A stretch of DNA of 64,000 nt from Sphingobacteriales bacterium. GTDB taxonomy: Bacteria; Bacteroidota; Bacteroidia; Chitinophagales; Chitinophagaceae. The notes beneath the pieces were generated by a model, which was not told the origin of the DNA, did no database searches, and saw only the letters and a program-made list of their open reading frames with translations. Made by a program: the position numbers and the translations under genes. Of the stretch, positions 1 to 64,000 are shown one piece after another. The stretch covers positions 62,001-126,000 of the forward strand of contig SEFT01000009.1 in assembly GCA_004144175.1 (NCBI GenBank), in the 5' to 3' direction. Position 1 is the stretch's first letter; the number at the start of each line of letters is the position of its first letter.

Positions 1-174
1 GCCCGGCTCCAGCCCCATTATTTCGTTAGCAGGCACGCGGCTATCCGAGCAGCCAATGTAGAGATAATCAGGATGCTGGTCGCGCGACAGCTTCTTCAGA
101 AAATCGGCATCCTCACCTATCTTCTCAGCGAGCCATTTTTTATTATTCTCGAATATCTGTGCGTATGTAGTCAT
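1..174 (-). CDS. Beta-class carbonic anhydrase, N-terminal part (runs off the window)
   Basis: The 58 visible residues begin MTTYAQIFENNKKW and reach the zinc-site signature CSDSRVPAN. Cys42 is the expected first zinc ligand, and Asp44/Arg46 form the conserved dyad of beta-carbonic anhydrases. These enzymes interconvert CO2 and bicarbonate in the cytoplasm. The C-terminal part with the remaining His and Cys ligands lies outside the window. The start is the ATG at 172-174. The gene is divergent from the FAH-family gene, with 113 bp between them. The family call is firm; the exact subtype cannot be judged from the fragment. Confidence 0.93.
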   Translation of the reverse strand, partial: MTTYAQIFENNKKWLAEKIGEDADFLKKLSRDQHPDYLYIGCSDSRVPANEIMGLEPG

Positions 175-287
175 CCTGCGGTATTTGCTGCAATAATAGA
201 ATAAATGCCCAAATCGCCGCTGCTGAGACATAAAGATTTCTAATACCGTTTTATCGGCTTAATTTTACCGCCCAAAACAGATACTAA

Positions 288-1292
288 ATGAAACTTGTTA
301 CCTACTCCAAACAAGGCAAAGAGCAACTTGCCTTCCTGGTAAACAATAATCTATACGATACCAACCTAGTGAACCCGCGCCTGCCCGGCACTATGATGGA
401 ACTGCTCAACAGCTGGGAACAGACCATTGATACCATGCGCAGGAGCGAAGATGATATAAAATCGGGCAAATGGAGTAATCCGGGCCTGGCGTTCGATGGG
501 GCTGATATTATGGCACCTGTGCCGCACCCTACCTCTTGCCGCGATGGTTATGCATTTCGCCAGCACGTGGCTGCTGCCCGGCGCAACCGCAAGGTAGATA
601 TGATACCGGAGTTCGATCAGTATCCTATCTTCTACTTTACCAACCACAATGCGATACAAGGCCCCGGCGCTATACCCTGTATGCCCGACCACTTCCAAAG
701 GCTGGATTTTGAGCTGGAAGCTTCGGTAGTGCTGTGCAAAAAAGGCAGGAACATCAAGGCAGAAGATGCTGATAAGTACATAGCCGGCTACATGATCATG
801 AATGACATGAGCGCACGTACCCTGCAAATGGAAGAAATGCTGCTGAACCTGGGCCCTGCAAAAGGAAAGGACTTCAGCACTGTGATAGGCCCTATGCTGG
901 TAACGCCTGATGAGTTGGAGCAATACCGCATACCTGCCAAACCAAACCACGCCGGTAATAACTACAACCTGAAAATGACCTGCCGTGTAAATGGCATCGA
1001 AGTAAGCCAGGGCAATATGGGCGATATGGACTGGACCTTTGCAGAGATCATCGAGCGCTGTGCTTATGGTGTAGATGTACTGCCGGGCGATGTAATAGGC
1101 AGTGGTACCGTAGGTACAGGGTGTTTCCTGGAGCTGAACGGCACCGGTAAGCTGAATGACGCCAACTACAAAGAGCAATGGCTGCAACCGGGCGATGTGG
1201 TAGAAATGGAGATAGATGGCCTGGGGCTGCTGACCAATACCATCGTAGCAGAAGAAACAGATTTCAGCCTGCTGAAACTAAAAAAGAAATAA
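288..1292 (+). CDS. Fumarylacetoacetate hydrolase (FAH) family protein
   Basis: This 334-residue cytoplasmic enzyme has the FAH-fold metal site: the FELEAS segment (Glu142, Glu144) and Asp173 in MNDMSAR are the usual divalent-metal ligands. The C-terminal half has the family's glycine-rich DVIGSGTVGTGC segment. FAH enzymes cleave C-C bonds in beta-diketo acids; the best-known member ends tyrosine breakdown. Its length and the adjacent acyl-CoA dehydrogenase gene fit aromatic or amino-acid catabolism. Substrate is not readable from sequence: it could be fumarylacetoacetase itself or a related acylpyruvase or hydratase. A hairpin terminator follows directly. Confidence 0.88.
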   Translation: MKLVTYSKQGKEQLAFLVNNNLYDTNLVNPRLPGTMMELLNSWEQTIDTMRRSEDDIKSGKWSNPGLAFDGADIMAPVPHPTSCRDGYAFRQHVAAARRNRKVDMIPEFDQYPIFYFTNHNAIQGPGAIPCMPDHFQRLDFELEASVVLCKKGRNIKAEDADKYIAGYMIMNDMSARTLQMEEMLLNLGPAKGKDFSTVIGPMLVTPDELEQYRIPAKPNHAGNNYNLKMTCRVNGIEVSQGNMGDMDWTFAEIIERCAYGVDVLPGDVIGSGTVGTGCFLELNGTGKLNDANYKEQWLQPGDVVEMEIDGLGLLTNTIVAEETDFSLLKLKKK

Positions 1293-1307
1293 TAAGCCAG
1301 ATAGAAG

Positions 1308-1333
1308 AAGGAGCCGGATGGCTCCTTTTTTTC
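1308..1333 (+). terminator. Rho-independent terminator after the FAH-family gene
   Basis: An 8-bp stem aaggagcc/ggctcctt with a 4-nt loop is followed by a run of seven T. It lies 15 bp after the FAH stop codon and ahead of the start of the next gene. Confidence 0.85.
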
Positions 1334-1378
1334 TTTGCAGGAATACTAATTTTACGTCCTCATAAATTTTTACGACAG

Positions 1379-2542
1379 ATGTTTTCTAAAGACTCAATAA
1401 TAGGTGTGATCGGTTCGGGTGCTATGGGCTCAGGTATAGCGCAGGTGGCTGCTATGGCAGGGCATAAGGTAGTGTTGTATGATAATAACAGCGCAGCGTT
1501 GGAAAAAGCACAAGCCAGCCTGAAACAGACCTTAGCGAAGCTACAGGAGAAAGGAAAAGTTGCCAGCGCCGATGAAGTAATGGGCCGTTTCCGGTTTGCG
1601 AGCGAGCTGACTGCCTTTGCCGATTGCGGACTAATTATAGAGGCTATTATCGAGAACCTGGATGTAAAGAAAAAACTGTTTGATATAGTAGAGCAGGCGG
1701 TGAGCGAAACTTGCGTACTGGCCAGTAATACCTCATCGCTATCTATCACCTCTATTGCTGCTGCTTGTAAAAAGCCGGAGCGTGTAATGGGGCTGCACTT
1801 CTTTAACCCCGCACCGTTGATGGCACTCGTAGAGGTAATACCGGCTGTGCAAAGCGATGCTGCACTTATAGACGATGCTATGAAGCTGATGAAAGAATGG
1901 GGTAAGGTACCGGTGCTGGCTAAGGATACCCCGGGCTTTATTGTAAACCGCGTAGCAAGGCCTTTCTATAGCGAGGCGATACGCATATACGAAGAGGGCA
2001 TTGCCGATATGGCTACCATCGACTGGGCTATGACTGAGCTGGGTGGCTTCCGCATGGGGCCCTTTACGCTGATGGACTATATAGGCCATGATGTGAACTA
2101 TGTGGTGACCGAAACGGTATTCCAGTCTTTCTTTTACGACCCCCGCTACAAACCTTCTTTCTCGCAAAAGCGTCTGTTAGAAGCTGGCTGGCTTGGCCGC
2201 AAAACAGGAAGAGGTTTTTATAACTATGCTGAAGGAATGACCATGCCTGAAGCAACAAAAGACACTACGCTTGGTAATGTAATAGTTGAGCGAGTAGTAG
2301 CCATGCTGATAAATGAAGCGGTAGAAGCATTGCACCTGCGCGTAGCATCTGCCAAAGACCTAGACCTGGCTATGACCAAGGGCGTGAACTACCCTAAAGG
2401 ATTACTGGCCTGGGCCGATGAATGGGGCGCTGAAAAATGCCTGGCTATTCTGGATGGTCTGTATAATGACTATCATGAGGATAGGTATAGGGCTAGTGTA
2501 TTATTGAGGAAGAAAGCATTGGCTAAAGACACACTACTCTAA
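1379..2542 (+). CDS. 3-hydroxyacyl-CoA dehydrogenase (PaaH/Hbd type)
   Basis: This 387-residue NAD-dependent dehydrogenase oxidises 3-hydroxyacyl-CoA to 3-ketoacyl-CoA in fatty-acid or phenylacetate-type degradation. The N-terminus carries the dinucleotide motif GVIGSGAMGSG (residues 9-19). His140 in MGLHFFNP and Glu152 form the expected catalytic pair, and SNTSS precedes them. The C-terminal dimerisation domain is present twice (about residues 190-280 and 290-385), as in PaaH. The reading frame is open back to 1178, but that extension overlaps the FAH gene and the terminator and has no homologous look, so the ATG at 1379 just before the Rossmann motif is chosen. Confidence 0.93.
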   Translation: MFSKDSIIGVIGSGAMGSGIAQVAAMAGHKVVLYDNNSAALEKAQASLKQTLAKLQEKGKVASADEVMGRFRFASELTAFADCGLIIEAIIENLDVKKKLFDIVEQAVSETCVLASNTSSLSITSIAAACKKPERVMGLHFFNPAPLMALVEVIPAVQSDAALIDDAMKLMKEWGKVPVLAKDTPGFIVNRVARPFYSEAIRIYEEGIADMATIDWAMTELGGFRMGPFTLMDYIGHDVNYVVTETVFQSFFYDPRYKPSFSQKRLLEAGWLGRKTGRGFYNYAEGMTMPEATKDTTLGNVIVERVVAMLINEAVEALHLRVASAKDLDLAMTKGVNYPKGLLAWADEWGAEKCLAILDGLYNDYHEDRYRASVLLRKKALAKDTLL

Positions 2543-2546
2543 CAGA

Positions 2547-2822
2547 TCACTTAAAATTCCCCGCTTTGCACTGCTGCACTTTGGGGTCTACAGTTATGCT
2601 ATCAAGACTTGACAAAGCGTCTTCGTACTTGGGGTATTTTTCCATGATCTTTTCCAGCACGCAGTCGCAGTAGGCATTGGCGTGCTTTTCGGATATGGCC
2701 TTGTCGGCGGCATCTTCCATGCAGCTTTCATGAAACATGTCTTTCACTTCACTATCCCAGGTATTAGTGCAGGAGGAACACATTACCAATATTAAGAGTA
2801 ATAAACTGACTGTCGTTTTCAT
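2547..2822 (-). CDS. Small cysteine-rich lipoprotein of unknown function
   Basis: The 91 residues begin with a hydrophobic signal (residues 5-15) ending in a lipobox-like LVMCSSC, so the product is probably a lipid-anchored periplasmic or outer-membrane protein. The mature part is charged and holds more Cys residues (ESCMEDA, YCDCVLEK and VQQC), suggesting disulfides. It converges on the dehydrogenase gene with only 4 bp between stop codons. No family is recognised. Confidence 0.75.
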   Translation of the reverse strand: MKTTVSLLLLILVMCSSCTNTWDSEVKDMFHESCMEDAADKAISEKHANAYCDCVLEKIMEKYPKYEDALSSLDSITVDPKVQQCKAGNFK

Positions 2823-2833
2823 AAAATATAGTC

Positions 2834-2862
2834 TTGTGATAGCTGAATTAATGTATACCTTG
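2834..2862 (+). promoter_or_regulatory. Candidate promoter of the FMN reductase gene
   Basis: A TTG at 2834-2836 and TACCTTG at 2856-2862 are 19 bp apart, close to the Bacteroidota -33/-7 arrangement. It lies 26 bp ahead of the start codon at 2889. Confidence 0.4.
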
Positions 2863-2888
2863 TAAGTTATACAATATATCTAATTTTT

Positions 2889-3458
2889 ATGCATAAAATC
2901 ACCATACTTTATGGCGCCATACGCGAAGGCCGCCTGAGTATACGTGCAGCTAGGGCGGTAGAACAGGCATTACTAAAAACAGGTAAGGCGGAAGTAACTT
3001 TTATAGACATAAAGGACTATAACCTGCCGGTAATGGAAGCAAGGCTGAAAGACATGGGAAACCCTCCTGCAAACCTGCTGGAGATCAGCGCTGCGCTGGA
3101 AGGTGCAGACGGCATTGTGATGGTGACGCCCGAATATAACAATAGCTATAGCGGGGCTATGAAAAATGCAGTAGACTACTTTACCAAAGAATGGGCGAAA
3201 AAGCCGATAGGCGTAGTATGTGCATCGAATGGTAAGATGGGAGGTATCAATGCATCGAACCTGATGCAGTTGCTGATACTAGGCATAGGTGCATTACCAA
3301 TGCCCTACAAGCTGCTGGTGCCCGAAATACATAATGCACTGGACGAAGCGGGCAAACCGCAGAACGAGATCATGCAAAAGAACCTCGACAAATTTGTATC
3401 GGAATTATTATGGTTTACCGAAGCTATATCGGCACAGCATAAAAGAACTGCAGGTTAA
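2889..3458 (+). CDS. NADPH-dependent FMN reductase (NAD(P)H:quinone/azo reductase-like)
   Basis: The 189-residue flavodoxin-fold protein has the family features: a phosphate-binding loop near the N-terminus (GAIREGRLSIRAA) and the TPEYNNSYSGAMKNAVDY segment that contacts the flavin isoalloxazine ring. Members reduce FMN, quinones, chromate or azo dyes with NAD(P)H and often serve in redox stress. Length is normal. The end overlaps the convergent ABC ATPase gene by 4 nt. The physiological substrate cannot be read from the sequence. Confidence 0.88.
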   Translation: MHKITILYGAIREGRLSIRAARAVEQALLKTGKAEVTFIDIKDYNLPVMEARLKDMGNPPANLLEISAALEGADGIVMVTPEYNNSYSGAMKNAVDYFTKEWAKKPIGVVCASNGKMGGINASNLMQLLILGIGALPMPYKLLVPEIHNALDEAGKPQNEIMQKNLDKFVSELLWFTEAISAQHKRTAG

Positions 3459-4204
3459 GAGAACCACCCAAAAATATCTGTTACGGCAAGTTTTGACTTT
3501 TCAGTAGTGGAGATGTCACGAATTATATTTCCTTCAGCCATTTGTATCAGGCGCGTACCGTATTGGTGCGCGTCTTTCATATTATGGGTTACCAGTACTC
3601 CCGTCAGGTTGTATTCTTTTATAATGTTATCGGCAGCCTGCAGGATGGTTTGCGCACTGCGCGGATCGAGCGCCGCAGTAGGTTCATCGAGCAATAGCAC
3701 CTGAACATCATCCATAATACTCATCACCAGCGTAAGCGCCTGGCGTTGCCCGCCCGATAGGGTGCCCATTTGTTGATTGAGCTTGTTCTCTAACCCCATA
3801 CCCAGGTGTGATATACGTTCTTTCACTTCCGATCTGAAGCGGTCGCTGATGCCGATGCTTAGTTTTTTCGATTGCGTGCGCAAGGCTGCCAGCCTGAAAT
3901 TATCGAGTATAGTCAGTTCGGGTGCAGTACCGCTGAGGGGGTTCTGAAATACGCGGGCTATCCATTTACTACGTTTATAGTCGGGCAGGCGGGTTACGTC
4001 TGTACCGTTTATCTCGATGCGTCCTTCCGTCGGCAGTTCAGCACCGGCTATCATATTCAGCAGGGTCGATTTGCCTGACCCGTTCGATCCTATGAGTACT
4101 ACAAATTCTTTATCTGCAATATCCAGCGATAACTGCTTTAGCGCATGCACCTCATTGGGCATACCTTTATTGTAGTACTTCTCTATGTTCGTCAGTCGTA
4201 TCAT
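3455..4204 (-). CDS. ABC transporter ATP-binding protein (COG1101 type)
   Basis: This 249-residue ATPase has Walker A GSNGSGKST, the signature LSGGQRQALTL, Walker B VLLLDEPTAALD and the switch His in LVTHN. The start ATG overlaps the permease stop by one base (TAATG), so the two are probably translationally coupled. With the preceding permease and lipoprotein genes it makes a complete importer of the kind linked elsewhere to aromatic amino-acid uptake; the substrate is inferred by family resemblance only. Confidence 0.92.
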   Translation of the reverse strand: MIRLTNIEKYYNKGMPNEVHALKQLSLDIADKEFVVLIGSNGSGKSTLLNMIAGAELPTEGRIEINGTDVTRLPDYKRSKWIARVFQNPLSGTAPELTILDNFRLAALRTQSKKLSIGISDRFRSEVKERISHLGMGLENKLNQQMGTLSGGQRQALTLVMSIMDDVQVLLLDEPTAALDPRSAQTILQAADNIIKEYNLTGVLVTHNMKDAHQYGTRLIQMAEGNIIRDISTTEKSKLAVTDIFGWFS

Positions 4205-5061
4205 TACGCAGCCCTCCTTTTTATTACCGGTAAGGCCACGATCAGCAGTACAAAAACAGCCGTAGCCAGTTTCAGCAGGTTCGGATCAACGCCTATGCTC
4301 AGTACAAAAGCCAGCACCATTTGGAATATAATACTACCTGCCACTACCAACATCAATTGCAGCCATAGATTGCTGATACGGAACCAGGCAATAACGGCAT
4401 CACCTATCAGTACAGAACCCAAGCCAATGATAACGATGCCTATACCCATATTGATGTCGGTAAAGCTTTGATACTGACATACCAGGAAGCCGCTCAATGC
4501 GGTAAGTGCATTAGCGATGGCCAGACCAATGATCTTCATACGGTCGACATGGACGCCCGCCGCCCTGCTCATGGTAGTGCTGTTACCGGTAGCGCGCATA
4601 GCTATGCCAAAGTCGGTCTTTAAAACATAACCAATGAGGAACAAGGCAACGGCTGAAAATACAAGGCTTACGACTAGCTCAGCCGTTATACCACCTTGCA
4701 CCAGGTTAAAGACATGCGCCACATTCAGCAGCGGCACATTAGAGCGCCCCAGCAAAGAAAGATTTACAGAATAAAGGGCTGTCATCACCAGGATGCCCGA
4801 CAATAAGGCATCGATGCGCAGGCGCGTATGTACCAATCCCGTAACAGCGCCCGCTATCGCACCTGCTAATAATACGATTGGGATGGTAGCTGCTACGGGG
4901 AGGCCTTTAGTAAGGCAAAGAGCCGCTACCACCGCACCCAGGGTATAGCTGCCATCGGTAGTAATATCTGGTATGCGGAATATCTTCATCGAGATGAAGA
5001 TACCCAGCGCCATCAGCGAAAGGCAAAGGCCCAGTATGAGTGCCGAGAAATAAAAATCCAT
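4204..5061 (-). CDS. ABC transporter permease (COG4120 type)
   Basis: The 285-residue protein is very hydrophobic, with about eight or nine membrane segments, and resembles branched-chain amino-acid/ribose-type permeases. The segment TDFGIAMRATGNSTTMSRAAGVHVDRMK is the cytoplasmic loop that contacts the ATPase in this family. It sits between the binding-protein gene (5 bp upstream) and the ATPase gene (1-nt overlap). Confidence 0.9.
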   Translation of the reverse strand: MDFYFSALILGLCLSLMALGIFISMKIFRIPDITTDGSYTLGAVVAALCLTKGLPVAATIPIVLLAGAIAGAVTGLVHTRLRIDALLSGILVMTALYSVNLSLLGRSNVPLLNVAHVFNLVQGGITAELVVSLVFSAVALFLIGYVLKTDFGIAMRATGNSTTMSRAAGVHVDRMKIIGLAIANALTALSGFLVCQYQSFTDINMGIGIVIIGLGSVLIGDAVIAWFRISNLWLQLMLVVAGSIIFQMVLAFVLSIGVDPNLLKLATAVFVLLIVALPVIKRRAA

Positions 5062-5066
5062 TTATA

Positions 5067-6029
5067 CTATAGTGCTTCGTACCCCGCAGGTATTGCAATA
5101 TTAAAACGTTTGGAGGCTTCGGGGTTGTATACCTTTTTGCGGATGGTTACCATTTGCCATTTCATATCCTTGCCGCCATTCTTCAGGTATTGGGCGGCCT
5201 GCTCGCCAGCCTGGTAGCCCCATTGATATATATCGGCGCCGTATGCTGCTACCGCGCCCCTGTCCACCAGACCTGCTTCGCTGGTGAATACCGGAATGTT
5301 AGCATCGTTGCAAGATTTGATGATGGTCTCGAATGAAGCGAATACGGTATTATCCGGGTTGGCAAAGAAAGCGTCTATGTTTTTGGTAAGCAGCGAACGG
5401 GTTACCATCTGCACATCGGCTGAGGTATTTACCGGGGCCGTCACCAGGTTTATGTTCAGGCTATTGGCCAATTGTTTTATTCTTTCCAGCGCCTCTACGC
5501 TCTGCGGCTCCGATTGGTTGTAGATCATCCCCACCGATAGCTTCGCAGTTTTGGGCTTCACCAGTGCAGGTATCAGCGAAAAGGAAGTATCTATATAGTC
5601 GAGGTTCTCCCCTACACCGTACAGATTAGCCGGGCCATTACCGTTGGCATCCGCTACCTTCATCAAAGCAGGCGTAGGCGCTACCATCATAAAGACCGGT
5701 ATCTCTTTGGTATTCTGTACTGCGGTGATGGTTGACAGCGACGGGCAAGTTGCTATCAGGCTTACCTTTTCCGATACAAAGTATTTAACGATCTGCGTGA
5801 GCGTGGGAATGCTGCCCTGCGCATTGCGGTAGAGTATCTTTACCGTGCCTTTGCCCTCGTTGTAGCCGCCTTTCTCCAGCGCGTCTGTAAAACCCTTTTT
5901 TGCCTGGGCTATGGTGTTGTCTTCAAAAGCATCTACAAAACCAATGATTGGCACATCACCTTTCTTTTCAGAGGATGACTGGCAGCCCAATAGAAATACA
6001 ACAGCAAACAACAAGCTGAGTTGTCTCAT
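5067..6029 (-). CDS. ABC transporter substrate-binding lipoprotein (COG2984 type)
   Basis: The 320-residue protein starts with a lipoprotein signal ending in LLGCQSSS, so Cys16 is the likely acylation site and the protein is held in the periplasm. The mature part looks like the two-lobed type 1 periplasmic binding fold of the ABC_sub_bind family (IIGFVDAFEDNTIAQAKKGF near the start, YGADIYQWGYQAGEQAAQYL near the end). First gene of the binding protein-permease-ATPase operon. Some relatives bind tryptophan or tyrosine; ligand here unknown. Confidence 0.9.
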   Translation of the reverse strand: MRQLSLLFAVVFLLGCQSSSEKKGDVPIIGFVDAFEDNTIAQAKKGFTDALEKGGYNEGKGTVKILYRNAQGSIPTLTQIVKYFVSEKVSLIATCPSLSTITAVQNTKEIPVFMMVAPTPALMKVADANGNGPANLYGVGENLDYIDTSFSLIPALVKPKTAKLSVGMIYNQSEPQSVEALERIKQLANSLNINLVTAPVNTSADVQMVTRSLLTKNIDAFFANPDNTVFASFETIIKSCNDANIPVFTSEAGLVDRGAVAAYGADIYQWGYQAGEQAAQYLKNGGKDMKWQMVTIRKKVYNPEASKRFNIAIPAGYEAL

Positions 6030-6105
6030 GCTAATAAGTTTTTGTCAAAAATAGACGGTTTTTCTTTGGCTGCGCAGTGTGCTGCGTGTATGATGCTCTA
6101 AGAGC

Positions 6106-6507
6106 CTATCTTTTCTCCTGGCAAAGCTCTACCAGTACGCCGTTGGTGCTTTTCGGATGCAGGAAGCATACCAGCTTATTATCGGCGCCCGATTTGGGCG
6201 TTGCGTTCAGTATCTCGAAGCCGAGGGCTGAGAGTCTTTTCATTTCTGCCTCTATATTCTCTACCTCGAAGGCTATATGGTGTATTCCCTCTCCTTTTTT
6301 GTCGATGAATTTTTTGATCGGGCTATTTTCGGTAATGCCTTCCAGCAGCTCTATTTTTGATTCGCCTATTTTAAAGAAAGCCGTATTTACGCCTTCGGAT
6401 GCAACTTCTTCGGTTTTGTAGCAGGGTGTGTTCAGCAATTGTTCGAATAATGGGATGGATGCCTGAAGGTCTTTTACTGCTATACCGAGATGTTCTATTT
6501 GCTGCAT
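6106..6507 (-). CDS. mce: Methylmalonyl-CoA epimerase
   Basis: The 133-residue protein is a single glyoxalase-fold unit pair with metal-ligand segments IEHLGIAVKDL, EGIHHIAFEVENIEAE and LVELCQEK, in the order and spacing of methylmalonyl-CoA epimerases. It interconverts the R and S forms of methylmalonyl-CoA between propionyl-CoA carboxylase and mutase. The open frame reaches 6555, but the ATG at 6507 (MQQIEHLG) matches the family start. A mutase-family gene, icmF, lies at the far end of the window. Confidence 0.92.
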   Translation of the reverse strand: MQQIEHLGIAVKDLQASIPLFEQLLNTPCYKTEEVASEGVNTAFFKIGESKIELLEGITENSPIKKFIDKKGEGIHHIAFEVENIEAEMKRLSALGFEILNATPKSGADNKLVCFLHPKSTNGVLVELCQEKR

Positions 6508-6581
6508 ATGGAAATAACTTTTACAAATACTATTATTTGTAGGTGCAATGTACACAATGCCCTAAAGTAGCACAATTGACG

Positions 6582-6589
6582 TAACTTTG
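6582..6589 (+). promoter_or_regulatory. -7 promoter box of iscS
   Basis: TAACTTTG matches the Bacteroidota -7 consensus TAnnTTTG and lies 36 bp before the iscS start codon. No clear -33 TTTG is seen at the expected distance. Confidence 0.5.
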
Positions 6590-6625
6590 TATTCCTGAAA
6601 GTATATTCAGGCTTATATTTTAGCT

Positions 6626-7846
6626 ATGGAATTAAAATTACCGATATATCTGGACAACAACGCGACTACTCCCTGCGACCCGCGTGTGGTAGATGCAATG
6701 TTGCCTTATTTTACCGAGAAGTTTGGCAATGCTGCCAGCCGCAGCCACTCTTTTGGCTGGACAGGAGAAGAAGCTGTGGACTATGCACGTGAGCAGGTTG
6801 CAAAGCTTATCAATGCAGATCCTAAAGAGATCATCTTTACATCGGGCGCTACCGAAGGCGACAACCTTGGTATCAAAGGTGTTTATGAGATGTATGCTTC
6901 TAAAGGCAACCACATCATCACTGCTACTACCGAGCACAAGGCAGTACTGGATACCTGCAAGCACATCGAGAAGATAGGCGGACAGGTAACTTACCTCCAG
7001 GTGAATGACGAAGGCCTGATAGACCTGCAGGAGCTGGAAAATGCAATAACAGACAAAACAATCCTTATTGCCATCATGTATGGTAATAATGAAATAGGTG
7101 TACTGCAACCTGTACGCGAGATCAGCAAGATTGCCCGCAAACATGGTGTATTGTTCTTTACAGATGGTACGCAGGCTGTAGGTAAAATACCAGTAGATGT
7201 TCAGGCTGATGGCATCGACCTGATGGCTTTCAGCGCACACAAAATGTACGGCCCTAAGGGTGTTGGTGCATTATATGTACGCCGCAAGAACCCTCGCGTA
7301 AAAGTTACTGCCCAGATGGACGGTGGCGGCCACGAGCGCGGCATGCGTAGTGGTACTATGAACGTACCGGGCATCGTAGGTTTTGGTAAAGCATGCGAAA
7401 TATGCATGAACGAAATGGAAGCAGAAGGCAAACGCCTGAGCATCCTGCGCGATAAGCTGGAAAATGGCCTGATGCAACTGGAAGAAGCGTACGTGAACGG
7501 TAGCCGCGAACACCGCCTGCCACACGTTACCAATATCTCCTTCAAATATGTAGAGGGTGAAGGCCTGATGATGGGCTTTAATAAAGATATCGCCTTGTCG
7601 AGCGGTTCGGCTTGTACATCAGCTTCCCTTGAGCCTTCTTATGTGCTGAAAGCACTTGGCCTGGGCGATGACCTGGCACATAGCTCACTCCGTTTCGGGT
7701 TGGGTCGTTTCACAACGGAAGAACAAGTAGACTACACTATTAAAGCTATAAGTGATACTGTAATTAAGCTTAGAGAGATGAGCCCGCTTTGGGAAATGTT
7801 CAAAGACGGCGTTGATCTTAATAGTATTGAATGGGCGCATCACTAG
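6626..7846 (+). CDS. iscS: Cysteine desulfurase
   Basis: This 406-residue PLP enzyme takes sulfur from cysteine as a persulfide and hands it to IscU. Visible sites are the PLP lysine Lys206 in [10 protein letters not shown], His104 in TEHK, which stacks on the cofactor, and the mobile-loop Cys330 in [16 protein letters not shown], which is typical of the group I (IscS/NifS) enzymes. Length matches E. coli IscS (404). It leads iscU and iscA in the same direction. No iscR, hscA, hscB or fdx follows, so this is a minimal cluster. Confidence 0.97.
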
Positions 7847-7962
7847 GAAATTACCCCTATTAGCTGAATTTTAGCATCTAATAGCATGATTTTTTAGCTA
7901 TATCATTAAAAAGCAGTCAATTATAACTGCAATTTTTTTAAAAAATATTAATAATACTATCC

Positions 7963-8379
7963 ATGGCATACTCAGAAAAAGTTATTGATCACTACCAGAA
8001 CCCTAAGAACGTGGGTACGCTGGATAAGGCTAAGCAAAACGTTGGTACCGGCCTGGTGGGTGCACCAGAATGCGGCGACGTTATGCGCCTGCAAATTGAA
8101 GTGGACGAAGAGTCTGGTATCATTAAAGATGCTAAGTTCAAGACTTTCGGTTGTGGCTCAGCTATTGCTTCTTCATCTCTGGCTACAGAGTGGCTGAAAG
8201 GTAAGTCAGTTGACCAGGCGTTGGCTATCGACAATATGGATATTGTTGAGGAGCTGAACCTGCCACCGGTAAAGATCCACTGCTCGGTACTGGCTGAAGA
8301 TGCTATCAAGGCAGCAATCAACGACTATCGCGTTAAGAACGGCCTGCCTGAACTGGTAGAAGAGAAAAAACATCACTAA
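7963..8379 (+). CDS. iscU: Fe-S cluster scaffold protein
   Basis: The 138-residue scaffold keeps the three cluster-ligand cysteines Cys37 (APECGDVM, with Asp39), Cys64 (FGCGSAIASSS) and Cys107 (KIHCSVLAED). The segment LPPVKIHC corresponds to the chaperone-recognition site of IscU (LPPVK). It assembles 2Fe-2S clusters with sulfur from IscS. A 116-bp AT-rich gap separates it from iscS. Confidence 0.97.
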   Translation: MAYSEKVIDHYQNPKNVGTLDKAKQNVGTGLVGAPECGDVMRLQIEVDEESGIIKDAKFKTFGCGSAIASSSLATEWLKGKSVDQALAIDNMDIVEELNLPPVKIHCSVLAEDAIKAAINDYRVKNGLPELVEEKKHH

Positions 8380-8427
8380 TCCTGATTACAGAAGGTATAG
8401 AATTATCAACGATCAGAAACTAGTGTT

Positions 8428-8754
8428 ATGATATACATAAGCGACAAGGCAAAGGAAAAAGTAGTACAGCTAAAGCGGGATGCAAACCTGACTGAAGAGT
8501 ATTTCCTGCGTGTAGGTGTTGTAGGTGGTGGTTGCTCAGGCTTATCTTATAAGCTGGATTTTGACAACGAGGCACAGCCTAACGACCAGGTTTTTGAGGA
8601 TAACGGCGTAAAGCTGGTTACAGACCTGAAAAGTTTCCTGTACCTCTGCGATACTACACTCGAATTTTCAGATGGATTGAATGGTAAGGGTTTCCATTTT
8701 AGCAACCCGAATGCCAGTCGCAGTTGTGGTTGTGGTGAGAGTTTCGCTGTGTAG
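8428..8754 (+). CDS. iscA: A-type iron-sulfur carrier protein
   Basis: The 108-residue protein has the three A-type carrier cysteines: Cys36 in GGGCSGLSY and Cys100/Cys102 in SCGCGESF. Such proteins move clusters from the scaffold to target enzymes. It lies 48 bp behind iscU and closes the cluster, followed by a strong terminator. It could equally be named ErpA or SufA-like; the family is certain, the subgroup not. Confidence 0.93.
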   Translation: MIYISDKAKEKVVQLKRDANLTEEYFLRVGVVGGGCSGLSYKLDFDNEAQPNDQVFEDNGVKLVTDLKSFLYLCDTTLEFSDGLNGKGFHFSNPNASRSCGCGESFAV

Positions 8755-8775
8755 CCGCTGGTTGTAAGAAATAAT

Positions 8776-8809
8776 AAAAAATGGGTTGTCGATTGACAAC
8801 CCATTTTTT
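8776..8809. terminator. Bidirectional terminator between iscA and the GH16-like gene
   Basis: A perfect 15-bp stem (aaaaaatgggttgtc and its complement) with loop gatt and T/A-rich arms sits between two converging genes and can end transcription from either side. Confidence 0.9.
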
Positions 8810-10370
8810 ATTTAAGGATGGTAACTTTTCCAGTTTCCCTAAAGCTTACTCCTCTGACCTGTATCATATAATTGCCTGATGCCAGTTGTGAGGATATGGA
8901 TACCCGATGCTTCCGTTCATTTAGCATTTTCGCTACATAGACCGCTCTTCCTGCGAGGTCGCTTATGGTTATTGCGTAGTCGCCCTGTGTCTGCACCTCT
9001 ATGATAAAGTCGCCACTGGCAGGATTAGGGTAGATTTGAAGCGATGATTTATTTACTGTTGGAGTTACCTTTTCTATAAGTACATCGTTTTCAATATCGA
9101 CATAAGTTGCTTTCACGCATGGTTTTGGCTTTATTTCGAGGTAGCCGTTCAGCGGTACATAGGTTCTGTAATGTGGGTTTCTCGGGTTGGCCTCCGTCCT
9201 TATAGTGTCGCTGAATAATATCGATTGGTCGGCTATAAAATTCCCTTGTATCGTTGTCGATCCCGCATTCAGAACTGTGGCATGTGTAGGATGAGTACTT
9301 AAAGAGCTTGCCTTCCGCTCCAGTAGAATATTGTCGTAATAAAAATTCTCAAGCGTATGCGTTGACATATCGGGCCCAAGCTGATCTTCGGCAGGCAGTA
9401 TCTTACTCTGACTTACTTTATCCGATATAATGAGGCTGTCACCATTGCAATTTTGCTCGAGGTATCTCACCCAGTCTATCTCCATACTTTGGCCGTCTGC
9501 GGTATATTCATTGGCCATCAGGTTGATGATAATTTCCTGTTGTGCAGGGTGGGTGCGCCCCATTAGCTCGATAGGTTTGGTGGTGCCGTCAAAATCAAGG
9601 TGCCCTATATATCTGCGATCAAGATAGAAAGTCACCCTCGAAGGTGTCCATATGCAGGAATATATATGAAAACGGCCTGAAAGGTCTGTTATATGAGGCT
9701 TGCAGGTGGTATCGGGCAGGTTTACCCTGATAAACGACTCCTGTTTTATAGCCGCTGAGTCATCATAGAAATTATAAACCTTAGACCATAACTGGTCTGG
9801 TTTGCCATCATGATTATCCAGTATATCTATCTCATTTCTATTTGAGTTTTTATCCGGTCCTTTTGGGGCTACCCAAAAGGCAGGTTTGGCTACCTGTGCC
9901 ACTTGTTTACCGCTATATGGCGCAGTAGTAGGCGGTATGTATGGGGCAACTTTTATTCTTGCCTCAATAATACCGGTATTTACATAATAAGGATCCCTGG
10001 TTTGCAGCCTGCCGCTGATGTGCTTTTTTACATGGGCACTTTTATCAAACAAACATGCATAGGGCTCTGTCCTGTTTACGGTTATCCTTACAATGCCATG
10101 GCTGGGCATTGACAGTTGCGAGGTATCATCTGACCCGAGAGCGTACCCATCGCAGGCTCCTATACCCGAAGGTACCTGCCACATTTTTAAAAAATCAGGG
10201 TGATGGCGGAATGACGTAGCCGAATCCTCGCCGGGGGGCACAGGGTATCGAAAATTGTCTTCGAAGACTACATGATAATTACTGTAGTCAAGGTTTGGGA
10301 TCGGACACTGCGCATGGGCAATTGCAGCAAGGCCTTGGGAAAGCAGGAAAAGCAAAATAGCTCTTTTCAT
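8808..10370 (-). CDS. Secreted GH16-like glycoside hydrolase with type IX sorting domain
   Basis: The 520-residue protein has a signal peptide (MKRAILLFLLSQGLAAIAHAQ), a concanavalin-like domain at about residues 30-290 and a Por-type C-terminal sorting domain from about residue 445 (IYPNPASGDFIIEV ... GNYMIQV), so it is exported by the type IX system. The GH16 active-site strand is visible as NEIDILDNHD. The expected motif is ExDxxE; here Glu180 and Asp182 are present but the third position is Asp185 instead of Glu. The open frame extends nine codons upstream, but the ATG at 10370 starts the signal peptide. The substrate would be a beta-glucan or galactan if active. Confidence 0.82.
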   Translation of the reverse strand: MKRAILLFLLSQGLAAIAHAQCPIPNLDYSNYHVVFEDNFRYPVPPGEDSATSFRHHPDFLKMWQVPSGIGACDGYALGSDDTSQLSMPSHGIVRITVNRTEPYACLFDKSAHVKKHISGRLQTRDPYYVNTGIIEARIKVAPYIPPTTAPYSGKQVAQVAKPAFWVAPKGPDKNSNRNEIDILDNHDGKPDQLWSKVYNFYDDSAAIKQESFIRVNLPDTTCKPHITDLSGRFHIYSCIWTPSRVTFYLDRRYIGHLDFDGTTKPIELMGRTHPAQQEIIINLMANEYTADGQSMEIDWVRYLEQNCNGDSLIISDKVSQSKILPAEDQLGPDMSTHTLENFYYDNILLERKASSLSTHPTHATVLNAGSTTIQGNFIADQSILFSDTIRTEANPRNPHYRTYVPLNGYLEIKPKPCVKATYVDIENDVLIEKVTPTVNKSSLQIYPNPASGDFIIEVQTQGDYAITISDLAGRAVYVAKMLNERKHRVSISSQLASGNYMIQVRGVSFRETGKVTILK

Positions 10371-10396
10371 AAATGAGTTTATGGTTGCACAAGCCA

Positions 10397-11377
10397 TTAG
10401 TGTCGCTTTTGCTTTTTAAGCGCGTCAATCTCCTTTTGCTGCTGTATAATGTACAAAGTAAGTTCCTCGATTTTCTGCAACAATTTTGCTTCCATCGCAG
10501 CTACATCTATTCCATCTTTACCTACTTCTGCTGCTGTCGGCATTTCAGGCAGGTGTTTGTTGACGGCAATATACTTTTCAAGCTCAGACAGCGGCCTGAG
10601 ATCATACTCTTCGTTAAATACAAAGTCGGCCCAGTTTAAAGGATCTTTACTATTAGCTACCCGCAACTTTTCAGTCAGTATGCCTTGTTGTACCATAAGG
10701 GCATATCCATCGGGAAGATCGCTGCCGGGTTGCCAGCTTCTGTTATTCAGGTCGCTGCCTATAACCACCTTTCCGTTCTTGCGAATGGTCATATAAGTTG
10801 CTGTGTCAATAACCTTCCCCGAGTCTTTATAACTATTAACCTCGAAACGGTAGGCGACATCATTTTGCTTCAGTTTAGCCTCGTCAGCGTTTGTAGCACG
10901 GAACGATATTGCACCTGCATAGTAACCGCTATCGGCACCAAGGATAACAGCACTCCCCCTGCTGTTGCCGCTATGAAGGCTTGCATATCGCGATGTATTA
11001 AAATTAATGCGCGTACGGTCTCTGCCATCTCCGAATATGATGTCTCCGTCTCTTTTTATACTGATCCTGTTCTGCCCGCCGGTCATCAGGCTCATACTTC
11101 CTGACAGATGCGGATAGAGATCGCTGATATTCTTAAACATCATAAATGCCGGCCCATTGTCGCCACTACAGTACATCTCTACGTAATCTTTCGCCTGGAA
11201 GTCAAGCGTAGTGACGTAACCGTTATTGGGCTTTAATAGGACATTGCTAAAATAGAAGCTGCTAATGTTACTGGCGCTTAACGAGCTTGTGGCAGGATTA
11301 TAAATCCAGGGCTGTGCGGCCGCGTACATGCAGGAAAGCAACGAATAAACAAATGCGATAAGGCTAAACTTTTTCAT
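10397..11377 (-). CDS. Secreted protein with C-terminal coiled coil, function unknown
   Basis: The 326 residues begin with a signal peptide (MKKFSLIAFVYSLLSCMYAAAQ). The middle is beta-rich with repeats of polar strands. The end has a segment beginning LRPLSELEKYIAVNKHLPEM followed by a heptad-like helix (AAMEAKLLQKIEELTLYIIQQQKEIDALKKQ). This tail is common at the end of large surface proteins of Bacteroidota and resembles phage tail-fibre trimerisation regions. It is 26 bp upstream of the GH16-like gene and probably cotranscribed with it. No enzyme motif seen. Confidence 0.75.
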   Translation of the reverse strand: MKKFSLIAFVYSLLSCMYAAAQPWIYNPATSSLSASNISSFYFSNVLLKPNNGYVTTLDFQAKDYVEMYCSGDNGPAFMMFKNISDLYPHLSGSMSLMTGGQNRISIKRDGDIIFGDGRDRTRINFNTSRYASLHSGNSRGSAVILGADSGYYAGAISFRATNADEAKLKQNDVAYRFEVNSYKDSGKVIDTATYMTIRKNGKVVIGSDLNNRSWQPGSDLPDGYALMVQQGILTEKLRVANSKDPLNWADFVFNEEYDLRPLSELEKYIAVNKHLPEMPTAAEVGKDGIDVAAMEAKLLQKIEELTLYIIQQQKEIDALKKQKRH

Positions 11378-11701
11378 ATTGCTTTAAAACACTTTAGGTT
11401 GATGTATTTGAAATTTGGTCTTCCCTAAGTTGTAATGGAAGCTATGCGCTGTAGTACAGAAGACATAGAATGGAATGTAGATCATAAGGGCTTATGGTAT
11501 TATTTATGAACAAAATTACTAAAACTCTCTTATCACTCCGGCATTCAGCCGTACGCAGTAAATTGTTCGCAGGGAAGCCCGGCGATTGAGCATATGACTG
11601 TTTGAAATACAAAAGGCTGCTAGAAATAGCAGCCTTTTTTTAGCAGATATGAAAGAAACCCCCACAAAATTGTAAGGGCTTCTTCTGATCGTACTTATTA
11701 A
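11378..11701. other. Intergenic region of 324 bp between two secreted-protein genes
   Basis: No coding sequence is visible. It holds a -7-like box TAATTTTG on the minus strand (11511-11518), which would give the 11377 gene a leader of about 130 nt, and the terminator of the 11702 gene at 11611-11640. Nothing else structured is seen. Confidence 0.6.
11611..11640 (-). terminator. Terminator near the end of the 11702 gene
   Basis: The stem aaaaggctgcta/tagcagcctttt closes on a gaaa loop and ends in T-runs on both strands. It sits downstream of the minus-strand gene ending at 11702. Confidence 0.85.
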
Positions 11702-13516
11702 TTATTCTTTTACGAAACGAATAGCTTTCACCTCGTTTTCGGTAGCTACCTGTATCAGGTATATGCCTTTAGCCATTTGTGCCAGGTCAACTGTAATCTT
11801 AGCCTGATCGATAGCTGAATGGCTTATTTGTTGTTTTCTGCCCAGGATATCAACTATGTTCAGCGACTTAACAGCAGTACCGGCAGGTATGTCTACTACC
11901 AGCGTGTTCTTAGCCGGGTTAGGATAAACCGTTACACCTTTTGCCAGGCTTACGCTGTTTTCTACTGATGTTGGTTTGTACTGAGACCATGTGATGTACT
12001 CACATGTATTGCGGATCTTTCTGTCCAGCTCTCTTGGTCTTACTCCCACCTCTACTTCCTTGAACCTTGTCTCGTAGTACTTACCAGGGTGTACTTTATA
12101 TGGTTTGATCTCTCTGTATTTCCATTCGTCTGTTTTTTCAGCGCAATTATCTTCTTTGGTCAGGGAGCCATTATGGTCGGTCTGGAATACCAGGTTTTTA
12201 AACAGGTCGCCGCTCTTATTGGTAATGCCACAATTAAAACGGTAGTAGCCGTCGATAAACGGATTGTTCACGAGCATATGAGGAACAAAGAAGCGCTGCA
12301 TGAGGCCAAAGTTGTTCTCCATAGGATTGGTGTTATAGTCGTAGTTCACATTTATCAGGTCATTCATGTCGAATGTAGGATCGTACAGCTTTTGCCAGTT
12401 TGGTGTATAGCTGCCGCGGTCCATGCTTATCAGGTAGTTCCTGTCTTTCAGTACGCCACCTATCACGATGTCCTTCTGGTCATCCGGATTGCCCCACTGC
12501 ATGTTCATCTCTACATGGTCTTGTGTTGCAAAAGGAATGGTCCACATATTGCTTACAGGATTACCAAAGTTGATGTCGATCTCTGCAAACATCGTGCTCC
12601 TGTGTTCGTTCGAGTGGTACATGTGGTATATTCTTTGGCTCTCCTTATGGAAGAGGGCATCTGTACCTCTGTCGTACTGCCTGTTTTTCCACGGATAGTC
12701 CTGTGTGGTGGAGCGGTATGGGAAGTCCCATATCAGGTTACCATCAAAATCAACCAGCAGGTTCATTACCGCTTGGTCTTGCTCGTACTGTGTTTTGTAA
12801 TCCGATATAGAGCCGGTTACATGGTAAGCCAAACCATAAGGTGTTTCTTCGATACGCTCAATGTTATTGAAAGCGTCGAACCAGCCACCAAATTTGTCAG
12901 GCTGAGTTGAGTACCTGTTGAGCCACTGTATGGCATGGCCATCGGGCTCCAGCCTCAGTTTCATGATCCAGCCATTGCGGTCTGTCTCTTCATAGTACTT
13001 TTCGTAAGCATTGTTCAGCATACCTGCGATGATGAACGTCTTGTCTTTTGGCTCCCAGAATACATCGAAGCCATAGATGTTCACTTTCTCATCGGGGAAG
13101 GTGTAGGACGCCTGTGCAATGATGTTACCATTCAGGTCCAGATGGATTACCAGTAGCTCTTTCGAACCCTTGTCTATCTCTTTGCTAGTTGTACCCACTA
13201 TCACTACTCCTTCGGGTGTAGGAGCGATCTTACCGGCAATGTCATGCAACTTCATGTTGTCGAACACGCGGTTCCACATAAAGTTGCCTTGGTAATCGCG
13301 GCAGGTAACGCTGATGTCTAGTGTGCCGTTCAGCTCAGCATCGTCGGTAGTACCGCAGGTAAAGAAATACTTGTCGGAATTGCATACAGAATAGTTGAAG
13401 TTCTGTTTGCTGACCGGATTGTACTCTTCGTTGGTGTAAGTGAATTGTGCGGAGGCACTGTGCGCGGAAAGCATGCATACGCCCATAGCAAGGGCATAGC
13501 CTTTGAATTTATTCAT
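11702..13516 (-). CDS. Large secreted protein with type IX sorting domain, function unknown
   Basis: The 604-residue protein begins with a signal peptide (MNKFKGYALAMGVCMLSAHSASAQF) and ends in a Por/type IX sorting domain (VYPNPAKNTLVVDIP ... GIYLIQV). The body is rich in Trp, Tyr, Asp and Asn, and repeated strand patterns such as GTTDDAELNGTLDISV and IAGMLNNAYEKY suggest a beta-propeller or similar beta fold. No catalytic signature was found. The open frame extends 30 codons upstream; the ATG at 13516 starts the signal peptide. It is a surface or secreted protein of unknown role. Confidence 0.82.
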   Translation of the reverse strand: MNKFKGYALAMGVCMLSAHSASAQFTYTNEEYNPVSKQNFNYSVCNSDKYFFTCGTTDDAELNGTLDISVTCRDYQGNFMWNRVFDNMKLHDIAGKIAPTPEGVVIVGTTSKEIDKGSKELLVIHLDLNGNIIAQASYTFPDEKVNIYGFDVFWEPKDKTFIIAGMLNNAYEKYYEETDRNGWIMKLRLEPDGHAIQWLNRYSTQPDKFGGWFDAFNNIERIEETPYGLAYHVTGSISDYKTQYEQDQAVMNLLVDFDGNLIWDFPYRSTTQDYPWKNRQYDRGTDALFHKESQRIYHMYHSNEHRSTMFAEIDINFGNPVSNMWTIPFATQDHVEMNMQWGNPDDQKDIVIGGVLKDRNYLISMDRGSYTPNWQKLYDPTFDMNDLINVNYDYNTNPMENNFGLMQRFFVPHMLVNNPFIDGYYRFNCGITNKSGDLFKNLVFQTDHNGSLTKEDNCAEKTDEWKYREIKPYKVHPGKYYETRFKEVEVGVRPRELDRKIRNTCEYITWSQYKPTSVENSVSLAKGVTVYPNPAKNTLVVDIPAGTAVKSLNIVDILGRKQQISHSAIDQAKITVDLAQMAKGIYLIQVATENEVKAIRFVKE

Positions 13517-13654
13517 GGTGATGTTTTTGGTTGGTGAAAAATGATTTACTAACACATAGGTAATAACAATATTCCTAAAAAACAACCCATGGTTTAAAAA
13601 AAGCATCTAAAACGCTCTTCAACTGTTTGATAATGAGGCAGAAAAAACTTTAAA

Positions 13655-13689
13655 AAAAATTGGCCTCCCGGTCTGGAAGGCCAATTTTA
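13655..13689. terminator. Terminator of the rplM-rpsI-rpsB-tsf operon
   Basis: An inverted repeat aaaattggcct/aggccaatttt with an 11-nt loop lies 25 bp after the tsf stop codon; the outer A/T tracts give a U-run for the minus-strand transcript. Confidence 0.85.
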
Positions 13690-13713
13690 TATATCCTAAA
13701 AAGGCAATTTTTA

Positions 13714-14553
13714 TTACGCGCCTACAGCTATACGCTTGAAAGTAGTAACAGTCAGGTCGCCTTCTACCGATTTCAGGTAGTCGCCAACAGTTTTGCCGTT
13801 ATCTTTTACGAAAGCCTGAGGAAGCAGTGTGTTCTCTTTGAAGAATTTATTCAGCTTGCCTTGTGCAATTTTTTCAGCCATATCAGCTGCTTTACCTTCA
13901 GCCATTACCTGCTCTACTGCGATCGCTTTTTCGCGCTCGATCATTTCAGGTGTGATGCCTTTTTCGTCAACAGCCAGCGGGTTCATAGCTGCAATCTGCA
14001 TGGCAACATCTTTACCGGCGCCTATTACGTTCTCGTTAGCAGCTTTGTTCATACCTACCAGTACACCTATGCGGTAGCCGGCGTGGATGTAAGCAATAAC
14101 GCTTTCAGCAGATACCTGCTCAAAACGAACGATGTCGATCTTCTCACCTATTTTAGCAACCATCTCCATCAGCTTTTCGCCTAGTTGAGCGCCGCCCATA
14201 TCAGCAGCCTTCAGCTCGTCGATGCTGGTAGCTTTTGTTTCCAGCGCTATGTCAGCTATCTGCTGTGCAAAAGCGATGAACTCCTGGTTCTTAGCAACGA
14301 AGTCTGTTTCAGAGCTCAGGTTAACGATGATACCGTATTTATTATCAGCAGTAGCTTTTGCTAATACAACGCCTTCTTTAGCATCGCGGTCGCTACGGTT
14401 TGCAGCAACTTTCTGGCCTTTCTTACGCAGGTAGTCGATCGCTTTTTCAAAGTCACCTTCGCTTTCGGTCAGTGCTTTGCGGCAATCCATCATACCGGCG
14501 CCTGTTTGCTGACGCAGTTTGTTTACATCTGCTGCAGATATTGTAACGCTCAT
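13714..14553 (-). CDS. tsf: Translation elongation factor Ts
   Basis: The 279-residue protein is the guanine-nucleotide exchange factor for EF-Tu. The N-terminal UBA-like domain (VNKLRQQTGAGMMDCRKAL) and the exchange-site motif SSETDFVAKN, which inserts into EF-Tu and displaces magnesium, are both present. It follows rpsB as in most bacteria; the 115-bp gap between them contains a long perfect hairpin. Confidence 0.98.
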   Translation of the reverse strand: MSVTISAADVNKLRQQTGAGMMDCRKALTESEGDFEKAIDYLRKKGQKVAANRSDRDAKEGVVLAKATADNKYGIIVNLSSETDFVAKNQEFIAFAQQIADIALETKATSIDELKAADMGGAQLGEKLMEMVAKIGEKIDIVRFEQVSAESVIAYIHAGYRIGVLVGMNKAANENVIGAGKDVAMQIAAMNPLAVDEKGITPEMIEREKAIAVEQVMAEGKAADMAEKIAQGKLNKFFKENTLLPQAFVKDNGKTVGDYLKSVEGDLTVTTFKRIAVGA

Positions 14554-14606
14554 TTTTATCTATTTATTTAGAAGTTTATAAAATTCGGGGGCAAAATTCG
14601 GACTTT

Positions 14607-14641
14607 ATGTTTAAAGCCCCAAAAAATGGGGCTTTAAACAT
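14607..14641. other. Long perfect hairpin between rpsB and tsf
   Basis: Arms of 14 bp (atgtttaaagcccc and its exact complement) flank a 7-nt A-rich loop. On the minus-strand transcript no U-run follows, so it is not a standard terminator. It may be a processing or stabilising site, or an attenuator that lowers tsf relative to rpsB. Confidence 0.6.
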
Positions 14642-14668
14642 GTATTATTATTACTAAAGGTTGCTAGA

Positions 14669-15652
14669 CTAGCGTTTCACCGGATTAGGACGGCCTGTAC
14701 CGCCACCACCGGGGCGTGTACCACCGCCGCCTGGTCCACGGCCTGTGCCGCCACCCGGACGGTTGCCGCTACCCTGACGATTGCCAGCACCGCTGCCTTG
14801 ACGGTTACCACCGCCCTGGCCACCACGGCCTGCGCCACCGGCACCTGTACGGCCACGACGCTCACCTCTTTCTTTTTCACCATCTTCTTCGCTCATCTCT
14901 ACACCCTGCTCATTCACTTCTGCACCTTCTTCAGTCGTTTCTTCTTCTTCTTTGTTCTGAGAACGCTCTTGCAGACCTTCCATGATAGCTGCAGTAAGGT
15001 ACTGAACTATGATAGCGATCGATTTAGTAGCATCGTCGTTAGAAGGGATAGCAAAATCTACTTTCGTAGGATCGCTGTTGGTATCTACCATCGCAAAAGT
15101 GGTAATGCCAAGGCGTTTTGCTTCAGCCAGTGCAATGTGCTCGTGGCTAATGTCTACCATGAAAAGAGCAGTAGGAGTGCGGCCCATTTGAGAGATACCA
15201 CCCAGTACTTTTTCCATTTTGTCTTTGCTGCGGGTAAGGGTCAGGCGCTCTTTTTTAGTTACGCTGTCCATAGTACCGTCTTCCAGCATTTTTTCGATGC
15301 TCTGCATCTTCTTTACGCTCTTGCGGATCGTAGCGAAGTTGGTAAGCATACCACCCAGCCAGCGCTCGGTAACGAAAGGCATGTTTACTTTAGCAGCAGC
15401 TTCAGCAACTATTTCTTTCGCTTGCTTTTTAGTAGCAACGAACATGATCTTTTTACCGCTCTTAGCGATGGATTTCAGTGCAGCAGCGCTTTCTTCCAGG
15501 CCATCGATGGTTTTGTTCAGATCTATTATATGAATGCCGTTCTTTTCAGCAAAGATGTACGGCAACATTTTCGGGTTCCATTTTTTCTTCAGGTGACCGA
15601 AATGCACACCAGCTTCGAGTAGTTGCTGGTGCAGGCTTTTATTTTCTTCCAT
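14669..15652 (-). CDS. rpsB: Ribosomal protein uS2 with long acidic plus Gly/Arg-rich tail
   Basis: Residues 1-230 are a normal S2 (EAGVHFGHLKKKWNPKM, ERWLGGMLTNF, DTNSDPTKVDFAIPSNDDA). Typical S2 is about 230-260 residues; this one has 327. The extra part is first acidic (231-262, many Glu) and then a low-complexity Gly/Arg/Asn region (263-327) with repeats such as GNRQGSG and GGGTRPGGGG, like RGG boxes of RNA-binding proteins. S2 joins the head and body of the small subunit near the bS1 and bS21 sites. It is third gene of the rplM-rpsI-rpsB-tsf unit. Confidence 0.97.
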   Translation of the reverse strand: MEENKSLHQQLLEAGVHFGHLKKKWNPKMLPYIFAEKNGIHIIDLNKTIDGLEESAAALKSIAKSGKKIMFVATKKQAKEIVAEAAAKVNMPFVTERWLGGMLTNFATIRKSVKKMQSIEKMLEDGTMDSVTKKERLTLTRSKDKMEKVLGGISQMGRTPTALFMVDISHEHIALAEAKRLGITTFAMVDTNSDPTKVDFAIPSNDDATKSIAIIVQYLTAAIMEGLQERSQNKEEEETTEEGAEVNEQGVEMSEEDGEKERGERRGRTGAGGAGRGGQGGGNRQGSGAGNRQGSGNRPGGGTGRGPGGGGTRPGGGGTGRPNPVKR

Positions 15653-15700
15653 TGTAATTTTTTCTTGACGGTTAAAAAAATAAAGAATACAACCAGGCGA

Positions 15701-16090
15701 TTAACGTTTAGAGAACTGGAAGCTACGACGTGCTTTCGCTTTACCGAACTTCTTACGCTCAACAGAACGTGGGTCACGCGTCATCAGGCCTTCTTTTTTC
15801 AGTGCCGGACGATATTCTGGATTTACTTCGCAAAGTGCGCGGGAGATAGCCATTTTAATAGCTTCTGCCTGGCCTTTAGGACCACCGCCCTGTACGTTTA
15901 CAACCACATCGAAGCTGCTCATTGCATCAAGTGTTTTGAACGGCAGCTCTACCTGGTTTTGCAGGTACATGATCGGGAAGTATGCTTTATATTCTTTGTC
16001 GTTAACCGTGATGTTACCGGTACCTTTGCTCATGTATACGCGAGCTACAGCTTCCTTACGGCGACCTACGGCATTTTTTTGCTTTTCCAT
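15701..16090 (-). CDS. rpsI: Ribosomal protein uS9
   Basis: The 129-residue protein has the S9 start (NAVGRRKEAVARVYM), the central VNVQGGGPKGQAEAIKMAISRAL segment and the C-terminal KKFGKAKARRSFQFSKR tail that reaches the tRNA in the P site. It follows rplM by 52 bp in the common L13-S9 order. Confidence 0.98.
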   Translation of the reverse strand: MEKQKNAVGRRKEAVARVYMSKGTGNITVNDKEYKAYFPIMYLQNQVELPFKTLDAMSSFDVVVNVQGGGPKGQAEAIKMAISRALCEVNPEYRPALKKEGLMTRDPRSVERKKFGKAKARRSFQFSKR

Positions 16091-16142
16091 TATATATTGA
16101 ATGGTGTTTATTTTTTGTTACTAAATAAGCCTTAGGGGCAGT

Positions 16143-16586
16143 TTAGAATTTCATGTCTTTAGGTTGCTGTGCTTTGTGCGGATGCTCAGCGCCTTCGTAT
16201 ACGAACAGTTTCTTGTACATAGCACGGCCAAGGCGGTTCTTAGGCAGCATACCTTTTACGGCGCGCTCTACAACTACGTTCGGACGGCGTGCGATCAGTT
16301 CTTTTGCAGTCGCGTTCTTTTGTCCACCTGGATAGCCAGAGTAAGTCAGATACTCTTTCTCTTCCATTTTATTACCTGTAAATACCACTTTCGCCGAGTT
16401 TACAACGATCACATAATCGCCGCAGTCGAAGTGAGGAGTATAGTAGGCTTTGTGCTTGCCGCGCAGTACGGTAGCAATTCTTGTACACATACGACCTACA
16501 GTTTGGTTAGTAGCATCTACTACAAACCAATCGCGTTTTACGATGCTTTCGTTTGCCGATTGTGTTTTAAAGCTAAGGTGTCTCAT
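16143..16586 (-). CDS. rplM: Ribosomal protein uL13
   Basis: The 147-residue protein matches L13: [27 protein letters not shown] near the start, then [22 protein letters not shown] and the [21 protein letters not shown] end. It binds 23S rRNA early in large-subunit assembly. It is the first gene of a four-gene translation operon transcribed on the minus strand, with a clear promoter 83 bp upstream. Confidence 0.98.
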
Positions 16587-16668
16587 TTCCTGTTTTAATG
16601 TTTTCTGTTTTAAAACCCGGACTACTATATGATTACGGTATGCCGGATAATATATTTTTTGAGGACTG

Positions 16669-16700
16669 CAAAGGTAGAATCGGCTACTGAGTGTACCAAA
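16669..16700 (-). promoter_or_regulatory. Promoter of the rplM-rpsI-rpsB-tsf operon
   Basis: On the minus strand, TTTG (16697-16700) is followed after 20 bp by TACCTTTG (16669-16676), a full match to the Bacteroidota -33/-7 consensus. The predicted leader is about 75-80 nt. Confidence 0.7.
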
Positions 16701-16881
16701 AAATTCATTATGTTTTTTTTGTGTGCCTTTGTAACTAATTGATTTTCAATGAAAATATTTACAAAAAGTTTTATTAGGTTGAGCAAATATGGATGAATGA
16801 AGGGTTTTAGCAGGGTTTGTCTTCTGAAAAATGCTGCCCGTAACGTTTATAGCGCTATACCAGATCGTATTATAAAAGAAA

Positions 16882-16910
16882 AGACGCAAGGTATAGATAC
16901 CCTTGCGTCT
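16882..16910 (-). terminator. Terminator of the DEAD-box helicase gene
   Basis: The stem agacgcaagg/ccttgcgtct with one bulged base is followed on the minus strand by a U-rich tail (CTTTTCTTTTATA). It lies 25 bp past the helicase stop codon. Confidence 0.8.
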
Positions 16911-16934
16911 CCGATTATTCTTAGAATATGTATA

Positions 16935-18200
16935 CTACTGTTCCGCTCTGCGTTTATGAAAGCTATTCCTATTGCCGTTGTTGGGCTTTCTTGCCGGCTT
17001 TTGGTAGACTGCATCGGGCCTGCGCACTACATCTTTGTTCTTCGGCAGGTTTATCTTAGGTCCTTCAGCAGCTTCAAAAGGATGTGACTTTACCACCGGA
17101 ATCTGGAAGCCGATCAGCTTCTGTATCCCTTTCAGGCTGTCCATTTCTTCAGAGTCGCAGAAGGAAAGTGCCATGCCTGATGCACCTGCACGGCCGGTAC
17201 GGCCTATACGGTGTACATAGGTCTCCGGTACTTCGGGTAGCTCATAGTTAATAACGTGCGGTAGCTCATCTATATCGATACCACGAGCTGCGATATCGGT
17301 AGCTACCAGTACTCGGATGGTGTTTGATTTGAAATCATTCAGTGCACGTTGTCTTGCACCCTGAGATTTGTTACCATGTATAGCAGCCGCCTCTACGCCC
17401 GACTTGTGCAGGTCTTTCACCAGCTTATCGGCGCCATGCTTGGTACGGGTAAATACCAGCGAACGGGTAATGGACTTATCGCGCAATATATGTGCGAGCA
17501 AGCCTTTTTTGTCTTTTTTCTCTACCATGTACAGGGCTTGCTGTATGGTTTCTGCAGTAGAAGATACGGGGGTTACTTTTACCTCTACCGGCTTGTGCAG
17601 GATAGTATTGGCCAGCTTCTGTATCTCCGGCGGCATAGTGGCCGAGAAGAAAAGCGTCTGCCTTTTGGCAGGCAGCTTGGCAACTACTTTCTTTACATCA
17701 TTGATAAAGCCCATGTCGAGCATACGATCAGCTTCGTCAAGTATGAAAACGCTGATATTGCTGATGCTCAGCAGATTTTGCTGCATAAGATCGAGCAAGC
17801 GGCCTGGGGTAGCTATCAATACATCGATGCCCGCACGCAGCACTTTTACCTGCGCACCCTGCGGTACACCGCCAAATATAGCGGCATGTTTCACCCTCAG
17901 GTTGCGGCCATAGGCTGCAAAGCTGTCGTTTATCTGTATGGCCAACTCCCTGGTAGGGGTTAATATCAGAGTATGGATAGGCTGAGGGCCCTTGCCCAAT
18001 GAAACACGCGATATTGTTTGCAATATTGGTATCGCAAAAGCTGCTGTTTTACCGGTACCAGTTTGGGCGCAGCCCAGTACATCTTTACCATCCAGTATCT
18101 CGGGGATGGCGTTTTGCTGGATAGGGGTAGGTGTAGTATATCCTTCTGCCTCGATCGCTTCGAGTATAGGAGATATAAGATTCAGATCTTTAAATGTCAT
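16935..18200 (-). CDS. DEAD-box ATP-dependent RNA helicase (RhlE-like)
   Basis: The 421-residue protein contains the full helicase set: Q motif (PTPIQQNAIP), motif I AQTGTGKT, Ia PTRELA, DEAD in DEADRMLDMGF, SAT, the ARGIDI segment and HRIGRTGR. After about residue 375 a short basic tail (KPARKPNNGNRNSFHKRR) may bind RNA. RhlE-type helicases act in ribosome maturation and RNA turnover. It follows an RRM protein gene by 27 bp on the same strand and lies beside a ribosomal operon, which fits a role in ribosome assembly or cold adaptation. Confidence 0.94.
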   Translation of the reverse strand: MTFKDLNLISPILEAIEAEGYTTPTPIQQNAIPEILDGKDVLGCAQTGTGKTAAFAIPILQTISRVSLGKGPQPIHTLILTPTRELAIQINDSFAAYGRNLRVKHAAIFGGVPQGAQVKVLRAGIDVLIATPGRLLDLMQQNLLSISNISVFILDEADRMLDMGFINDVKKVVAKLPAKRQTLFFSATMPPEIQKLANTILHKPVEVKVTPVSSTAETIQQALYMVEKKDKKGLLAHILRDKSITRSLVFTRTKHGADKLVKDLHKSGVEAAAIHGNKSQGARQRALNDFKSNTIRVLVATDIAARGIDIDELPHVINYELPEVPETYVHRIGRTGRAGASGMALSFCDSEEMDSLKGIQKLIGFQIPVVKSHPFEAAEGPKINLPKNKDVVRRPDAVYQKPARKPNNGNRNSFHKRRAEQ

Positions 18201-18227
18201 AGTAAAATTTAGAATGTAACAAAAACG

Positions 18228-18494
18228 TTAGGATGCCACTTTATCGCAAAAGCGCGGGCTATGTATAGCCTCACTCACAGAGATAAATTGCTCCTTAAAA
18301 CGTTTCTTATTTAATGCGTTAATGGCAGTTTCGCCATGTACTGCTTCTTCCATCAGCACGTAAGCAAATCCGCGGTTATTTCCTTCGTTATCTTTAGCTA
18401 CGCAGCTATCCCTTACCTCGCCATATTGCTGAAATAATGTCTTAATATCGTCGTTCGTAATCTCGTTTCCAAGATTGCCTATAAAAATCTTCAT
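18228..18494 (-). CDS. RRM-domain RNA-binding protein
   Basis: The 88-residue protein is one RNA recognition motif with RNP2 IFIGNLG at the start and RNP1 RGFAYVLME in the middle, as in the small Rbp proteins of Bacteroidota and cyanobacteria. It is 27 bp upstream of the helicase gene, so the two are likely cotranscribed. The predicted RNA leader is pyrimidine-rich. Targets unknown. Confidence 0.9.
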   Translation of the reverse strand: MKIFIGNLGNEITNDDIKTLFQQYGEVRDSCVAKDNEGNNRGFAYVLMEEAVHGETAINALNKKRFKEQFISVSEAIHSPRFCDKVAS

Positions 18495-18573
18495 GGTAAT
18501 TTATTTAAAATTAAAGATGGTAGATCAATGGAGCCAGAAGGGCGAAGCAGACAATGCTGCGGAGATGAGCTAA

Positions 18574-18581
18574 CAAATATA
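18574..18581 (-). promoter_or_regulatory. -7 promoter box of the RRM-helicase unit
   Basis: TATATTTG on the minus strand matches TAnnTTTG and is 79 bp before the RRM start codon, giving a leader of about 75 nt rich in C and T. No convincing -33 box. Confidence 0.5.
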
Positions 18582-18657
18582 ATATGGTAAAGATACTAAT
18601 TTATAGTATTACTACCTAAGCCGGAGTGTTAAAAGTTGTTGATAAGGGTATAAGGAT

Positions 18658-18687
18658 CAAAAAGAACGGCCTTTTACAAGGCCGTTC
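18658..18687 (-). terminator. Terminator of the cold-shock-domain gene
   Basis: The stem gaacggcctt/aaggccgttc with loop ttac is followed on the minus strand by a run of five U. Confidence 0.88.
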
Positions 18688-18693
18688 ATATAC

Positions 18694-19143
18694 TTATTTA
18701 ATTTTTTTAACGTTGAAAGCTGCCAGCCCTTTTGCCTCATGCTTTATTTCGAACGATACTTTATCGCGCTCTTTGATCGGCTCGCTCAGGTCGTTCTGGT
18801 GAACGAAGATGCTCTTTTGGCTCCTGAGGTCGTTGATGAACCCGTAACCTTTATCGTGGTTGAAGAAGTTCACAATACCTTTTCTCAGTCCGTCCTCTTC
18901 AGGATCAACCTTTGCCGCACCCAGCTGGATATCTTCCAGCGCGATGTCTTTCTTATTCGTTAAGTCAGGAGGAGTGTCAGACAAATTGCCATTCTCATCA
19001 ACAAATGCGAACATTTCTTCCAGCCCTTTCCCTTTGCTACTGTTAGCTTTACGATCTTCGGCGCGGGCTATTTTCTCTTTCTTTTTTTGTTGCTTTTTCT
19101 TTTCCTTGTCTTTTTTCCCTGTTGTTTCTTTTGATTTAGCCAT
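18694..19143 (-). CDS. Cold-shock-domain protein with lysine-rich N-terminal extension
   Basis: Of 149 residues, the last 60 or so are a cold-shock domain (RKGIVNFFNHDKGYGFI ... IFVHQNDL ... VSFEIKHEAKGLAAFNVKKIK), in which the usual RNP1 KGFGFI is replaced by KGYGFI. Residues 1-35 are almost all Lys, Glu and Arg (KDKEKKKQQKKKEK) and probably add nonspecific RNA binding or an extended tail. The open frame reaches 19179, but ATG at 19143 (MAKSKETT) is the likelier start. Typical CspA is 65-70 residues, so this is an extended variant acting as an RNA chaperone. Confidence 0.85.
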   Translation of the reverse strand: MAKSKETTGKKDKEKKKQQKKKEKIARAEDRKANSSKGKGLEEMFAFVDENGNLSDTPPDLTNKKDIALEDIQLGAAKVDPEEDGLRKGIVNFFNHDKGYGFINDLRSQKSIFVHQNDLSEPIKERDKVSFEIKHEAKGLAAFNVKKIK

Positions 19144-19360
19144 AATTTCCGCAAAGGTCGTATTTTCTTTGAAAAACACAACGTATAATTTTTATATTGG
19201 TATTATAAAATACAATAGCTCATACAGCCAGCTAAGTATTTGCAGCAATAATGCCCGGCTAAACCCACCGCATAATTCATCCATAGGACATATTTTCGCC
19301 TGGAAACCACTCATTTATACCAACATTACTTCGGGTTTATAATTGAAAATGCAATAATAT

Positions 19361-19393
19361 TTTGGGCTACCGCGTTTAAAAGGCCTACCTTTA
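19361..19393 (+). promoter_or_regulatory. Promoter of the 19487 RRM gene
   Basis: TTTG at 19361-19364 and TACCTTTA at 19386-19393 are separated by 21 bp, one base from the Bacteroidota consensus. The same arrangement (TCTG, 20 bp, TATCTTTA) stands ahead of the 58460 gene. Confidence 0.6.
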
Positions 19394-19486
19394 GCTTATT
19401 ACGGGCTTTTCGCTTTCTCTGATCCGCTTTCTTTCCTTTCAGTCCTCGCCGGCGCCCCTTCTTTTCACCTTTTAAATATTTACGCT
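19394..19486 (+). promoter_or_regulatory. Pyrimidine-rich 5' leader, copy A
   Basis: The leader carries TTTCGCTTTCTCTGATC at 19408-19424, identical to 58364-58380. TATTAC stands before it, and TTCAGTC plus TCGC, then a tract ending TTTACGC, follow it in both copies. About 93 nt lie between the -7 box and the start codon. It is probably a regulatory 5' untranslated region, for example a protein-binding or thermosensing element. Confidence 0.6.
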
Positions 19487-19765
19487 ATGGATCTATACAT
19501 AGGTAACCTGTGCAAGCAGGCAATGGATACTGACCTCAAAAAGGCATTTTCGGCATTTGGTAATGTTATGTCTGCACATATTGTAACAGATAGCTACACC
19601 AGAAGATCGCGCGGATTTGCATTTGTAAAGATGGAAGACCGGATAAGCGGGGAGAGGGCTATTTTGAAGCTGGACCGCGCTATTTTTATGACCCAAACGC
19701 TTATCGTAAGAGAAGCTAGTAATAAGGAGTCGCTTCAGCTTAGTGGCGGCTTCAATAAAGTATAG
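19487..19765 (+). CDS. RRM-domain RNA-binding protein
   Basis: The 92-residue protein is a single RNA recognition motif: RNP2 LYIGNLC at residues 3-9 and RNP1 RGFAFVKME at about 45-53. A short C-terminal tail follows. It resembles the small RRM proteins of Bacteroidota that affect mRNA levels. It is separated by 26 bp from the next small gene and preceded by the long shared leader, which could be an autoregulatory target. Confidence 0.9.
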   Translation: MDLYIGNLCKQAMDTDLKKAFSAFGNVMSAHIVTDSYTRRSRGFAFVKMEDRISGERAILKLDRAIFMTQTLIVREASNKESLQLSGGFNKV

Positions 19766-19791
19766 TATTTCCCCAGATTAAATAAAATAAC

Positions 19792-20100
19792 ATGAAGAAA
19801 GAGATATCTGTAGAGTATAAGCAAGTAGATAATACAAGCACAGGCGCTATCGTCATCAATTACTCGATGGATAAGGATAATGATGCACTGAACCTGGTGT
19901 GTATGGTAACATCATTCTACCCTGAAGCCTCGACATGGCTACGGATGCGGAAGTTCGGTATGAGAGCGGTTAGCAGAGGCAAAGCTTATATGCCGGTATT
20001 TGATCATGATGCCATCGACCGCTCTGTAGAGATGTCCTTATTTATCGATCATGCCTATAAAATGATCATGAAGCAGGAGAATATTACGATGACTGCATAG
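19792..20100 (+). CDS. Hypothetical protein of 102 residues
   Basis: No family recognised. The protein has mixed charge, no signal peptide and no membrane segment, so it is cytoplasmic. A helical C-terminal part (SVEMSLFIDHAYKMIMKQE) follows a central segment with several aromatic and basic residues (STWLRMRKFGMRAVSRG). It sits 26 bp after the RRM gene and overlaps or abuts the next gene, so the three probably form one unit. Confidence 0.7.
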   Translation: MKKEISVEYKQVDNTSTGAIVINYSMDKDNDALNLVCMVTSFYPEASTWLRMRKFGMRAVSRGKAYMPVFDHDAIDRSVEMSLFIDHAYKMIMKQENITMTA

Positions 20101-20141
20101 TGTATACACTACCAATACAACTTAGAAGAATAAACAGATTT

Positions 20142-20357
20142 ATGATAACAGAAGAAATTGATTACTACAAAGCCAACAGGGAAGAGTTCATCACCTTGTA
20201 TAATGGTAAGCATCTGGTCATTAAAGACAAGCAGATAATTGGTGTATACAACACCAATAGCCAGGCTTATGATGAGACTATAAAATCGCATCAGGTAGGC
20301 ACATTCATCATTGAGCGGCCATTTAACTTGAAGAAGCCAAAAGCGTTTGCGGTATAG
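20142..20357 (+). CDS. DUF5678-like small protein
   Basis: The 71 residues (MITEEIDYYKANREEF...) show the pattern of DUF5678: an N-terminal helix, then YNGKHLVIKDKQIIGVYNT, and an end with GTFIIERPF. Function unknown. The frame is open to a GTG at 20100 that overlaps the preceding stop (TAGTG), so a coupled start there is possible; the ATG at 20142 agrees better with the domain border. Confidence 0.65.
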   Translation: MITEEIDYYKANREEFITLYNGKHLVIKDKQIIGVYNTNSQAYDETIKSHQVGTFIIERPFNLKKPKAFAV

Positions 20358-20370
20358 TGCTAATATTTAA

Positions 20371-20405
20371 AAAGGGCTGTGTAATACTACACAGCCCTTT
20401 TCTAT
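20371..20405. terminator. Bidirectional terminator between the DUF5678-like gene and the M2 peptidase gene
   Basis: A 13-bp perfect stem aaagggctgtgta/tacacagcccttt with loop atac lies between two converging genes. Confidence 0.9.
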
Positions 20406-20421
20406 TTTATCATTTTGATTT

Positions 20422-22227
20422 TTACAACTTCTCAGGCAGCGTATAGGTCCTGCCCTGGTTCTGCACCTTCAGCCAGTCTACCAGCGGCTGAAAGTATTCG
20501 AGCATTGCTTTAGCATTTAGGTCTTCGCCCGTGCTCTCCTTTAGTACATCACACCATTCTTTTGAAGCGCCCGTGTACATGATCTTCTTCATAAAATCGC
20601 CAATGGCTTTATAGCCATAGTAGTTAGTAGCGCGCGGGTCCTGATGAAGGATGTTCTTTGCTATATGGTTGTGCAACTGATAAAGTATGGCATAAGAAAG
20701 CGCATAGTCATAATACTGCGCCGGGTCGTCGTTGATATGCGTTTTTGTAGCCGCATCGCAGTATTCCTCGCCACGTGGCGATGGCGGTACGATGCCCTGA
20801 TACTTTTTAGAAAGCTCCCACCATTTGGCATTGAACTGGTCGGGACTAAGGCTGTCTACATACATAGCCTTCTCAAAATTGCTCATAGTACCCGCCGCAA
20901 ACGGGATAAACACGACTGAGTTGAGCGCTTCTTTAAGTAGCGCCTGTATACTGTCTACCTGCACATTAGGGCTAACAAGGCCACGTGCTGCGAGGTAAGG
21001 CTTCTGCATGGCAGCCAGTCCCATCATGGTGCCTATGGCCTCGTGGTACGCACGATTGGCACCGCCGCGCAGTAGTGGCGGTACGTCCTTATTAGTATAG
21101 GTCATGTAATAGTAGATATGTCCCAGCTCGTGGTTGGCCGTTTCAAACCATTCTGAATTTGGCTCTACGCTCATCAGGCTTTGTACTCTTTCTCCAAGGT
21201 CCATATGCCAGGCCGATGCGTGGTTGTTCTTCTTCACATTAGAATCGGCATGGTAGGGGTACAAGCTGGAGTTGGTCCAGAAGTTTTGCGGCAGCTTCGG
21301 GAAGCCCAGGCTCACATACAGGTTTTCCCCTTCCTTTACGATCCACTCGGGCGATTTGGTACGCAGCACACTATCCAGGTTGATGCCTTTTACATCTACC
21401 ATCGAGCTCCAGTCTTGTCCCCAGCGGTTAGGCAGCCAGTGTGCAGGCAGGTAGTCAGGCACTGTGCTCACGCCGTATTTTTTAGCCAGCTCATATCGCA
21501 TCCAGGTATGCAGCTCACGGTACAGCGGGCGCAGGTCGTTTATCAGCCTGTCCATCAGCTCCGTCATCTCGGGCGTCTTCAGGTCGTAGTCGGTCACCTG
21601 GTAGGTAAAGTAGTCGTCGTAGCCGAGTGCCTGCACTGTTTGGTTGCGCATATTACGCAGGCTCACCAGTCCCGGTTTCAGCGTCTTCCCTACTTCCTTG
21701 CTGGCGTTCCAGGCAGCAAGTCGCTTATCGAGGTTGGTTTCCTTCTTTAGTATCTCATCGATCTCGTTGGTGCTTACCTTTTTGCCATTGAGCATGTATT
21801 GATATCCGTATAGTTGGCGTGTCTGGTCGTTCTCAGCTTTGATGCGCGCCTTCACCAGTTCGGCAACGGTTTGTGGGTTGTTGGCTGCCGCATATAGTAT
21901 CAGCTTTAGTTGCTTCTTCTGTATATCGGTCAGCTGATCTTTCTGCTCCAGGTACTTTCTCGCCTGTTCTATATTCTCCTTACTACCGGTAAATGCGGCC
22001 ATGGCCTCGTCGGCATTACGGGCATTAACCGTATTGGTCGAATCTCCCTCTACTATCTCGGTATTCGATTTCCACTGGGCATTGCTGGAGTTAGTGTACA
22101 GCTGCACATATTTTTGGGTATAGTTGTCTATAAATTGCTGCGCGCCTGATTGTGTGGCCTGCTTGGCATTTTCGCAGGATGCAAAAATGCATACTGATGC
22201 AGTGAGCAGTGCAAGGGACTTTCTCAT
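20422..22227 (-). CDS. M2-family (ACE-like) peptidase lipoprotein
   Basis: The 601-residue protein has a lipoprotein signal (MRKSLALLTASVCIFASC) and the gluzincin motif HELGH at residues 366-370 within WFETANHELGHIYYY, with the downstream glutamate ligand in NRAYHEAIGTMMG. This is the peptidyl-dipeptidase fold of angiotensin-converting enzyme, here in a bacterial, membrane-attached form that likely cuts peptides in the periplasm or on the surface. An upstream TTG at 22233 is open, but the ATG at 22227 starts the signal. Last gene of a four-gene unit with gaps of 21-32 bp. Confidence 0.93.
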   Translation of the reverse strand: MRKSLALLTASVCIFASCENAKQATQSGAQQFIDNYTQKYVQLYTNSSNAQWKSNTEIVEGDSTNTVNARNADEAMAAFTGSKENIEQARKYLEQKDQLTDIQKKQLKLILYAAANNPQTVAELVKARIKAENDQTRQLYGYQYMLNGKKVSTNEIDEILKKETNLDKRLAAWNASKEVGKTLKPGLVSLRNMRNQTVQALGYDDYFTYQVTDYDLKTPEMTELMDRLINDLRPLYRELHTWMRYELAKKYGVSTVPDYLPAHWLPNRWGQDWSSMVDVKGINLDSVLRTKSPEWIVKEGENLYVSLGFPKLPQNFWTNSSLYPYHADSNVKKNNHASAWHMDLGERVQSLMSVEPNSEWFETANHELGHIYYYMTYTNKDVPPLLRGGANRAYHEAIGTMMGLAAMQKPYLAARGLVSPNVQVDSIQALLKEALNSVVFIPFAAGTMSNFEKAMYVDSLSPDQFNAKWWELSKKYQGIVPPSPRGEEYCDAATKTHINDDPAQYYDYALSYAILYQLHNHIAKNILHQDPRATNYYGYKAIGDFMKKIMYTGASKEWCDVLKESTGEDLNAKAMLEYFQPLVDWLKVQNQGRTYTLPEKL

Positions 22228-22259
22228 TATCAATTAATTAGTTTGGATAAAAATAGACA

Positions 22260-23552
22260 TTATTTCTGCCCGCTCAATCGCCCGGTAAGGCTGATAAGCA
22301 TATTGGCCAGGCCATCGATGTTCTCGAGCGACAGTTCTTTGGCTACGTCGAACACATCGTGATAGTGGCCTTTAGTGCCGTTGCCAAAAATGAAAACTGC
22401 AGGTACGCCTTTCTCCGCAAAGTGGTAATGATCGCTGTTGGAGGTCTTTTCTCTTTTATTGAGCTTAGGCAGGTATTGCTTTTCTTTATTGATCTCCTCC
22501 ATTATGGCAAACTCCGGCTCATTCTCGGTGCCGTTTACTACGGTGATTCCATTGGTAGCGTCGCCTGTCATATCGAGGTTCACCAGGAAACGGATCTTAT
22601 CAAGCTGGAAGAGCGGATTATTCACATAATGCTTTGAGCCCAGCAGCCCGGCCTCCTCTCCGCTAAAGCCGATAAATACGGTTGAGTAGCGCTGTGGATG
22701 TGCTGCAAAGTATTTAGCCATATACATCATCAGGGCGGTGCCGCTGGCATTGTCGTGCGCACCAGGGAATACGGTATGCCTGCCCATCTGGCCCAGATGG
22801 TCGTAGTGGGCGGTAAACACAATAAAACTATCGGGCCGCTCTGTGCCGGGCACAACGCCTATTACATTCTGGCTTTTGAAGGATGGTATGTATTCCGTTT
22901 CTACTGTAACGGCGGCATTCCTTATCCATCGCTTAGGCAGCACGGTGTCTTCTACATATACTATGGTAGCAGGTACGGTATCCGTATTGGCGGTCCATAT
23001 AAGCTTACCGTGTTTGGGTAGTATGTATAAGCCATCGGGGAATTCTTTGGCGAAAGAGCGTATCGAATGTTTCAGGTATTTGCTGACGGTATCCGAGTTC
23101 TTTAAAAAATAGGCTCTGTCGGGGCGGAACTGCGTTTTCACCATAGCCCAACTTACGCTGTCCTTTACTTTTTTTAGGTCTATTTTGCGCAGCTTTATCT
23201 TCTCTGTTTTGTAAGGAGAGCTACCTGCATATACAATGTAGTCGGGACCAGGCTTTAGTTCTTTCTTGTTTATCTTGAAGTATACCGTACCGGGGAAGGT
23301 ATTGATAGAAAAAGAATACGGCTGGTAATAACTGCTATCGGCCTTGATCGACTTTACCCCGAACTCACGAAACTTCTTTTGGATATAAGCAGCAGCCTTG
23401 TCACCGCCTTTACTGACGTAGCCACGGCCATGCATCGTAGTGCTGGATAGTGTGGTTATCTCATGCTTCAGCCAGCGTTTTTCGCCCTGCGCGAATGAGG
23501 TTAAAGCTGTTAATATAATAAGTGCAGTTGTGCTTAAGAGTTTCATGATCAT
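22260..23552 (-). CDS. Secreted M28-family zinc aminopeptidase
   Basis: The 430-residue protein has a signal peptide (MKLLSTTALIILTALTSFAQ) and the metal ligands of family M28: His/Asp in FTAHYDHLG, Asp in GAHDNASGT, the Glu-Glu pair in FSGEEAGLLG, Asp in LVNLDMTGD and a late His in NSDHYHF. The two zinc ions would activate water to remove N-terminal amino acids from peptides. The start may be 23552 or 23546. It is followed within 32 bp by the M2 peptidase gene, suggesting linked peptide use. Confidence 0.93.
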   Translation of the reverse strand: MIMKLLSTTALIILTALTSFAQGEKRWLKHEITTLSSTTMHGRGYVSKGGDKAAAYIQKKFREFGVKSIKADSSYYQPYSFSINTFPGTVYFKINKKELKPGPDYIVYAGSSPYKTEKIKLRKIDLKKVKDSVSWAMVKTQFRPDRAYFLKNSDTVSKYLKHSIRSFAKEFPDGLYILPKHGKLIWTANTDTVPATIVYVEDTVLPKRWIRNAAVTVETEYIPSFKSQNVIGVVPGTERPDSFIVFTAHYDHLGQMGRHTVFPGAHDNASGTALMMYMAKYFAAHPQRYSTVFIGFSGEEAGLLGSKHYVNNPLFQLDKIRFLVNLDMTGDATNGITVVNGTENEPEFAIMEEINKEKQYLPKLNKREKTSNSDHYHFAEKGVPAVFIFGNGTKGHYHDVFDVAKELSLENIDGLANMLISLTGRLSGQK

Positions 23553-23580
23553 CGACGGGCAAAAATAAGGCGACGCTTTA

Positions 23581-24402
23581 TTAATCGTCGTCTGAAGATT
23601 TCTTTTTCTTTATCAGGCTGGTCAGGGGGTTCCGTAGTTTCTGGTAGCCCATTAAGTCAACCTTTACGCTGCCTACCAGTATAGGGCTATCTACACGAAC
23701 GGGAAGGTGGTTGGCATCATCGCTTACCCACACCATCATTTTCTCACCGCCTTTAAAGATGGTACCCTCTATCAATAGCGGGCTTAGCTTAATAGCATTA
23801 AAGGTGCCATATTTTGTAGTAATACGCTCCTTACCTATATAGCGTACATAAAGGCTGTACACATGGTCGTCAAGAAACATGCTGAAAGGTATCTTATCGC
23901 CGGGCTTGTACTTGTTGTAGTCTATATTGCGGGCATAGTATATAGCCGACAATACATCCTGTATACAATTCGGAACTTTAAAGGTCTTGTTATTTGAGGT
24001 AGCCTGCCCCGCAGCCTGGTTGAAGGTGACGTTGTTCAATATTTTAAATCCACCCTCATTTACATTCCTTACAAATTTGGCAGGCAGCAATGTTTCCACA
24101 TCTATATAGGTCTCATAACGGTCACGTACTTTGTAGAACCACTCGTATGATTTCAAAGTTTTACCATCGCCAATGATGTGGTATACGCTCCTGCCATTAA
24201 GCTGTTCCAGTACCGTTTGGAAGTCGGCCTCGCCCGCACCTACCCACATAGGGCCCATATTGTAGTATACCTTGAAGTGCAGCTTCTCGCCCTCCTGGAA
24301 GCTATTATTGCTCAAGCCACAAAAATCGTTTTGCGCAAAAGCCGGTAGTAATGCAGTAAAGAATGTTATACAAACAAGGACAATTTTTTTCAATACGGGC
24401 AT
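23581..24402 (-). CDS. DUF3108-domain secreted protein
   Basis: The 273-residue protein has a signal peptide ending ALLPAFAQ and the DUF3108 pattern: an early segment EGEKLHFKVYYNMGPMWVGAGEADF, then YRVRDRYETYIDVETLLP-like strands and MMVWVSDDANHLPVRVDSPI near the end. Such proteins are predicted periplasmic lipocalin-like beta barrels of unknown function. The tail is lysine-rich. Third position counting from the 3' end of the flippase-to-M2 unit. Confidence 0.85.
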   Translation of the reverse strand: MPVLKKIVLVCITFFTALLPAFAQNDFCGLSNNSFQEGEKLHFKVYYNMGPMWVGAGEADFQTVLEQLNGRSVYHIIGDGKTLKSYEWFYKVRDRYETYIDVETLLPAKFVRNVNEGGFKILNNVTFNQAAGQATSNNKTFKVPNCIQDVLSAIYYARNIDYNKYKPGDKIPFSMFLDDHVYSLYVRYIGKERITTKYGTFNAIKLSPLLIEGTIFKGGEKMMVWVSDDANHLPVRVDSPILVGSVKVDLMGYQKLRNPLTSLIKKKKSSDDD

Positions 24403-24423
24403 TGTTTACTCTATAAAAATATA

Positions 24424-25383
24424 TCAACGAATGTAACGCATCCTTAGTAGCAGGATGCTGCCTGCTATTGCAGGTAAAATTAAATTAATACACCATATAC
24501 CGATCGTAGCGCCTAATATACCGATCGTATTATCCGAAAAATGATGAAATAAATACAAGCTCACCTGTCCCCGCTCCCCCAACTCAACCAACGCCAGTGT
24601 AGGAATAACCGCCATTACCCAGAAGAACAGTGCTGACATCAGGAAACCCTCTACAGGCGGCAGCATTACATTCATCCAGCGCAACAAGACCAAATACTGT
24701 GCCGTATAAGTTGCGAAGCGAAGTAAAGATAACCCCAGAATTGTTAATTGTTCCTTATTTGTAAACCGCCGAAGCAGTTGACCATACACTCTAAACTTGC
24801 GCAGCCACTTCACTCTTTCTATCAACGGTGCCCACTGCTCGAACCTTGCATAGAGTATGGCGATGCCGGTAGTGAATACCGCGCAAGACAGCAATGCGAT
24901 AATTGAAATAATACCGGGGAAGGCAGCATTATAATAAATAAGGCTAGCTAAGCCGAAGATGAATAATGCCAACATCTGGGCTACAGCCCCCAATACCGAT
25001 ACACTGATAAGGCGGAAGGTATTTTTCCGCCGCATATACAGCAGACGGCCGGGATACTCTCCCAACCTGTTGGGCGTTATCAGCGAAAAGGTGATGCCTG
25101 CTAGGCAGCTGGCCAGAGCATCTTTAAAGCTAAGTGGCCTTGCGGTAGATGCTAGTAAATGCCACTTGCGTGCTTCGAGGCCAATGTTGACCGGCATAAG
25201 CAATATGCAAAGCCAAAGCAGGTAATCGGGGCCTGTTTGCCAAAGCGAAGAGGGGTTTACCTCATCAAGCCTGCCTATCTGTTTTTGTATCTGTATATAT
25301 ATGCCCCATAATAGCAACGCAGAAACGGCTGCGCCCAGCGTATAGTTGAGCCATATTTTGGTACTTTTGCTTAAAGTCTTCAT
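24424..25383 (-). CDS. Flippase-like integral membrane protein (LPG synthase TM family)
   Basis: The 319-residue protein has about eight membrane segments and the pattern of the lysylphosphatidylglycerol synthase TM/UPF0104 family (LLMPVNIGLEARKWHLL, ITFSLITPNRLGEYPGRLLYM, LALVELGERGQVSLYLF). Members move lipids or glycolipids across the inner membrane. The frame is open far upstream, to 26175, but that part overlaps ruvC and is not hydrophobic. Start at 25383 (MKTLSKS) or 25395 (MLLQMK). The chosen ATG is immediately next to the ruvC start on the other strand. Confidence 0.83.
   Translation of the reverse strand: MKTLSKSTKIWLNYTLGAAVSALLLWGIYIQIQKQIGRLDEVNPSSLWQTGPDYLLWLCILLMPVNIGLEARKWHLLASTARPLSFKDALASCLAGITFSLITPNRLGEYPGRLLYMRRKNTFRLISVSVLGAVAQMLALFIFGLASLIYYNAAFPGIISIIALLSCAVFTTGIAILYARFEQWAPLIERVKWLRKFRVYGQLLRRFTNKEQLTILGLSLLRFATYTAQYLVLLRWMNVMLPPVEGFLMSALFFWVMAVIPTLALVELGERGQVSLYLFHHFSDNTIGILGATIGIWCINLILPAIAGSILLLRMRYIR
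25362..25369 (+). promoter_or_regulatory. -7 promoter box of ruvC
   Basis: TACTTTTG matches TAnnTTTG, 14 bp before the ruvC start codon and inside the 5' end of the opposing gene. It would give a leader of under 10 nt. Confidence 0.5.
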
Positions 25384-25980
25384 TTGCAGCAGCATCCGCA
25401 TATTATCCTTGGTATCGACCCCGGTACGCTTGTTATGGGTTATGGCCTTATCGCCATCGACAAAAATAAGGTATCGCTGGTGGAAATGGGGGTATTGCAG
25501 CTGGCAAAGAACAAAGACCATGCAGAAAGGCTGGAGCTGATCTTTCGGAAAATGGAGACGCTGATAAAGTTGCACAAGCCGAAGGCAGTAGCCATCGAAG
25601 CGCCGTTCTTTGGTAAGAACGTACAAAGTATGCTGAAGCTGGGCCGTGCCCAGGGCGTAGCCATAGCCGCTGCCATGATGCACGGGTTGCAGGCGGTGGA
25701 GTATGCACCTAAGAAGGTAAAACAATCGATAACGGGCCGCGGTAATGCTACTAAAGAGCAGGTATGGCAAATGTTGCAACATACGCTCCACTTTAAAGAA
25801 GATGTGCGCTTTATGGATGCTACCGATGCGGTAGGTGTAGCGCTGTGCCATCACTACCAGAGCCGTATACCTACTGCCGATAGCGAACCAAGTAAGGTAA
25901 ACATACCGGCAGGCGCTAAGAAAAAACCGGGCTGGGAATCCTTCATCTCGGCCAACCCGGGACGGGTGAAAATCTCCTGA
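25384..25980 (+). CDS. ruvC: Holliday-junction resolvase
   Basis: The 198-residue nuclease has the RNase-H-like acidic residues: Asp in ILGIDPGT near the start, Glu in AIEAPFF, and an Asp pair region in DATDAVGVALCHH. It cuts four-way junctions with RuvAB. A stop codon at 25372 limits the frame, and only a TTG at 25384 fits the family start, so initiation at TTG is inferred. The basic C-terminal tail is slightly longer than usual (E. coli RuvC has 173 residues). Confidence 0.94.
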   Translation: MQQHPHIILGIDPGTLVMGYGLIAIDKNKVSLVEMGVLQLAKNKDHAERLELIFRKMETLIKLHKPKAVAIEAPFFGKNVQSMLKLGRAQGVAIAAAMMHGLQAVEYAPKKVKQSITGRGNATKEQVWQMLQHTLHFKEDVRFMDATDAVGVALCHHYQSRIPTADSEPSKVNIPAGAKKKPGWESFISANPGRVKIS

Positions 25981-26164
25981 AAACCTTAATAATTTCCTTT
26001 GCGTATATTTACGGTGGCATATTAAGAATGTATTACTTATCTTGCAATCTGTATATAGGTGTGTAGTATAAGGGAGCATCGTGCAACGCCGGTTGCTATG
26101 ATACCTGAATACAATAAGGCATATCAAGCTACGAAAGATAATTCGGATATTAATTGAGACCTGC
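25981..26164. other. Leader region between ruvC and the OmpR-type regulator
   Basis: The 184-bp gap has no gene and no obvious terminator after ruvC. It likely contains the promoter of the response regulator, but no convincing TAnnTTTG box was picked out. Confidence 0.35.
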
Positions 26165-26881
26165 ATGAGCAACAACGGAGGACCTAAGGCGAAAATTTTG
26201 TTGGTAGAAGATGATCCTACTTTGGGCTATGCCGTAAAGGAAAGCCTGAAGAACAATGGCTATGATGTAACGCACTGTCCGGATGGTGAAACTGCATGGC
26301 AACAATTCACGAAAAACATGTTCGACATATGCCTGCTGGATGTGATACTGCCTAAGAAAGACGGCATGTCGCTGGCCAACCAGATACGCAAGCAGAACGA
26401 GGACATACCGATACTGCTGCTGACGAGTAAGGCAATGGATGATGATAAGATAGCAGGTTTTAAGAGCGGTGCAGATGACTACATCACAAAGCCTTTCAAC
26501 ATGCAGGAGCTGTTGCTGCGCCTGGAGGTGTTCCTGAAAAGAACCAAGAAGAAAGACGATAACGCACCAACAGAGTTCAGGATCGGCGACCTAAAGTTTG
26601 ACTTCAATAATCTCTACTTGTCAAGCGATGCAGTGAACCACCAGCTCACACAGCGTGAGGCCGACCTGATACGCTACCTGTGCCTGAATGCCAACCGTGT
26701 ACTGAAACGCGAAGAGATACTGCTGAACGTATGGGGCAGAGAAGATTATTTCCTCGGCCGTAGTATGGATGTATTCATTACCAAGGTAAGAAAGTACCTG
26801 AAAGACCAGAAGGGCGTAGAGCTACAAACGATACACGGTATCGGCTTTAAGTTTGTACTGGAGCAGGACGGGAAGAAATAA
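26165..26881 (+). CDS. OmpR/PhoB-family response regulator
   Basis: The 238-residue protein has a receiver domain with acidic pocket EDD near residue 15, phospho-acceptor Asp59 (CLLDVILP), switch Thr/Ser (LLLTSK) and Lys (ITKPF), then a winged-helix DNA-binding domain from about residue 135 with a Trp-Gly motif (NVWGREDYFLGRSMDVFITKVRKYL). No histidine kinase lies nearby, so it is an orphan in this window; targets unknown. Confidence 0.94.
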   Translation: MSNNGGPKAKILLVEDDPTLGYAVKESLKNNGYDVTHCPDGETAWQQFTKNMFDICLLDVILPKKDGMSLANQIRKQNEDIPILLLTSKAMDDDKIAGFKSGADDYITKPFNMQELLLRLEVFLKRTKKKDDNAPTEFRIGDLKFDFNNLYLSSDAVNHQLTQREADLIRYLCLNANRVLKREEILLNVWGREDYFLGRSMDVFITKVRKYLKDQKGVELQTIHGIGFKFVLEQDGKK

Positions 26882-26905
26882 CGATACTGAACTGAGAAAA
26901 CATAC

Positions 26906-26932
26906 AAAAGGCTCGCATACTGCGAGCCTTTT
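26906..26932. terminator. Bidirectional terminator between the response regulator and tamL
   Basis: The 12-bp stem aaaaggctcgca/tgcgagcctttt with loop tac lies in the gap between two converging genes. Confidence 0.9.
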
Positions 26933-26936
26933 GTTA

Positions 26937-29297
26937 TTAGAAGGGATAACCAATAGCGAGGTTAAATACAATATCGCTTTTGTCGAACTTCCGCTGCGCA
27001 TTGCGTTGTATATCCGACACAGTATCATCATACAACCATGGCTTACGTAGCGGCACACCGAAGTCGAAACGTAGTACCAGTATGGCAAAGTCTAGTCGCA
27101 GACCGACGCCGGTGTTTATCGCAAGGTCCGACAAGAAGCGGTTGAATTTGAATTTGGCTGTAGGGCCGTATGTAACAGTATCGCGTGCGGTCCATACGTT
27201 ACCTGCATCTATGAAAACTGCACCATGTATAAAGTCTTTCAACTGCGCCCGAAGCTCGGTGTTTACTTCAAACTTTATGTCACCTGCAGTTTCTATAAAT
27301 CGTCTGTTTTGTTTTCCGTCATTCGATATAGCATTAAATCGACCGGGACCGACCAGGCGCGATGGGAAACCACGTAAGCTACTGTTACCACCGCTAAAGA
27401 ACTGTTTGATGTTGGGAAGCTGTGTGGAGTTGCCATGCGGGTGACCATAACCTAGTATCAGCCTGTTGGCCCAAATGGAGTTCTTGTTGAGGCCATAGTT
27501 GAAGTAATACCGGAAATCCGTTTGCAGTTTTATATACTGCGCATAACGTTCTCCGAATAGCTTCTTAGGTTCATCGAGCGTAGAGCCTTGTATAAGGCCA
27601 AGGATATTGCCCGAGAAATCAGCCAAACCATTGAAGTAAAAATCCTGCTTGTTCGGCGGACCATCACCTCTGGAGTTGTAGGTATATTGATAGGTAGGAC
27701 CTATGATAAGACCATTAAAGAAGAGGTTACTATAGTTGACATAGAACGACGTGTCCTTGTTCAATGTATCCGTCACCACGTAGTTGATATTAATAGGGAA
27801 TAACTCATGCTCACGCTTCACATCCTCTTTCCAGTTGTAGCCATAGCCTGTTTTGAATGAATGCAAAAGGTATAGCGGCCTTCTCGCCACAGCTTCATAA
27901 CCCAGGTAGATAGAGGTACGTGGCGCGAACATGCTGTGCGACTTGATATTGAAGAAAGGCACTACAAAACGCGGTACACTCAGCCTTGGCTCTAAAAGCA
28001 CCTGGTATGTTGATGGACTGTTAGCGCCTCCGCCCGGCTGCGATTCAAAACCAAGTGCTGCGCGTATCGACAGCATTTCGGCACCGTGGAAGGTGTTACG
28101 ATTGCGCCAGGTAAGGTTCAGCTGAGAACCCACACGGCTATCGCTCTTGGTATAGTTACCCAAGTCCAGCTGTATCGATTTTTTTGGGTTAGGCGTAAGG
28201 TAGTAGTAGGCATTCAGCAAGCCCGGAGCTACGGGGTCAAACTCATTCTTCACAAATTTGAAGGTGCCCATCGTTATCAGGCGGTTCAGCGTAAAGTTGT
28301 GCTCCGTACGATTATACGTATCGCCCGGCTGGAATTGCATGGCCGACGTGAACACTTTTGGCTTAAACTGTTTGGTATTGCCTATCATGTAGAACCTGTC
28401 CTGCACATACAGGGTATCCTGCTGGCGGCGGTTGGCCTGCACTACACGGCGCCTGCGGCCTGCACGTCTTGAGGTATCTGTATTATTGCGGCGGTTGCGG
28501 TTGTCGGCTAGTCTATAGCTGGGATATACAAACACGTTGTTGATCTTATAGATCATCCGTGCATCATCCGGTACCTCATCCTTTACCTTCACATACATAT
28601 CTACCTGGTGGTTGCCAATGGAGCTATCGGTAAGTATGATGATATCGTCCGGCGTGAAGTAGTAGTAGCCCATTTCATTCAGATGCTGGTCTATTCTGTT
28701 GCGCTCTGCTTTGATGAGGCCGAGGTTAAAGGGCAGGTCTTTCACTAATAAGGTTTTGTCTGCCTGTGCCGCAATGTCTCTGGTTATCTGTCCGCCGCTA
28801 TCGGTTACAAAATGTACATTCCTGATCTTGTATTGCTGGCCTGTAAGTACATCAAAATGTGCAGTTGCCTTTCTTCGTTTCACCTGCATTTCAGGTTTCA
28901 CATTAGGGTAGAAGAAGCCACGGTTTTCCAGTACGTTTTGTAGGATCTGCCTGTTATGCTCCATATCTACTGAGCTGGCCAGTACCGGTGGCTCACCAAA
29001 GCGGCTGCGTATAAAATGGCGTATGCCCTTTTCTTTCTTTGGGTCGCCACCAACGAAGTTGTAGATGCTAAGCTTCAGGCGCATACCCAGGAACTTACTG
29101 TTGGGTCTCGGCCGTATCGCTGATTCCAGATCGGTAGGCAGTATTTTCTTCTCCCGCCTGTCGGCGTAGTCGTCATTCACTTTTACCCTACCACCTACGA
29201 ATAGAGATTCACCGGCAGGTAGTTTTTTGGTATTGCTACAAGCCGCCATTAGCAGGCAGAGCAATAAAAGCAGTAGATATGATTGTATCCGGTACAT
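26937..29297 (-). CDS. tamL: TamL-type outer-membrane assembly lipoprotein (BamA/Omp85 family)
   Basis: The 786-residue protein begins with a lipobox (LLMAACSNTKKLPAGE), then has POTRA-like domains (about residues 30-330) and a C-terminal 16-strand Omp85 barrel. The conserved lid-lock-type region is at FFSGGNSSLRGFPSRLVGPG, and the last strand ends in FNLAIGYPF. Lipid-anchored TamA variants (TamL) are known in Bacteroidota and pair with TamB to insert barrel proteins. It directly follows tamB by 40 bp. Confidence 0.92.
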   Translation of the reverse strand: MYRIQSYLLLLLLCLLMAACSNTKKLPAGESLFVGGRVKVNDDYADRREKKILPTDLESAIRPRPNSKFLGMRLKLSIYNFVGGDPKKEKGIRHFIRSRFGEPPVLASSVDMEHNRQILQNVLENRGFFYPNVKPEMQVKRRKATAHFDVLTGQQYKIRNVHFVTDSGGQITRDIAAQADKTLLVKDLPFNLGLIKAERNRIDQHLNEMGYYYFTPDDIIILTDSSIGNHQVDMYVKVKDEVPDDARMIYKINNVFVYPSYRLADNRNRRNNTDTSRRAGRRRRVVQANRRQQDTLYVQDRFYMIGNTKQFKPKVFTSAMQFQPGDTYNRTEHNFTLNRLITMGTFKFVKNEFDPVAPGLLNAYYYLTPNPKKSIQLDLGNYTKSDSRVGSQLNLTWRNRNTFHGAEMLSIRAALGFESQPGGGANSPSTYQVLLEPRLSVPRFVVPFFNIKSHSMFAPRTSIYLGYEAVARRPLYLLHSFKTGYGYNWKEDVKREHELFPININYVVTDTLNKDTSFYVNYSNLFFNGLIIGPTYQYTYNSRGDGPPNKQDFYFNGLADFSGNILGLIQGSTLDEPKKLFGERYAQYIKLQTDFRYYFNYGLNKNSIWANRLILGYGHPHGNSTQLPNIKQFFSGGNSSLRGFPSRLVGPGRFNAISNDGKQNRRFIETAGDIKFEVNTELRAQLKDFIHGAVFIDAGNVWTARDTVTYGPTAKFKFNRFLSDLAINTGVGLRLDFAILVLRFDFGVPLRKPWLYDDTVSDIQRNAQRKFDKSDIVFNLAIGYPF

Positions 29298-29337
29298 ATA
29301 TGATGATGGAACAGTCGTCGTTTTTTAATAAAAATGG

Positions 29338-32300
29338 TTATGGTTTGGTGCGGGCTGTTGTTTGCTTATTACTATCTATTGGATTTTCCTTCCACTGCAT
29401 TTCCCTCATATTATTCCTTCTCATCCTTCTCTTATTCGTCAGCAGCTGTCTGAACTTGTTGTACTCAGCACGCATAATGAAGGCAGCGCCTGTCTCTATC
29501 ACGCTCCTGTCGATGATCTCTGTATTGTCCTGTTCACGGTATAGCCTTATAGTATAGCGTCCGTTTGCGGTAAGCAGGTAATCAAGCGCCAGGTTAGATG
29601 GTATCAGGTTACTGTTATTATTGCTGTTGGTCTGTGTACCATCTCCTAATTCAAAGTTGTTACCGAAGGTTACTTTCAGGCGGTCGTTGAGCAGGCGGCG
29701 GCTTGCCGATACATTCAGGTCGGTACGCTCTCTTCTCTGCCCGGTAGTATAGTCTTCCGAAGTTTGCAGGTCGAAGTTCAGGTTGATGCCTCCTGCCAGT
29801 TTATCCGATAACTGATTCAGCTGGTCGCTGATGAAACGGCTGGCACTTTGCTTGGCATACAGCCCTGCACCGCCACCATCCACACCCGAGCGGAAGGGAC
29901 TCTCTCCAATGAACCTGCCCAGTATTAGTACGGCAAATACCTGTTTGTTAATCTCTGATGCATTATTACGCACCTCGGCCAATCTTGCTTCTGTAAGGTT
30001 TACCACATCAGGCGTAGCGCGGAAGGTTCTGTCTTCAGGCAGTACGATGTCGAATGTTACGTTTGGCTTCATCATTGGGCCGGTAAGCTTCAGCTGCACC
30101 TGGAAGGGCAGGCGTTGTCGGAAGTATACCAACTGAGCCGGATCGCTCACTTGCTGAGCTACCAGGTCGTACGGAGGTATATTGGCGGTATATGCCGCGG
30201 TCACATTCAGTATGGCATCCATCGGGTCTCCTGCAAATGTGATGGAGCTACCCGGCTGTATATCGAACCTGCGGCGGATGAAGTTATAGTTCAGCTCATA
30301 CGAACCAGACTTCAGTTCATAGCTACCTACGATACCCAGCACACCATCGGGACTCACATAAGTATTGAGCGCTGCCTGGCCGCGTACTCTTACAAAGTCG
30401 CCCGATGCCTCGTCGATGATCACATTGAACTCCGCATCTTTTTCTACATTCACATTCAGGTTTATATTGGTACCGGTACGTAGTGCCAGCTTCTTCGTTG
30501 TGTCTTTAGGCGGCAGTAGCTTGTAGCGGTTAGGATCACTCATGTCTACAAACTCTACAACGCCTTCGCGCTCTTCAATGCCCGGTGTTGGCTGCGGCAC
30601 TACTACTGATAGTTTGGTGCTATCGTGAACGGTAAGGTTACCGCTCATAGATGGCGCTAGTATACTTCCACCTATATTCAGGTTGGCGCTGACAATAGCG
30701 CGTCCGTAGAACAGGTCATTATCTTTAGCGGTAGAGTTGATAGCCAGCCAGCGGTTAGCACGTACACGTAGCGCCAGCTCCATATTCTTAAAGTCGCGGG
30801 TATATATCTTACCGTCTACAATGGCCTGATTGCCTGCGCTATCCAGCAACTTGAAATTCTGGAACTCGACTGCATCTCCCGTAAATCTTACTACTTCGGC
30901 AGGCATGCGGTAGCGGGTGCCCAGTGCTGCTATCGTTGTCGATAGGTTGTCTGTACGCAGTTCACCCGTCATGCGTGGTGCAGCCATAGTACCTTGTAGT
31001 TTTAGATTTCCACGCAGGTAGCCTACACTGTTGCGCACTGCATAGCTCGTAATGCCTTCGATGCTTACCAGGTTTAGTGCAGCTATGTTGATGTTGAGGT
31101 CGAAGTTGTTGCCGTTCACCGCTTGTGGATAATAAAGGCCCGTAACAGATACATCATTGCCACGGCCGGTAATATTCACCCTTGAGTCGATCGCATTAGC
31201 AGATGCACTATTGAGTTGTGCTGCCACATTACCTACGGTATCGTTCAGTACCGACAGGTCGCGTATATCGAAATTACCGGCTACCTCCGGTGCCTTCATT
31301 ACATTACGAAGTGTAAGGTTGCCATTCAGTACACCATTTGCCAGCAGGGTATCTTTGCTGATGATCTCCGTTACGTTGCTGATGAGGAAGTCTTTGATGG
31401 CAACTGCTATCGGTGCGCTGAATTGCGGTGTCTCACTGTTGAGCGAGATTGACTCGCCACCACTGCTGATGCGGAAGTTCTGTACATAAAATCCATCCTT
31501 GCCAAATACGATCTTGTTAGGCTGCGTTACATCCCAGGTTTTATAGTTCAGCAACAGGCCTTCCTGTACGGTCAGTTCCTGGTTAGCACCTGCCATACGC
31601 ATATTAGCAGTTATGCCAAAGCGCGGATTACGCGAAGAATCTGCTATACGCACCCGCGCCAGCAGGTTTTGACGATATAGATTACCCGATACACTGGCAT
31701 ATTGGAAATCCATACTGCCCTGTGTGAACCTGTCTAATGTTATATTATAATTCAAGCCTGAGTCGGCGCCACCGTTGATGCGTGCCAGCCCGTTTTGGAA
31801 TACCATACCGTTGTATTGCAGGCGGGGCATGTTCGCATTTACGAACAGTGTATTTGGGCTTAGACCCGCCTCCAGTCTTACCGTATCCATAGCTTCCAGT
31901 CCCGGTATCAGTACTCTTAATAACGGCCTGTCTCGTAGTATCGCATTTACACTAAGGTCGTAAGAAGATGGTGCAGCGCGAACAGCTCTTATACTATCAC
32001 CAGTATTAGTTGCATAGTACCTGTTGATATGGCTGTTTACAATATTACCTATTTGAGTAAGCGGCGTACGCCCACTGATGACGGCCTGTATGGCGTCTGC
32101 ATTTATAACAATGTAGTTTCCTGAATCGGCACTTGGTGTAGATGCTACGTACATGCTATCGAGGAAATAACGCTGGCCTTTCAGCACTACCGTAGGGCGA
32201 TCCATGGTAACCGTACCTCTTGGGTAGTCCGGGCTCAGTACCGGTATATTGGCATCTACCACACCGCGTATGCGCAGCTCGTCCTGGTATAGCTTCAGTG

Positions 32301-34407
32301 CCTGCAGGTCGATGCTGTCGATATCGATACGGGCTACGATAGCCGGGTATTTATTTGCAAAGTTGGCAGTGCCTTTTGCGTTCAGCACCGCATTCGGGTC
32401 TTTCGATACTATATTATATGCGGCAGACTTGTTAGCGACTTTTGCGTTGAAGTCTATATTGCTGTAGTTGTAGCCCATGAAGCCTGCTGATGAGATATGA
32501 CCCTTCAGCATGGCATCCATATAGTTCACGTCGAAGCTTTGGCCGATAGCGCTGATGTTGGCAGATACGCGGCCTATCGTTTTCTCCTGGCGGATGATCT
32601 TACCGATGTTCAGCTTATCGGTGCGCACTACCATATTATACTTTTCGCGGCCCGGCTTACTACCCAGCGATAGGGTACCATTTATCTTGGCATCACCATC
32701 GGTAGTAGTTGCATACAGGTCGGTATTGAAGCTGGTAGTAGTACCGTTTATACGACCTGTGATGGTAAAGCTATTCGGGATATTTACCTGTTTCTGTATC
32801 GCTGGTGTCAGGAAGGTATTGACTACCGCTTTGTTCGTCTGTAAACGTGCGATGCTTAGGTTATAGTTTACTTTATTAGGGTCAGGCAATCCATTCACCT
32901 TACCCGATATATCTACATAGCTGTTGAGCCCTTGCAATATAAAACGATCTATTTCCAGTGCATTCAAAAAGCCCTCTGCCACGGCATTTACCTTGAGCCG
33001 GTCATTCGCATACGTGCGGAACAGTGGCTGGCTTTTCAGGTTCGGTGCGAAGATGAGTACATCGCGCATACCTACCACACTATTGGTAAGGTGTAAGCGT
33101 GTATACATTGTTTCGGGGCTATTCGTTAACGCTTCCAGCGATGGGTACCGCAGCTCGGCATAGTCGCGCAATACGGTTTGCGGTGTTTGTGCATAAAGAT
33201 TCCTTAGGTATACACCCTGTGGGTGATAGGCAAATACGGTTTTTAGCTCTTGTATGATTAATCCGCTCTTCTCTACCGCAGCAAAGTGCTGAATGTCCCC
33301 CATGATGGTATCTGTAGTGTAGTGGAAGTCGTTTATATCCAGGTCAATGTCCTTAGCATCCAGGTGTGCAAAGTCGATACCTTCGGGCAGCCTCTTAACG
33401 CTATGGTTATCAAATTGCAGGCTTACTTTGGTAAACTGGACGGTGTTGGCATCTACATACCACTTGGCTGCAGGTGCTGCATTTACGTTTATCAGTGTAT
33501 CCAGCAGTTGTCCTGCTTTTTCTGCCGCAGCCCGGCCCATTGCTATCTGTATGTTGCTGGTATCTACTATCAGGTCTTTGATGCCTATATATTGGTTGCG
33601 CAGATCTATACGTTCGGGGTGTGCCAGTAGTGCGCCTACCTGATACTCCATCTGCATGGGGTTCACATTATCCTCAAAACGGAAGATTACATTACGCAGG
33701 TTCAGTTCATCGGCTGCCAATAGCGGCATCACTACAACCGCGCTGTCGGTTGGCGGCAGCAACGAAGGGTTTAATGTAAAATGTATCCTGGCGCCATCTA
33801 CGTATAAAGTCTTGGCATTGAAGTCGAGATTGTAGGGGTCGAGTTTGTTCAGCGTAAGTTCCAGCTTGTTCAGATCCGTGACAAAGTGTGAACCGCCTGT
33901 GTAGTCATTAAACCGCACCCTTATATCATCCAGCAATAAACGTTTGATATCCAATTGCAACTGCCCTGTAGAATCTGTGGGTGCATCCTGAGCATTGGGG
34001 TTTGGGGGTGCGGCGAAAGCCTTGGCCACATAATCGAAGTTGAAGCTGGTGTCCGGAGCATTGCGATACAGGTGCATTACGCCGCCTTCCATTACTATTT
34101 CCTCTACTTCTACCTTGTTGCTCAGTAGCTTAAGCATATTGATATCTACACGCAGGCGGCGCACCGCCAGCATGGTATCTTTGGCCTGATCTCGGAACAG
34201 CACATCTTTCAGTTCCACCATTTCGGGCAGGCGGTAGTCGAGTGTGCCGACTATTACTTCGGTGTTCAATTTCTTTTCAATAAAAGCTACCGCCTTGTTT
34301 TTCAGGAAGTTCTTGCCGGACCCGGTGTTCAACCAGACGACAATACCGAGCAGAAGGACAAATATTCCACCCAGAATATATAAAGTAATTCTTAGCGCTC
34401 TTTTCAT
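29338..34407 (-). CDS. tamB: Translocation and assembly module protein TamB
   Basis: The 1689-residue protein has one N-terminal membrane anchor (ALRITLYILGGIFVLLLGIVVWL), then a very long region of short beta strands rich in Asp, Asn and Leu, the beta-taco shape of AsmA/DUF490 proteins. The DUF490 domain is at the C-terminal end (QQVSDPAQLVYFRQRLPFQVQLKLTGPMMKPNVTFDI). It spans the periplasm and works with TamL. A Pro/Lys-rich tail follows. Larger than E. coli TamB (1259), as is common in this phylum. Confidence 0.93.
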   Translation of the reverse strand: MKRALRITLYILGGIFVLLLGIVVWLNTGSGKNFLKNKAVAFIEKKLNTEVIVGTLDYRLPEMVELKDVLFRDQAKDTMLAVRRLRVDINMLKLLSNKVEVEEIVMEGGVMHLYRNAPDTSFNFDYVAKAFAAPPNPNAQDAPTDSTGQLQLDIKRLLLDDIRVRFNDYTGGSHFVTDLNKLELTLNKLDPYNLDFNAKTLYVDGARIHFTLNPSLLPPTDSAVVVMPLLAADELNLRNVIFRFEDNVNPMQMEYQVGALLAHPERIDLRNQYIGIKDLIVDTSNIQIAMGRAAAEKAGQLLDTLINVNAAPAAKWYVDANTVQFTKVSLQFDNHSVKRLPEGIDFAHLDAKDIDLDINDFHYTTDTIMGDIQHFAAVEKSGLIIQELKTVFAYHPQGVYLRNLYAQTPQTVLRDYAELRYPSLEALTNSPETMYTRLHLTNSVVGMRDVLIFAPNLKSQPLFRTYANDRLKVNAVAEGFLNALEIDRFILQGLNSYVDISGKVNGLPDPNKVNYNLSIARLQTNKAVVNTFLTPAIQKQVNIPNSFTITGRINGTTTSFNTDLYATTTDGDAKINGTLSLGSKPGREKYNMVVRTDKLNIGKIIRQEKTIGRVSANISAIGQSFDVNYMDAMLKGHISSAGFMGYNYSNIDFNAKVANKSAAYNIVSKDPNAVLNAKGTANFANKYPAIVARIDIDSIDLQALKLYQDELRIRGVVDANIPVLSPDYPRGTVTMDRPTVVLKGQRYFLDSMYVASTPSADSGNYIVINADAIQAVISGRTPLTQIGNIVNSHINRYYATNTGDSIRAVRAAPSSYDLSVNAILRDRPLLRVLIPGLEAMDTVRLEAGLSPNTLFVNANMPRLQYNGMVFQNGLARINGGADSGLNYNITLDRFTQGSMDFQYASVSGNLYRQNLLARVRIADSSRNPRFGITANMRMAGANQELTVQEGLLLNYKTWDVTQPNKIVFGKDGFYVQNFRISSGGESISLNSETPQFSAPIAVAIKDFLISNVTEIISKDTLLANGVLNGNLTLRNVMKAPEVAGNFDIRDLSVLNDTVGNVAAQLNSASANAIDSRVNITGRGNDVSVTGLYYPQAVNGNNFDLNINIAALNLVSIEGITSYAVRNSVGYLRGNLKLQGTMAAPRMTGELRTDNLSTTIAALGTRYRMPAEVVRFTGDAVEFQNFKLLDSAGNQAIVDGKIYTRDFKNMELALRVRANRWLAINSTAKDNDLFYGRAIVSANLNIGGSILAPSMSGNLTVHDSTKLSVVVPQPTPGIEEREGVVEFVDMSDPNRYKLLPPKDTTKKLALRTGTNINLNVNVEKDAEFNVIIDEASGDFVRVRGQAALNTYVSPDGVLGIVGSYELKSGSYELNYNFIRRRFDIQPGSSITFAGDPMDAILNVTAAYTANIPPYDLVAQQVSDPAQLVYFRQRLPFQVQLKLTGPMMKPNVTFDIVLPEDRTFRATPDVVNLTEARLAEVRNNASEINKQVFAVLILGRFIGESPFRSGVDGGGAGLYAKQSASRFISDQLNQLSDKLAGGINLNFDLQTSEDYTTGQRRERTDLNVSASRRLLNDRLKVTFGNNFELGDGTQTNSNNNSNLIPSNLALDYLLTANGRYTIRLYREQDNTEIIDRSVIETGAAFIMRAEYNKFRQLLTNKRRMRRNNMREMQWKENPIDSNKQTTARTKP

Positions 34408-34478
34408 GTGCTTAAGAGCGATAAAAAAATTGTACCCCTCGCTTTAACAAATTGTCATGAGGTGACGACGGCAGGATA

Positions 34479-35471
34479 CTACTTAGTCGATTTATAACCA
34501 ACCAGTAGCAGCATACTCCTAAAGTTGAGCGGAAACTCGAGCAGCACATGCATATAGCTTAGCACCAGCAGCCAGCACAAGCCCAGCTTATAGTCTTTCC
34601 AATAAAGGGCAATGCTGAGCAGCCATATAGCCACTATCAGTATCATCCTAACCTTCGGTATTTTATTCCATTTAATGATGTTCGTCTTTGAGAACCAATT
34701 GAGATAATGGTAGGTGTAGGCAAATGCGATAAAGCGCATGATGAGAATACCGTTCGTCGTTTCGTATACTTCGTGGTCCCAATTAAAGGACGGGCTGTTC
34801 GGAAAGACACCATTGAAGTGAAATAACCAGGTGGTATTCATTGCTTTAAACAGGTCGTAATTTTTGCGCACATAATCGGAGGCGTGGTAGTTGGCAGGAA
34901 CGGCATACAGATCGAGCAGGAACCAGGCGCATAAGAACAGTGCAACAAGTGCAGCTATACCGGTACGGCTTTTACTTTTGATAGTGCCAAACAGCATAAA
35001 AAACGCTGTAAAAAGAAACACATGCACCAGTGTAGGCAATAGTACCACAAAGAATACAAAGTATTTATTGGCAAGGCTTGACGTAAGTAGTATAAATGCT
35101 AACCCAATGAGACGGAACTTATTATCCTTAACAAGTATGAATAACAGCGCAGCAAAAAATGCTACGTAAAATACCATGGCTGATATGACGGCGACATCCA
35201 TCTTCGCAACGAGCGTCATGATGCCAAGAACTGCTATCACAACCGCGAGAAAGGATAACACAATGGCATCGTAGCCCTTATTTGCATAATACTTATTATC
35301 GTGCAGCCACGATATTTCGGTGAGGTAGTGGAGCGGCCCCAATACTGCATAAGAGAACAGGAACAGCTCGAAGGGAATAATTACAGCCACCCAGCACGAA
35401 AGGATCATGAGGCCAATATTCAATACATCCACCCGCTCTGTCAGCGACAGGCCTGATAACATCTGTTTCAT
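34479..35471 (-). CDS. Polytopic membrane protein of unknown function
   Basis: The 330 residues form about nine or ten membrane segments. A conserved-looking stretch after the first two helices, LGPLHYLTEISWLHDNKYY, and another, NWDHEVYETTNGILIMRFIAFAYTYHYLNWFSKTN, contain several His, Glu and Asp residues near the membrane surface and could form a metal or active site. Similar His-rich patterns occur in carotenoid-cleavage-like membrane proteins, but that link is weak. It is transcribed alone on the minus strand, 72 bp upstream of tamB. Confidence 0.72.
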   Translation of the reverse strand: MKQMLSGLSLTERVDVLNIGLMILSCWVAVIIPFELFLFSYAVLGPLHYLTEISWLHDNKYYANKGYDAIVLSFLAVVIAVLGIMTLVAKMDVAVISAMVFYVAFFAALLFILVKDNKFRLIGLAFILLTSSLANKYFVFFVVLLPTLVHVFLFTAFFMLFGTIKSKSRTGIAALVALFLCAWFLLDLYAVPANYHASDYVRKNYDLFKAMNTTWLFHFNGVFPNSPSFNWDHEVYETTNGILIMRFIAFAYTYHYLNWFSKTNIIKWNKIPKVRMILIVAIWLLSIALYWKDYKLGLCWLLVLSYMHVLLEFPLNFRSMLLLVGYKSTK

Positions 35472-35534
35472 TAAATAAAACTATGCTATCTAAAATACGA
35501 AAAAAATAGGAGGTGTGGTATATGTAAAGGCTGA

Positions 35535-36260
35535 TCAGGATATTCTCTTATCACCGCAAGCTTCTACCCACTTGTTTTTGCCGCAAGTATGGCAAACTTG
35601 TGATCCAGTCTTTTCAATCTCAGCAGTATGTCCACAGTGTACGCATGAGTACATACCAGGTTTCTGTATCTGGCTGGTGCATTTTTCCAACGATTCGGGT
35701 AAGATCGGTAAGCCCGGCTTAACGCTATCGTCAGGATAATAAAATACGCTTAGCTCACCCGAAGTCTCCAGGTAGGCGCGGCGTATCTGGCCCAGCTGAG
35801 AGACGTTCAATACACGCAGGCCCGACAAAAATTCGTCCAGTGCAATGGGTTCTTTCTGAAAATTGCCCCAGCAAAAGATGCCATCCTCTATCAGGCAAAC
35901 GGGTTTTCCTTCCACCAGCCGGTTGAAGCGACTGCTCTTATCGCCCAGGTAAACGACAAAACGGTAAAGGCCAACAACTGTAAGGAAAACAAAAATGGCG
36001 GGCAGCAGGCCTACGTCCTTATAAAACATAGGGTCGCCCGATGCTGAGCCCAGTGTAAGAATGATAACCAGCTCGAAAATAGATAGTTGCTTTACGCCCC
36101 GCTTACCTAGTAGCCTAAGGCTAACCAGTACTACTACAAACATTATCAAGGCGCGAAACAGTACCTCGGGCAGGAAGGAATGGTCTTCCTGACCAAAGAG
36201 AAGACTCTTCGTATCGAATGGAGCTGATATGTCTAGTAGTAAATACACCAACATAGTCAT
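35535..36260 (-). CDS. DUF421 (YetF/YcaP-type) membrane protein with C-terminal zinc ribbon
   Basis: The 241-residue protein has three N-terminal membrane helices, then the DUF421 cytoplasmic domain (RVLGKRGVKQLSIFELVIILTLGSASG; NRLVEGKPVCLIEDG; LRVLNVSQLGQIRRAYLETSGELSVFYYPDD). After residue 205 come two CxxC pairs (YSCVHCGH ... VCHTCGK), a zinc-ribbon or rubredoxin-like knuckle that most family members lack. Function unknown; the family includes spore-germination and stress proteins. The start may be M1 (36260) or M3. Confidence 0.88.
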   Translation of the reverse strand: MTMLVYLLLDISAPFDTKSLLFGQEDHSFLPEVLFRALIMFVVVLVSLRLLGKRGVKQLSIFELVIILTLGSASGDPMFYKDVGLLPAIFVFLTVVGLYRFVVYLGDKSSRFNRLVEGKPVCLIEDGIFCWGNFQKEPIALDEFLSGLRVLNVSQLGQIRRAYLETSGELSVFYYPDDSVKPGLPILPESLEKCTSQIQKPGMYSCVHCGHTAEIEKTGSQVCHTCGKNKWVEACGDKRIS

Positions 36261-36300
36261 CTTAAAATGATGCCAATGGCGGAGGCTGCATGATGCACGG

Positions 36301-36332
36301 AAAAAAGCGGAGCTTTAATAAGCTCCGCTTTA
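36301..36332 (-). terminator. Terminator of the 36384 lipoprotein gene
   Basis: The stem aaagcggagctt/aagctccgcttt with loop taat is followed on the minus strand by a U-run. Confidence 0.87.
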
Positions 36333-36383
36333 TGGGCTTTCCCATCTTCAACTTCAAATAAACAATGTGTGAGGTATGAGTGC

Positions 36384-37190
36384 TTAGTTTATGTTGATAC
36401 TGCTAACGATCGCCTGCTCTTTTATAAATACATATTCTTTATTAGAAAATGAGCGGATAGTCATCTTTATCGGCAACACTTCCAGGTAAGCTGTTTTATC
36501 CGATATTGCAGGCAGGCTGCTAAGGTCTGATGCAGAAATGGTCACCGACCCTGCGTTGGCTGCGTAGCTCTTTATCACCTGCTTGCTATTGGTTATGATA
36601 GCTACATACACCGAGTCAGCATTCTTAACCGTATTAGAATTAAAATTGAAAGAGATACCGTTAGCTTTTGTAATGGAGGATGGCAGTGTTTCGGTGTACG
36701 ATGGGAAATTGCTACCAAAGTTGTAGCTAAAGGCAGGGATACCAGTGCTGCTGTTACCGGCCACATTCCAGCTGGCGCCGCCGTCCATGTCCATGTCCGA
36801 TGGTGTCATCCCTGCGGTAGCCATCTTATTGTAGCTGTTATTCGTCTGCTTTTCCAGGTTCACGCTGTTCAGGGTTACGGTTCCGCCATCTACTATATTG
36901 CTGCGGGAGCCATCATAAAGTATAGCAGTTCCTATTTCTGATGCTACATCTACGTTGATGCCCATTTGCTCTACTTTATACTTCATGCTGATAGCGATCA
37001 GCGCTCCATCCACACCGGCTATGGTTGGCGCGTAAGGTGTAGGCCCGGTGCTGGTCTTGGGCGTATCAATCTTAGGTACATCGGGGTTCACGGCATCCTT
37101 TGCTTTATCGCAGGAGGCAATACTAAACATCAGAGCAATGGCCGAAGCGGCAGTTAAGGCGATCTTTTTCATACTATTGATTTTTTTCAT
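36384..37190 (-). CDS. Lipoprotein of unknown function
   Basis: The 268-residue protein has a lipoprotein signal (MKKIALTAASAIALMFSIASC) and a Pro/Thr-rich linker (PDVPKIDTPKTSTGPTPYAP), then a beta-rich domain with many Ser, Asn and Ala residues, perhaps an immunoglobulin-like surface domain. Either M1 (37190) or M7 can be the start. No enzyme motif. A single-gene unit between two terminated neighbours. Confidence 0.75.
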   Translation of the reverse strand: MKKINSMKKIALTAASAIALMFSIASCDKAKDAVNPDVPKIDTPKTSTGPTPYAPTIAGVDGALIAISMKYKVEQMGINVDVASEIGTAILYDGSRSNIVDGGTVTLNSVNLEKQTNNSYNKMATAGMTPSDMDMDGGASWNVAGNSSTGIPAFSYNFGSNFPSYTETLPSSITKANGISFNFNSNTVKNADSVYVAIITNSKQVIKSYAANAGSVTISASDLSSLPAISDKTAYLEVLPIKMTIRSFSNKEYVFIKEQAIVSSININ

Positions 37191-37300
37191 TTGGCTGAAT
37201 ACATATGCGCAGCCAATGACACAAAAGTATGAGTGATGAAAAGGGTAGAAAATACAGTGGTGCGGGTATTTTGTATGCGTACTGGTACGGATGCGCAGGG

Positions 37301-37960
37301 CTAGATCAATTCGTTTTCCATAGCATACTTCAGCAGGCCTACGATGCTCTTGCTACTGGTTTTGCGGAGCATGTTCTTCCGGTGGGTTTCTACGGTACGC
37401 TCGCTGATGAACAGTGTATTAGCAATTTCGGCATTGCTGTATTCCTGTGCTATCAGCTTCAGTATCTCTACTTCCCGCTCGGTAAGCCTGGGGCTTTCGG
37501 CCTGCTCAATCTTGCGCTGCTGCTTTACTACCAGTGTAGTTATTTTCTCCGATACTTCTGACGAGAAGTAAAGCTTACCCGCCGATACAGCCCTGATGGC
37601 ATCCAGCAGTTCGCGGTCATTAATATTCTTCAGCAAATATCCCGATACGCCCGCCTCTATCATCTCCATAATATGGCCTGCATCGTCGTGCATCGATAGT
37701 ACAATGACATGGATAGACGGATAAAACTCTTTGATGCGGCAGGTGAGCTCAAAGCCATTGAGGCCCGGCATATTAATGTCGACCAATGCTACATCCGGCC
37801 TGGTCTGTGCAAGTTCATCGAACAGGCTTTGGCCGTTGTCATAAAGGCCGGCAATATCCAGCTCTTTTTGCTTTTGCAACAGCGCTTTGAGCCCGCTGAG
37901 CAGTATATGATGGTCATCTGCTACAACTATTCTGGTCTTAGTCATGGATAATCCGCTCAT
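37301..37960 (-). CDS. NarL/FixJ-family response regulator
   Basis: The 219-residue protein has a receiver domain with acidic pair VVADDHH, phospho-acceptor Asp61 (ALVDINMPG), switch residue in VLSMHDD and Lys in LLKNIND, and a LuxR-type helix-turn-helix (LTEREVEILKLIAQEYSNAEIANTLFISERTVETH). No sensor kinase lies nearby. A second possible start is M6. The gene stands alone between the lipoprotein and mfd; targets unknown. Confidence 0.94.
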   Translation of the reverse strand: MSGLSMTKTRIVVADDHHILLSGLKALLQKQKELDIAGLYDNGQSLFDELAQTRPDVALVDINMPGLNGFELTCRIKEFYPSIHVIVLSMHDDAGHIMEMIEAGVSGYLLKNINDRELLDAIRAVSAGKLYFSSEVSEKITTLVVKQQRKIEQAESPRLTEREVEILKLIAQEYSNAEIANTLFISERTVETHRKNMLRKTSSKSIVGLLKYAMENELI

Positions 37961-38046
37961 TATATTGAAATATACTGCAAAGTATATAAAGATGCAAGAG
38001 GCAGGATGCGTTATAACAAGGGAATACGATGCGTAGAAATACGCAA

Positions 38047-41000
38047 TTATGCTTCTTTATTGCGCGAGGTGGCTATACCATCGAGGAACCAATGCACATC
38101 ACTCATGTTCTTCATCCTATCAACCAACAGCATAAAGTTCTTGCCCACTTGTTTCAGCTTGGCATTCTTCGTGCGGGTCTGTATGTAGCTCATTATGTGG
38201 TTGAAGGTATCCGACTCGAAATAAGGTGAGTCCGGATTACTTACAAAGTATAGCCTCAGCTGCTCGTTCTTCAGTATCAGCTTTTCAAAACCCAGCTCGC
38301 AGGCTACGCTGCGGCATTTGATGGTAGTAAAGAGTTCTTCTACCTGCGCCGGTATAGGGCCAAAGCGGTCTTTCAGGTCTTGTGAGAATATCTCCAGTTC
38401 CTGCTCGTCGTCTATATTATCCAGCTGCGTATATAGCGAAAGGCGTTCGGTAATGCTTTCCACATAGCTATCCGGTATCAGTATCTCCAGGTCAGTATCT
38501 ATAGTACAGTCGCTTACAAAATCTTTCTTACGCTCCAGCTCTTCAGAGAATACATCTTTAAAGTCGGTCGTCTTCAGCTCGCGTATGGCTTCGTCCAATA
38601 TCTTCTGGTACATCTCAAAGCCTATCTCGGCTATGAATCCGCTCTGCTCACCACCCAGCATATTACCTGCCCCGCGGATGTCCAGGTCGCGCATCGCTAT
38701 CTGGAAGCCGCTGCCCAGCTCATTGAATTGCTCCAGTGTTTGCAGGCGCTTGCGGCTGTCGTTGGGTAAAGTGCTCATTGGCGGAGCCAGCAAGTAGCAG
38801 AAGGCTTTCTTATTGCTACGGCCTACACGCCCGCGCAATTGGTGCAGATCGCTAAGGCCAAACTGGTGTGCGTTATTGATGATGATCGTATTGGCATTCG
38901 GTATGTCCACCCCGCTTTCTACGATGTTGGTACAGCAGATCACGTCATACTCATGGGCCATAAAGCCCAGCAGCGCTTCCTCCAGCTTATGTCCTTCCAT
39001 CTGGCCGTGTGCCATGCCTATCTCCAGGTCGGGGCACAGGTTGCGCAGCAGGGTTACCATTTCGGGCAGGCTTTGTACGCGGTTGTGTATGAAGTAGACC
39101 TGGCCGCCCCGCTCTGTCTCATAATATATAGCATCGCGTATTACATACTCATCAAACACCAGTACCTCGGTATGCACCGGCTGGCGGTTGGGCGGCGGGG
39201 TATTCATGATGCTCAGATCGCGGGCATTCATCAGCGAGAACTGCAGCGTACGTGGTATTGGCGTGGCTGTCAGTGTCAGCGTATCTACGCTGGCTTTAAA
39301 CTCACGCAGCTTTTCCTTTGCCGCTACCCCAAACTTTTGCTCCTCATCTATAATGAGTATACCAATGTCTTTAAACTTAACGTCCTTACCCAATATGGCG
39401 TGCGTGCCTATCAGTATATCTACTTTTCCTTCTTCCACACGCTTCAGCGTTTCCTTCTTTTCTTTCGTCGATTTGAAGCGGTTGATATAGTCGACCGTAC
39501 AAGGGAAATCTTTCAAACGTTCCTTAAAAGTCTGGTAGTGCTGGAAGGCAAGGATGGTAGTAGGTACCAGTACAGCAGCCTGCTTACTATCGCAAACGGT
39601 TTTGAAGGCAGCGCGTATGGCCACCTCTGTTTTACCAAAGCCTACATCGCCGCAGACCAGGCGGTCCATTGGCGATGGCGCTTCCATATCGCGCTTCACA
39701 TCGGCAGTAGCCTTGCTCTGGTCGGGGGTGTCTTCATAAAAGAACGATGCTTCTAGCTCGGTTTGCAGGTAGCTATCGGGGGTATGCGCAAAGCCCTGTG
39801 ATGCTTTCCGCTTGGCGTACAGTTTTATCAGGTCGGTGGCTATGTCTTTTACCTGCTTCTTGGTCTTGTTCTTCAGCTTCTCCCAAGCATCGCTACCCAG
39901 CTTGTTCACGCGTGGCTGGGTACCTTCCTTACCTGTATACTTGCTGATCTTGTGCAACGAGTTGATGTTGACATACAGCACGTCGTTATCGCGGTACAGT
40001 ATGCGGACCGCCTCCTGCATGTTACCATTCACCTCTATCTTTTGCAAACCACTATACACACCTACACCGTGGTCTATATGCGTTACAAAGTCGCCGGGGG
40101 TAAGCTCGCGCAGGGCGCGTATGGTCAACGCCTTACCTTTTGAGTAAGCCTGCTTTACCTTATACTTATGATAACGCTGGAATATCTGGTGATCGGTGTA
40201 ACACAGTACTTTCTTCTCATGGTCGATAAAGCCTTTGCTGATAGCAACGGGTATCGGCACAAAGTTGAACTGTGCATTCAGGTCTTCGAAAACGCTGCGC
40301 AGCCTTTCGAGCTGCTTGGGGTTCTCGGCAAATATGTATGGTGTATACTGAGCAACGCTGCGTTTCTGCAGATCCTCAATCAGCATATTGAACTGGCGGT
40401 TGAAGACCGGCTGCTCTTCGGTAGTAAACTGAAATGTAGCCACATCATCCTCCACGATCCGCTCCAGCGAATGGTTGTACCACTCTATCAGGTGCCGCTT
40501 CTTTAATAACGACAACCAATTTTCGGTGGTCTCAAAGTCTTCACGCGAAAGCTCTTTCAGCCATTCTTCCTCATGGTCTACGGCTACCTGGTTTATCTGT
40601 ACTTTTTCGGGCAGGTCTACTTCCATCTTACCTAAGCGCCCCATTGTAAAGTCAAGGTCTTTGACCCAAACTATTGTATTAGCAGGCAGGTAGTCAAAGA
40701 GCGATATCTTTTCTTTAGTATCAAATTTCGTTTCGATATTCGGAAGTATGGATACCTGCAACAGCTTACGCTCCGACAGCTGTGTTTCGGGATTGAAGAT
40801 GCGGATGCTATCCACCTCATCGCCAAACAGCTCTATGCGGTAAGGATGCTCATTACCAAAGGAATAAATATCCAATATACCACCACGCATGGCAAACTGG
40901 CCGGGTTCGTACACAAAGTCTTCGCGGCGGAAGCCCAGGCTTACAAACTGTTCCATCAGCGCTTCTACCTTCAGGTTCTCGCCTACTTTGATGCTGATGG

Positions 41001-41433
41001 TATTACCGGAAAGTGTGGATGGATTCACTACTTTTTCAAATAGTGCCTCGGGGTACGTTACCAGCACTTTTTTGTGCGGGTTGTTGCCGCCAAAGCGTGC
41101 GAGCGCTTCGGTACGCAGCATTACGTGGCTGCTATTCAACTCGTTATAATGCCCGGCCCTTTTGAAAGAATCCGGGAAAAAGCTGATATCTAACGCGTTA
41201 GTGATCTGCTCCAGATCGTTATGGAAATATGCCGCTTCCTCTTTTTCATTCAGGATGAACACATGGTTGGCATCCGAAGATTGCCAGATGGCGGCTGCAA
41301 TAAAGTTGACGGAAGAACCGCGAAGGTTATCTAGATAAGCGCGGACCTTTGTGTCAGGCAATGAGATACCGGCCGCTAATTGTTTTAGGCGGAGGTCATT
41401 CTGATAAAGTCCCAGCAGCACTTGCAGGTTCAT
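38047..41433 (-). CDS. mfd: Transcription-repair coupling factor
   Basis: The 1128-residue protein displaces stalled RNA polymerase and recruits UvrA. It has the UvrB-like N-terminal region, the CarD-like RNA-polymerase-interacting domain (GDFVTHIDHGVGVYSGLQKIEVNG), a RecG-like translocase with Walker A CGDVGFGKTEVA, DEEQ, TATPIPRTL and NIVESGVDIPNANTI, the translocation motif, and the C-terminal D7 domain. A -7-like box ends only 7 nt before the start codon. Confidence 0.97.
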   Translation of the reverse strand: MNLQVLLGLYQNDLRLKQLAAGISLPDTKVRAYLDNLRGSSVNFIAAAIWQSSDANHVFILNEKEEAAYFHNDLEQITNALDISFFPDSFKRAGHYNELNSSHVMLRTEALARFGGNNPHKKVLVTYPEALFEKVVNPSTLSGNTISIKVGENLKVEALMEQFVSLGFRREDFVYEPGQFAMRGGILDIYSFGNEHPYRIELFGDEVDSIRIFNPETQLSERKLLQVSILPNIETKFDTKEKISLFDYLPANTIVWVKDLDFTMGRLGKMEVDLPEKVQINQVAVDHEEEWLKELSREDFETTENWLSLLKKRHLIEWYNHSLERIVEDDVATFQFTTEEQPVFNRQFNMLIEDLQKRSVAQYTPYIFAENPKQLERLRSVFEDLNAQFNFVPIPVAISKGFIDHEKKVLCYTDHQIFQRYHKYKVKQAYSKGKALTIRALRELTPGDFVTHIDHGVGVYSGLQKIEVNGNMQEAVRILYRDNDVLYVNINSLHKISKYTGKEGTQPRVNKLGSDAWEKLKNKTKKQVKDIATDLIKLYAKRKASQGFAHTPDSYLQTELEASFFYEDTPDQSKATADVKRDMEAPSPMDRLVCGDVGFGKTEVAIRAAFKTVCDSKQAAVLVPTTILAFQHYQTFKERLKDFPCTVDYINRFKSTKEKKETLKRVEEGKVDILIGTHAILGKDVKFKDIGILIIDEEQKFGVAAKEKLREFKASVDTLTLTATPIPRTLQFSLMNARDLSIMNTPPPNRQPVHTEVLVFDEYVIRDAIYYETERGGQVYFIHNRVQSLPEMVTLLRNLCPDLEIGMAHGQMEGHKLEEALLGFMAHEYDVICCTNIVESGVDIPNANTIIINNAHQFGLSDLHQLRGRVGRSNKKAFCYLLAPPMSTLPNDSRKRLQTLEQFNELGSGFQIAMRDLDIRGAGNMLGGEQSGFIAEIGFEMYQKILDEAIRELKTTDFKDVFSEELERKKDFVSDCTIDTDLEILIPDSYVESITERLSLYTQLDNIDDEQELEIFSQDLKDRFGPIPAQVEELFTTIKCRSVACELGFEKLILKNEQLRLYFVSNPDSPYFESDTFNHIMSYIQTRTKNAKLKQVGKNFMLLVDRMKNMSDVHWFLDGIATSRNKEA

Positions 41434-41440
41434 GCGGCTG

Positions 41441-41448
41441 CAAATTTA
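41441..41448 (-). promoter_or_regulatory. -7 promoter box of mfd
   Basis: TAAATTTG on the minus strand matches TAnnTTTG and ends 7 nt before the ATG, so the mRNA may be leaderless. No -33 TTTG is seen. Confidence 0.45.
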
Positions 41449-41498
41449 CGTAAGCGCGGTTTAATTTTGAGCACAAATTATATCCGTAAGCAGACGCT

Positions 41499-42377
41499 CT
41501 AGATATTTTTAGCGTCTCTGAAGCGGAATACCGGGATAACTAAAAGAACGATAATCGCATATAAGAATATACCAATGATAATGCCTTTTGCTATAGCGCC
41601 TACCAACGATACTTTTGTTTTAACCGGAATGATGATGTCATCTACTACGTGAAGTGTAGTGGGGACACTTCTTCTCCTTTCCAGTTCCTGTTTCTTTTTG
41701 TATAATTCGTACGATGATTCAAAAATTGAATTTGTCCCCTTGTCGCCGTCTTGTGCGCTTTCGCCGCCGATGTCGCCAATCGAATTCATTTTTCGTTCCA
41801 GGCTGTCTATATGCGCCAACTGCCTGTCTATAAAGTTTAGCTCATCCTGAATTTCCTTTGCTTTGAGCGCCTTACGGTTTGCAAGATACTGGGTACCCGT
41901 TTCCAGAAATTCAACCAACCTGTCTTGTATCATGATCATACCGGTGCTATCGCTGGCAACAATTGTAACCATAAAAGGTATCTTATCCGTATTCAGGTCC
42001 TCGGTCAGTTCCTGGCCCAGTATATTCTTGCCTTTTATTTCCCGGAGCCGTTTTGCTTCTTCCGGCTTAATACCCAATAGCAGACTGACCGTCTGATGCT
42101 GATTATCGCGTACCAATTCGTTCAATTTCTCTATTCTGTCGCCATATATCTTTCTTGTAAGATCATCGTACATCACCGTGAAGGTTCCTGTATAAACCGT
42201 TTTTTTAGAAATGCTAGATGCGACAAAAAAGGCGAGTGGTAAGAGAAGGCATAGAAGAAACAGTCCGATGTTCTTCTTTATATTTAGAATAATAGCACGA
42301 AATATATGCACTACCAGGTAATAGGTAGATTCGATGAAGTTATTATTATTATTACTTTCCTCAAAGGATTGGTTCAT
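41499..42377 (-). CDS. Wzz-like polysaccharide chain-length protein
   Basis: The 292-residue protein has two membrane helices (about residues 38-56 and 261-285) around a coiled-coil periplasmic domain (FIDRQLAHIDSLERKMNSIG; YKKKQELERRR), the layout of Wzz/PCP co-polymerases that set O-antigen or capsule chain length. The N-terminus holds an Asn run from AAT codons. No kinase domain is attached. It stands at the edge of the polysaccharide genes, divergent from the nucleotidyltransferase gene. Confidence 0.75.
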   Translation of the reverse strand: MNQSFEESNNNNNFIESTYYLVVHIFRAIILNIKKNIGLFLLCLLLPLAFFVASSISKKTVYTGTFTVMYDDLTRKIYGDRIEKLNELVRDNQHQTVSLLLGIKPEEAKRLREIKGKNILGQELTEDLNTDKIPFMVTIVASDSTGMIMIQDRLVEFLETGTQYLANRKALKAKEIQDELNFIDRQLAHIDSLERKMNSIGDIGGESAQDGDKGTNSIFESSYELYKKKQELERRRSVPTTLHVVDDIIIPVKTKVSLVGAIAKGIIIGIFLYAIIVLLVIPVFRFRDAKNI

Positions 42378-42547
42378 AAGGGAGCAATTTGATAAAAAGA
42401 CAGATACAGGATATCGTAAAAATTACCGCAAACTTACAATTACAAAATCAAATAATTCTTACATTTACAGTACCTATTGTTCGAAACTATATTCTCCTAC
42501 AACAATTTTCGCGCCGTTTATCTATGCTATAGACAAAAAACTATAGT

Positions 42548-43546
42548 ATGAATCAACAAGTTGGCTATGCTATTTTAAAGGCAGTCAGCTACTTTCATGT
42601 GTTCCGATACCCGCTGACTGCGGATGAGATATGGAAGTACCTGCCTTTAAGTTGCAATAAATCGGTATTCAGAAATACACTGCTTGAACTGGCGGGTACA
42701 GGCATTTTATTTGAGGTCGATAACTATTATTCACTTTCAAATGACGCATCATTAGCCGACAGGCGCAATGATGGATATGACCTGGCGCAAAGACGCATCC
42801 GAAGGGCACAGGCCATTGCCAGATTTCTGGGAAACTTTCCTTTTGTAAACACAGTCCTCATATCAGGTTCATTATCGAAAGATTTTGCGCTGGCAGACAG
42901 CGACCTTGACTTTCTGATCATAACAGAGACCGATCGTTTGTGGATAGCCCGCAGTCTGATGCATCTGTTCAAAAAACTAACTTTTTTGACGGGGTCGCAA
43001 CATTCTTTTTGCATGAACTACTATATTAGTACGACACATGCTGAAATCATAAACAAGAATATTTTTACCGCTACAGAACTGATTACCCTGAAGCCTGCAT
43101 TTATCGGTAGTGGTCTGGCGTTACTACAGTCGCTAAATGAAACATGGGTAAAGAGAATACTACCTAATGCCGACTTTACCGACCCACTGCCGGGAAGTAC
43201 CTATAAGAAAGGATGGATGGCAAAAGCCGCGGAAACAATATTGAACCGAACAGGCGCTACCAGGCTAAATAACTTCCTGTACCGGCTCACCTACAATAAG
43301 TGGGTGAAGAAATGGACCCGGAAAAACTATGACCTGGATATATGCCGGCAGTCGATAGGATATAACTTTAATGCGCCGATAAATTGTCCTAAAAACTATC
43401 CGGACAAAATATTGACTACATCTGATAGTATCTATACAAAAGCCAAAACTGAATTTGACACGATACTTAAGAAGAGAATGAGGGCAAAAGAAATATTATT
43501 TGAACAACAGAACGGCACGGTAAAACGACATGATAAAAGAGCATAA
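42548..43546 (+). CDS. Nucleotidyltransferase-domain protein
   Basis: The 332-residue protein has an N-terminal winged-helix-like part (FRYPLTADEIWKYLPL...) and a nucleotidyltransferase site with GSLSKDFALADSDLDFLII, the GSx10DxD pattern of the DNA polymerase beta superfamily. A large C-terminal helical part follows. Such proteins often stand in surface-polysaccharide clusters of Bacteroidota; the substrate is unknown. Its 3' end overlaps the methyltransferase gene by 17 nt, so the two are probably translated from one mRNA. Confidence 0.82.
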   Translation: MNQQVGYAILKAVSYFHVFRYPLTADEIWKYLPLSCNKSVFRNTLLELAGTGILFEVDNYYSLSNDASLADRRNDGYDLAQRRIRRAQAIARFLGNFPFVNTVLISGSLSKDFALADSDLDFLIITETDRLWIARSLMHLFKKLTFLTGSQHSFCMNYYISTTHAEIINKNIFTATELITLKPAFIGSGLALLQSLNETWVKRILPNADFTDPLPGSTYKKGWMAKAAETILNRTGATRLNNFLYRLTYNKWVKKWTRKNYDLDICRQSIGYNFNAPINCPKNYPDKILTTSDSIYTKAKTEFDTILKKRMRAKEILFEQQNGTVKRHDKRA

Positions 43547-44342
43547 GCCATACTATAAAGAAGTTGGCGAGTATTACGACCAGGATGCACCGCAGTTTGA
43601 GCACAGGTACTGGGAGAATAAAACACTCCAAACCATAAGGCAAAGCTTCAGAGAGGAGACGGAGGCACAGCAGTTTGGAGATAATATATTGGAGGTTGGC
43701 TTTGGCCCGGGGGTCGATATCATTTACTTCGCGAAAAAATATCCGCAGAAGAAAGTCTCCGGCATCGACATTTCTGATGGTATGCACCAACATGCGCAAT
43801 CGCAGGTAGAAGCTAATAAGCTAACCAATACCAGACTGGAAGTAGGCAGTGTGGAGGATATCAAAGAGCTATTCCCGAGGCAAAAATTTGATCTTATCTA
43901 TGTTTATTTTGGCGCGCTCAATACGGTATCAGACCTACATCTTGCGGCAGAACTGTTGAAAGATGTGCTATCTGCCGATGGAAAGCTTGTTATCACCGTC
44001 ATCAATAAATGGTACCTGTCGGGTATTGCCTTGCCGTTGATGAAAGGCAAAGTCTCCGTTGCATTCAGAAGATTGCAAAAGGTATGGGGGGGCTATTCAA
44101 ACACCCGCCAGCTGGAAAGCAAGTGTTATACACCGGCGGAGATCAAAAAAGCCTTTTCCTCGTTTCAGATCATTAAGCGTCGCGGGTATTCCATAGCCTA
44201 CCCCGCCTGGTATCAAAACAACATAGTGAAGAAACTAGGATCATTAGCTAATGCATTGTGGAAGCTGGACGTAATACTGAACTGTACCCCTTTCTGGAGC
44301 AAGGGGGAGTATGCGCTATATATTCTGAAGCATAGAAGGTAG
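43530..44342 (+). CDS. SAM-dependent methyltransferase
   Basis: The 270-residue class I methyltransferase has motif I ILEVGFGPGVDIIYFAKKYP (residues 52-71), the acidic residue at the end of the next strand (SGIDIS), and FDLIYVYFGALNTVSD as motif IV. It probably methylates a lipid-linked sugar or glycan. It overlaps the upstream gene by 17 nt and its own 3' end overlaps the epimerase gene by 27 nt. Confidence 0.85.
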   Translation: MIKEHKPYYKEVGEYYDQDAPQFEHRYWENKTLQTIRQSFREETEAQQFGDNILEVGFGPGVDIIYFAKKYPQKKVSGIDISDGMHQHAQSQVEANKLTNTRLEVGSVEDIKELFPRQKFDLIYVYFGALNTVSDLHLAAELLKDVLSADGKLVITVINKWYLSGIALPLMKGKVSVAFRRLQKVWGGYSNTRQLESKCYTPAEIKKAFSSFQIIKRRGYSIAYPAWYQNNIVKKLGSLANALWKLDVILNCTPFWSKGEYALYILKHRR

Positions 44343-45233
44343 GTATCTTTCTACTATTCGGGATACAGGCATCATATCTTTTTGTAATGATGCTAGCAAT
44401 TCACTGTGAATGGAAGAAAGCCATATATCGGTATTGAAGGCTTCGTTGACGGCCTTACCTAAGGCAGCCATTTCGGTGTTCGATAATTGGTGTACAGGCA
44501 ATCCGGAAACTATAGACAACTTCGTGGCCCAGTCTTGTTGAGTCATGCGTTCGGGATTGTAGATATTCAATAATCCTGATAGCTGGAAACCCAACAGCTT
44601 TTCTACTGCATTTGCAATATCCGCTACGTCAACAAAGGTCATTCTGTTTTGGCCATTTCCATATAGCGGCACTGCCTTATGCCGCGCCATATAGTTTGCA
44701 TAGTTCCACTTAAACCAGCTGCCATCGCCTATCACCCATGGCACCCGCAGCATTACCACGTTAGGATTACTTTTCTCTATCTCTTTAAGAATTGGTTTTT
44801 CCGCCTGCACATACTCTCTTGCAAAACTAACCGGCCGGGTAGGGAAAGTTTCATCGATGAATTGCTGCGGTGCATTGCCATACATCAGGCTGCCGGAGAT
44901 GTAGATCATTCTGACCGGAGTCTTCGATGATCTGACTTCATTCATTAGCCTGTTATTCTCTACAAAGCCTTTAGCGGCAACCATCATTCTGCCCCATTTA
45001 CCACCAAAGCTTGCATTGTTACGCGCTGCGTGTATCACTACATCAGGTATATATGGCAGCTTCGACAATCGTATTTTACCAATGGCTGTTTTAATAACAG
45101 TAAGCTTTGGATGCTGAGCCGTTCCTATAGGTGTCTTATGCTGCGTAGCCATTACTGTATGGCCTTCATCTAATAGCTTGTTTAATATGGCCTTGCCAAT
45201 AAACCCGCTGCCTCCAATTAATAATATATTCAT
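44316..45233 (-). CDS. NAD-dependent epimerase/dehydratase family protein
   Basis: The 305-residue extended-SDR protein starts with a Rossmann motif (ILLIGGSGFIGKAIL) and keeps the YISGSLMYGN strand. The region expected to carry the YxxxK pair reads REYVQAEKPIL, with four residues between Tyr and Lys, so activity cannot be assumed. It could be a sugar-nucleotide epimerase or reductase acting on the polysaccharide made here. It runs 13 bp upstream of the flippase gene's end on the same strand. Confidence 0.8.
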   Translation of the reverse strand: MNILLIGGSGFIGKAILNKLLDEGHTVMATQHKTPIGTAQHPKLTVIKTAIGKIRLSKLPYIPDVVIHAARNNASFGGKWGRMMVAAKGFVENNRLMNEVRSSKTPVRMIYISGSLMYGNAPQQFIDETFPTRPVSFAREYVQAEKPILKEIEKSNPNVVMLRVPWVIGDGSWFKWNYANYMARHKAVPLYGNGQNRMTFVDVADIANAVEKLLGFQLSGLLNIYNPERMTQQDWATKLSIVSGLPVHQLSNTEMAALGKAVNEAFNTDIWLSSIHSELLASLQKDMMPVSRIVERYLPSMLQNI

Positions 45234-45246
45234 TCGTAAGGTTGCT

Positions 45247-46704
45247 TTAAATGTTTTCGGGCGGGTTTATCTGTGCTTCTTTCCGCTCCTGCATAAGGTA
45301 GTTGCTATAGAAAAGCGCTGCCATCACAAAGCCAATAACAACGCGTGCAGCGAGATCGGGCACCAATAAAAATGCAATGGCTAAATAGGTTACCGCTACT
45401 TGCCTCAGTATGATGAATGGCCTGTACGTACCTGAAACATGCCGGTCAACTACCAGTTGTAATAAAGGCATGGATATGCAAAGCGATAGGGTCATTGCGT
45501 AAACCATATACACTGCGTCATGCGTAAAGACAAGTGTGATGATCATGAATACATAACTCAGCAAGCAATACCCTGCGGTACACCACGCAGCCAGCTTACC
45601 TTTGCCAATAGCATTCAGATAATAGAACGGTAGAATCGTATAGATAAATATTAGCTCGAACAAGGTGTAAGCCTTAAGATAAATACCTGCCGATGCCTGC
45701 ATATCTGCACCCAGCCACTGCTCTAAAACGAAGGGCGATATAAAGTAAAACAATAGAAGTAAGGATATAGCTATCCCTGATAACAGGCCACTCGCTTTTT
45801 TATACAACTGCTCCGAAGAATGGCCGTTTGCAGCTGTAGCAGAGAAGCCGGGGAATACCCAAAAAATAAGGCTCAGGAAAATGAGATGTATGTGGTTGAA
45901 TAGCGTGCTGGCAAGGCCATAAGAAGATACCTCACTCAACCCCGAAAAAGAGGTAACCCAAAAACGGTCGGTCTGGAAGGCGATCATTACAAACAACGAT
46001 TGCAACCATGGCCAGAAGCTATAGGCAATAGCCGGCCTTTCGATCTTTACCAGCTGCTGTATAGAGATTTTGTAATAAGGCAGATATCGCCCTACATATA
46101 TAAACTGAATAATGAGAAAAAGCAGGCTGATAATAATATTCGCCCACAGTATATGTAGCAGGCCGTAACCGCTTAGTGCCAGCCCGATATTAACAGCCAG
46201 CAAACCTCCCTTGCTTAAAATATTAAGCACAGCAGACGTAGCAAACTTATTGCATGCTTTAAAGGCTCCCTGAAATACAGGGTAAAATCCCCGCAGTGCA
46301 GCTGTAACCCCGGCAAGCATAAAACACGTTACATACTGACCCGGATAACTATCCCTGATGCCAAACACAGACGTTTGCATCTCGATACCGGCTATGATGG
46401 CCGATATGATCAGAATCGCCAGCCCGCCTATTAAAGTAATTCCGAGTGCGTTATTTATAGTGCGGGTAACTTCCGGATAATTCGATTGAGCGGAGTAGTA
46501 AGACACATTGCGCGTGGTAGCCGCGCCGGTATTCAGTTGCAGCAATCCCAGTATCCCCATCAGGGTATTCAGGAATATCCAAAGGCCAAACGTGCTTTTC
46601 CCCAGGCTATTCAACAATACAGGCAATGCTGCCAGGTACAGGACTATATACAAAACAGTATCCAGCACACTCCAGAAACCGTTCTTTAGCCCTTCTTTTA
46701 TCAT
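45247..46704 (-). CDS. Wzx-like polysaccharide flippase
   Basis: The 485-residue protein has about 12-14 membrane helices. Its first helix (NGFWSVLDTVLYIVLYLAALPVLLNSLGKSTFGLWIFLNTLMGILGLL) matches the MATE/MVF start of Wzx proteins, which turn lipid-linked oligosaccharide across the inner membrane. The open frame extends 21 codons upstream, but the ATG at 46704 starts the hydrophobic pattern. It lies 1.2 kb from the epimerase and methyltransferase and completes the glycan cluster. Confidence 0.85.
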   Translation of the reverse strand: MIKEGLKNGFWSVLDTVLYIVLYLAALPVLLNSLGKSTFGLWIFLNTLMGILGLLQLNTGAATTRNVSYYSAQSNYPEVTRTINNALGITLIGGLAILIISAIIAGIEMQTSVFGIRDSYPGQYVTCFMLAGVTAALRGFYPVFQGAFKACNKFATSAVLNILSKGGLLAVNIGLALSGYGLLHILWANIIISLLFLIIQFIYVGRYLPYYKISIQQLVKIERPAIAYSFWPWLQSLFVMIAFQTDRFWVTSFSGLSEVSSYGLASTLFNHIHLIFLSLIFWVFPGFSATAANGHSSEQLYKKASGLLSGIAISLLLLFYFISPFVLEQWLGADMQASAGIYLKAYTLFELIFIYTILPFYYLNAIGKGKLAAWCTAGYCLLSYVFMIITLVFTHDAVYMVYAMTLSLCISMPLLQLVVDRHVSGTYRPFIILRQVAVTYLAIAFLLVPDLAARVVIGFVMAALFYSNYLMQERKEAQINPPENI

Positions 46705-46833
46705 GTTGTGACCGGCCGCACATATGTAAGAAAATACAGGCGGCTGTCGCAAACTAATAAAAACCACAAAACATAAACCGATGACTTTGTAGATTCTATG
46801 TCATTCTTCACCAACCTTAAGATCGGGCTAACG

Positions 46834-49323
46834 CTACACCGGGTCTACATCGGGCTGTATCTGCAATGCGGAGAAGCCACGCTTACCTGTTATCAGCTGG
46901 CGTTGCTCTTTTATCATGTTCTTTGCAGCTTCTATCACGCGTATATCCCGCGGGCATTTCAGCCATACTTCCTGCACATACAGGTTGCGCACTTTCGATA
47001 CTAATGCGGGCACAGGGCCCTGCACTTGTATGTTTTCCAGCTTCTGTAGTGCCTGCACCATCAGCACGCCGCCCTCCATGGCAACTACTTCGTCTTTGTG
47101 TTTAAATACGACTTTGATGAGCCTTGTAAATGGCGGGTATAAAAAGAACTCTCTATACTTTATCTCGTGGTCATAGAACGACCTTACGTCATGCTCCTGT
47201 ACCCAGGTAAGCACCGGGTGTGTGGTATTATAGGCCTGTATCATCACCTTACCCGCACCGTCGGCACGGCCTGCCCTACCAGCCACCTGTTCCATTAGCT
47301 GAAAGGCGCGCTCATTCACCCGGAAGTCTGGATAGCTCAGTAGCGTATCGGAACTAAGTATACCTACCAGCGCTACAGGTGCCAGGTCTAGCCCTTTTAC
47401 CACCATTTGCGTACCTACCAGTATATCTATCTTATGTTTTTCCAGCTGCTCCAGCAGCTTTGAGAAGCTTTGTTTGGTACGCATGCTGTCCACATCCATA
47501 CGTGCTACGCGTGCTTCGGGGAATATCTGCTGCACTTCTTCTTCTATCTTCTCGGTACCGAAGCTTTTGCTCTGCAGCCTGCTGCTGCCGCAGGCTGCGC
47601 AGCTATGCATCACTGCCGACCGCTGGCCACAGTAGTGGCAATGCAGCTTGTCGGTGCTTTTGTGGTAGGTGAGCGATACGGCGCAGTTCTTGCACTGCGG
47701 CACCCAGCCGCATACCATACATAGCTGGAAGGGTGCATAACCCCTTCTGTTCTGGAAGAGGATCACCTGCTTTCTGTTCTCCAGCGCCGATTTGATGGCC
47801 TGCTGCAATTCGGGCGTCAGCATTTTTGCGCCTTGCTTCTTCACCGTCTCCAGTGATTTTGCGTTTACTATCTCTATATCTGGCATCTTCACGCCCATAT
47901 ATCGTTCCTTCAGGTGTACGTAGGCATACTTGCCATGTTGTACATTGAACAGGCTCTCGACCGATGGCGTGGCAGAGCCAAGTATCACCTTAGCGCTATG
48001 TATAGAGGCCAGGTATATAGCTGCATCACGCGCGTGGAAGCGCGGTGCAGGGTCTTTTTGTTTGTACGATCCATCATGCTCTTCGTCGGCTATGATGAGG
48101 CCAAGGTCATTGTACGGCAGCCATAGCGCCGAGCGCGGGCCTACTACTATATGGTATTGCCCTTTGCGTACCTTCTCCCATATCTCTACCCGCTCGTTAT
48201 TGCTAAAGCGCGAATGATACACACCCAGCTCTTCGCCAAAGTAGGCGTATAGCCTGCTCACCAGTTGCGTTGTCAATCCTATCTCGGGCAATAGCAATAC
48301 GGCCTGTTTGCCTTCGGCTATTACCTGCTTTATTTTATGGATGTACAGTAGCGTCTTTCCGCTACCCGTAACACCTTCCAGCAGGGTCACGTCTTTTTCG
48401 GCCAGCCCGGCTTCCAGTGCATCATAGGCTTCCTGCTGGGCGGGGGTGAATACGATCTCCCTGGCATCTTCCTTACCCACTTTATAGGCCAGCCGGTCTA
48501 CATCTATTTCTTCTATCTTAAAAACGCCTCTATCGGCCAGCGCTTTTATAGCCGATGCGGCTGCACCCGTGCGGTCCAGCAGGTCGTGCTGTTTTACGAT
48601 GCCGTTGTTCTTTATCGACAGCTCCATATACGCCATGATAAGGTCGAGCTGGCGCGGGGCCCGCGATAGCTCATCAAAGAGCTGGTGCATGTGTTCGTCG
48701 GCCTTATACTTATCGGCCAGCTTTATCACTCTTTCTTTCCGAGGCTTATAGGCAGGTTCCAGTGCATCGTTTATGATGATGACTTCATTCTCCAGCAGCT
48801 CATTCAGTACATTGATAAAATGCCTGGCTCCCACCAGCGACCGCAGGTCGCTCATCGATAGCTCCTTGCGCTGCTCCAGTACTTCTACGGCTACTTCGGC
48901 TTCGGGGCTCCATTCGTATACCACATCATCGTGCACGGGCGCCCATTGCAGCCTTGTTTCGCCGGCCAGCTTCAGGTGGGCGGGCAGGGCTGCCTGCATT
49001 ACCTCGCCGGGTGCAGCTATGTAGTAGTGTGCTATCCAGCGCCAAAACTGCAATTGCTTGTCATTCACCACGGGCTCTTCGTCCATGATGCTCTTTATGG
49101 GCTTCACCTCGTAGGTTTCAGGCTTGTCGTTGTGTACGCGCTCTACAATGCCCGAGTAGCGCTTGTTTTTCCCCAGCGCTACTTCTACCCGCATGCCCGG
49201 CTCCAGTATTCCCTGCATTTCGTGCGGAATACCGTAGGTAAGTACCTGTGGCATATTAAGTGGTAAAATAATATCGGCAAACCTATCGCCTTGATGACGG
49301 CTATCTGCAAACAGCGAAGACAT
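46834..49323 (-). CDS. priA: Primosomal replication restart helicase
   Basis: The 829-residue helicase has Walker A GVTGSGKT, motif II ADEEHDGSYKQ and the zinc-binding cysteines CMVCGWVPQCKNC ... CHYCGQ ... CAACGSSRL that are diagnostic for PriA. The N-terminal DNA-binding region (ADIILPLNMPQVLTYGIP) is present. It restarts collapsed replication forks. Divergent from clpX with a 219-bp gap. Confidence 0.97.
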   Translation of the reverse strand: MSSLFADSRHQGDRFADIILPLNMPQVLTYGIPHEMQGILEPGMRVEVALGKNKRYSGIVERVHNDKPETYEVKPIKSIMDEEPVVNDKQLQFWRWIAHYYIAAPGEVMQAALPAHLKLAGETRLQWAPVHDDVVYEWSPEAEVAVEVLEQRKELSMSDLRSLVGARHFINVLNELLENEVIIINDALEPAYKPRKERVIKLADKYKADEHMHQLFDELSRAPRQLDLIMAYMELSIKNNGIVKQHDLLDRTGAAASAIKALADRGVFKIEEIDVDRLAYKVGKEDAREIVFTPAQQEAYDALEAGLAEKDVTLLEGVTGSGKTLLYIHKIKQVIAEGKQAVLLLPEIGLTTQLVSRLYAYFGEELGVYHSRFSNNERVEIWEKVRKGQYHIVVGPRSALWLPYNDLGLIIADEEHDGSYKQKDPAPRFHARDAAIYLASIHSAKVILGSATPSVESLFNVQHGKYAYVHLKERYMGVKMPDIEIVNAKSLETVKKQGAKMLTPELQQAIKSALENRKQVILFQNRRGYAPFQLCMVCGWVPQCKNCAVSLTYHKSTDKLHCHYCGQRSAVMHSCAACGSSRLQSKSFGTEKIEEEVQQIFPEARVARMDVDSMRTKQSFSKLLEQLEKHKIDILVGTQMVVKGLDLAPVALVGILSSDTLLSYPDFRVNERAFQLMEQVAGRAGRADGAGKVMIQAYNTTHPVLTWVQEHDVRSFYDHEIKYREFFLYPPFTRLIKVVFKHKDEVVAMEGGVLMVQALQKLENIQVQGPVPALVSKVRNLYVQEVWLKCPRDIRVIEAAKNMIKEQRQLITGKRGFSALQIQPDVDPV

Positions 49324-49542
49324 ATCAACTGCAAGTTAGGCATTTAGCTATATAGGTGACAATGAAACGATTACATAAACCACCGCACAGCCCGCGGCAT
49401 AATTATTTAAAACTGGCTGGCTATGGAGATCGGTAGATGCGTATTAAAATCATTTATGCTTATGCTTTACCGCTCAACTATCAATGTTTCCGAATGGTTA
49501 CATCTACGTACATTTGCTTAACTAACATATTGAAGAACTATT
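49324..49542. other. Divergent promoter region between priA and clpX
   Basis: A TAACTTGC box on the minus strand stands about 10 bp before the priA start and a clear promoter for clpX is on the plus strand. A 24-codon ORF (49362-49436) shows nothing to support it. Otherwise empty. Confidence 0.5.
49485..49516 (+). promoter_or_regulatory. Promoter of clpX
   Basis: TTTC (49485-49488) and TACATTTG (49509-49516) are 20 bp apart; the second is a full match to TAnnTTTG. It is 26 bp before the start codon. Confidence 0.6.
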
Positions 49543-50793
49543 ATGGCTAAACAAACGGAGCGGAAATGTTCTTTTTGCGACCGCGCAGAGAGTGATGTAA
49601 ATATCCTCTTTACCGGTATGAAGGGAAATATCTGCGACCAGTGCATCGAGAATGCCCATCACTTATTGCAAGAGGCTACAGGGGAGACACAGAACAAAAA
49701 GAAAGACGCTAAGCAGGATGTGCTGCAGCATAAGGTTTACAAGCCACGCGAGATCAAGGCATTCCTCGACCAGTACGTAATAGGTCAGGACGATGCGAAG
49801 AAGGTGCTGTCGGTGGCTATGTACAACCACTACAAAAGACTGACACAGCCACAAAATAACGATGATGTAGAGATCGAAAAATCGAACATCATTATGGTAG
49901 GGGAGACCGGTACCGGTAAGACCCTGCTGGCCAAAACCATAGCGCGCCTGCTACAGGTGCCTTTTGCCATAGTAGATGCTACGGTATTTACCGAGGCGGG
50001 TTATGTAGGCGAGGATGTGGAAAGCATCCTGTCGCGCCTGCTGCAAAATTGCAATTTTGATGTAGCTGCCGCCGAGCGTGGCATCGTGTACATCGATGAG
50101 ATAGATAAGATAGGCCGTAAGAGCGATAACCCTTCTATTACCCGCGATGTAAGCGGTGAGGGTGTACAACAAGCGCTGCTGAAACTGCTGGAAGGCTCTG
50201 AAGTGCTGGTACCACCACAAGGTGGCCGCAAACACCCCGAGCAGAAGATGGTAAAGGTGAATACCCAGAACATTCTCTTTATATGCGGTGGTGCGTTTGA
50301 AGGTGTAGATAAGATGATCGCACGAAGGGTGCAGACCTCTTCTATCGGCTACAATGCTATAAAGAGCACTAATGAGCTGGACCGTGCCAACCTGCTGCAG
50401 TATGTAAACGCACAGGATCTGCGCACATTCGGGCTGATACCCGAGTTGCTGGGCCGCCTGCCAATTGTTACTTATCTCAATCCGCTGGATACTTCTTCGC
50501 TGAAGCGTATATTGACAGAGCCTAAGAATGCACTCATCAAGCAATATACCAAGCTGTTTGAATACGAGGACATCAAGCTGACGGTAGACGACGAGGCGCT
50601 GGACTATATGGTAGAAAAAGCAGTAGAGTTTAAGCTGGGTGGCCGCGGACTACGCGCTATTTGCGAAATGATACTGACGGATGCCATGTTCGACCTGCCA
50701 TCTGAAAAGACCAGCAATGAGTTTACCATCACGCTCGACTATGCAAGGCAGATGCTGGAACACTCGAAGCTTAATTACCTTACAGCAGCCTAA
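49543..50793 (+). CDS. clpX: ClpXP protease ATPase subunit
   Basis: The 416-residue unfoldase has the N-terminal zinc-binding domain (CSFC ... CDQC), Walker A GETGTGKT, Walker [10 protein letters not shown] and pore loop GYVGEDVE. It unfolds substrates into ClpP. No clpP or tig gene is adjacent in this window, unlike in many bacteria. It is followed by a small acidic gene only 12 bp downstream. Confidence 0.98.
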
Positions 50794-50805
50794 CCGCATA
50801 TTTAT

Positions 50806-51240
50806 ATGAAAGCACTCATACAGCAGTTGCAGCAAAATGCCGGACTTACGGAAGAACAAGCCATCAAGTCGGTACAGACCATAAAGGAATTTATACAGAG
50901 CAAGCTACCGCCCATGATGCATGGCCTGGTTGACAACTTTATGGACAGCAACGATGATGCGGATGAGGAAGACTATGTAGATGGTGCAAGTGGCGCGCAG
51001 GAAGATAGCTGGAACGACAAGGCAAACAACGTAAAGTCCGATGCCAACGAAAAGCTGGAACACCTGAAAGCCGAAGCCGGTGAACTCGCCAAAGAGGCGT
51101 CTTCAAAGTTTAGCCAATGGGCTACCAAAGCCGAGGCGGCAGCTGATGAAGCCCTCAATATGCTAAAGGATATGGTGACAACTAAAGACGAAAAATTTGC
51201 AGGCGAAGAGGAGCAGGACAAGACAAAAGAGAAACTGTAG
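50806..51240 (+). CDS. Acidic, helical protein of unknown function
   Basis: The 144-residue protein has an N-terminal helical domain (LTEEQAIKSVQTIKEFIQSKLPPMM) of a kind seen in small helical DUF proteins, then an acidic low-complexity linker and a long amphipathic helix rich in Ala, Lys and Glu (ANEKLEHLKAEAGELAKEASSKF ...), like apolipoprotein or YtxH-type stress proteins. No signal peptide. Twelve bp downstream of clpX, probably in one operon. Function unknown. Confidence 0.72.
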   Translation: MKALIQQLQQNAGLTEEQAIKSVQTIKEFIQSKLPPMMHGLVDNFMDSNDDADEEDYVDGASGAQEDSWNDKANNVKSDANEKLEHLKAEAGELAKEASSKFSQWATKAEAAADEALNMLKDMVTTKDEKFAGEEEQDKTKEKL

Positions 51241-51270
51241 CTACTGATACACAACGAAATACACAGATAT

Positions 51271-51308
51271 AAAAAATGGCCGGGCTCGATTCCCCGGCCA
51301 TTTTTTTT
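51271..51308 (+). terminator. Terminator of the clpX unit
   Basis: The stem aaaaaatggccggg/cccggccatttttt with a short loop and a T-run of eight follows the 50806 gene by about 30 bp. Confidence 0.9.
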
Positions 51309-51317
51309 GACCAGTGT

Positions 51318-51427
51318 CGTCATTGCGAGGAAGTATGACGAAGCAATCTCGCGAAATGAGTGGGGTTCCCATGCCGACGCAGGATTGCTTCGTACCCTGC
51401 CTGTCGGCAGGCAGGCTCGCAATGACG
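51318..51427. repeat. MITE- or REP-like palindromic element of 110 bp
   Basis: The outer arms are perfect 12-bp inverted repeats (cgtcattgcgag at 51318-51329 and its complement at 51416-51427). A second perfect 10-bp pair (acgaagcaat, 51338-51347 and 51384-51393) is nested inside, and a 7-bp hairpin (51397-51414) follows. No coding sequence. Elements of this look are scattered through Bacteroidota genomes; only one copy lies in this window. Confidence 0.65.
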
Positions 51428-51443
51428 GATAGAACCCAAAAAC

Positions 51444-51475
51444 AAAAAAGCACTAGTGCTAGCCAGTGCTTTTTT
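51444..51475. terminator. Terminator-like hairpin
   Basis: The stem aaaaaagcact/agtgctttttt with a 10-nt loop has U-runs on both strands and lies between the repeat element and the next minus-strand gene. Confidence 0.7.
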
Positions 51476-51517
51476 AATCATCATATCATAAGGCCCTATG
51501 GGCGTAATTTAGAAGAA

Positions 51518-51583
51518 TGTCATGCCGAACCGCAACTATCACATAGAGGGAACATACAAACCAGGTTGAAGACCGGCATGACA
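51518..51583. repeat. Second inverted repeat of the intergenic region
   Basis: A perfect 10-bp pair (tgtcatgccg at 51518-51527 and its complement at 51574-51583) brackets 46 bp of nondescript sequence. It may be a second, degenerate dispersed repeat. Confidence 0.5.
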
Positions 51584-51608
51584 GGTAGGAAAAATATAAA
51601 AAAAGATC

Positions 51609-51821
51609 TTAAGTAATTTCTTCAGTTCTAGACTTTACGTCTTTGGTGCTTCTTATGAGCCCCATACCAGAGAAGAAAAATATCGCGCCAAGGACTGCAT
51701 ATATTGCAATCATCTTGATGGTGCGGGTCTCATTGCCACCGTCCACAAAGGTAACCGCTGCTGCTATCAGGCCAACGATGCCCAGGACTGTAAGTATGAT
51801 ACCAAATATTCTCTTTTCCAT
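51609..51821 (-). CDS. Small two-helix membrane protein
   Basis: The 70-residue protein is mostly two hydrophobic helices (IFGIILTVLGIVGLIAAAVTFV and MIAIYAVLGAIFFFSGMGLI) joined by a charged loop, ending in a charged tail. It resembles many small inner-membrane proteins of the phylum; function unknown. Confidence 0.7.
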   Translation of the reverse strand: MEKRIFGIILTVLGIVGLIAAAVTFVDGGNETRTIKMIAIYAVLGAIFFFSGMGLIRSTKDVKSRTEEIT

Positions 51822-51895
51822 CGTTTCATTTCTTTCGACACTAGATATATAAAAAAGAGTGTGCCACGGCTGAGGATATAACCGTTGTAAAACTG

Positions 51896-52204
51896 TTAAA
51901 GCTTGATAGCCATTATTTTAGCGAGGAGTTCGCTTATATCAACGGCAGTGGTTGGTTTCTCATTTATCTCCTCAACGGAGTCGAACTCATGCCAAGTATG
52001 GTCTATTTCGTTGTCCCACGGATGCACGTGCATATACTTCAGTCCCCACTGATCTACGTAGAACCATTCGCCATCAATTAAGCACTTTCTGATTTCCTCA
52101 TCGATATAGCCCAGTTCAAGGTGGTTTCTATTGCTAAATATTTCTTCGTTGAACTGCTTGTAGTTAGCTCCGTCACGGTATAGGTAGGATAGTTTGATGT
52201 TCAT
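51896..52204 (-). CDS. Hypothetical protein with Trp-rich core
   Basis: The 102-residue protein (MNIKLSYLYRDGANYKQF...) has no signal peptide; a conserved-looking core (GEWFYVDQWGLKYMHVHPWDNEIDHTWHEF) is rich in Trp, His and Asp. The in-frame TTG at 52210 is not needed. Its gene is divergent from the XRE gene with a 67-bp gap that contains an imperfect palindrome, so it could belong to the adjacent accessory module. Function unknown. Confidence 0.65.
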   Translation of the reverse strand: MNIKLSYLYRDGANYKQFNEEIFSNRNHLELGYIDEEIRKCLIDGEWFYVDQWGLKYMHVHPWDNEIDHTWHEFDSVEEINEKPTTAVDISELLAKIMAIKL

Positions 52205-52226
52205 AGTCAAATATAACTAATGACCC

Positions 52227-52245
52227 TTAAAGTCCGTTGACTTAA
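52227..52245. promoter_or_regulatory. Imperfect palindrome upstream of the first XRE gene
   Basis: TTAAAGTCCGTTGACTTAA, with one extra A in the left arm, lies in the divergent gap 27 bp before the XRE start codon and could be its operator. Confidence 0.3.
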
Positions 52246-52271
52246 ATGCCACATGCCGATACCTTTCGCAA

Positions 52272-52493
52272 ATGAATATCAAGGATAAGGTAGGCCAGAG
52301 GGTACGCGAGCTAAGGCACGAGTTGCAGTTATCTCAGGAAGCTCTCGCCAACAAGGCTGGCGTTGATAGAACATATATGACTGACGTAGAAAACGGCAGA
52401 AGGAATATATCAATCGAAATCCTTGAGAAGATTATAGGTGCGCTTGAAGTTTCCTTTCAAGAATTTTTTAACGGTAAAGAGTTTCAGAAATAA
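52272..52493 (+). CDS. XRE-family transcription regulator
   Basis: The 73-residue protein is one helix-turn-helix domain: VRELRHELQLSQEALANKAGVDRTYMTDVENGRRNISIEILEKIIGALEV. Small XRE proteins of this size are common controllers of phage, restriction and defence genes. The stop codon overlaps the start of the broken nuclease-helicase gene by one base (TAATG), a sign of one operon and of coupled translation. Confidence 0.9.
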   Translation: MNIKDKVGQRVRELRHELQLSQEALANKAGVDRTYMTDVENGRRNISIEILEKIIGALEVSFQEFFNGKEFQK

Positions 52494-54472
52494 TGGGCGC
52501 ATTTTATATTAACTCTATCGACAAATTCCTGATGGATAGTACCCAAGAGGTAATAGGCCAACTTACTTATAAAAGCGGCCTCGCGGGATTCCATCAGCAA
52601 GTCCATAAACAAACTCTTTCATGGGCGGAGGAAATCTAAATCCTCAAGCAATCTTTAAAAAATATTCCTACTGTTGATTTAGGCAAATGTGGAATATTGC
52701 TAGAGTACCCCATTGCCAGACGTGAAAAAAGGATTGACGTCGTATTGACCATTAGGTCTGCAATTATCGTTGTCGAGTTTAAAAATGGTCGCGATTCATA
52801 CCAGAGAGCAGATGAAGAACAACTTTTAGATTACTGCCTTGATTTAAGGGATTTTCACTTTGAAACGAGGGATAAGGATATTTTTCCTGTGTTGCTAGCA
52901 TCAGATGCTCCTTCTAAATCTTCGTTTCCGCTTACCCAAGGCCATATTCAACCAACAGTATATGCAAATAGGCAGTCACTTAACGCAGTAATAAGAAGTA
53001 TCTGCGCCAATCTAACAGATAGCTATATCGACTTTGAAAATTGGAACAATAGCGTTTATTCGCCCACACCCACAATCATTGAAGCAGCAAAGACTTTATT
53101 TGCCGGGAAGTCAGTCGAAGAGATATCACGATCACATGCTGGAACAAAAAATCTTACTCGTACGACCAATGCAGTTGTGGAAGCGATCAAAAATGCTAAA
53201 CAGAATAATGAAAAGGTTATTTGCTTCATAACTGGTGTACCCGGTGCGGGCAAAACTTTGGCAGGACTAAATATTGCACACCATAGCGACTTTCAAACAA
53301 GCGAAAAATCCTTAGCCACTTTTCTCTCGGGTAATGGGCCTTTGATTAAAGTATTGCGAGAAGCGTTGAAAAGAGATGCAGTAGTTCGTTTGAAAAAGAT
53401 TGACCCCGATGTCAGGGCAAGGGAACAAGAGCGGATAATAGCTTTTATCGAAAACGTTCATAGGTTTATTGATTCTTATTTTACTAGCTCTGATGAAGTC
53501 CCGAATAATCAAATTATAATCTTTGATGAGGCGCAACGTGCATGGAATGCTGAGCATTCAAAACGCAAATTCCAAAGGCCATTTTCCGAGCCCGAGATGA
53601 TTTTTAATGTCATGGACAGGCACAAAGACTGGTCAGTGATCGTTGCTCTGATTGGCGGAGGACAGGAAATAAATACTGGAGAAGCTGGCTTACGGGAGTG
53701 GGGCAATAATATCATTTCCAAGTTTCCTCATTGGAAAGTCCATATCTCTCCAGCACTTAAAATAGGAAATCATAGCACTGGCAATCTAACGCTCTTTGAA
53801 CAGCAACCGCAACACGTTACTGTTATTGAGAACCCTGATTTGCATTTGGACGTTGCTATTCGGTCATATAAAGCAGAAGAGTTGTCAAAATGGGTAAACT
53901 TGATTCTTACAAATCAGCCTGATGTAGCAAAAACAGTCCTTACTAATAGCCTTCAGGAATATCCGATAGTTATCACAAGAAACCTGAGTAAAGCAAAGGA
54001 ATGGCTTTCAAACAAATGCGCGGGCACCAGAAGAATGGGGCTAGTAGCTAGTTCAGGGGCAAGACGTTTAAGGCCATATGGTCTGGATGTCAAAGCAGAA
54101 TTAGAAGAAGAAAATTGGTTTTTAAATCCTAAAGATGATGTCCGTTCATCCTATTATTTAGAAGTTCCAGCAACCGAATTCGGTATTTAAGGACTAGAGT
54201 TAGATTGGGTTGGAGTCTGTTGGGATGGAGATTTAAGGCGAACGGATAGTGTTTGGGATTACAGATCATTTAAAGGAACAAATTGGAGGAATGTAAGTAG
54301 TGAAGAAACTCGACAGTACATTCTTAATAAGTATAGGGTTCTTCTGACGAGGGCTAGAGAAGGAATGGTGCTATGGATTCCAGAAGGAAATAAAAATGAC
54401 GGTACTAGACAGCCTGAAATTTATGATCCAATCTATCAATATCTTAAAGAGTGCGGAGTCAAGGAACTATAA
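52493..54472 (+). pseudogene. Broken PD-(D/E)XK nuclease-helicase (DUF2075-type) gene with two in-frame TAA codons
   Basis: One uninterrupted frame of 659 codons spans the locus, but TAA stands at codon 49 (52637-52639) and codon 566 (54188-54190). The first 48 codons, the 497-residue middle part (usually read from a TTG at 52697) and a 94-residue tail share the frame. The middle part has an Asp-Glu-X-Lys site (RRIDVVL ... IIVVEFKNG; strictly EKRIDVVL) typical of PD-(D/E)XK nucleases, Walker A GVPGAGKT and Walker B IIFDEAQRAW. The tail has SF1-type motifs (GLELDWVGVCWDGDL; VLLTRAREGMVLW). At both TAA sites the family would usually have Gln, i.e. CAA read as TAA. It is visibly more AT-rich than its neighbours. 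Confidence 0.82.
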
Positions 54473-54634
54473 CTCTTCTTCATCATCCATCGCAACAAAT
54501 CGAAATTTGCAGGACTCATTCATGCAAATGTGTAATTGATAATGCTCGCCACCGCGTCTAAAATCACTTCTGCATCCACATTTAGGACATGTTGTAGGCT
54601 GATCGCATAACAAGTAAACGCAAGAGAAATACAT
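54467..54634 (-). CDS. Small zinc-ribbon protein of 55 residues
   Basis: The open frame from ATG 54632-54634 encodes MYFSCVYLLCDQPTT, then CPKCGCRSDFRRGGEHYQLHIC, then the pair CMNESCKF, ending in an acidic tail DDEEEL. The Cys pairs (CPKCG and CMNESC) look like a zinc knuckle. The gene converges on the broken helicase gene and overlaps its last 6 nt. A TAATTTTG box lies only 4 bp ahead of the ATG. Function unknown, but small zinc proteins are often regulators or antitoxin-like partners in such islands. Confidence 0.6.
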   Translation of the reverse strand: MYFSCVYLLCDQPTTCPKCGCRSDFRRGGEHYQLHICMNESCKFRFVAMDDEEEL

Positions 54635-54689
54635 ACGGCAAAATTATACTCCTCACTTTTGGCGGTCAATCGGAAATAAGTGAACTATT

Positions 54690-55067
54690 TTATCTGGATG
54701 CGAAGAGCTCATCCAATACTTTTTTCAATTGGTTGCCATCGCCGCCTTTATGTAAAAATGTATCGGCACCTGAATTAAGAATAGTGTCCACTTCTTCATC
54801 CGTTTTACTAAATGAAAACGCAAGAATCTTAACGTGCGGCCATGTAGCTTTTAACTCTTTAATGGTTTCTATATCGGCCGTAGCTATCTTTTTAATATTT
54901 ACAATGCATATGTCAGGCTGTGGGCTTATAAATGAAAGTTTACGTATTAGTTCCTTTCCATTTGCTGCATCGGCGATTACTCTAAAACCCAAAGCCATAA
55001 CTAGCTCAAGTAATGCACGGCGCAACAAACTATGATTTTCCGCAATAGCGATAGCTGGTGTTTTCAT
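54690..55067 (-). CDS. Stand-alone pseudo-receiver domain protein
   Basis: The 125-residue protein is a whole CheY-like receiver fold (AIAIAENHSLLRRALLELV; PDICIVNIKK; ILAFSFS; TFLHKGG) without an output domain. The phospho-acceptor Asp is replaced by Asn57, and the acidic pocket pair is reduced to Glu10 and Asn11. The switch Ser and Lys remain. It is therefore likely a phosphorylation-independent binding partner. It is divergent from the second XRE gene, with a palindrome between. Confidence 0.83.
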   Translation of the reverse strand: MKTPAIAIAENHSLLRRALLELVMALGFRVIADAANGKELIRKLSFISPQPDICIVNIKKIATADIETIKELKATWPHVKILAFSFSKTDEEVDTILNSGADTFLHKGGDGNQLKKVLDELFASR

Positions 55068-55116
55068 GGTGTAGTCTATCTTTCAAAAACGAAGATATCA
55101 GTAAAAATTAAAAGTT

Positions 55117-55128
55117 GAGTTATAACTC
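55117..55128. promoter_or_regulatory. Palindromic operator candidate GAGTTATAACTC
   Basis: A perfect 12-bp palindrome, with AAAGT/ACTTT arms continuing outward after one unpaired T, lies in the 112-bp gap between the receiver gene and the second XRE gene, 52 bp before the XRE start. Such sites are typical targets of XRE autorepressors. Confidence 0.5.
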
Positions 55129-55179
55129 ACTTTTATTTAGCTGATAAACTTCCATTTTGAGTGCTGCAACTGGCAACTC

Positions 55180-55407
55180 ATGAGCGTTGAAGAAAGATAT
55201 TCTATTGAAATAATACGTTTCGGAAAACGTTTAAGGCAAATACGGGAAGAAAAGAATCTTTCACAACTCGATATTGAGCTACAATCAGGAATAAATCGCA
55301 CGGAGATTAGCAGAATCGAGAATGGCCAAAAGAATATTGAGTTCTATACAATCATTAAGCTGTCGGAAGCACTCGGCATTAAGCTTTCGACTTTGTTTAC
55401 AGACTAG
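55180..55407 (+). CDS. XRE-family regulator (controller-protein-like)
   Basis: The 75-residue protein is a single helix-turn-helix domain (IIRFGKRLRQIREEKNLSQLDIELQSGINRTEISRIENGQKNIEFYTIIKLSEALGI). Its size and domain layout resemble C proteins that time restriction-modification genes. Immediately downstream on the other strand is a vsr remnant, which supports a former R-M locus. The upstream palindrome is a likely binding site. Confidence 0.88.
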   Translation: MSVEERYSIEIIRFGKRLRQIREEKNLSQLDIELQSGINRTEISRIENGQKNIEFYTIIKLSEALGIKLSTLFTD

Positions 55408-55435
55408 TTATACGCAATCAATAGGTATATTATAG

Positions 55436-55522
55436 CTAAGTCTCAGGACGGAGCTTGGTATTCTTGCCATTAACCTGGCTCATATTATAGCTCCGCGTTT
55501 TCTTATCATGCACATCTGCCAT
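55436..55522 (-). pseudogene. vsr: N-terminal remnant of a Vsr (very short patch repair) endonuclease gene
   Basis: A 28-codon frame reads MADVHDKKTRSYNMSQVNGK, then NTKLRPET and stop. The first 23 residues match the start of Vsr mismatch endonucleases (MADVHDKATRSKNM in E. coli). After NTK the frame departs from the family (which continues with the PE/LV region) and stops, so the catalytic half is lost. Vsr nucleases repair T:G mismatches left by a 5-methylcytosine methyltransferase and are carried beside such genes. Confidence 0.75.
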
Positions 55523-55882
55523 ACAGGCAAAACGAGTACAAACTTTATACCCCGTGGCTGCAAAAGAATATGGGGGTGTACATTCCCGGCTACCTCGCCA
55601 TTGTAGCGTAATTTGCCTGGGAGATGAATCAACTATCTACCACAGGACCCTTATCGCCAAATGAACCAAAAAAACATCACTGCGTCCGCAGCTGTGCAAC
55701 AGCTATACAGCTACACAACGGCAGCTACGCAGCAGCACAACACCTGCGTAACACCCGCACAGCAGCAGCACAACAGCACCTTTACAGCACCTTTACAACA
55801 CCGTACGCAGCTATCATTCGGTCATTATACAGTAGCTACCCCGCTAATGAAAGCAAGTTTTTTCCCAGCGGGCAGTATGGGC

Positions 55883-55910
55883 ACAAAAAAGCCCCGCAAA
55901 TGCGGGGCCT
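55883..55910 (-). terminator. Terminator of the first cold-shock gene
   Basis: The stem gccccgca/tgcggggc with a 2-nt loop is followed on the minus strand by a run of six U. Confidence 0.88.
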
Positions 55911-55933
55911 GGAAATGATATATTGATATAAGA

Positions 55934-56125
55934 TTAGATAACCTGAACGTTAACTGCATTTAAACCTTTCTGACCATTTTGCACTTCATAAGACACTGAG
56001 CTGTTCTCGCGGATCTCGTCGATAAGACCTGTAACGTGAACAAAAATGTCCGGACCACCTGCTAAAGGCGTGATGAAACCGAAACCCTTGGTTTCATTGA
56101 AGAATTTTACTGTACCTTTTTGCAT
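55934..56125 (-). CDS. Cold-shock protein (CspA family)
   Basis: The 63-residue protein is a single cold-shock domain with RNP1 KGFGFITP and RNP2 DIFVHVT; the sequence is nearly the same as the 57757 protein. It acts as an RNA chaperone. A 5' leader with the segment TTATTCATTTTTA close to that of the second copy precedes it. Confidence 0.96.
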   Translation of the reverse strand: MQKGTVKFFNETKGFGFITPLAGGPDIFVHVTGLIDEIRENSSVSYEVQNGQKGLNAVNVQVI

Positions 56126-56153
56126 TGTATTGTTATTAAAAATGAATAAAGAT

Positions 56154-56161
56154 CAAAAATA
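56154..56161 (-). promoter_or_regulatory. -7 promoter box of the first cold-shock gene
   Basis: TATTTTTG on the minus strand matches TAnnTTTG, 28 bp before the start codon. Confidence 0.4.
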
Positions 56162-56215
56162 CAACATTTTTTCTATATTTTGAAATAAATGTTTTTGCGC
56201 ATCAATATGTCGGTA

Positions 56216-56491
56216 CTATATCCACCATACCCGCTGCTCTATCAGGTCATAAGATTTGATAAAGACTTTGCCAATATCGCCTGCACTCGAAAACATAGTA
56301 ATAGAGTCGCCTGTCATTACCAGCTCTACCATGTCGTTCACTCTATTTATCGACCTGATCTCGAATGTGTCAGTATGTTTCGGCCTGCTTTCGTCAAATA
56401 TATTCTGCGGCTCGCCTTGTGTAGGAAATCGTTGGATGATATCGCCTTTGCGCAGCAGGGAGGTTTGCGACAGGGTACTGACCTTTTTCAT
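56216..56491 (-). CDS. Hypothetical protein of 91 residues
   Basis: The 91-residue protein (MKKVSTLSQTSLLRKGDIIQRFPTQ...) is rich in polar residues and beta-strand patterns, without signal peptide or membrane segment. A pair of strands near the middle (TFEIRSINRVNDMVELVMT) may be a small beta domain. An 18-bp perfect palindrome stands 6 bp before its ATG. Function unknown. Confidence 0.62.
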   Translation of the reverse strand: MKKVSTLSQTSLLRKGDIIQRFPTQGEPQNIFDESRPKHTDTFEIRSINRVNDMVELVMTGDSITMFSSAGDIGKVFIKSYDLIEQRVWWI

Positions 56492-56496
56492 AACAT

Positions 56497-56514
56497 CTTT
56501 GTAATCTTACAAAG
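56497..56514. promoter_or_regulatory. Perfect palindrome CTTTGTAATCTTACAAAG
   Basis: Eight-bp arms around a 2-bp centre end 5 bp ahead of the start codon of the 56216 gene; a plausible repressor site, or a small hairpin over the translation start. Confidence 0.45.
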
Positions 56515-56754
56515 CGACATTGCCTTGCATAATCCGGCACATCGTGCCCACTATGGCAGCCAGCGAAGACTGAAGAGAAGAACTACACTTATCAGAGGAG
56601 GCCTGTGCTATTAATATAAGTGTACATATTTCGTGCCATTGGCTAATATATAAACCTCAGATGCACATAGCAGATATGAGGGGTGCGCATGCAACCCTTA
56701 TACACAGTAGCTTACAGGCATAGCCTTTAGTGATTTATAATTCAGTAGTGGGTT

Positions 56755-57504
56755 CTACTCAGGCAATGGTACTGTAGCAACTTTCTGTATCTGTATGACA
56801 TGGAGCTTATCGAGCAGCAATATTACCGGATATACAGGATCGAGCTCGTGCCACCTTACCCCGAAGTTAATTGCTGAGGGGCGCTTATGATGGTTGTTGT
56901 GATAAGATTCGCCAAGCATCAGTATATCTACAGAAAAGAGATTTTCTGAGGTATTCTTCAGGATGAAATTCTTGTAACCAAATTTGTGCGCAAACCAGTT
57001 AATAATGGCACCATGGAATGCACCCATAGCTGCAATAATAGGTAGCAATAAATACTGCCATGGCGATGTAGCGTAAAATGCAAAAAACAGGATGTAGGCG
57101 GCAAGCCATATACCACGGGACAATGTGGAATTCCCCCAGCGGTCGAACGATTGCCACTCGGGTAGGTTCTTTGTATATTTTTCATCCACTGGTATTCTGT
57201 TCTTGAATATATCGGTATATATACGGCGGGTGCGTAGCATCATACTAAATATGTTGGATGAGAAATTTGGAGAATGGGGATCGTCTTCGGTATCAGTATG
57301 CGCATGGTGCAACCTGTGCATAATGGCATAAGCGCGCGGGCTCATATAGTGCGACCCTTGTGTGATATATGTAAAGACGAAAAAGAAACGCTCCCATCCC
57401 TTGCTCATCTTAAAAGCTCCGTGCGATGCATATCTATGGTGAAAAAAGGTTTGTGAAAAAAGTGAGAGGTACCAAATGGCAATGAAGAAAATAATTACAG
57501 GCAT
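56755..57504 (-). CDS. Acyl-CoA/acyl-lipid delta-9-type desaturase
   Basis: The 249-residue membrane protein has the desaturase His boxes: HHRYASH, HRLHHAHTD and HNNHHKRP, which bind the di-iron centre, and hydrophobic helices between them. It introduces a double bond in fatty acids at the membrane. The frame is open upstream but no start there fits; the ATG at 57504 agrees with relatives. Its neighbours are cold-shock genes, which fits membrane fluidity adjustment at low temperature. Confidence 0.92.
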   Translation of the reverse strand: MPVIIFFIAIWYLSLFSQTFFHHRYASHGAFKMSKGWERFFFVFTYITQGSHYMSPRAYAIMHRLHHAHTDTEDDPHSPNFSSNIFSMMLRTRRIYTDIFKNRIPVDEKYTKNLPEWQSFDRWGNSTLSRGIWLAAYILFFAFYATSPWQYLLLPIIAAMGAFHGAIINWFAHKFGYKNFILKNTSENLFSVDILMLGESYHNNHHKRPSAINFGVRWHELDPVYPVILLLDKLHVIQIQKVATVPLPE

Positions 57505-57756
57505 ATTACTGGCTGGTATTTTAAGAAATAAACCAAACCAAGAAAGGAGTTGAATAAATTGGCTGTAGATATTACCGGTGCCGGCGCCTAAAGAATTGAA
57601 ATCTGATCTTGATGTGCATGCTAAAAACGCTTAGCAGTGATATGAAGGTAAGCCTATTTAGGTTAAGATAACGGTAATAATATTATAAGATCTACTAGCA
57701 AATAAAAAAAAGCCCCGCTGGGCGGGGCTTTGAAATGATATATAAACCGAATGAGC
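57505..57756. other. Intergenic region between desaturase and second cold-shock gene
   Basis: Contains only the terminator at 57704-57730 and the likely desaturase promoter area; no gene is visible. Confidence 0.5.
57704..57730 (-). terminator. Terminator of the second cold-shock gene
   Basis: The stem gccccgc/gcggggc with loop tgg is followed on the minus strand by a run of eight U. Confidence 0.9.
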
Positions 57757-57948
57757 TTAGATAACTTTTACGTTAACCGCGTTCAAACCTTTTTTACCAT
57801 TCTGTACTTCGTAAGAAACCTTGTCGTTCTCACGGATCTCGTCAGCAAGACCTGAAACGTGAACAAAGATGTCTTGACCACCGTTAGATGGAGTAATGAA
57901 ACCGAAACCTTTAGTTTCATTGAAGAATTTTACTGTACCTTCTTGCAT
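57757..57948 (-). CDS. Cold-shock protein (CspA family), second copy
   Basis: The 63-residue protein has RNP1 KGFGFITP and RNP2 DIFVHVS and differs from the 55934 protein at only a few positions. Upstream, the leader TTATTCATTTTTA...AATACAATG is shared with the other copy, so the pair seems to be a gene duplication that kept its 5' region. Confidence 0.96.
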   Translation of the reverse strand: MQEGTVKFFNETKGFGFITPSNGGQDIFVHVSGLADEIRENDKVSYEVQNGKKGLNAVNVKVI

Positions 57949-58043
57949 TGTATTAATTATAAAAATGAATAATGACCGAAATTAAGGATTTAATATGGAT
58001 AAAAAAATTAAAACATTGCTAAATACCCACGTAACTTCCCGCA

Positions 58044-58247
58044 ATGAAGGCAAGATCAAAGTTTTACATGGGCCAAAAGAAGGCGTTGAAGGAAATGTGT
58101 CACCCCAACGATCTTAAGAGCCTGCTGATAGCAGAGTATAACTCTTCGCAAAACATAGTGGTAAAGAAAGACATCATGAAGATGATAGCGCAGATAGAGC
58201 AAGGCATTGCACCGGTAGATGCTACCGGCAAAATACAGGTTGGTTAA
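58044..58247 (+). CDS. Hypothetical small protein of 67 residues
   Basis: The protein is Lys-rich at the start (MKARSKFYMGQKKALKEM) and helical; a second ATG at 58068 could be the start. No family recognised. It is a single gene on the plus strand, between the cold-shock copy and the shared-leader gene. Confidence 0.6.
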   Translation: MKARSKFYMGQKKALKEMCHPNDLKSLLIAEYNSSQNIVVKKDIMKMIAQIEQGIAPVDATGKIQVG

Positions 58248-58340
58248 TAACGCTTTTCATACTGGCAAACACTTCTGTTGTCGTTATACACTTATAACGG
58301 CCAGGGGGAAATATAATCTGTTTTATAGCTTATAAAGGGG

Positions 58341-58348
58341 TATCTTTA
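58341..58348 (+). promoter_or_regulatory. -7 promoter box of the 58460 gene
   Basis: TATCTTTA is aligned with TACCTTTA of the 19487 RRM gene; TCTG at 58317-58320 is 20 bp upstream. Confidence 0.55.
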
Positions 58349-58459
58349 CTGTATTACAAGGCATTTCGCTTTCTCTGATCGCTTCTCTTTTTCTCCTTCA
58401 GTCTTCGCTTCTCGCCCTGCTTTGCAGTTTATTTTTTACGCAGTTCATACTCCTTCTAT
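58349..58459 (+). promoter_or_regulatory. Pyrimidine-rich 5' leader, copy B
   Basis: It carries TTTCGCTTTCTCTGATC at 58364-58380, identical to 19408-19424, preceded by TATTAC and followed by TTCAGTC (58397-58403), TCGC and a tract ending ATTTTTTACGC. The leader is about 111 nt. Confidence 0.6.
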
Positions 58460-58660
58460 ATGCAGGTCTTCAAATTTATTTTTGCCAATAATGCTATTCT
58501 CAATTGTACCCCGCTCTATGGCCGCGACATAGATGGCACCTACACTTACGAGCACGATAACGGCTCGCTCACCTATGCCATGGTAAAGGCCAGCTCTGAA
58601 GATGAAGCCTACAGGATATGCAAGCGAATAATAGCAGAGTTTACCGGCGCTACTATATAA
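58460..58660 (+). CDS. Hypothetical small protein under the shared leader
   Basis: The 66-residue protein (MQVFKFIFANNAILNCTPLY...) looks like an alternating alpha/beta small domain with a helix at the end (SEDEAYRICKRIIAEF). No family recognised. Its leader matches that of the RRM gene 39 kb away, hinting at shared regulation in stress or RNA metabolism. Confidence 0.68.
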   Translation: MQVFKFIFANNAILNCTPLYGRDIDGTYTYEHDNGSLTYAMVKASSEDEAYRICKRIIAEFTGATI

Positions 58661-58725
58661 GCAGCAAGGCTTGTGAATGCCCCGGGCATTATATAGCAGG
58701 TCTTTGATAACTTAGTGCATAGAAT

Positions 58726-60147
58726 ATGCATAGGTTAAACGTTTCAGGGTTATTGCGGTTGCATCATAGGCTTACAATGCCGGTGCTACTGTTATTGGTT
58801 TTTATATCTACAGCTGGTGTTTCGCTGGCGCAGATGCGGCCTGCACCGGGTGCAGTACTGCACTACCGCATGGCAGGCTTTTCCTTCCCGAAGTTGAAAG
58901 GCGCTACAGAGTATACGCTCCATGTATACGAAGCAGATCATAAGGTACTACTCAAGCCAATCATAACGAAGGCCATCAATGAGAATAGGGTGATTGCCAC
59001 GCTGCCTGCATTTGGTAGAAAGTATAGCTGGCAGGTGATATACCAAAGCAAAGGCAGACAGGTAGGCAAAAGCAAGATGCAGTATTTCTCCGTCGCTGCC
59101 AATCCCTATGCCGATACATCGAGGGCGCGTATAGTAGTAGTGGACAGCGCTGCTAAGTATAGTGATATGCTGGTGTTCTTCGACAACACCCGTACGCTAT
59201 ACAATATGAAGGGTGAACCGCTTTGGTTTGTACCCTTCATCAAGGGAATGACTGACAGCACCCAGGGCGACTTACGCGACCTGAAGATAACCGACGACGG
59301 TACCATCACCTTCATGACTACGCGCAACGTATATGAGATGGACTACGACGGCCATATCCTCTGGAAGAGTATTACTCCCGATACTACCGAAAAGAATATA
59401 GAGCAGTATCACCACGAGTTTACCAAACTAAAGGATGGCCGCTACATCACCATGAAGGACCGCTGGCTGGATAGTGCCCATACACACTGCGCATCGGTAG
59501 TAATGTATAACCGCAACCACAAGATCGTGTGGGACTGGAACGCCTGTAAATACCTGCAAGGGTCCACCACATCTATGCACCTCAACGCATTCTACCTCGA
59601 CCTGGAGGATAGTGCCCTCTATACCAGCTACCGCAATTCCTGCATGGTCATCAGGAGCAAATATCCTGAAGGCAATATAGTAGCTAAGTATGGCACCGAA
59701 AAGCAAGGCAAGGCGCTGTTCTACTATCAGCATAATTGCACTATTAATAGCGATGGCAACCTGATGCTGTTTAATAATAATTTCGACATTAATCAACCAA
59801 TAGAAATACGCAATAACAGTATACCTACGGTGGCTATATTTAAAGAGCCGGTAAGTGCTGCCGATACGCTCGAAAAGGTCTGGGAATTCGCCACCAAAAT
59901 TGATACCCTTGTGAAGCCGATGTCTTCGGCAGGGGGTAAGGTAGATGAGCTGGAGCACGGTGACTACCTGGTATGCACCGGCCTGCCGGGCAGGGTCTTT
60001 ATCGTAACCAAGGAAAAGCAGGTACTGTGGAATGTACTAACTCAAAAGAAAGATGCAGAAGGCTGGAAGCCTTATCCGATATACCGCACCAGCCCCGTAC
60101 GCCGGCATCAGCTAGAGCAACTGATATTTGGAAGCCCGGCGAAGTAG
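58726..60147 (+). CDS. Aryl-sulfotransferase-like secreted protein (ASST family)
   Basis: The 473-residue protein has a signal peptide (MPVLLLLVFISTAGVSLAQ inside residues 18-36) and the beta-propeller blades of arylsulfate sulfotransferase: GDLRDLKITDDGTITFMTT, QYHHEFTKLKDGRYITM and HNCTINSDGNLMLFNN. His in YHHEF and YQHNC are candidates for the catalytic His that forms a sulfo-enzyme. It would move sulfate between phenolic compounds in the periplasm, or have a related role. Confidence 0.82.
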   Translation: MHRLNVSGLLRLHHRLTMPVLLLLVFISTAGVSLAQMRPAPGAVLHYRMAGFSFPKLKGATEYTLHVYEADHKVLLKPIITKAINENRVIATLPAFGRKYSWQVIYQSKGRQVGKSKMQYFSVAANPYADTSRARIVVVDSAAKYSDMLVFFDNTRTLYNMKGEPLWFVPFIKGMTDSTQGDLRDLKITDDGTITFMTTRNVYEMDYDGHILWKSITPDTTEKNIEQYHHEFTKLKDGRYITMKDRWLDSAHTHCASVVMYNRNHKIVWDWNACKYLQGSTTSMHLNAFYLDLEDSALYTSYRNSCMVIRSKYPEGNIVAKYGTEKQGKALFYYQHNCTINSDGNLMLFNNNFDINQPIEIRNNSIPTVAIFKEPVSAADTLEKVWEFATKIDTLVKPMSSAGGKVDELEHGDYLVCTGLPGRVFIVTKEKQVLWNVLTQKKDAEGWKPYPIYRTSPVRRHQLEQLIFGSPAK

Positions 60148-60164
60148 CAACACATGTTATAAAT

Positions 60165-60196
60165 AGAAACGGCTCATCAAGGATGGGCCGTTTCTG
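60165..60196. terminator. Bidirectional terminator between the sulfotransferase-like gene and icmF
   Basis: A 14-bp stem (agaaacggctcatc/gatgggccgtttct, one G-T pair) with a 4-nt loop lies between two converging genes. Confidence 0.85.
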
Positions 60197-60218
60197 TTAT
60201 ATGCTTTCTATTTGCTTG

Positions 60219-63200
60219 CTACATATTCCTGCGGTACTGTCCACCTACTTCAAATAGTGCCTTGGTGATCTGGCCCAGAGAGCAGTATTTCACGGTCTCC
60301 ATCAGTTCAGCAAATACGTTCTCGTTATGGATGGCTTTGCGCTGCAGGTTGCGGAGCATGTCCTGTCCTTTATCGCCGCTGCGCTTCCACAGGTTTTGTA
60401 CTGTACCTATCTGGAATTCTTTCTCTTCGGTAGTAGAGCGTATCACCTCCTGCGGTATCACCGTTGGCGACCCTTTACTGCTCAGGAAGGTATTTACACC
60501 GATGATCGGGTATTCACCTGTATGCTTCAGCGTTTCGTAGTACAGGCTTTCTTCCTGTATCTTACCGCGCTGGTACATAGTCTCCATGGCACCCAGTACG
60601 CCACCGCGCTCGGTAATGCGGTCAAACTCTGTAAGCACTGCTTCCTCCACCAGCTCGGTCAGCTCTTCGATGATGAAGGAGCCTTGCAGCGGGTTCTCGT
60701 TCTTAGCAAGCCCCAGCTCTTTGTTAATGATGAGCTGTATGGCCATCGCACGGCGCACGCTTTCTTCGGTAGGCGTTGTGATGGCCTCGTCGTAAGCGTT
60801 TGTATGCAGGGAGTTACAGTTATCGTATATCGCATACAGCGCCTGTAGCGTTGTGCGTATATCGTTGAAGTCGATCTCCTGCGCGTGCAGTGAACGGCCC
60901 GATGTCTGGATGTGGTACTTCAGCATTTGCGAACGCTCATTGCCTCCATACTTATACTTCATGGCCTTGGCCCATATACGGCGCGATACACGTCCTATCA
61001 CACTATACTCAGGGTCTACACCATTGCTGAAGAAGAACGAAAGGTTCGGTGCAAAGTCGTCGATCTTCATGCCGCGGCTCAGGTAGTACTCTACAAAGGT
61101 GAAACCATTAGAGAGCGTAAATGCAAGCTGCGATATAGGATTGGCACCCGCTTCGGCTATGTGGTAGCCACTGATAGATACGGAGTAGAAGTTGCGTACG
61201 CCTTCGTTGATGAAGTACTGCTGCACATCACCCATCACACGGAGTGAAAACTCTGTAGAGAAGATACAGGTATTCTGTGCCTGGTCTTCTTTCAGTATAT
61301 CTGCCTGTACGGTACCGCGTACCGCTTTCAGCGTGTCTACTTTTATCTTATTGTACACATCGGCAGGCAGCACCTGGTCGCCGGTTACGCCCAGCAGCAT
61401 TAGGCCAAGGCCATCGTTACCTTCAGGTAATGAACCCTCGGCACCACCGCCAAATACAGATGGATTATAAGTAGGGCGTTTTGCGCCTTTCTCTTTATAG
61501 ATGGCCTCTATCTTTTTATTCACCTCATCTTCCAGCCCGTTCTGCTTGATGTATATCTCGCACTGCTGGTCTATGGCTGCATTCATAAAGAAGGCAGTAA
61601 TAGTAGGTGCAGGACCGTTAATGGTCATCGATACCGATGTCTTAGGATCGGCCAGGTTGAAACCACTATATAGTTTCTTGGCATCGTCTAGGCAGCAAAC
61701 GTTCACACCGGAGTTACCAACCTTACCGTAGATATCGGGACGGTGATCAGGGTCTTGTCCATAGAGCGTCACACTATCAAACGCTGTACTCAGGCGCTTT
61801 GCAGGCATACCCAGCGATACGTAGTGGAAACGTTTATTGGTACGCTCAGGGCCACCCTCACCTGCAAACATACGAGTCGGGTCTTCACCCTCGCGCTTGA
61901 ACGGATAGATACCCGAAGCATACGGGAACTCACCAGGGAAGTTCTCACTCAGCGCCCATTGCAATATCTCGCCCCAAGCCTCAAAGCGTGGTACGGCTAC
62001 TTTTGGTATCTGCGTATGCGATAACGATTCTGAGTGTGTTTTTATCTTCAGCTCTTTATCACGCACCTTGAACACATAGTATTCGTCGGTAAAGAGTGCT
62101 TTCTTCTTTGTCCAGTTGTCGAGCAGTTGCTTGTTCTTAGGGTCGAGGTCCAGCTCTGTTTTGCTGTATACTTCCTGCAGCGATTTTACCAGGCGGTCTT
62201 TGTCTTCTATATCGCTGCCTTGTATGGTCTGTATAGTTTTGTGTATACCGAAGAGCTTCTGAGCCACCGCCGCCTGGTCCTTGGTCCACTGGTCGTACTT
62301 ACGGTTGTTCTCCGATATTTCGCTCAGGTAGCGGGTACGCGCAGGGGGTATGATGTATATCTTCTCACTCATCTCGTCGCTGATCATGAAGCTCGATTTG
62401 AGCGCTTCGATACCGGTCTTACGAACCACGGTATCCATCAGCGATTTGTACATCGTGTTGGTTCCGGGGTCGTTGAACTGCGAGGCGATGGTGCCGAACA
62501 CCGGCATGTCGTCTGCATTCTTATCGAACAGCTTGTGGTTGCGCTGGTATTGCTTCTTCACATCACGCAGGGCATCCATAGCGCCGCGCTTGTCGAATTT
62601 GTTGATAACAACGATATCAGCAAAGTCCAGCATGTCTATCTTCTCCAGCTGTGTAGCGGCACCGTATTCGGGTGTCATTACATACAGGCTCATATCGCTG
62701 TAGTCTGTTATCTGCGTATCGCTCTGGCCGATGCCCGAAGTTTCGAGAATGATCAGGTCGTACTTGGCAGCCTTCAGGATGTTCACTGCGTCGAAGATGT
62801 ATTTCGATACAGCCAGGTTGCTCTGGCGGGTTGCCATCGAGCGCATATATACACGCTCGTTGCGGATGGCGTTCATGCGTATACGGTCGCCCAGCAAGGC
62901 ACCACCGGTTTTCTTTTTCGATGGGTCAACAGAGATAATACCGATGTGCTTATCCTTAAAGTCGAGCAGGAAACGGCGCACGATCTCATCTACCAGCGAG
63001 CTTTTACCTGCACCACCCGTACCGGTTATACCTAGTACCGGGGTAGTAGATGTAGCAGCGGTATCAGCTATCTTTTTGAGCATAGCCTGTGTTTCAGGCA
63101 GCTCATGATAGTTTTCTGCTGCCGATATAAGGCGCGCTATCGATTTGGTATCTTTTTCCGCAAGGTGCCCCGCTTCGCCATTCAGCTGGTTGCCGGTAGG

Positions 63201-63623
63201 GTAGTCGCTTGTTTTCAGCAGGTCGTCTATCATGCCCTGCAGGCCCATAGCACGGCCATCATCGGGCGAGTAGATGCGTGTAATACCATAGGCATGCAGC
63301 TCATCAATCTCGCTGGGCAGTATCACACCACCACCGCCGCCAAATATTTTTATATGCCCGCATTCGCGTTCCTTCAGCAGGTCGTACATGTATTTGAAGT
63401 ACTCGATATGCCCGCCCTGGTAAGAGGTAATGGCGATCGCATTCGCATCTTCCTGTATCGCACAGTCAACTACATCCTGCACACTACGGTCGTGACCAAG
63501 GTGTATCACTTCGGCACCTGTACTTTGCATTACCCGGCGCATGATGTTGATCGCAGCATCGTGCCCGTCGAAGAGCGAAGCTGCCGTTACTATACGCACT
63601 TTATGCTGGGGGGTATACGACAT
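60219..63623 (-). CDS. icmF: Fused isobutyryl-CoA mutase
   Basis: The 1134-residue enzyme has, in order, a B12-binding domain ([12 protein letters not shown], with the lower-ligand His), a MeaB-like G-protein chaperone (Walker [15 protein letters not shown]-like NKFDKRG) and the mutase barrel ([19 protein letters not shown]). This fusion is IcmF; the Phe in YPF and the pattern around it match isobutyryl-CoA rather than methylmalonyl-CoA mutases. It isomerises isobutyryl-CoA to n-butyryl-CoA and repairs its own cofactor. It also fits pivalyl-CoA mutation in some species. Confidence 0.92.
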
Positions 63624-63696
63624 ATAAGAAAAGTTAGTTTGGAATGATGTGTTTCTATTTATCAGATTGACTTTGCCTTCATGACAGAAAGGCTCG

Positions 63697-63704
63697 CAAA
63701 GTTA
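63697..63704 (-). promoter_or_regulatory. -7 promoter box of icmF
   Basis: TAACTTTG on the minus strand matches TAnnTTTG, 73 bp before the start codon. Confidence 0.5.
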
Positions 63705-63753
63705 CAAAATGGCGGAAAAAGAATGTGTAAAATGCCCTGTGGCAGCTAAAATA

Positions 63754-63782
63754 AAAAAGCGACGTAATACGTCGCTTTTTCT
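63754..63782 (-). terminator. Terminator of the cut-off gene at the right edge
   Basis: The stem aaaaagcgacg/cgtcgcttttt with loop taata has T/A-runs on both sides; it lies 26 bp past the stop codon of the minus-strand gene that enters from the right. Confidence 0.88.
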
Positions 63783-63807
63783 CTGATATTATAAAGTTAG
63801 ACAAAGA

Positions 63808-64000
63808 CTACTCATCATCTTCGTCATCATCTTTGCTGTCTTTGCTGTTACGACGTGCATCATCGCTGGCATCCATATTACCACCACCGCTACGATGACG
63901 GCGAGAGAATTTACCGCAGCCAATGTTTTTGGTGATCGTCAGGTTGAACTGCTGACCAAATGTGAATGCAAATGAATTGCTGTGGTCAGGACGCAGGTCC
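63808..64000 (-). CDS. C-terminal part of a protein of unknown function (runs off the window)
   Basis: The last 64 residues read ...DLRPDHSNSFAFTFGQQFNL, TITKNIGCGKFSRRHRSGGG, then a tail of Asp, Lys and Ser ending in DDDEDDE. The first part is beta-strand-like, as in outer-membrane barrels, but too short to assign a family. Confidence 0.6.
   Translation of the reverse strand, partial: DLRPDHSNSFAFTFGQQFNLTITKNIGCGKFSRRHRSGGGNMDASDDARRNSKDSKDDDEDDE

Follow-up and report, generated by a model that had tools for sequence, protein, structure and literature searches.

When a long reading frame is interrupted twice by an ordinary stop codon and is otherwise continuous, has the gene been lost, has it been misread, or is it still translated in some unusual way? 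This question is raised by a stretch of DNA of 64,000 nucleotides (hereafter the window), in which positions 52493-54472 of the + strand translate as a single frame of 659 codons followed by a terminal TAA. A sequence-only reading had claimed that TAA also stands within this frame at codons 49 and 566 and that no frameshift accompanies it, and translation reproduced the claim in full: the first in-frame TAA occupies 52637-52639, the second 54188-54190, and no frameshift was seen between 52493 and 54472. The gene is present in only one copy in its genome, and the two stops divide it as follows:

52493-52639, + strand: 5' piece of a PDC-S41-like gene, 48 codons, closed by the first TAA
52640-54190, + strand: main piece, with the nuclease-like part and most of the helicase, closed by the second TAA
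54191-54472, + strand: 3' piece, carrying the final helicase motifs and closed by the regular terminal TAA

The three pieces match the PADLOC model PDC-S41 (657 positions) consecutively, at positions 3-45 (weak when taken alone, 18 bits, E 0.00015), 47-559 (635 bits) and 561-653 (148 bits), and are therefore parts of one gene. With the stops passed over by the tool, the same model gave one match of full family length, from position 3 to 654 with 839 bits. Pfam PF09848, the Schlafen group 3 helicase domain (formerly DUF2075), was matched by the main piece (176.3 bits, E 1.4e-51) and again by the 3' piece (59.4 bits, E 4.8e-16), in both cases against a cut-off of 24; where the second TAA interrupts the match, the profile passes from position 278 to 280. 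When the main piece was aligned with 10 intact relatives, the Walker columns GVPGAGKT and DEAQR proved invariant in all 11 sequences, including that of the window, as befits a Schlafen group 3 helicase. The residues E22, D33, E46, K48 and Q61 (main-piece numbering) were equally invariant in the same sequences and supply the conserved E, D...ExK and Q columns of a PD-(D/E)XK-type nuclease; Cas4 models matched weakly, and sequence searches of solved structures returned no useful match. Taking the name from this motif pattern, we regard the nuclease-like part as putatively PD-(D/E)XK-like.

The window gene thus resembles PDC-S41 (PDLC05014) in its three-piece match and in the domain order of the intact relatives, and differs from it in the two stop codons, at codons 49 and 566, that deny it a full-length ORF. 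It is a broken member of the family, not a working one. A limited literature search found no paper using the term PDC-S41. In the passages of PMC12988326 that concern them, the PDC families are putative and most of those discussed have no experimental test; they are presented there as single-gene candidates, among which we count S41 from its label, whereas the window gene lies beside a helix-turn-helix (HTH) gene and one or two small conserved genes. We accordingly treat PDC-S41 as a candidate defence family, with a putative anti-phage role.

The sequence-only reading had further proposed that both stops replace Gln, that is, that two changes had struck the same sense codon. The columns were examined in an alignment of 98 homologues, 18 from genomes of the same family and genus and 80 from public contigs, the latter being the best 80 of 576 relatives obtained by a contig scan with an alignment as query (an earlier contig scan with the window protein alone had confirmed 0 of 32 stretches). 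Two of the rows, L018 and L072, are the same sequence; L072 is a Flavipsychrobacter stenotrophus record whose gene product is also identical to that of genome G218. At codon 566 the proposal stood, with Gln in 98/98 homologues. It failed at codon 49, where the column is variable (Glu 26, Gln 13, Arg 10, 13 other residue kinds and one gap) and where the four nearest relatives carry Ile, Ser, Pro and Asn; Gln was accordingly dropped as the original residue at this codon, and with it the notion of a repeated change in one sense codon.

How much other damage has the gene suffered? Among 94 stop-free homologues, 110 columns reach a conservation of at least 97%; the window copy departs at two of them, and one of these is the second stop. 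Over the same columns 96 of the other 98 homologues depart at 0 to 4 positions and the remaining two at 8. Similarly, in a 19-sequence alignment the window copy breaks two of the 128 columns that are invariant in the other 18, the second break being a conservative Ile-to-Leu change, while the rest break 0 to 11. Another effector alignment comprised 46 of 92 references. Beyond the stops, then, no decay is visible in the gene. These counts support the earlier suggestion that inactivation was recent. To put them in proportion, all single-base changes of the gene were listed: 4.9-5.0% are nonsense and 11-12% are missense at conserved columns, the ranges covering two weightings. The probability that a second stop precedes a second conserved-site change came to 0.50-0.52, a figure that takes the first stop as given and ignores insertions, deletions and the time elapsed after the second stop. 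Because this probability is about 0.5, two stops with little other damage are unremarkable. The nearest relative of the gene is 66% identical, so that dN/dS is saturated and the loss is not datable. An uneroded frame is also compatible with continued translation of the gene, a reading to which we return below.

Broken copies of this family are not confined to the window. Family-model scans of the phylum found the gene in 19/294, 4/15, 24/396, 23/395 and 16/395 genomes, or 75 different genomes after repeats were removed; the scan of the class contributed 16/395 genomes with the gene, 14 of them new, and a sixth scan, of another family, found it in 9/86, none new. Among the 75, the copies of G200, G350, G582, G950 and G1102 are cut by contig ends and were judged only in part. 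Six of the 75 genomes hold a broken copy, the window's own among them, and the other five are damaged as follows:

G201: a frameshift
G529: a stop and a frameshift
G877: two stops and a frameshift
G1105: a frameshift and one or two stops
G1229: one stop

Four of the 80 public loci are also broken, L076, L098 and L101 by one stop each and L080 by a stop and a frameshift, and in one of the four a TAA falls on another invariant Gln. These loci were ranked by similarity, which biases the count towards intact copies, and they have at least one genome in common with the 75. As a small control, ClpX was read in the 15 genus genomes, in one of them over part of its length, and showed no stop in any. 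Such independent breakages of PDC-S41 copies hint at frequent loss of the gene once it has been acquired.

The positions of the first nine stops, taken from seven broken copies, correspond in window numbering to codons 47, 47, 49, 69, 110, 112, 145, 303 and 566. Codons 1-140 hold six of the nine (P 0.011, with stops drawn from the stop-prone codons of each copy). We had considered that the stops of broken copies might all lie at different codons, and this fails: L101 and G877 share a column at codon 47, two codons before the first stop of the window (P 0.083 for such sharing). Three copies have stops within two columns, at codons 47, 47 and 49 (the region around 52631-52639 in the window; P 0.004). 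All P values for the early cluster are post hoc, the cluster having been noticed before testing. In the 14 fresh genomes stops were found at codons 262 and 504 and perhaps at 294, the last being doubtful because a frameshift makes two frames overlap there, and the early cluster was not repeated among these two or three stops. We take the cluster as an open hint of an early region in which stops arise or persist more easily.

Three small genes lie around the broken gene, all of them open:

51896-52204, - strand: 'YRDxxNYK' family gene, 102 aa, divergent, a conserved companion of the module
52272-52493, + strand: small HTH (C-protein-like) regulator, 73 aa, intact, an upstream partner conserved in the genus
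54467-54634, - strand: small Cys-rich ORF (zinc-ribbon-like by eye), convergent, a companion in part of the relatives

In the sequence TAATG the stop of the HTH gene and the start of the broken gene overlap. Four of the 15 genus genomes, including that of the window, carry the nuclease-helicase gene, which we refer to as the effector, and in all four the divergent 'YRDxxNYK' gene and the HTH gene lie upstream. Compared with their counterparts in the other three of these genomes, the HTH protein is 78-86% identical and the main piece of the effector 45-67%. In 141 loci, with flanks of differing length and with duplicate stretches left out, relatives of the 'YRDxxNYK' gene were found near the effector 20 times, HTH relatives 23 times and relatives of the Cys-rich ORF 11 times, the last occupying the same place in several homologous loci. 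Relatives of the first, with the fuller motif 'YLYRDGxNYK', stand beside PDC-S41 in several orientations (L178, L179, L180, L016, L018, L070, L071, L073, L074, L077 and others), and this 102-aa protein may be a partner of the family. It has itself no match in Pfam or PADLOC; the alignment of this small divergent protein used 18 of 19 relatives, L070 being left out as its end looked shifted. A second small HTH gene, distantly like that of the module, lies at 55180-55407 on the + strand, about 0.7 kb past the broken gene.

The effector lies 1.7 kb downstream of ClpX in the window, whereas in each of the other three genus genomes that carry it the two are at least 155 kb apart. Because the place of the module changes in this way between genomes, we infer that it probably moves horizontally. 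The right-hand neighbours of the module were not found in the compared stretches of other genus genomes. GC content drops from about 0.48 to 0.40 and stays low to about 58.5 kb, well beyond the module. Effector relatives were encoded in four of 72,556 plasmid records, at 27-43% identity. A prophage origin was considered and found little support, relatives being encoded in two of the 34 pattern-matching stretches of viral contigs. Downstream of ClpX and its neighbour, at 51271-51306, there is a perfect inverted repeat with 14-base arms around a loop of 8 bases, whose arms end in A and T runs and which looks terminator-like. The stretch 51290-51480, when used as a query for further copies, matched itself and nothing else.

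Taken together, these observations very probably mean that nonsense changes have recently inactivated a nuclease-helicase of the PDC-S41 type, which is the effector of a small candidate defence module, HTH-regulated and probably moving between genomes horizontally. In the mechanism we propose, the protein of the intact relatives would couple a PD-(D/E)XK-like nuclease to an SF1-like helicase and so bind and cut nucleic acid, under the control of the HTH regulator whose gene overlaps the effector start. Two substitutions would have created the TAA codons in this genome. With the first in place the product would end at 48 residues. Were translation to restart further on, the second TAA would still cost the protein its final helicase motifs. 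Effector function is presumably lost, while the regulator and the two small flanking genes remain open. Defence genes are gained and lost often.

An artefact is the alternative to be taken most seriously, although we consider it unlikely: one or both stops could be sequencing, assembly or strain-mixture errors, the gene being intact in living cells. The assembly is a draft in 93 contigs, and apart from the stops the frame shows no erosion, both as this account would have it. Against it, the gene contains no frameshift, the ClpX gene next to it runs open from end to end, PriA is present as an ORF of 829 aa, and the family is broken in other records as well, two of which (L080 and L098) are not labelled MAG. 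Two independent substitution errors within 2 kb would be unlikely at decent consensus coverage. The sections of PMC9252829 that deal with pseudogenes of defence systems name sequencing or assembly error as their other cause; the window case is like those described there, a defence-type gene broken by nonsense changes, with no difference in kind. A freshly inactivated effector is more likely than sequencing error.

The sequence-only reading had allowed that TAA might be read through or recoded in this gene, giving a full-length protein, and had suggested looking for a suppressor tRNA with a UUA anticodon. No such tRNA came to light: ARAGORN assigned no UUA anticodon at any of the 39 tRNA places found in the genome, of which 38 exceed the Rfam cut-off and the weakest gave no tRNA, although the genome is 97.6% complete and a suppressor could lie in the missing part. 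Nor is TAA rare as a terminator: of the contig's 107 non-overlapping ORFs with 150 codons or more, 59 end in TAA, 39 in TAG and 9 in TGA, and within the window TAA ends 21 of 39 ORFs, both TAA counts including the main piece of this gene itself. Codon-usage and dicodon scans of the contig for other stop-interrupted genes listed 3 and 13 places; they are insensitive and were not used as evidence, because the dicodon score just past the gene's own stops is negative (-0.04 and -0.06). What speaks for recoding is the preserved downstream frame and, as a weak post hoc hint of a tolerated site, the two other broken copies that stop two codons before the first stop of the window. Set against these, the stops of the early cluster are a mixture of TAA and TAG and do not all share a column, frameshifts accompany stops in at least two of the six broken phylum genomes, and the second stop stands in place of a Gln shared by 98/98 homologues, which does not suggest a programmed site. 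Recoding is therefore improbable, and we give it hardly any credence.

It is just as doubtful that the gene has been split into pieces acting as separate proteins, the large one restarting inside the frame. A 497-aa ORF that begins with a TTG at 52697 and is closed by the second stop does hold most domains of the broken gene, and a restart of translation would make it tolerable that three copies carry stops around codons 47-49; but this ORF is without residues 1-68 and the final helicase motifs, where near-invariant columns lie, and no other broken copy has stops at both points. The chance is similarly slight that the gene is alive through a site-specific or conditional bypass of the stops, whether by readthrough or by restart past codons 47-49, yielding a little nuclease-helicase. 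If that were true, the stops would turn down a costly defence effector much as a dimmer does, with the HTH regulator and the partner genes kept intact.

What the window holds thus looks like ordinary recent gene loss and not a special reading of the genetic code. The case is in itself an ordinary one, a freshly lost effector beside an intact regulator, and it yields as a by-product a candidate defence gene with conserved companion genes in one clade. For the family as a whole, the broken fraction of about one in twelve to twenty copies examined is in keeping with a gene that carries a cost or is of use only occasionally.
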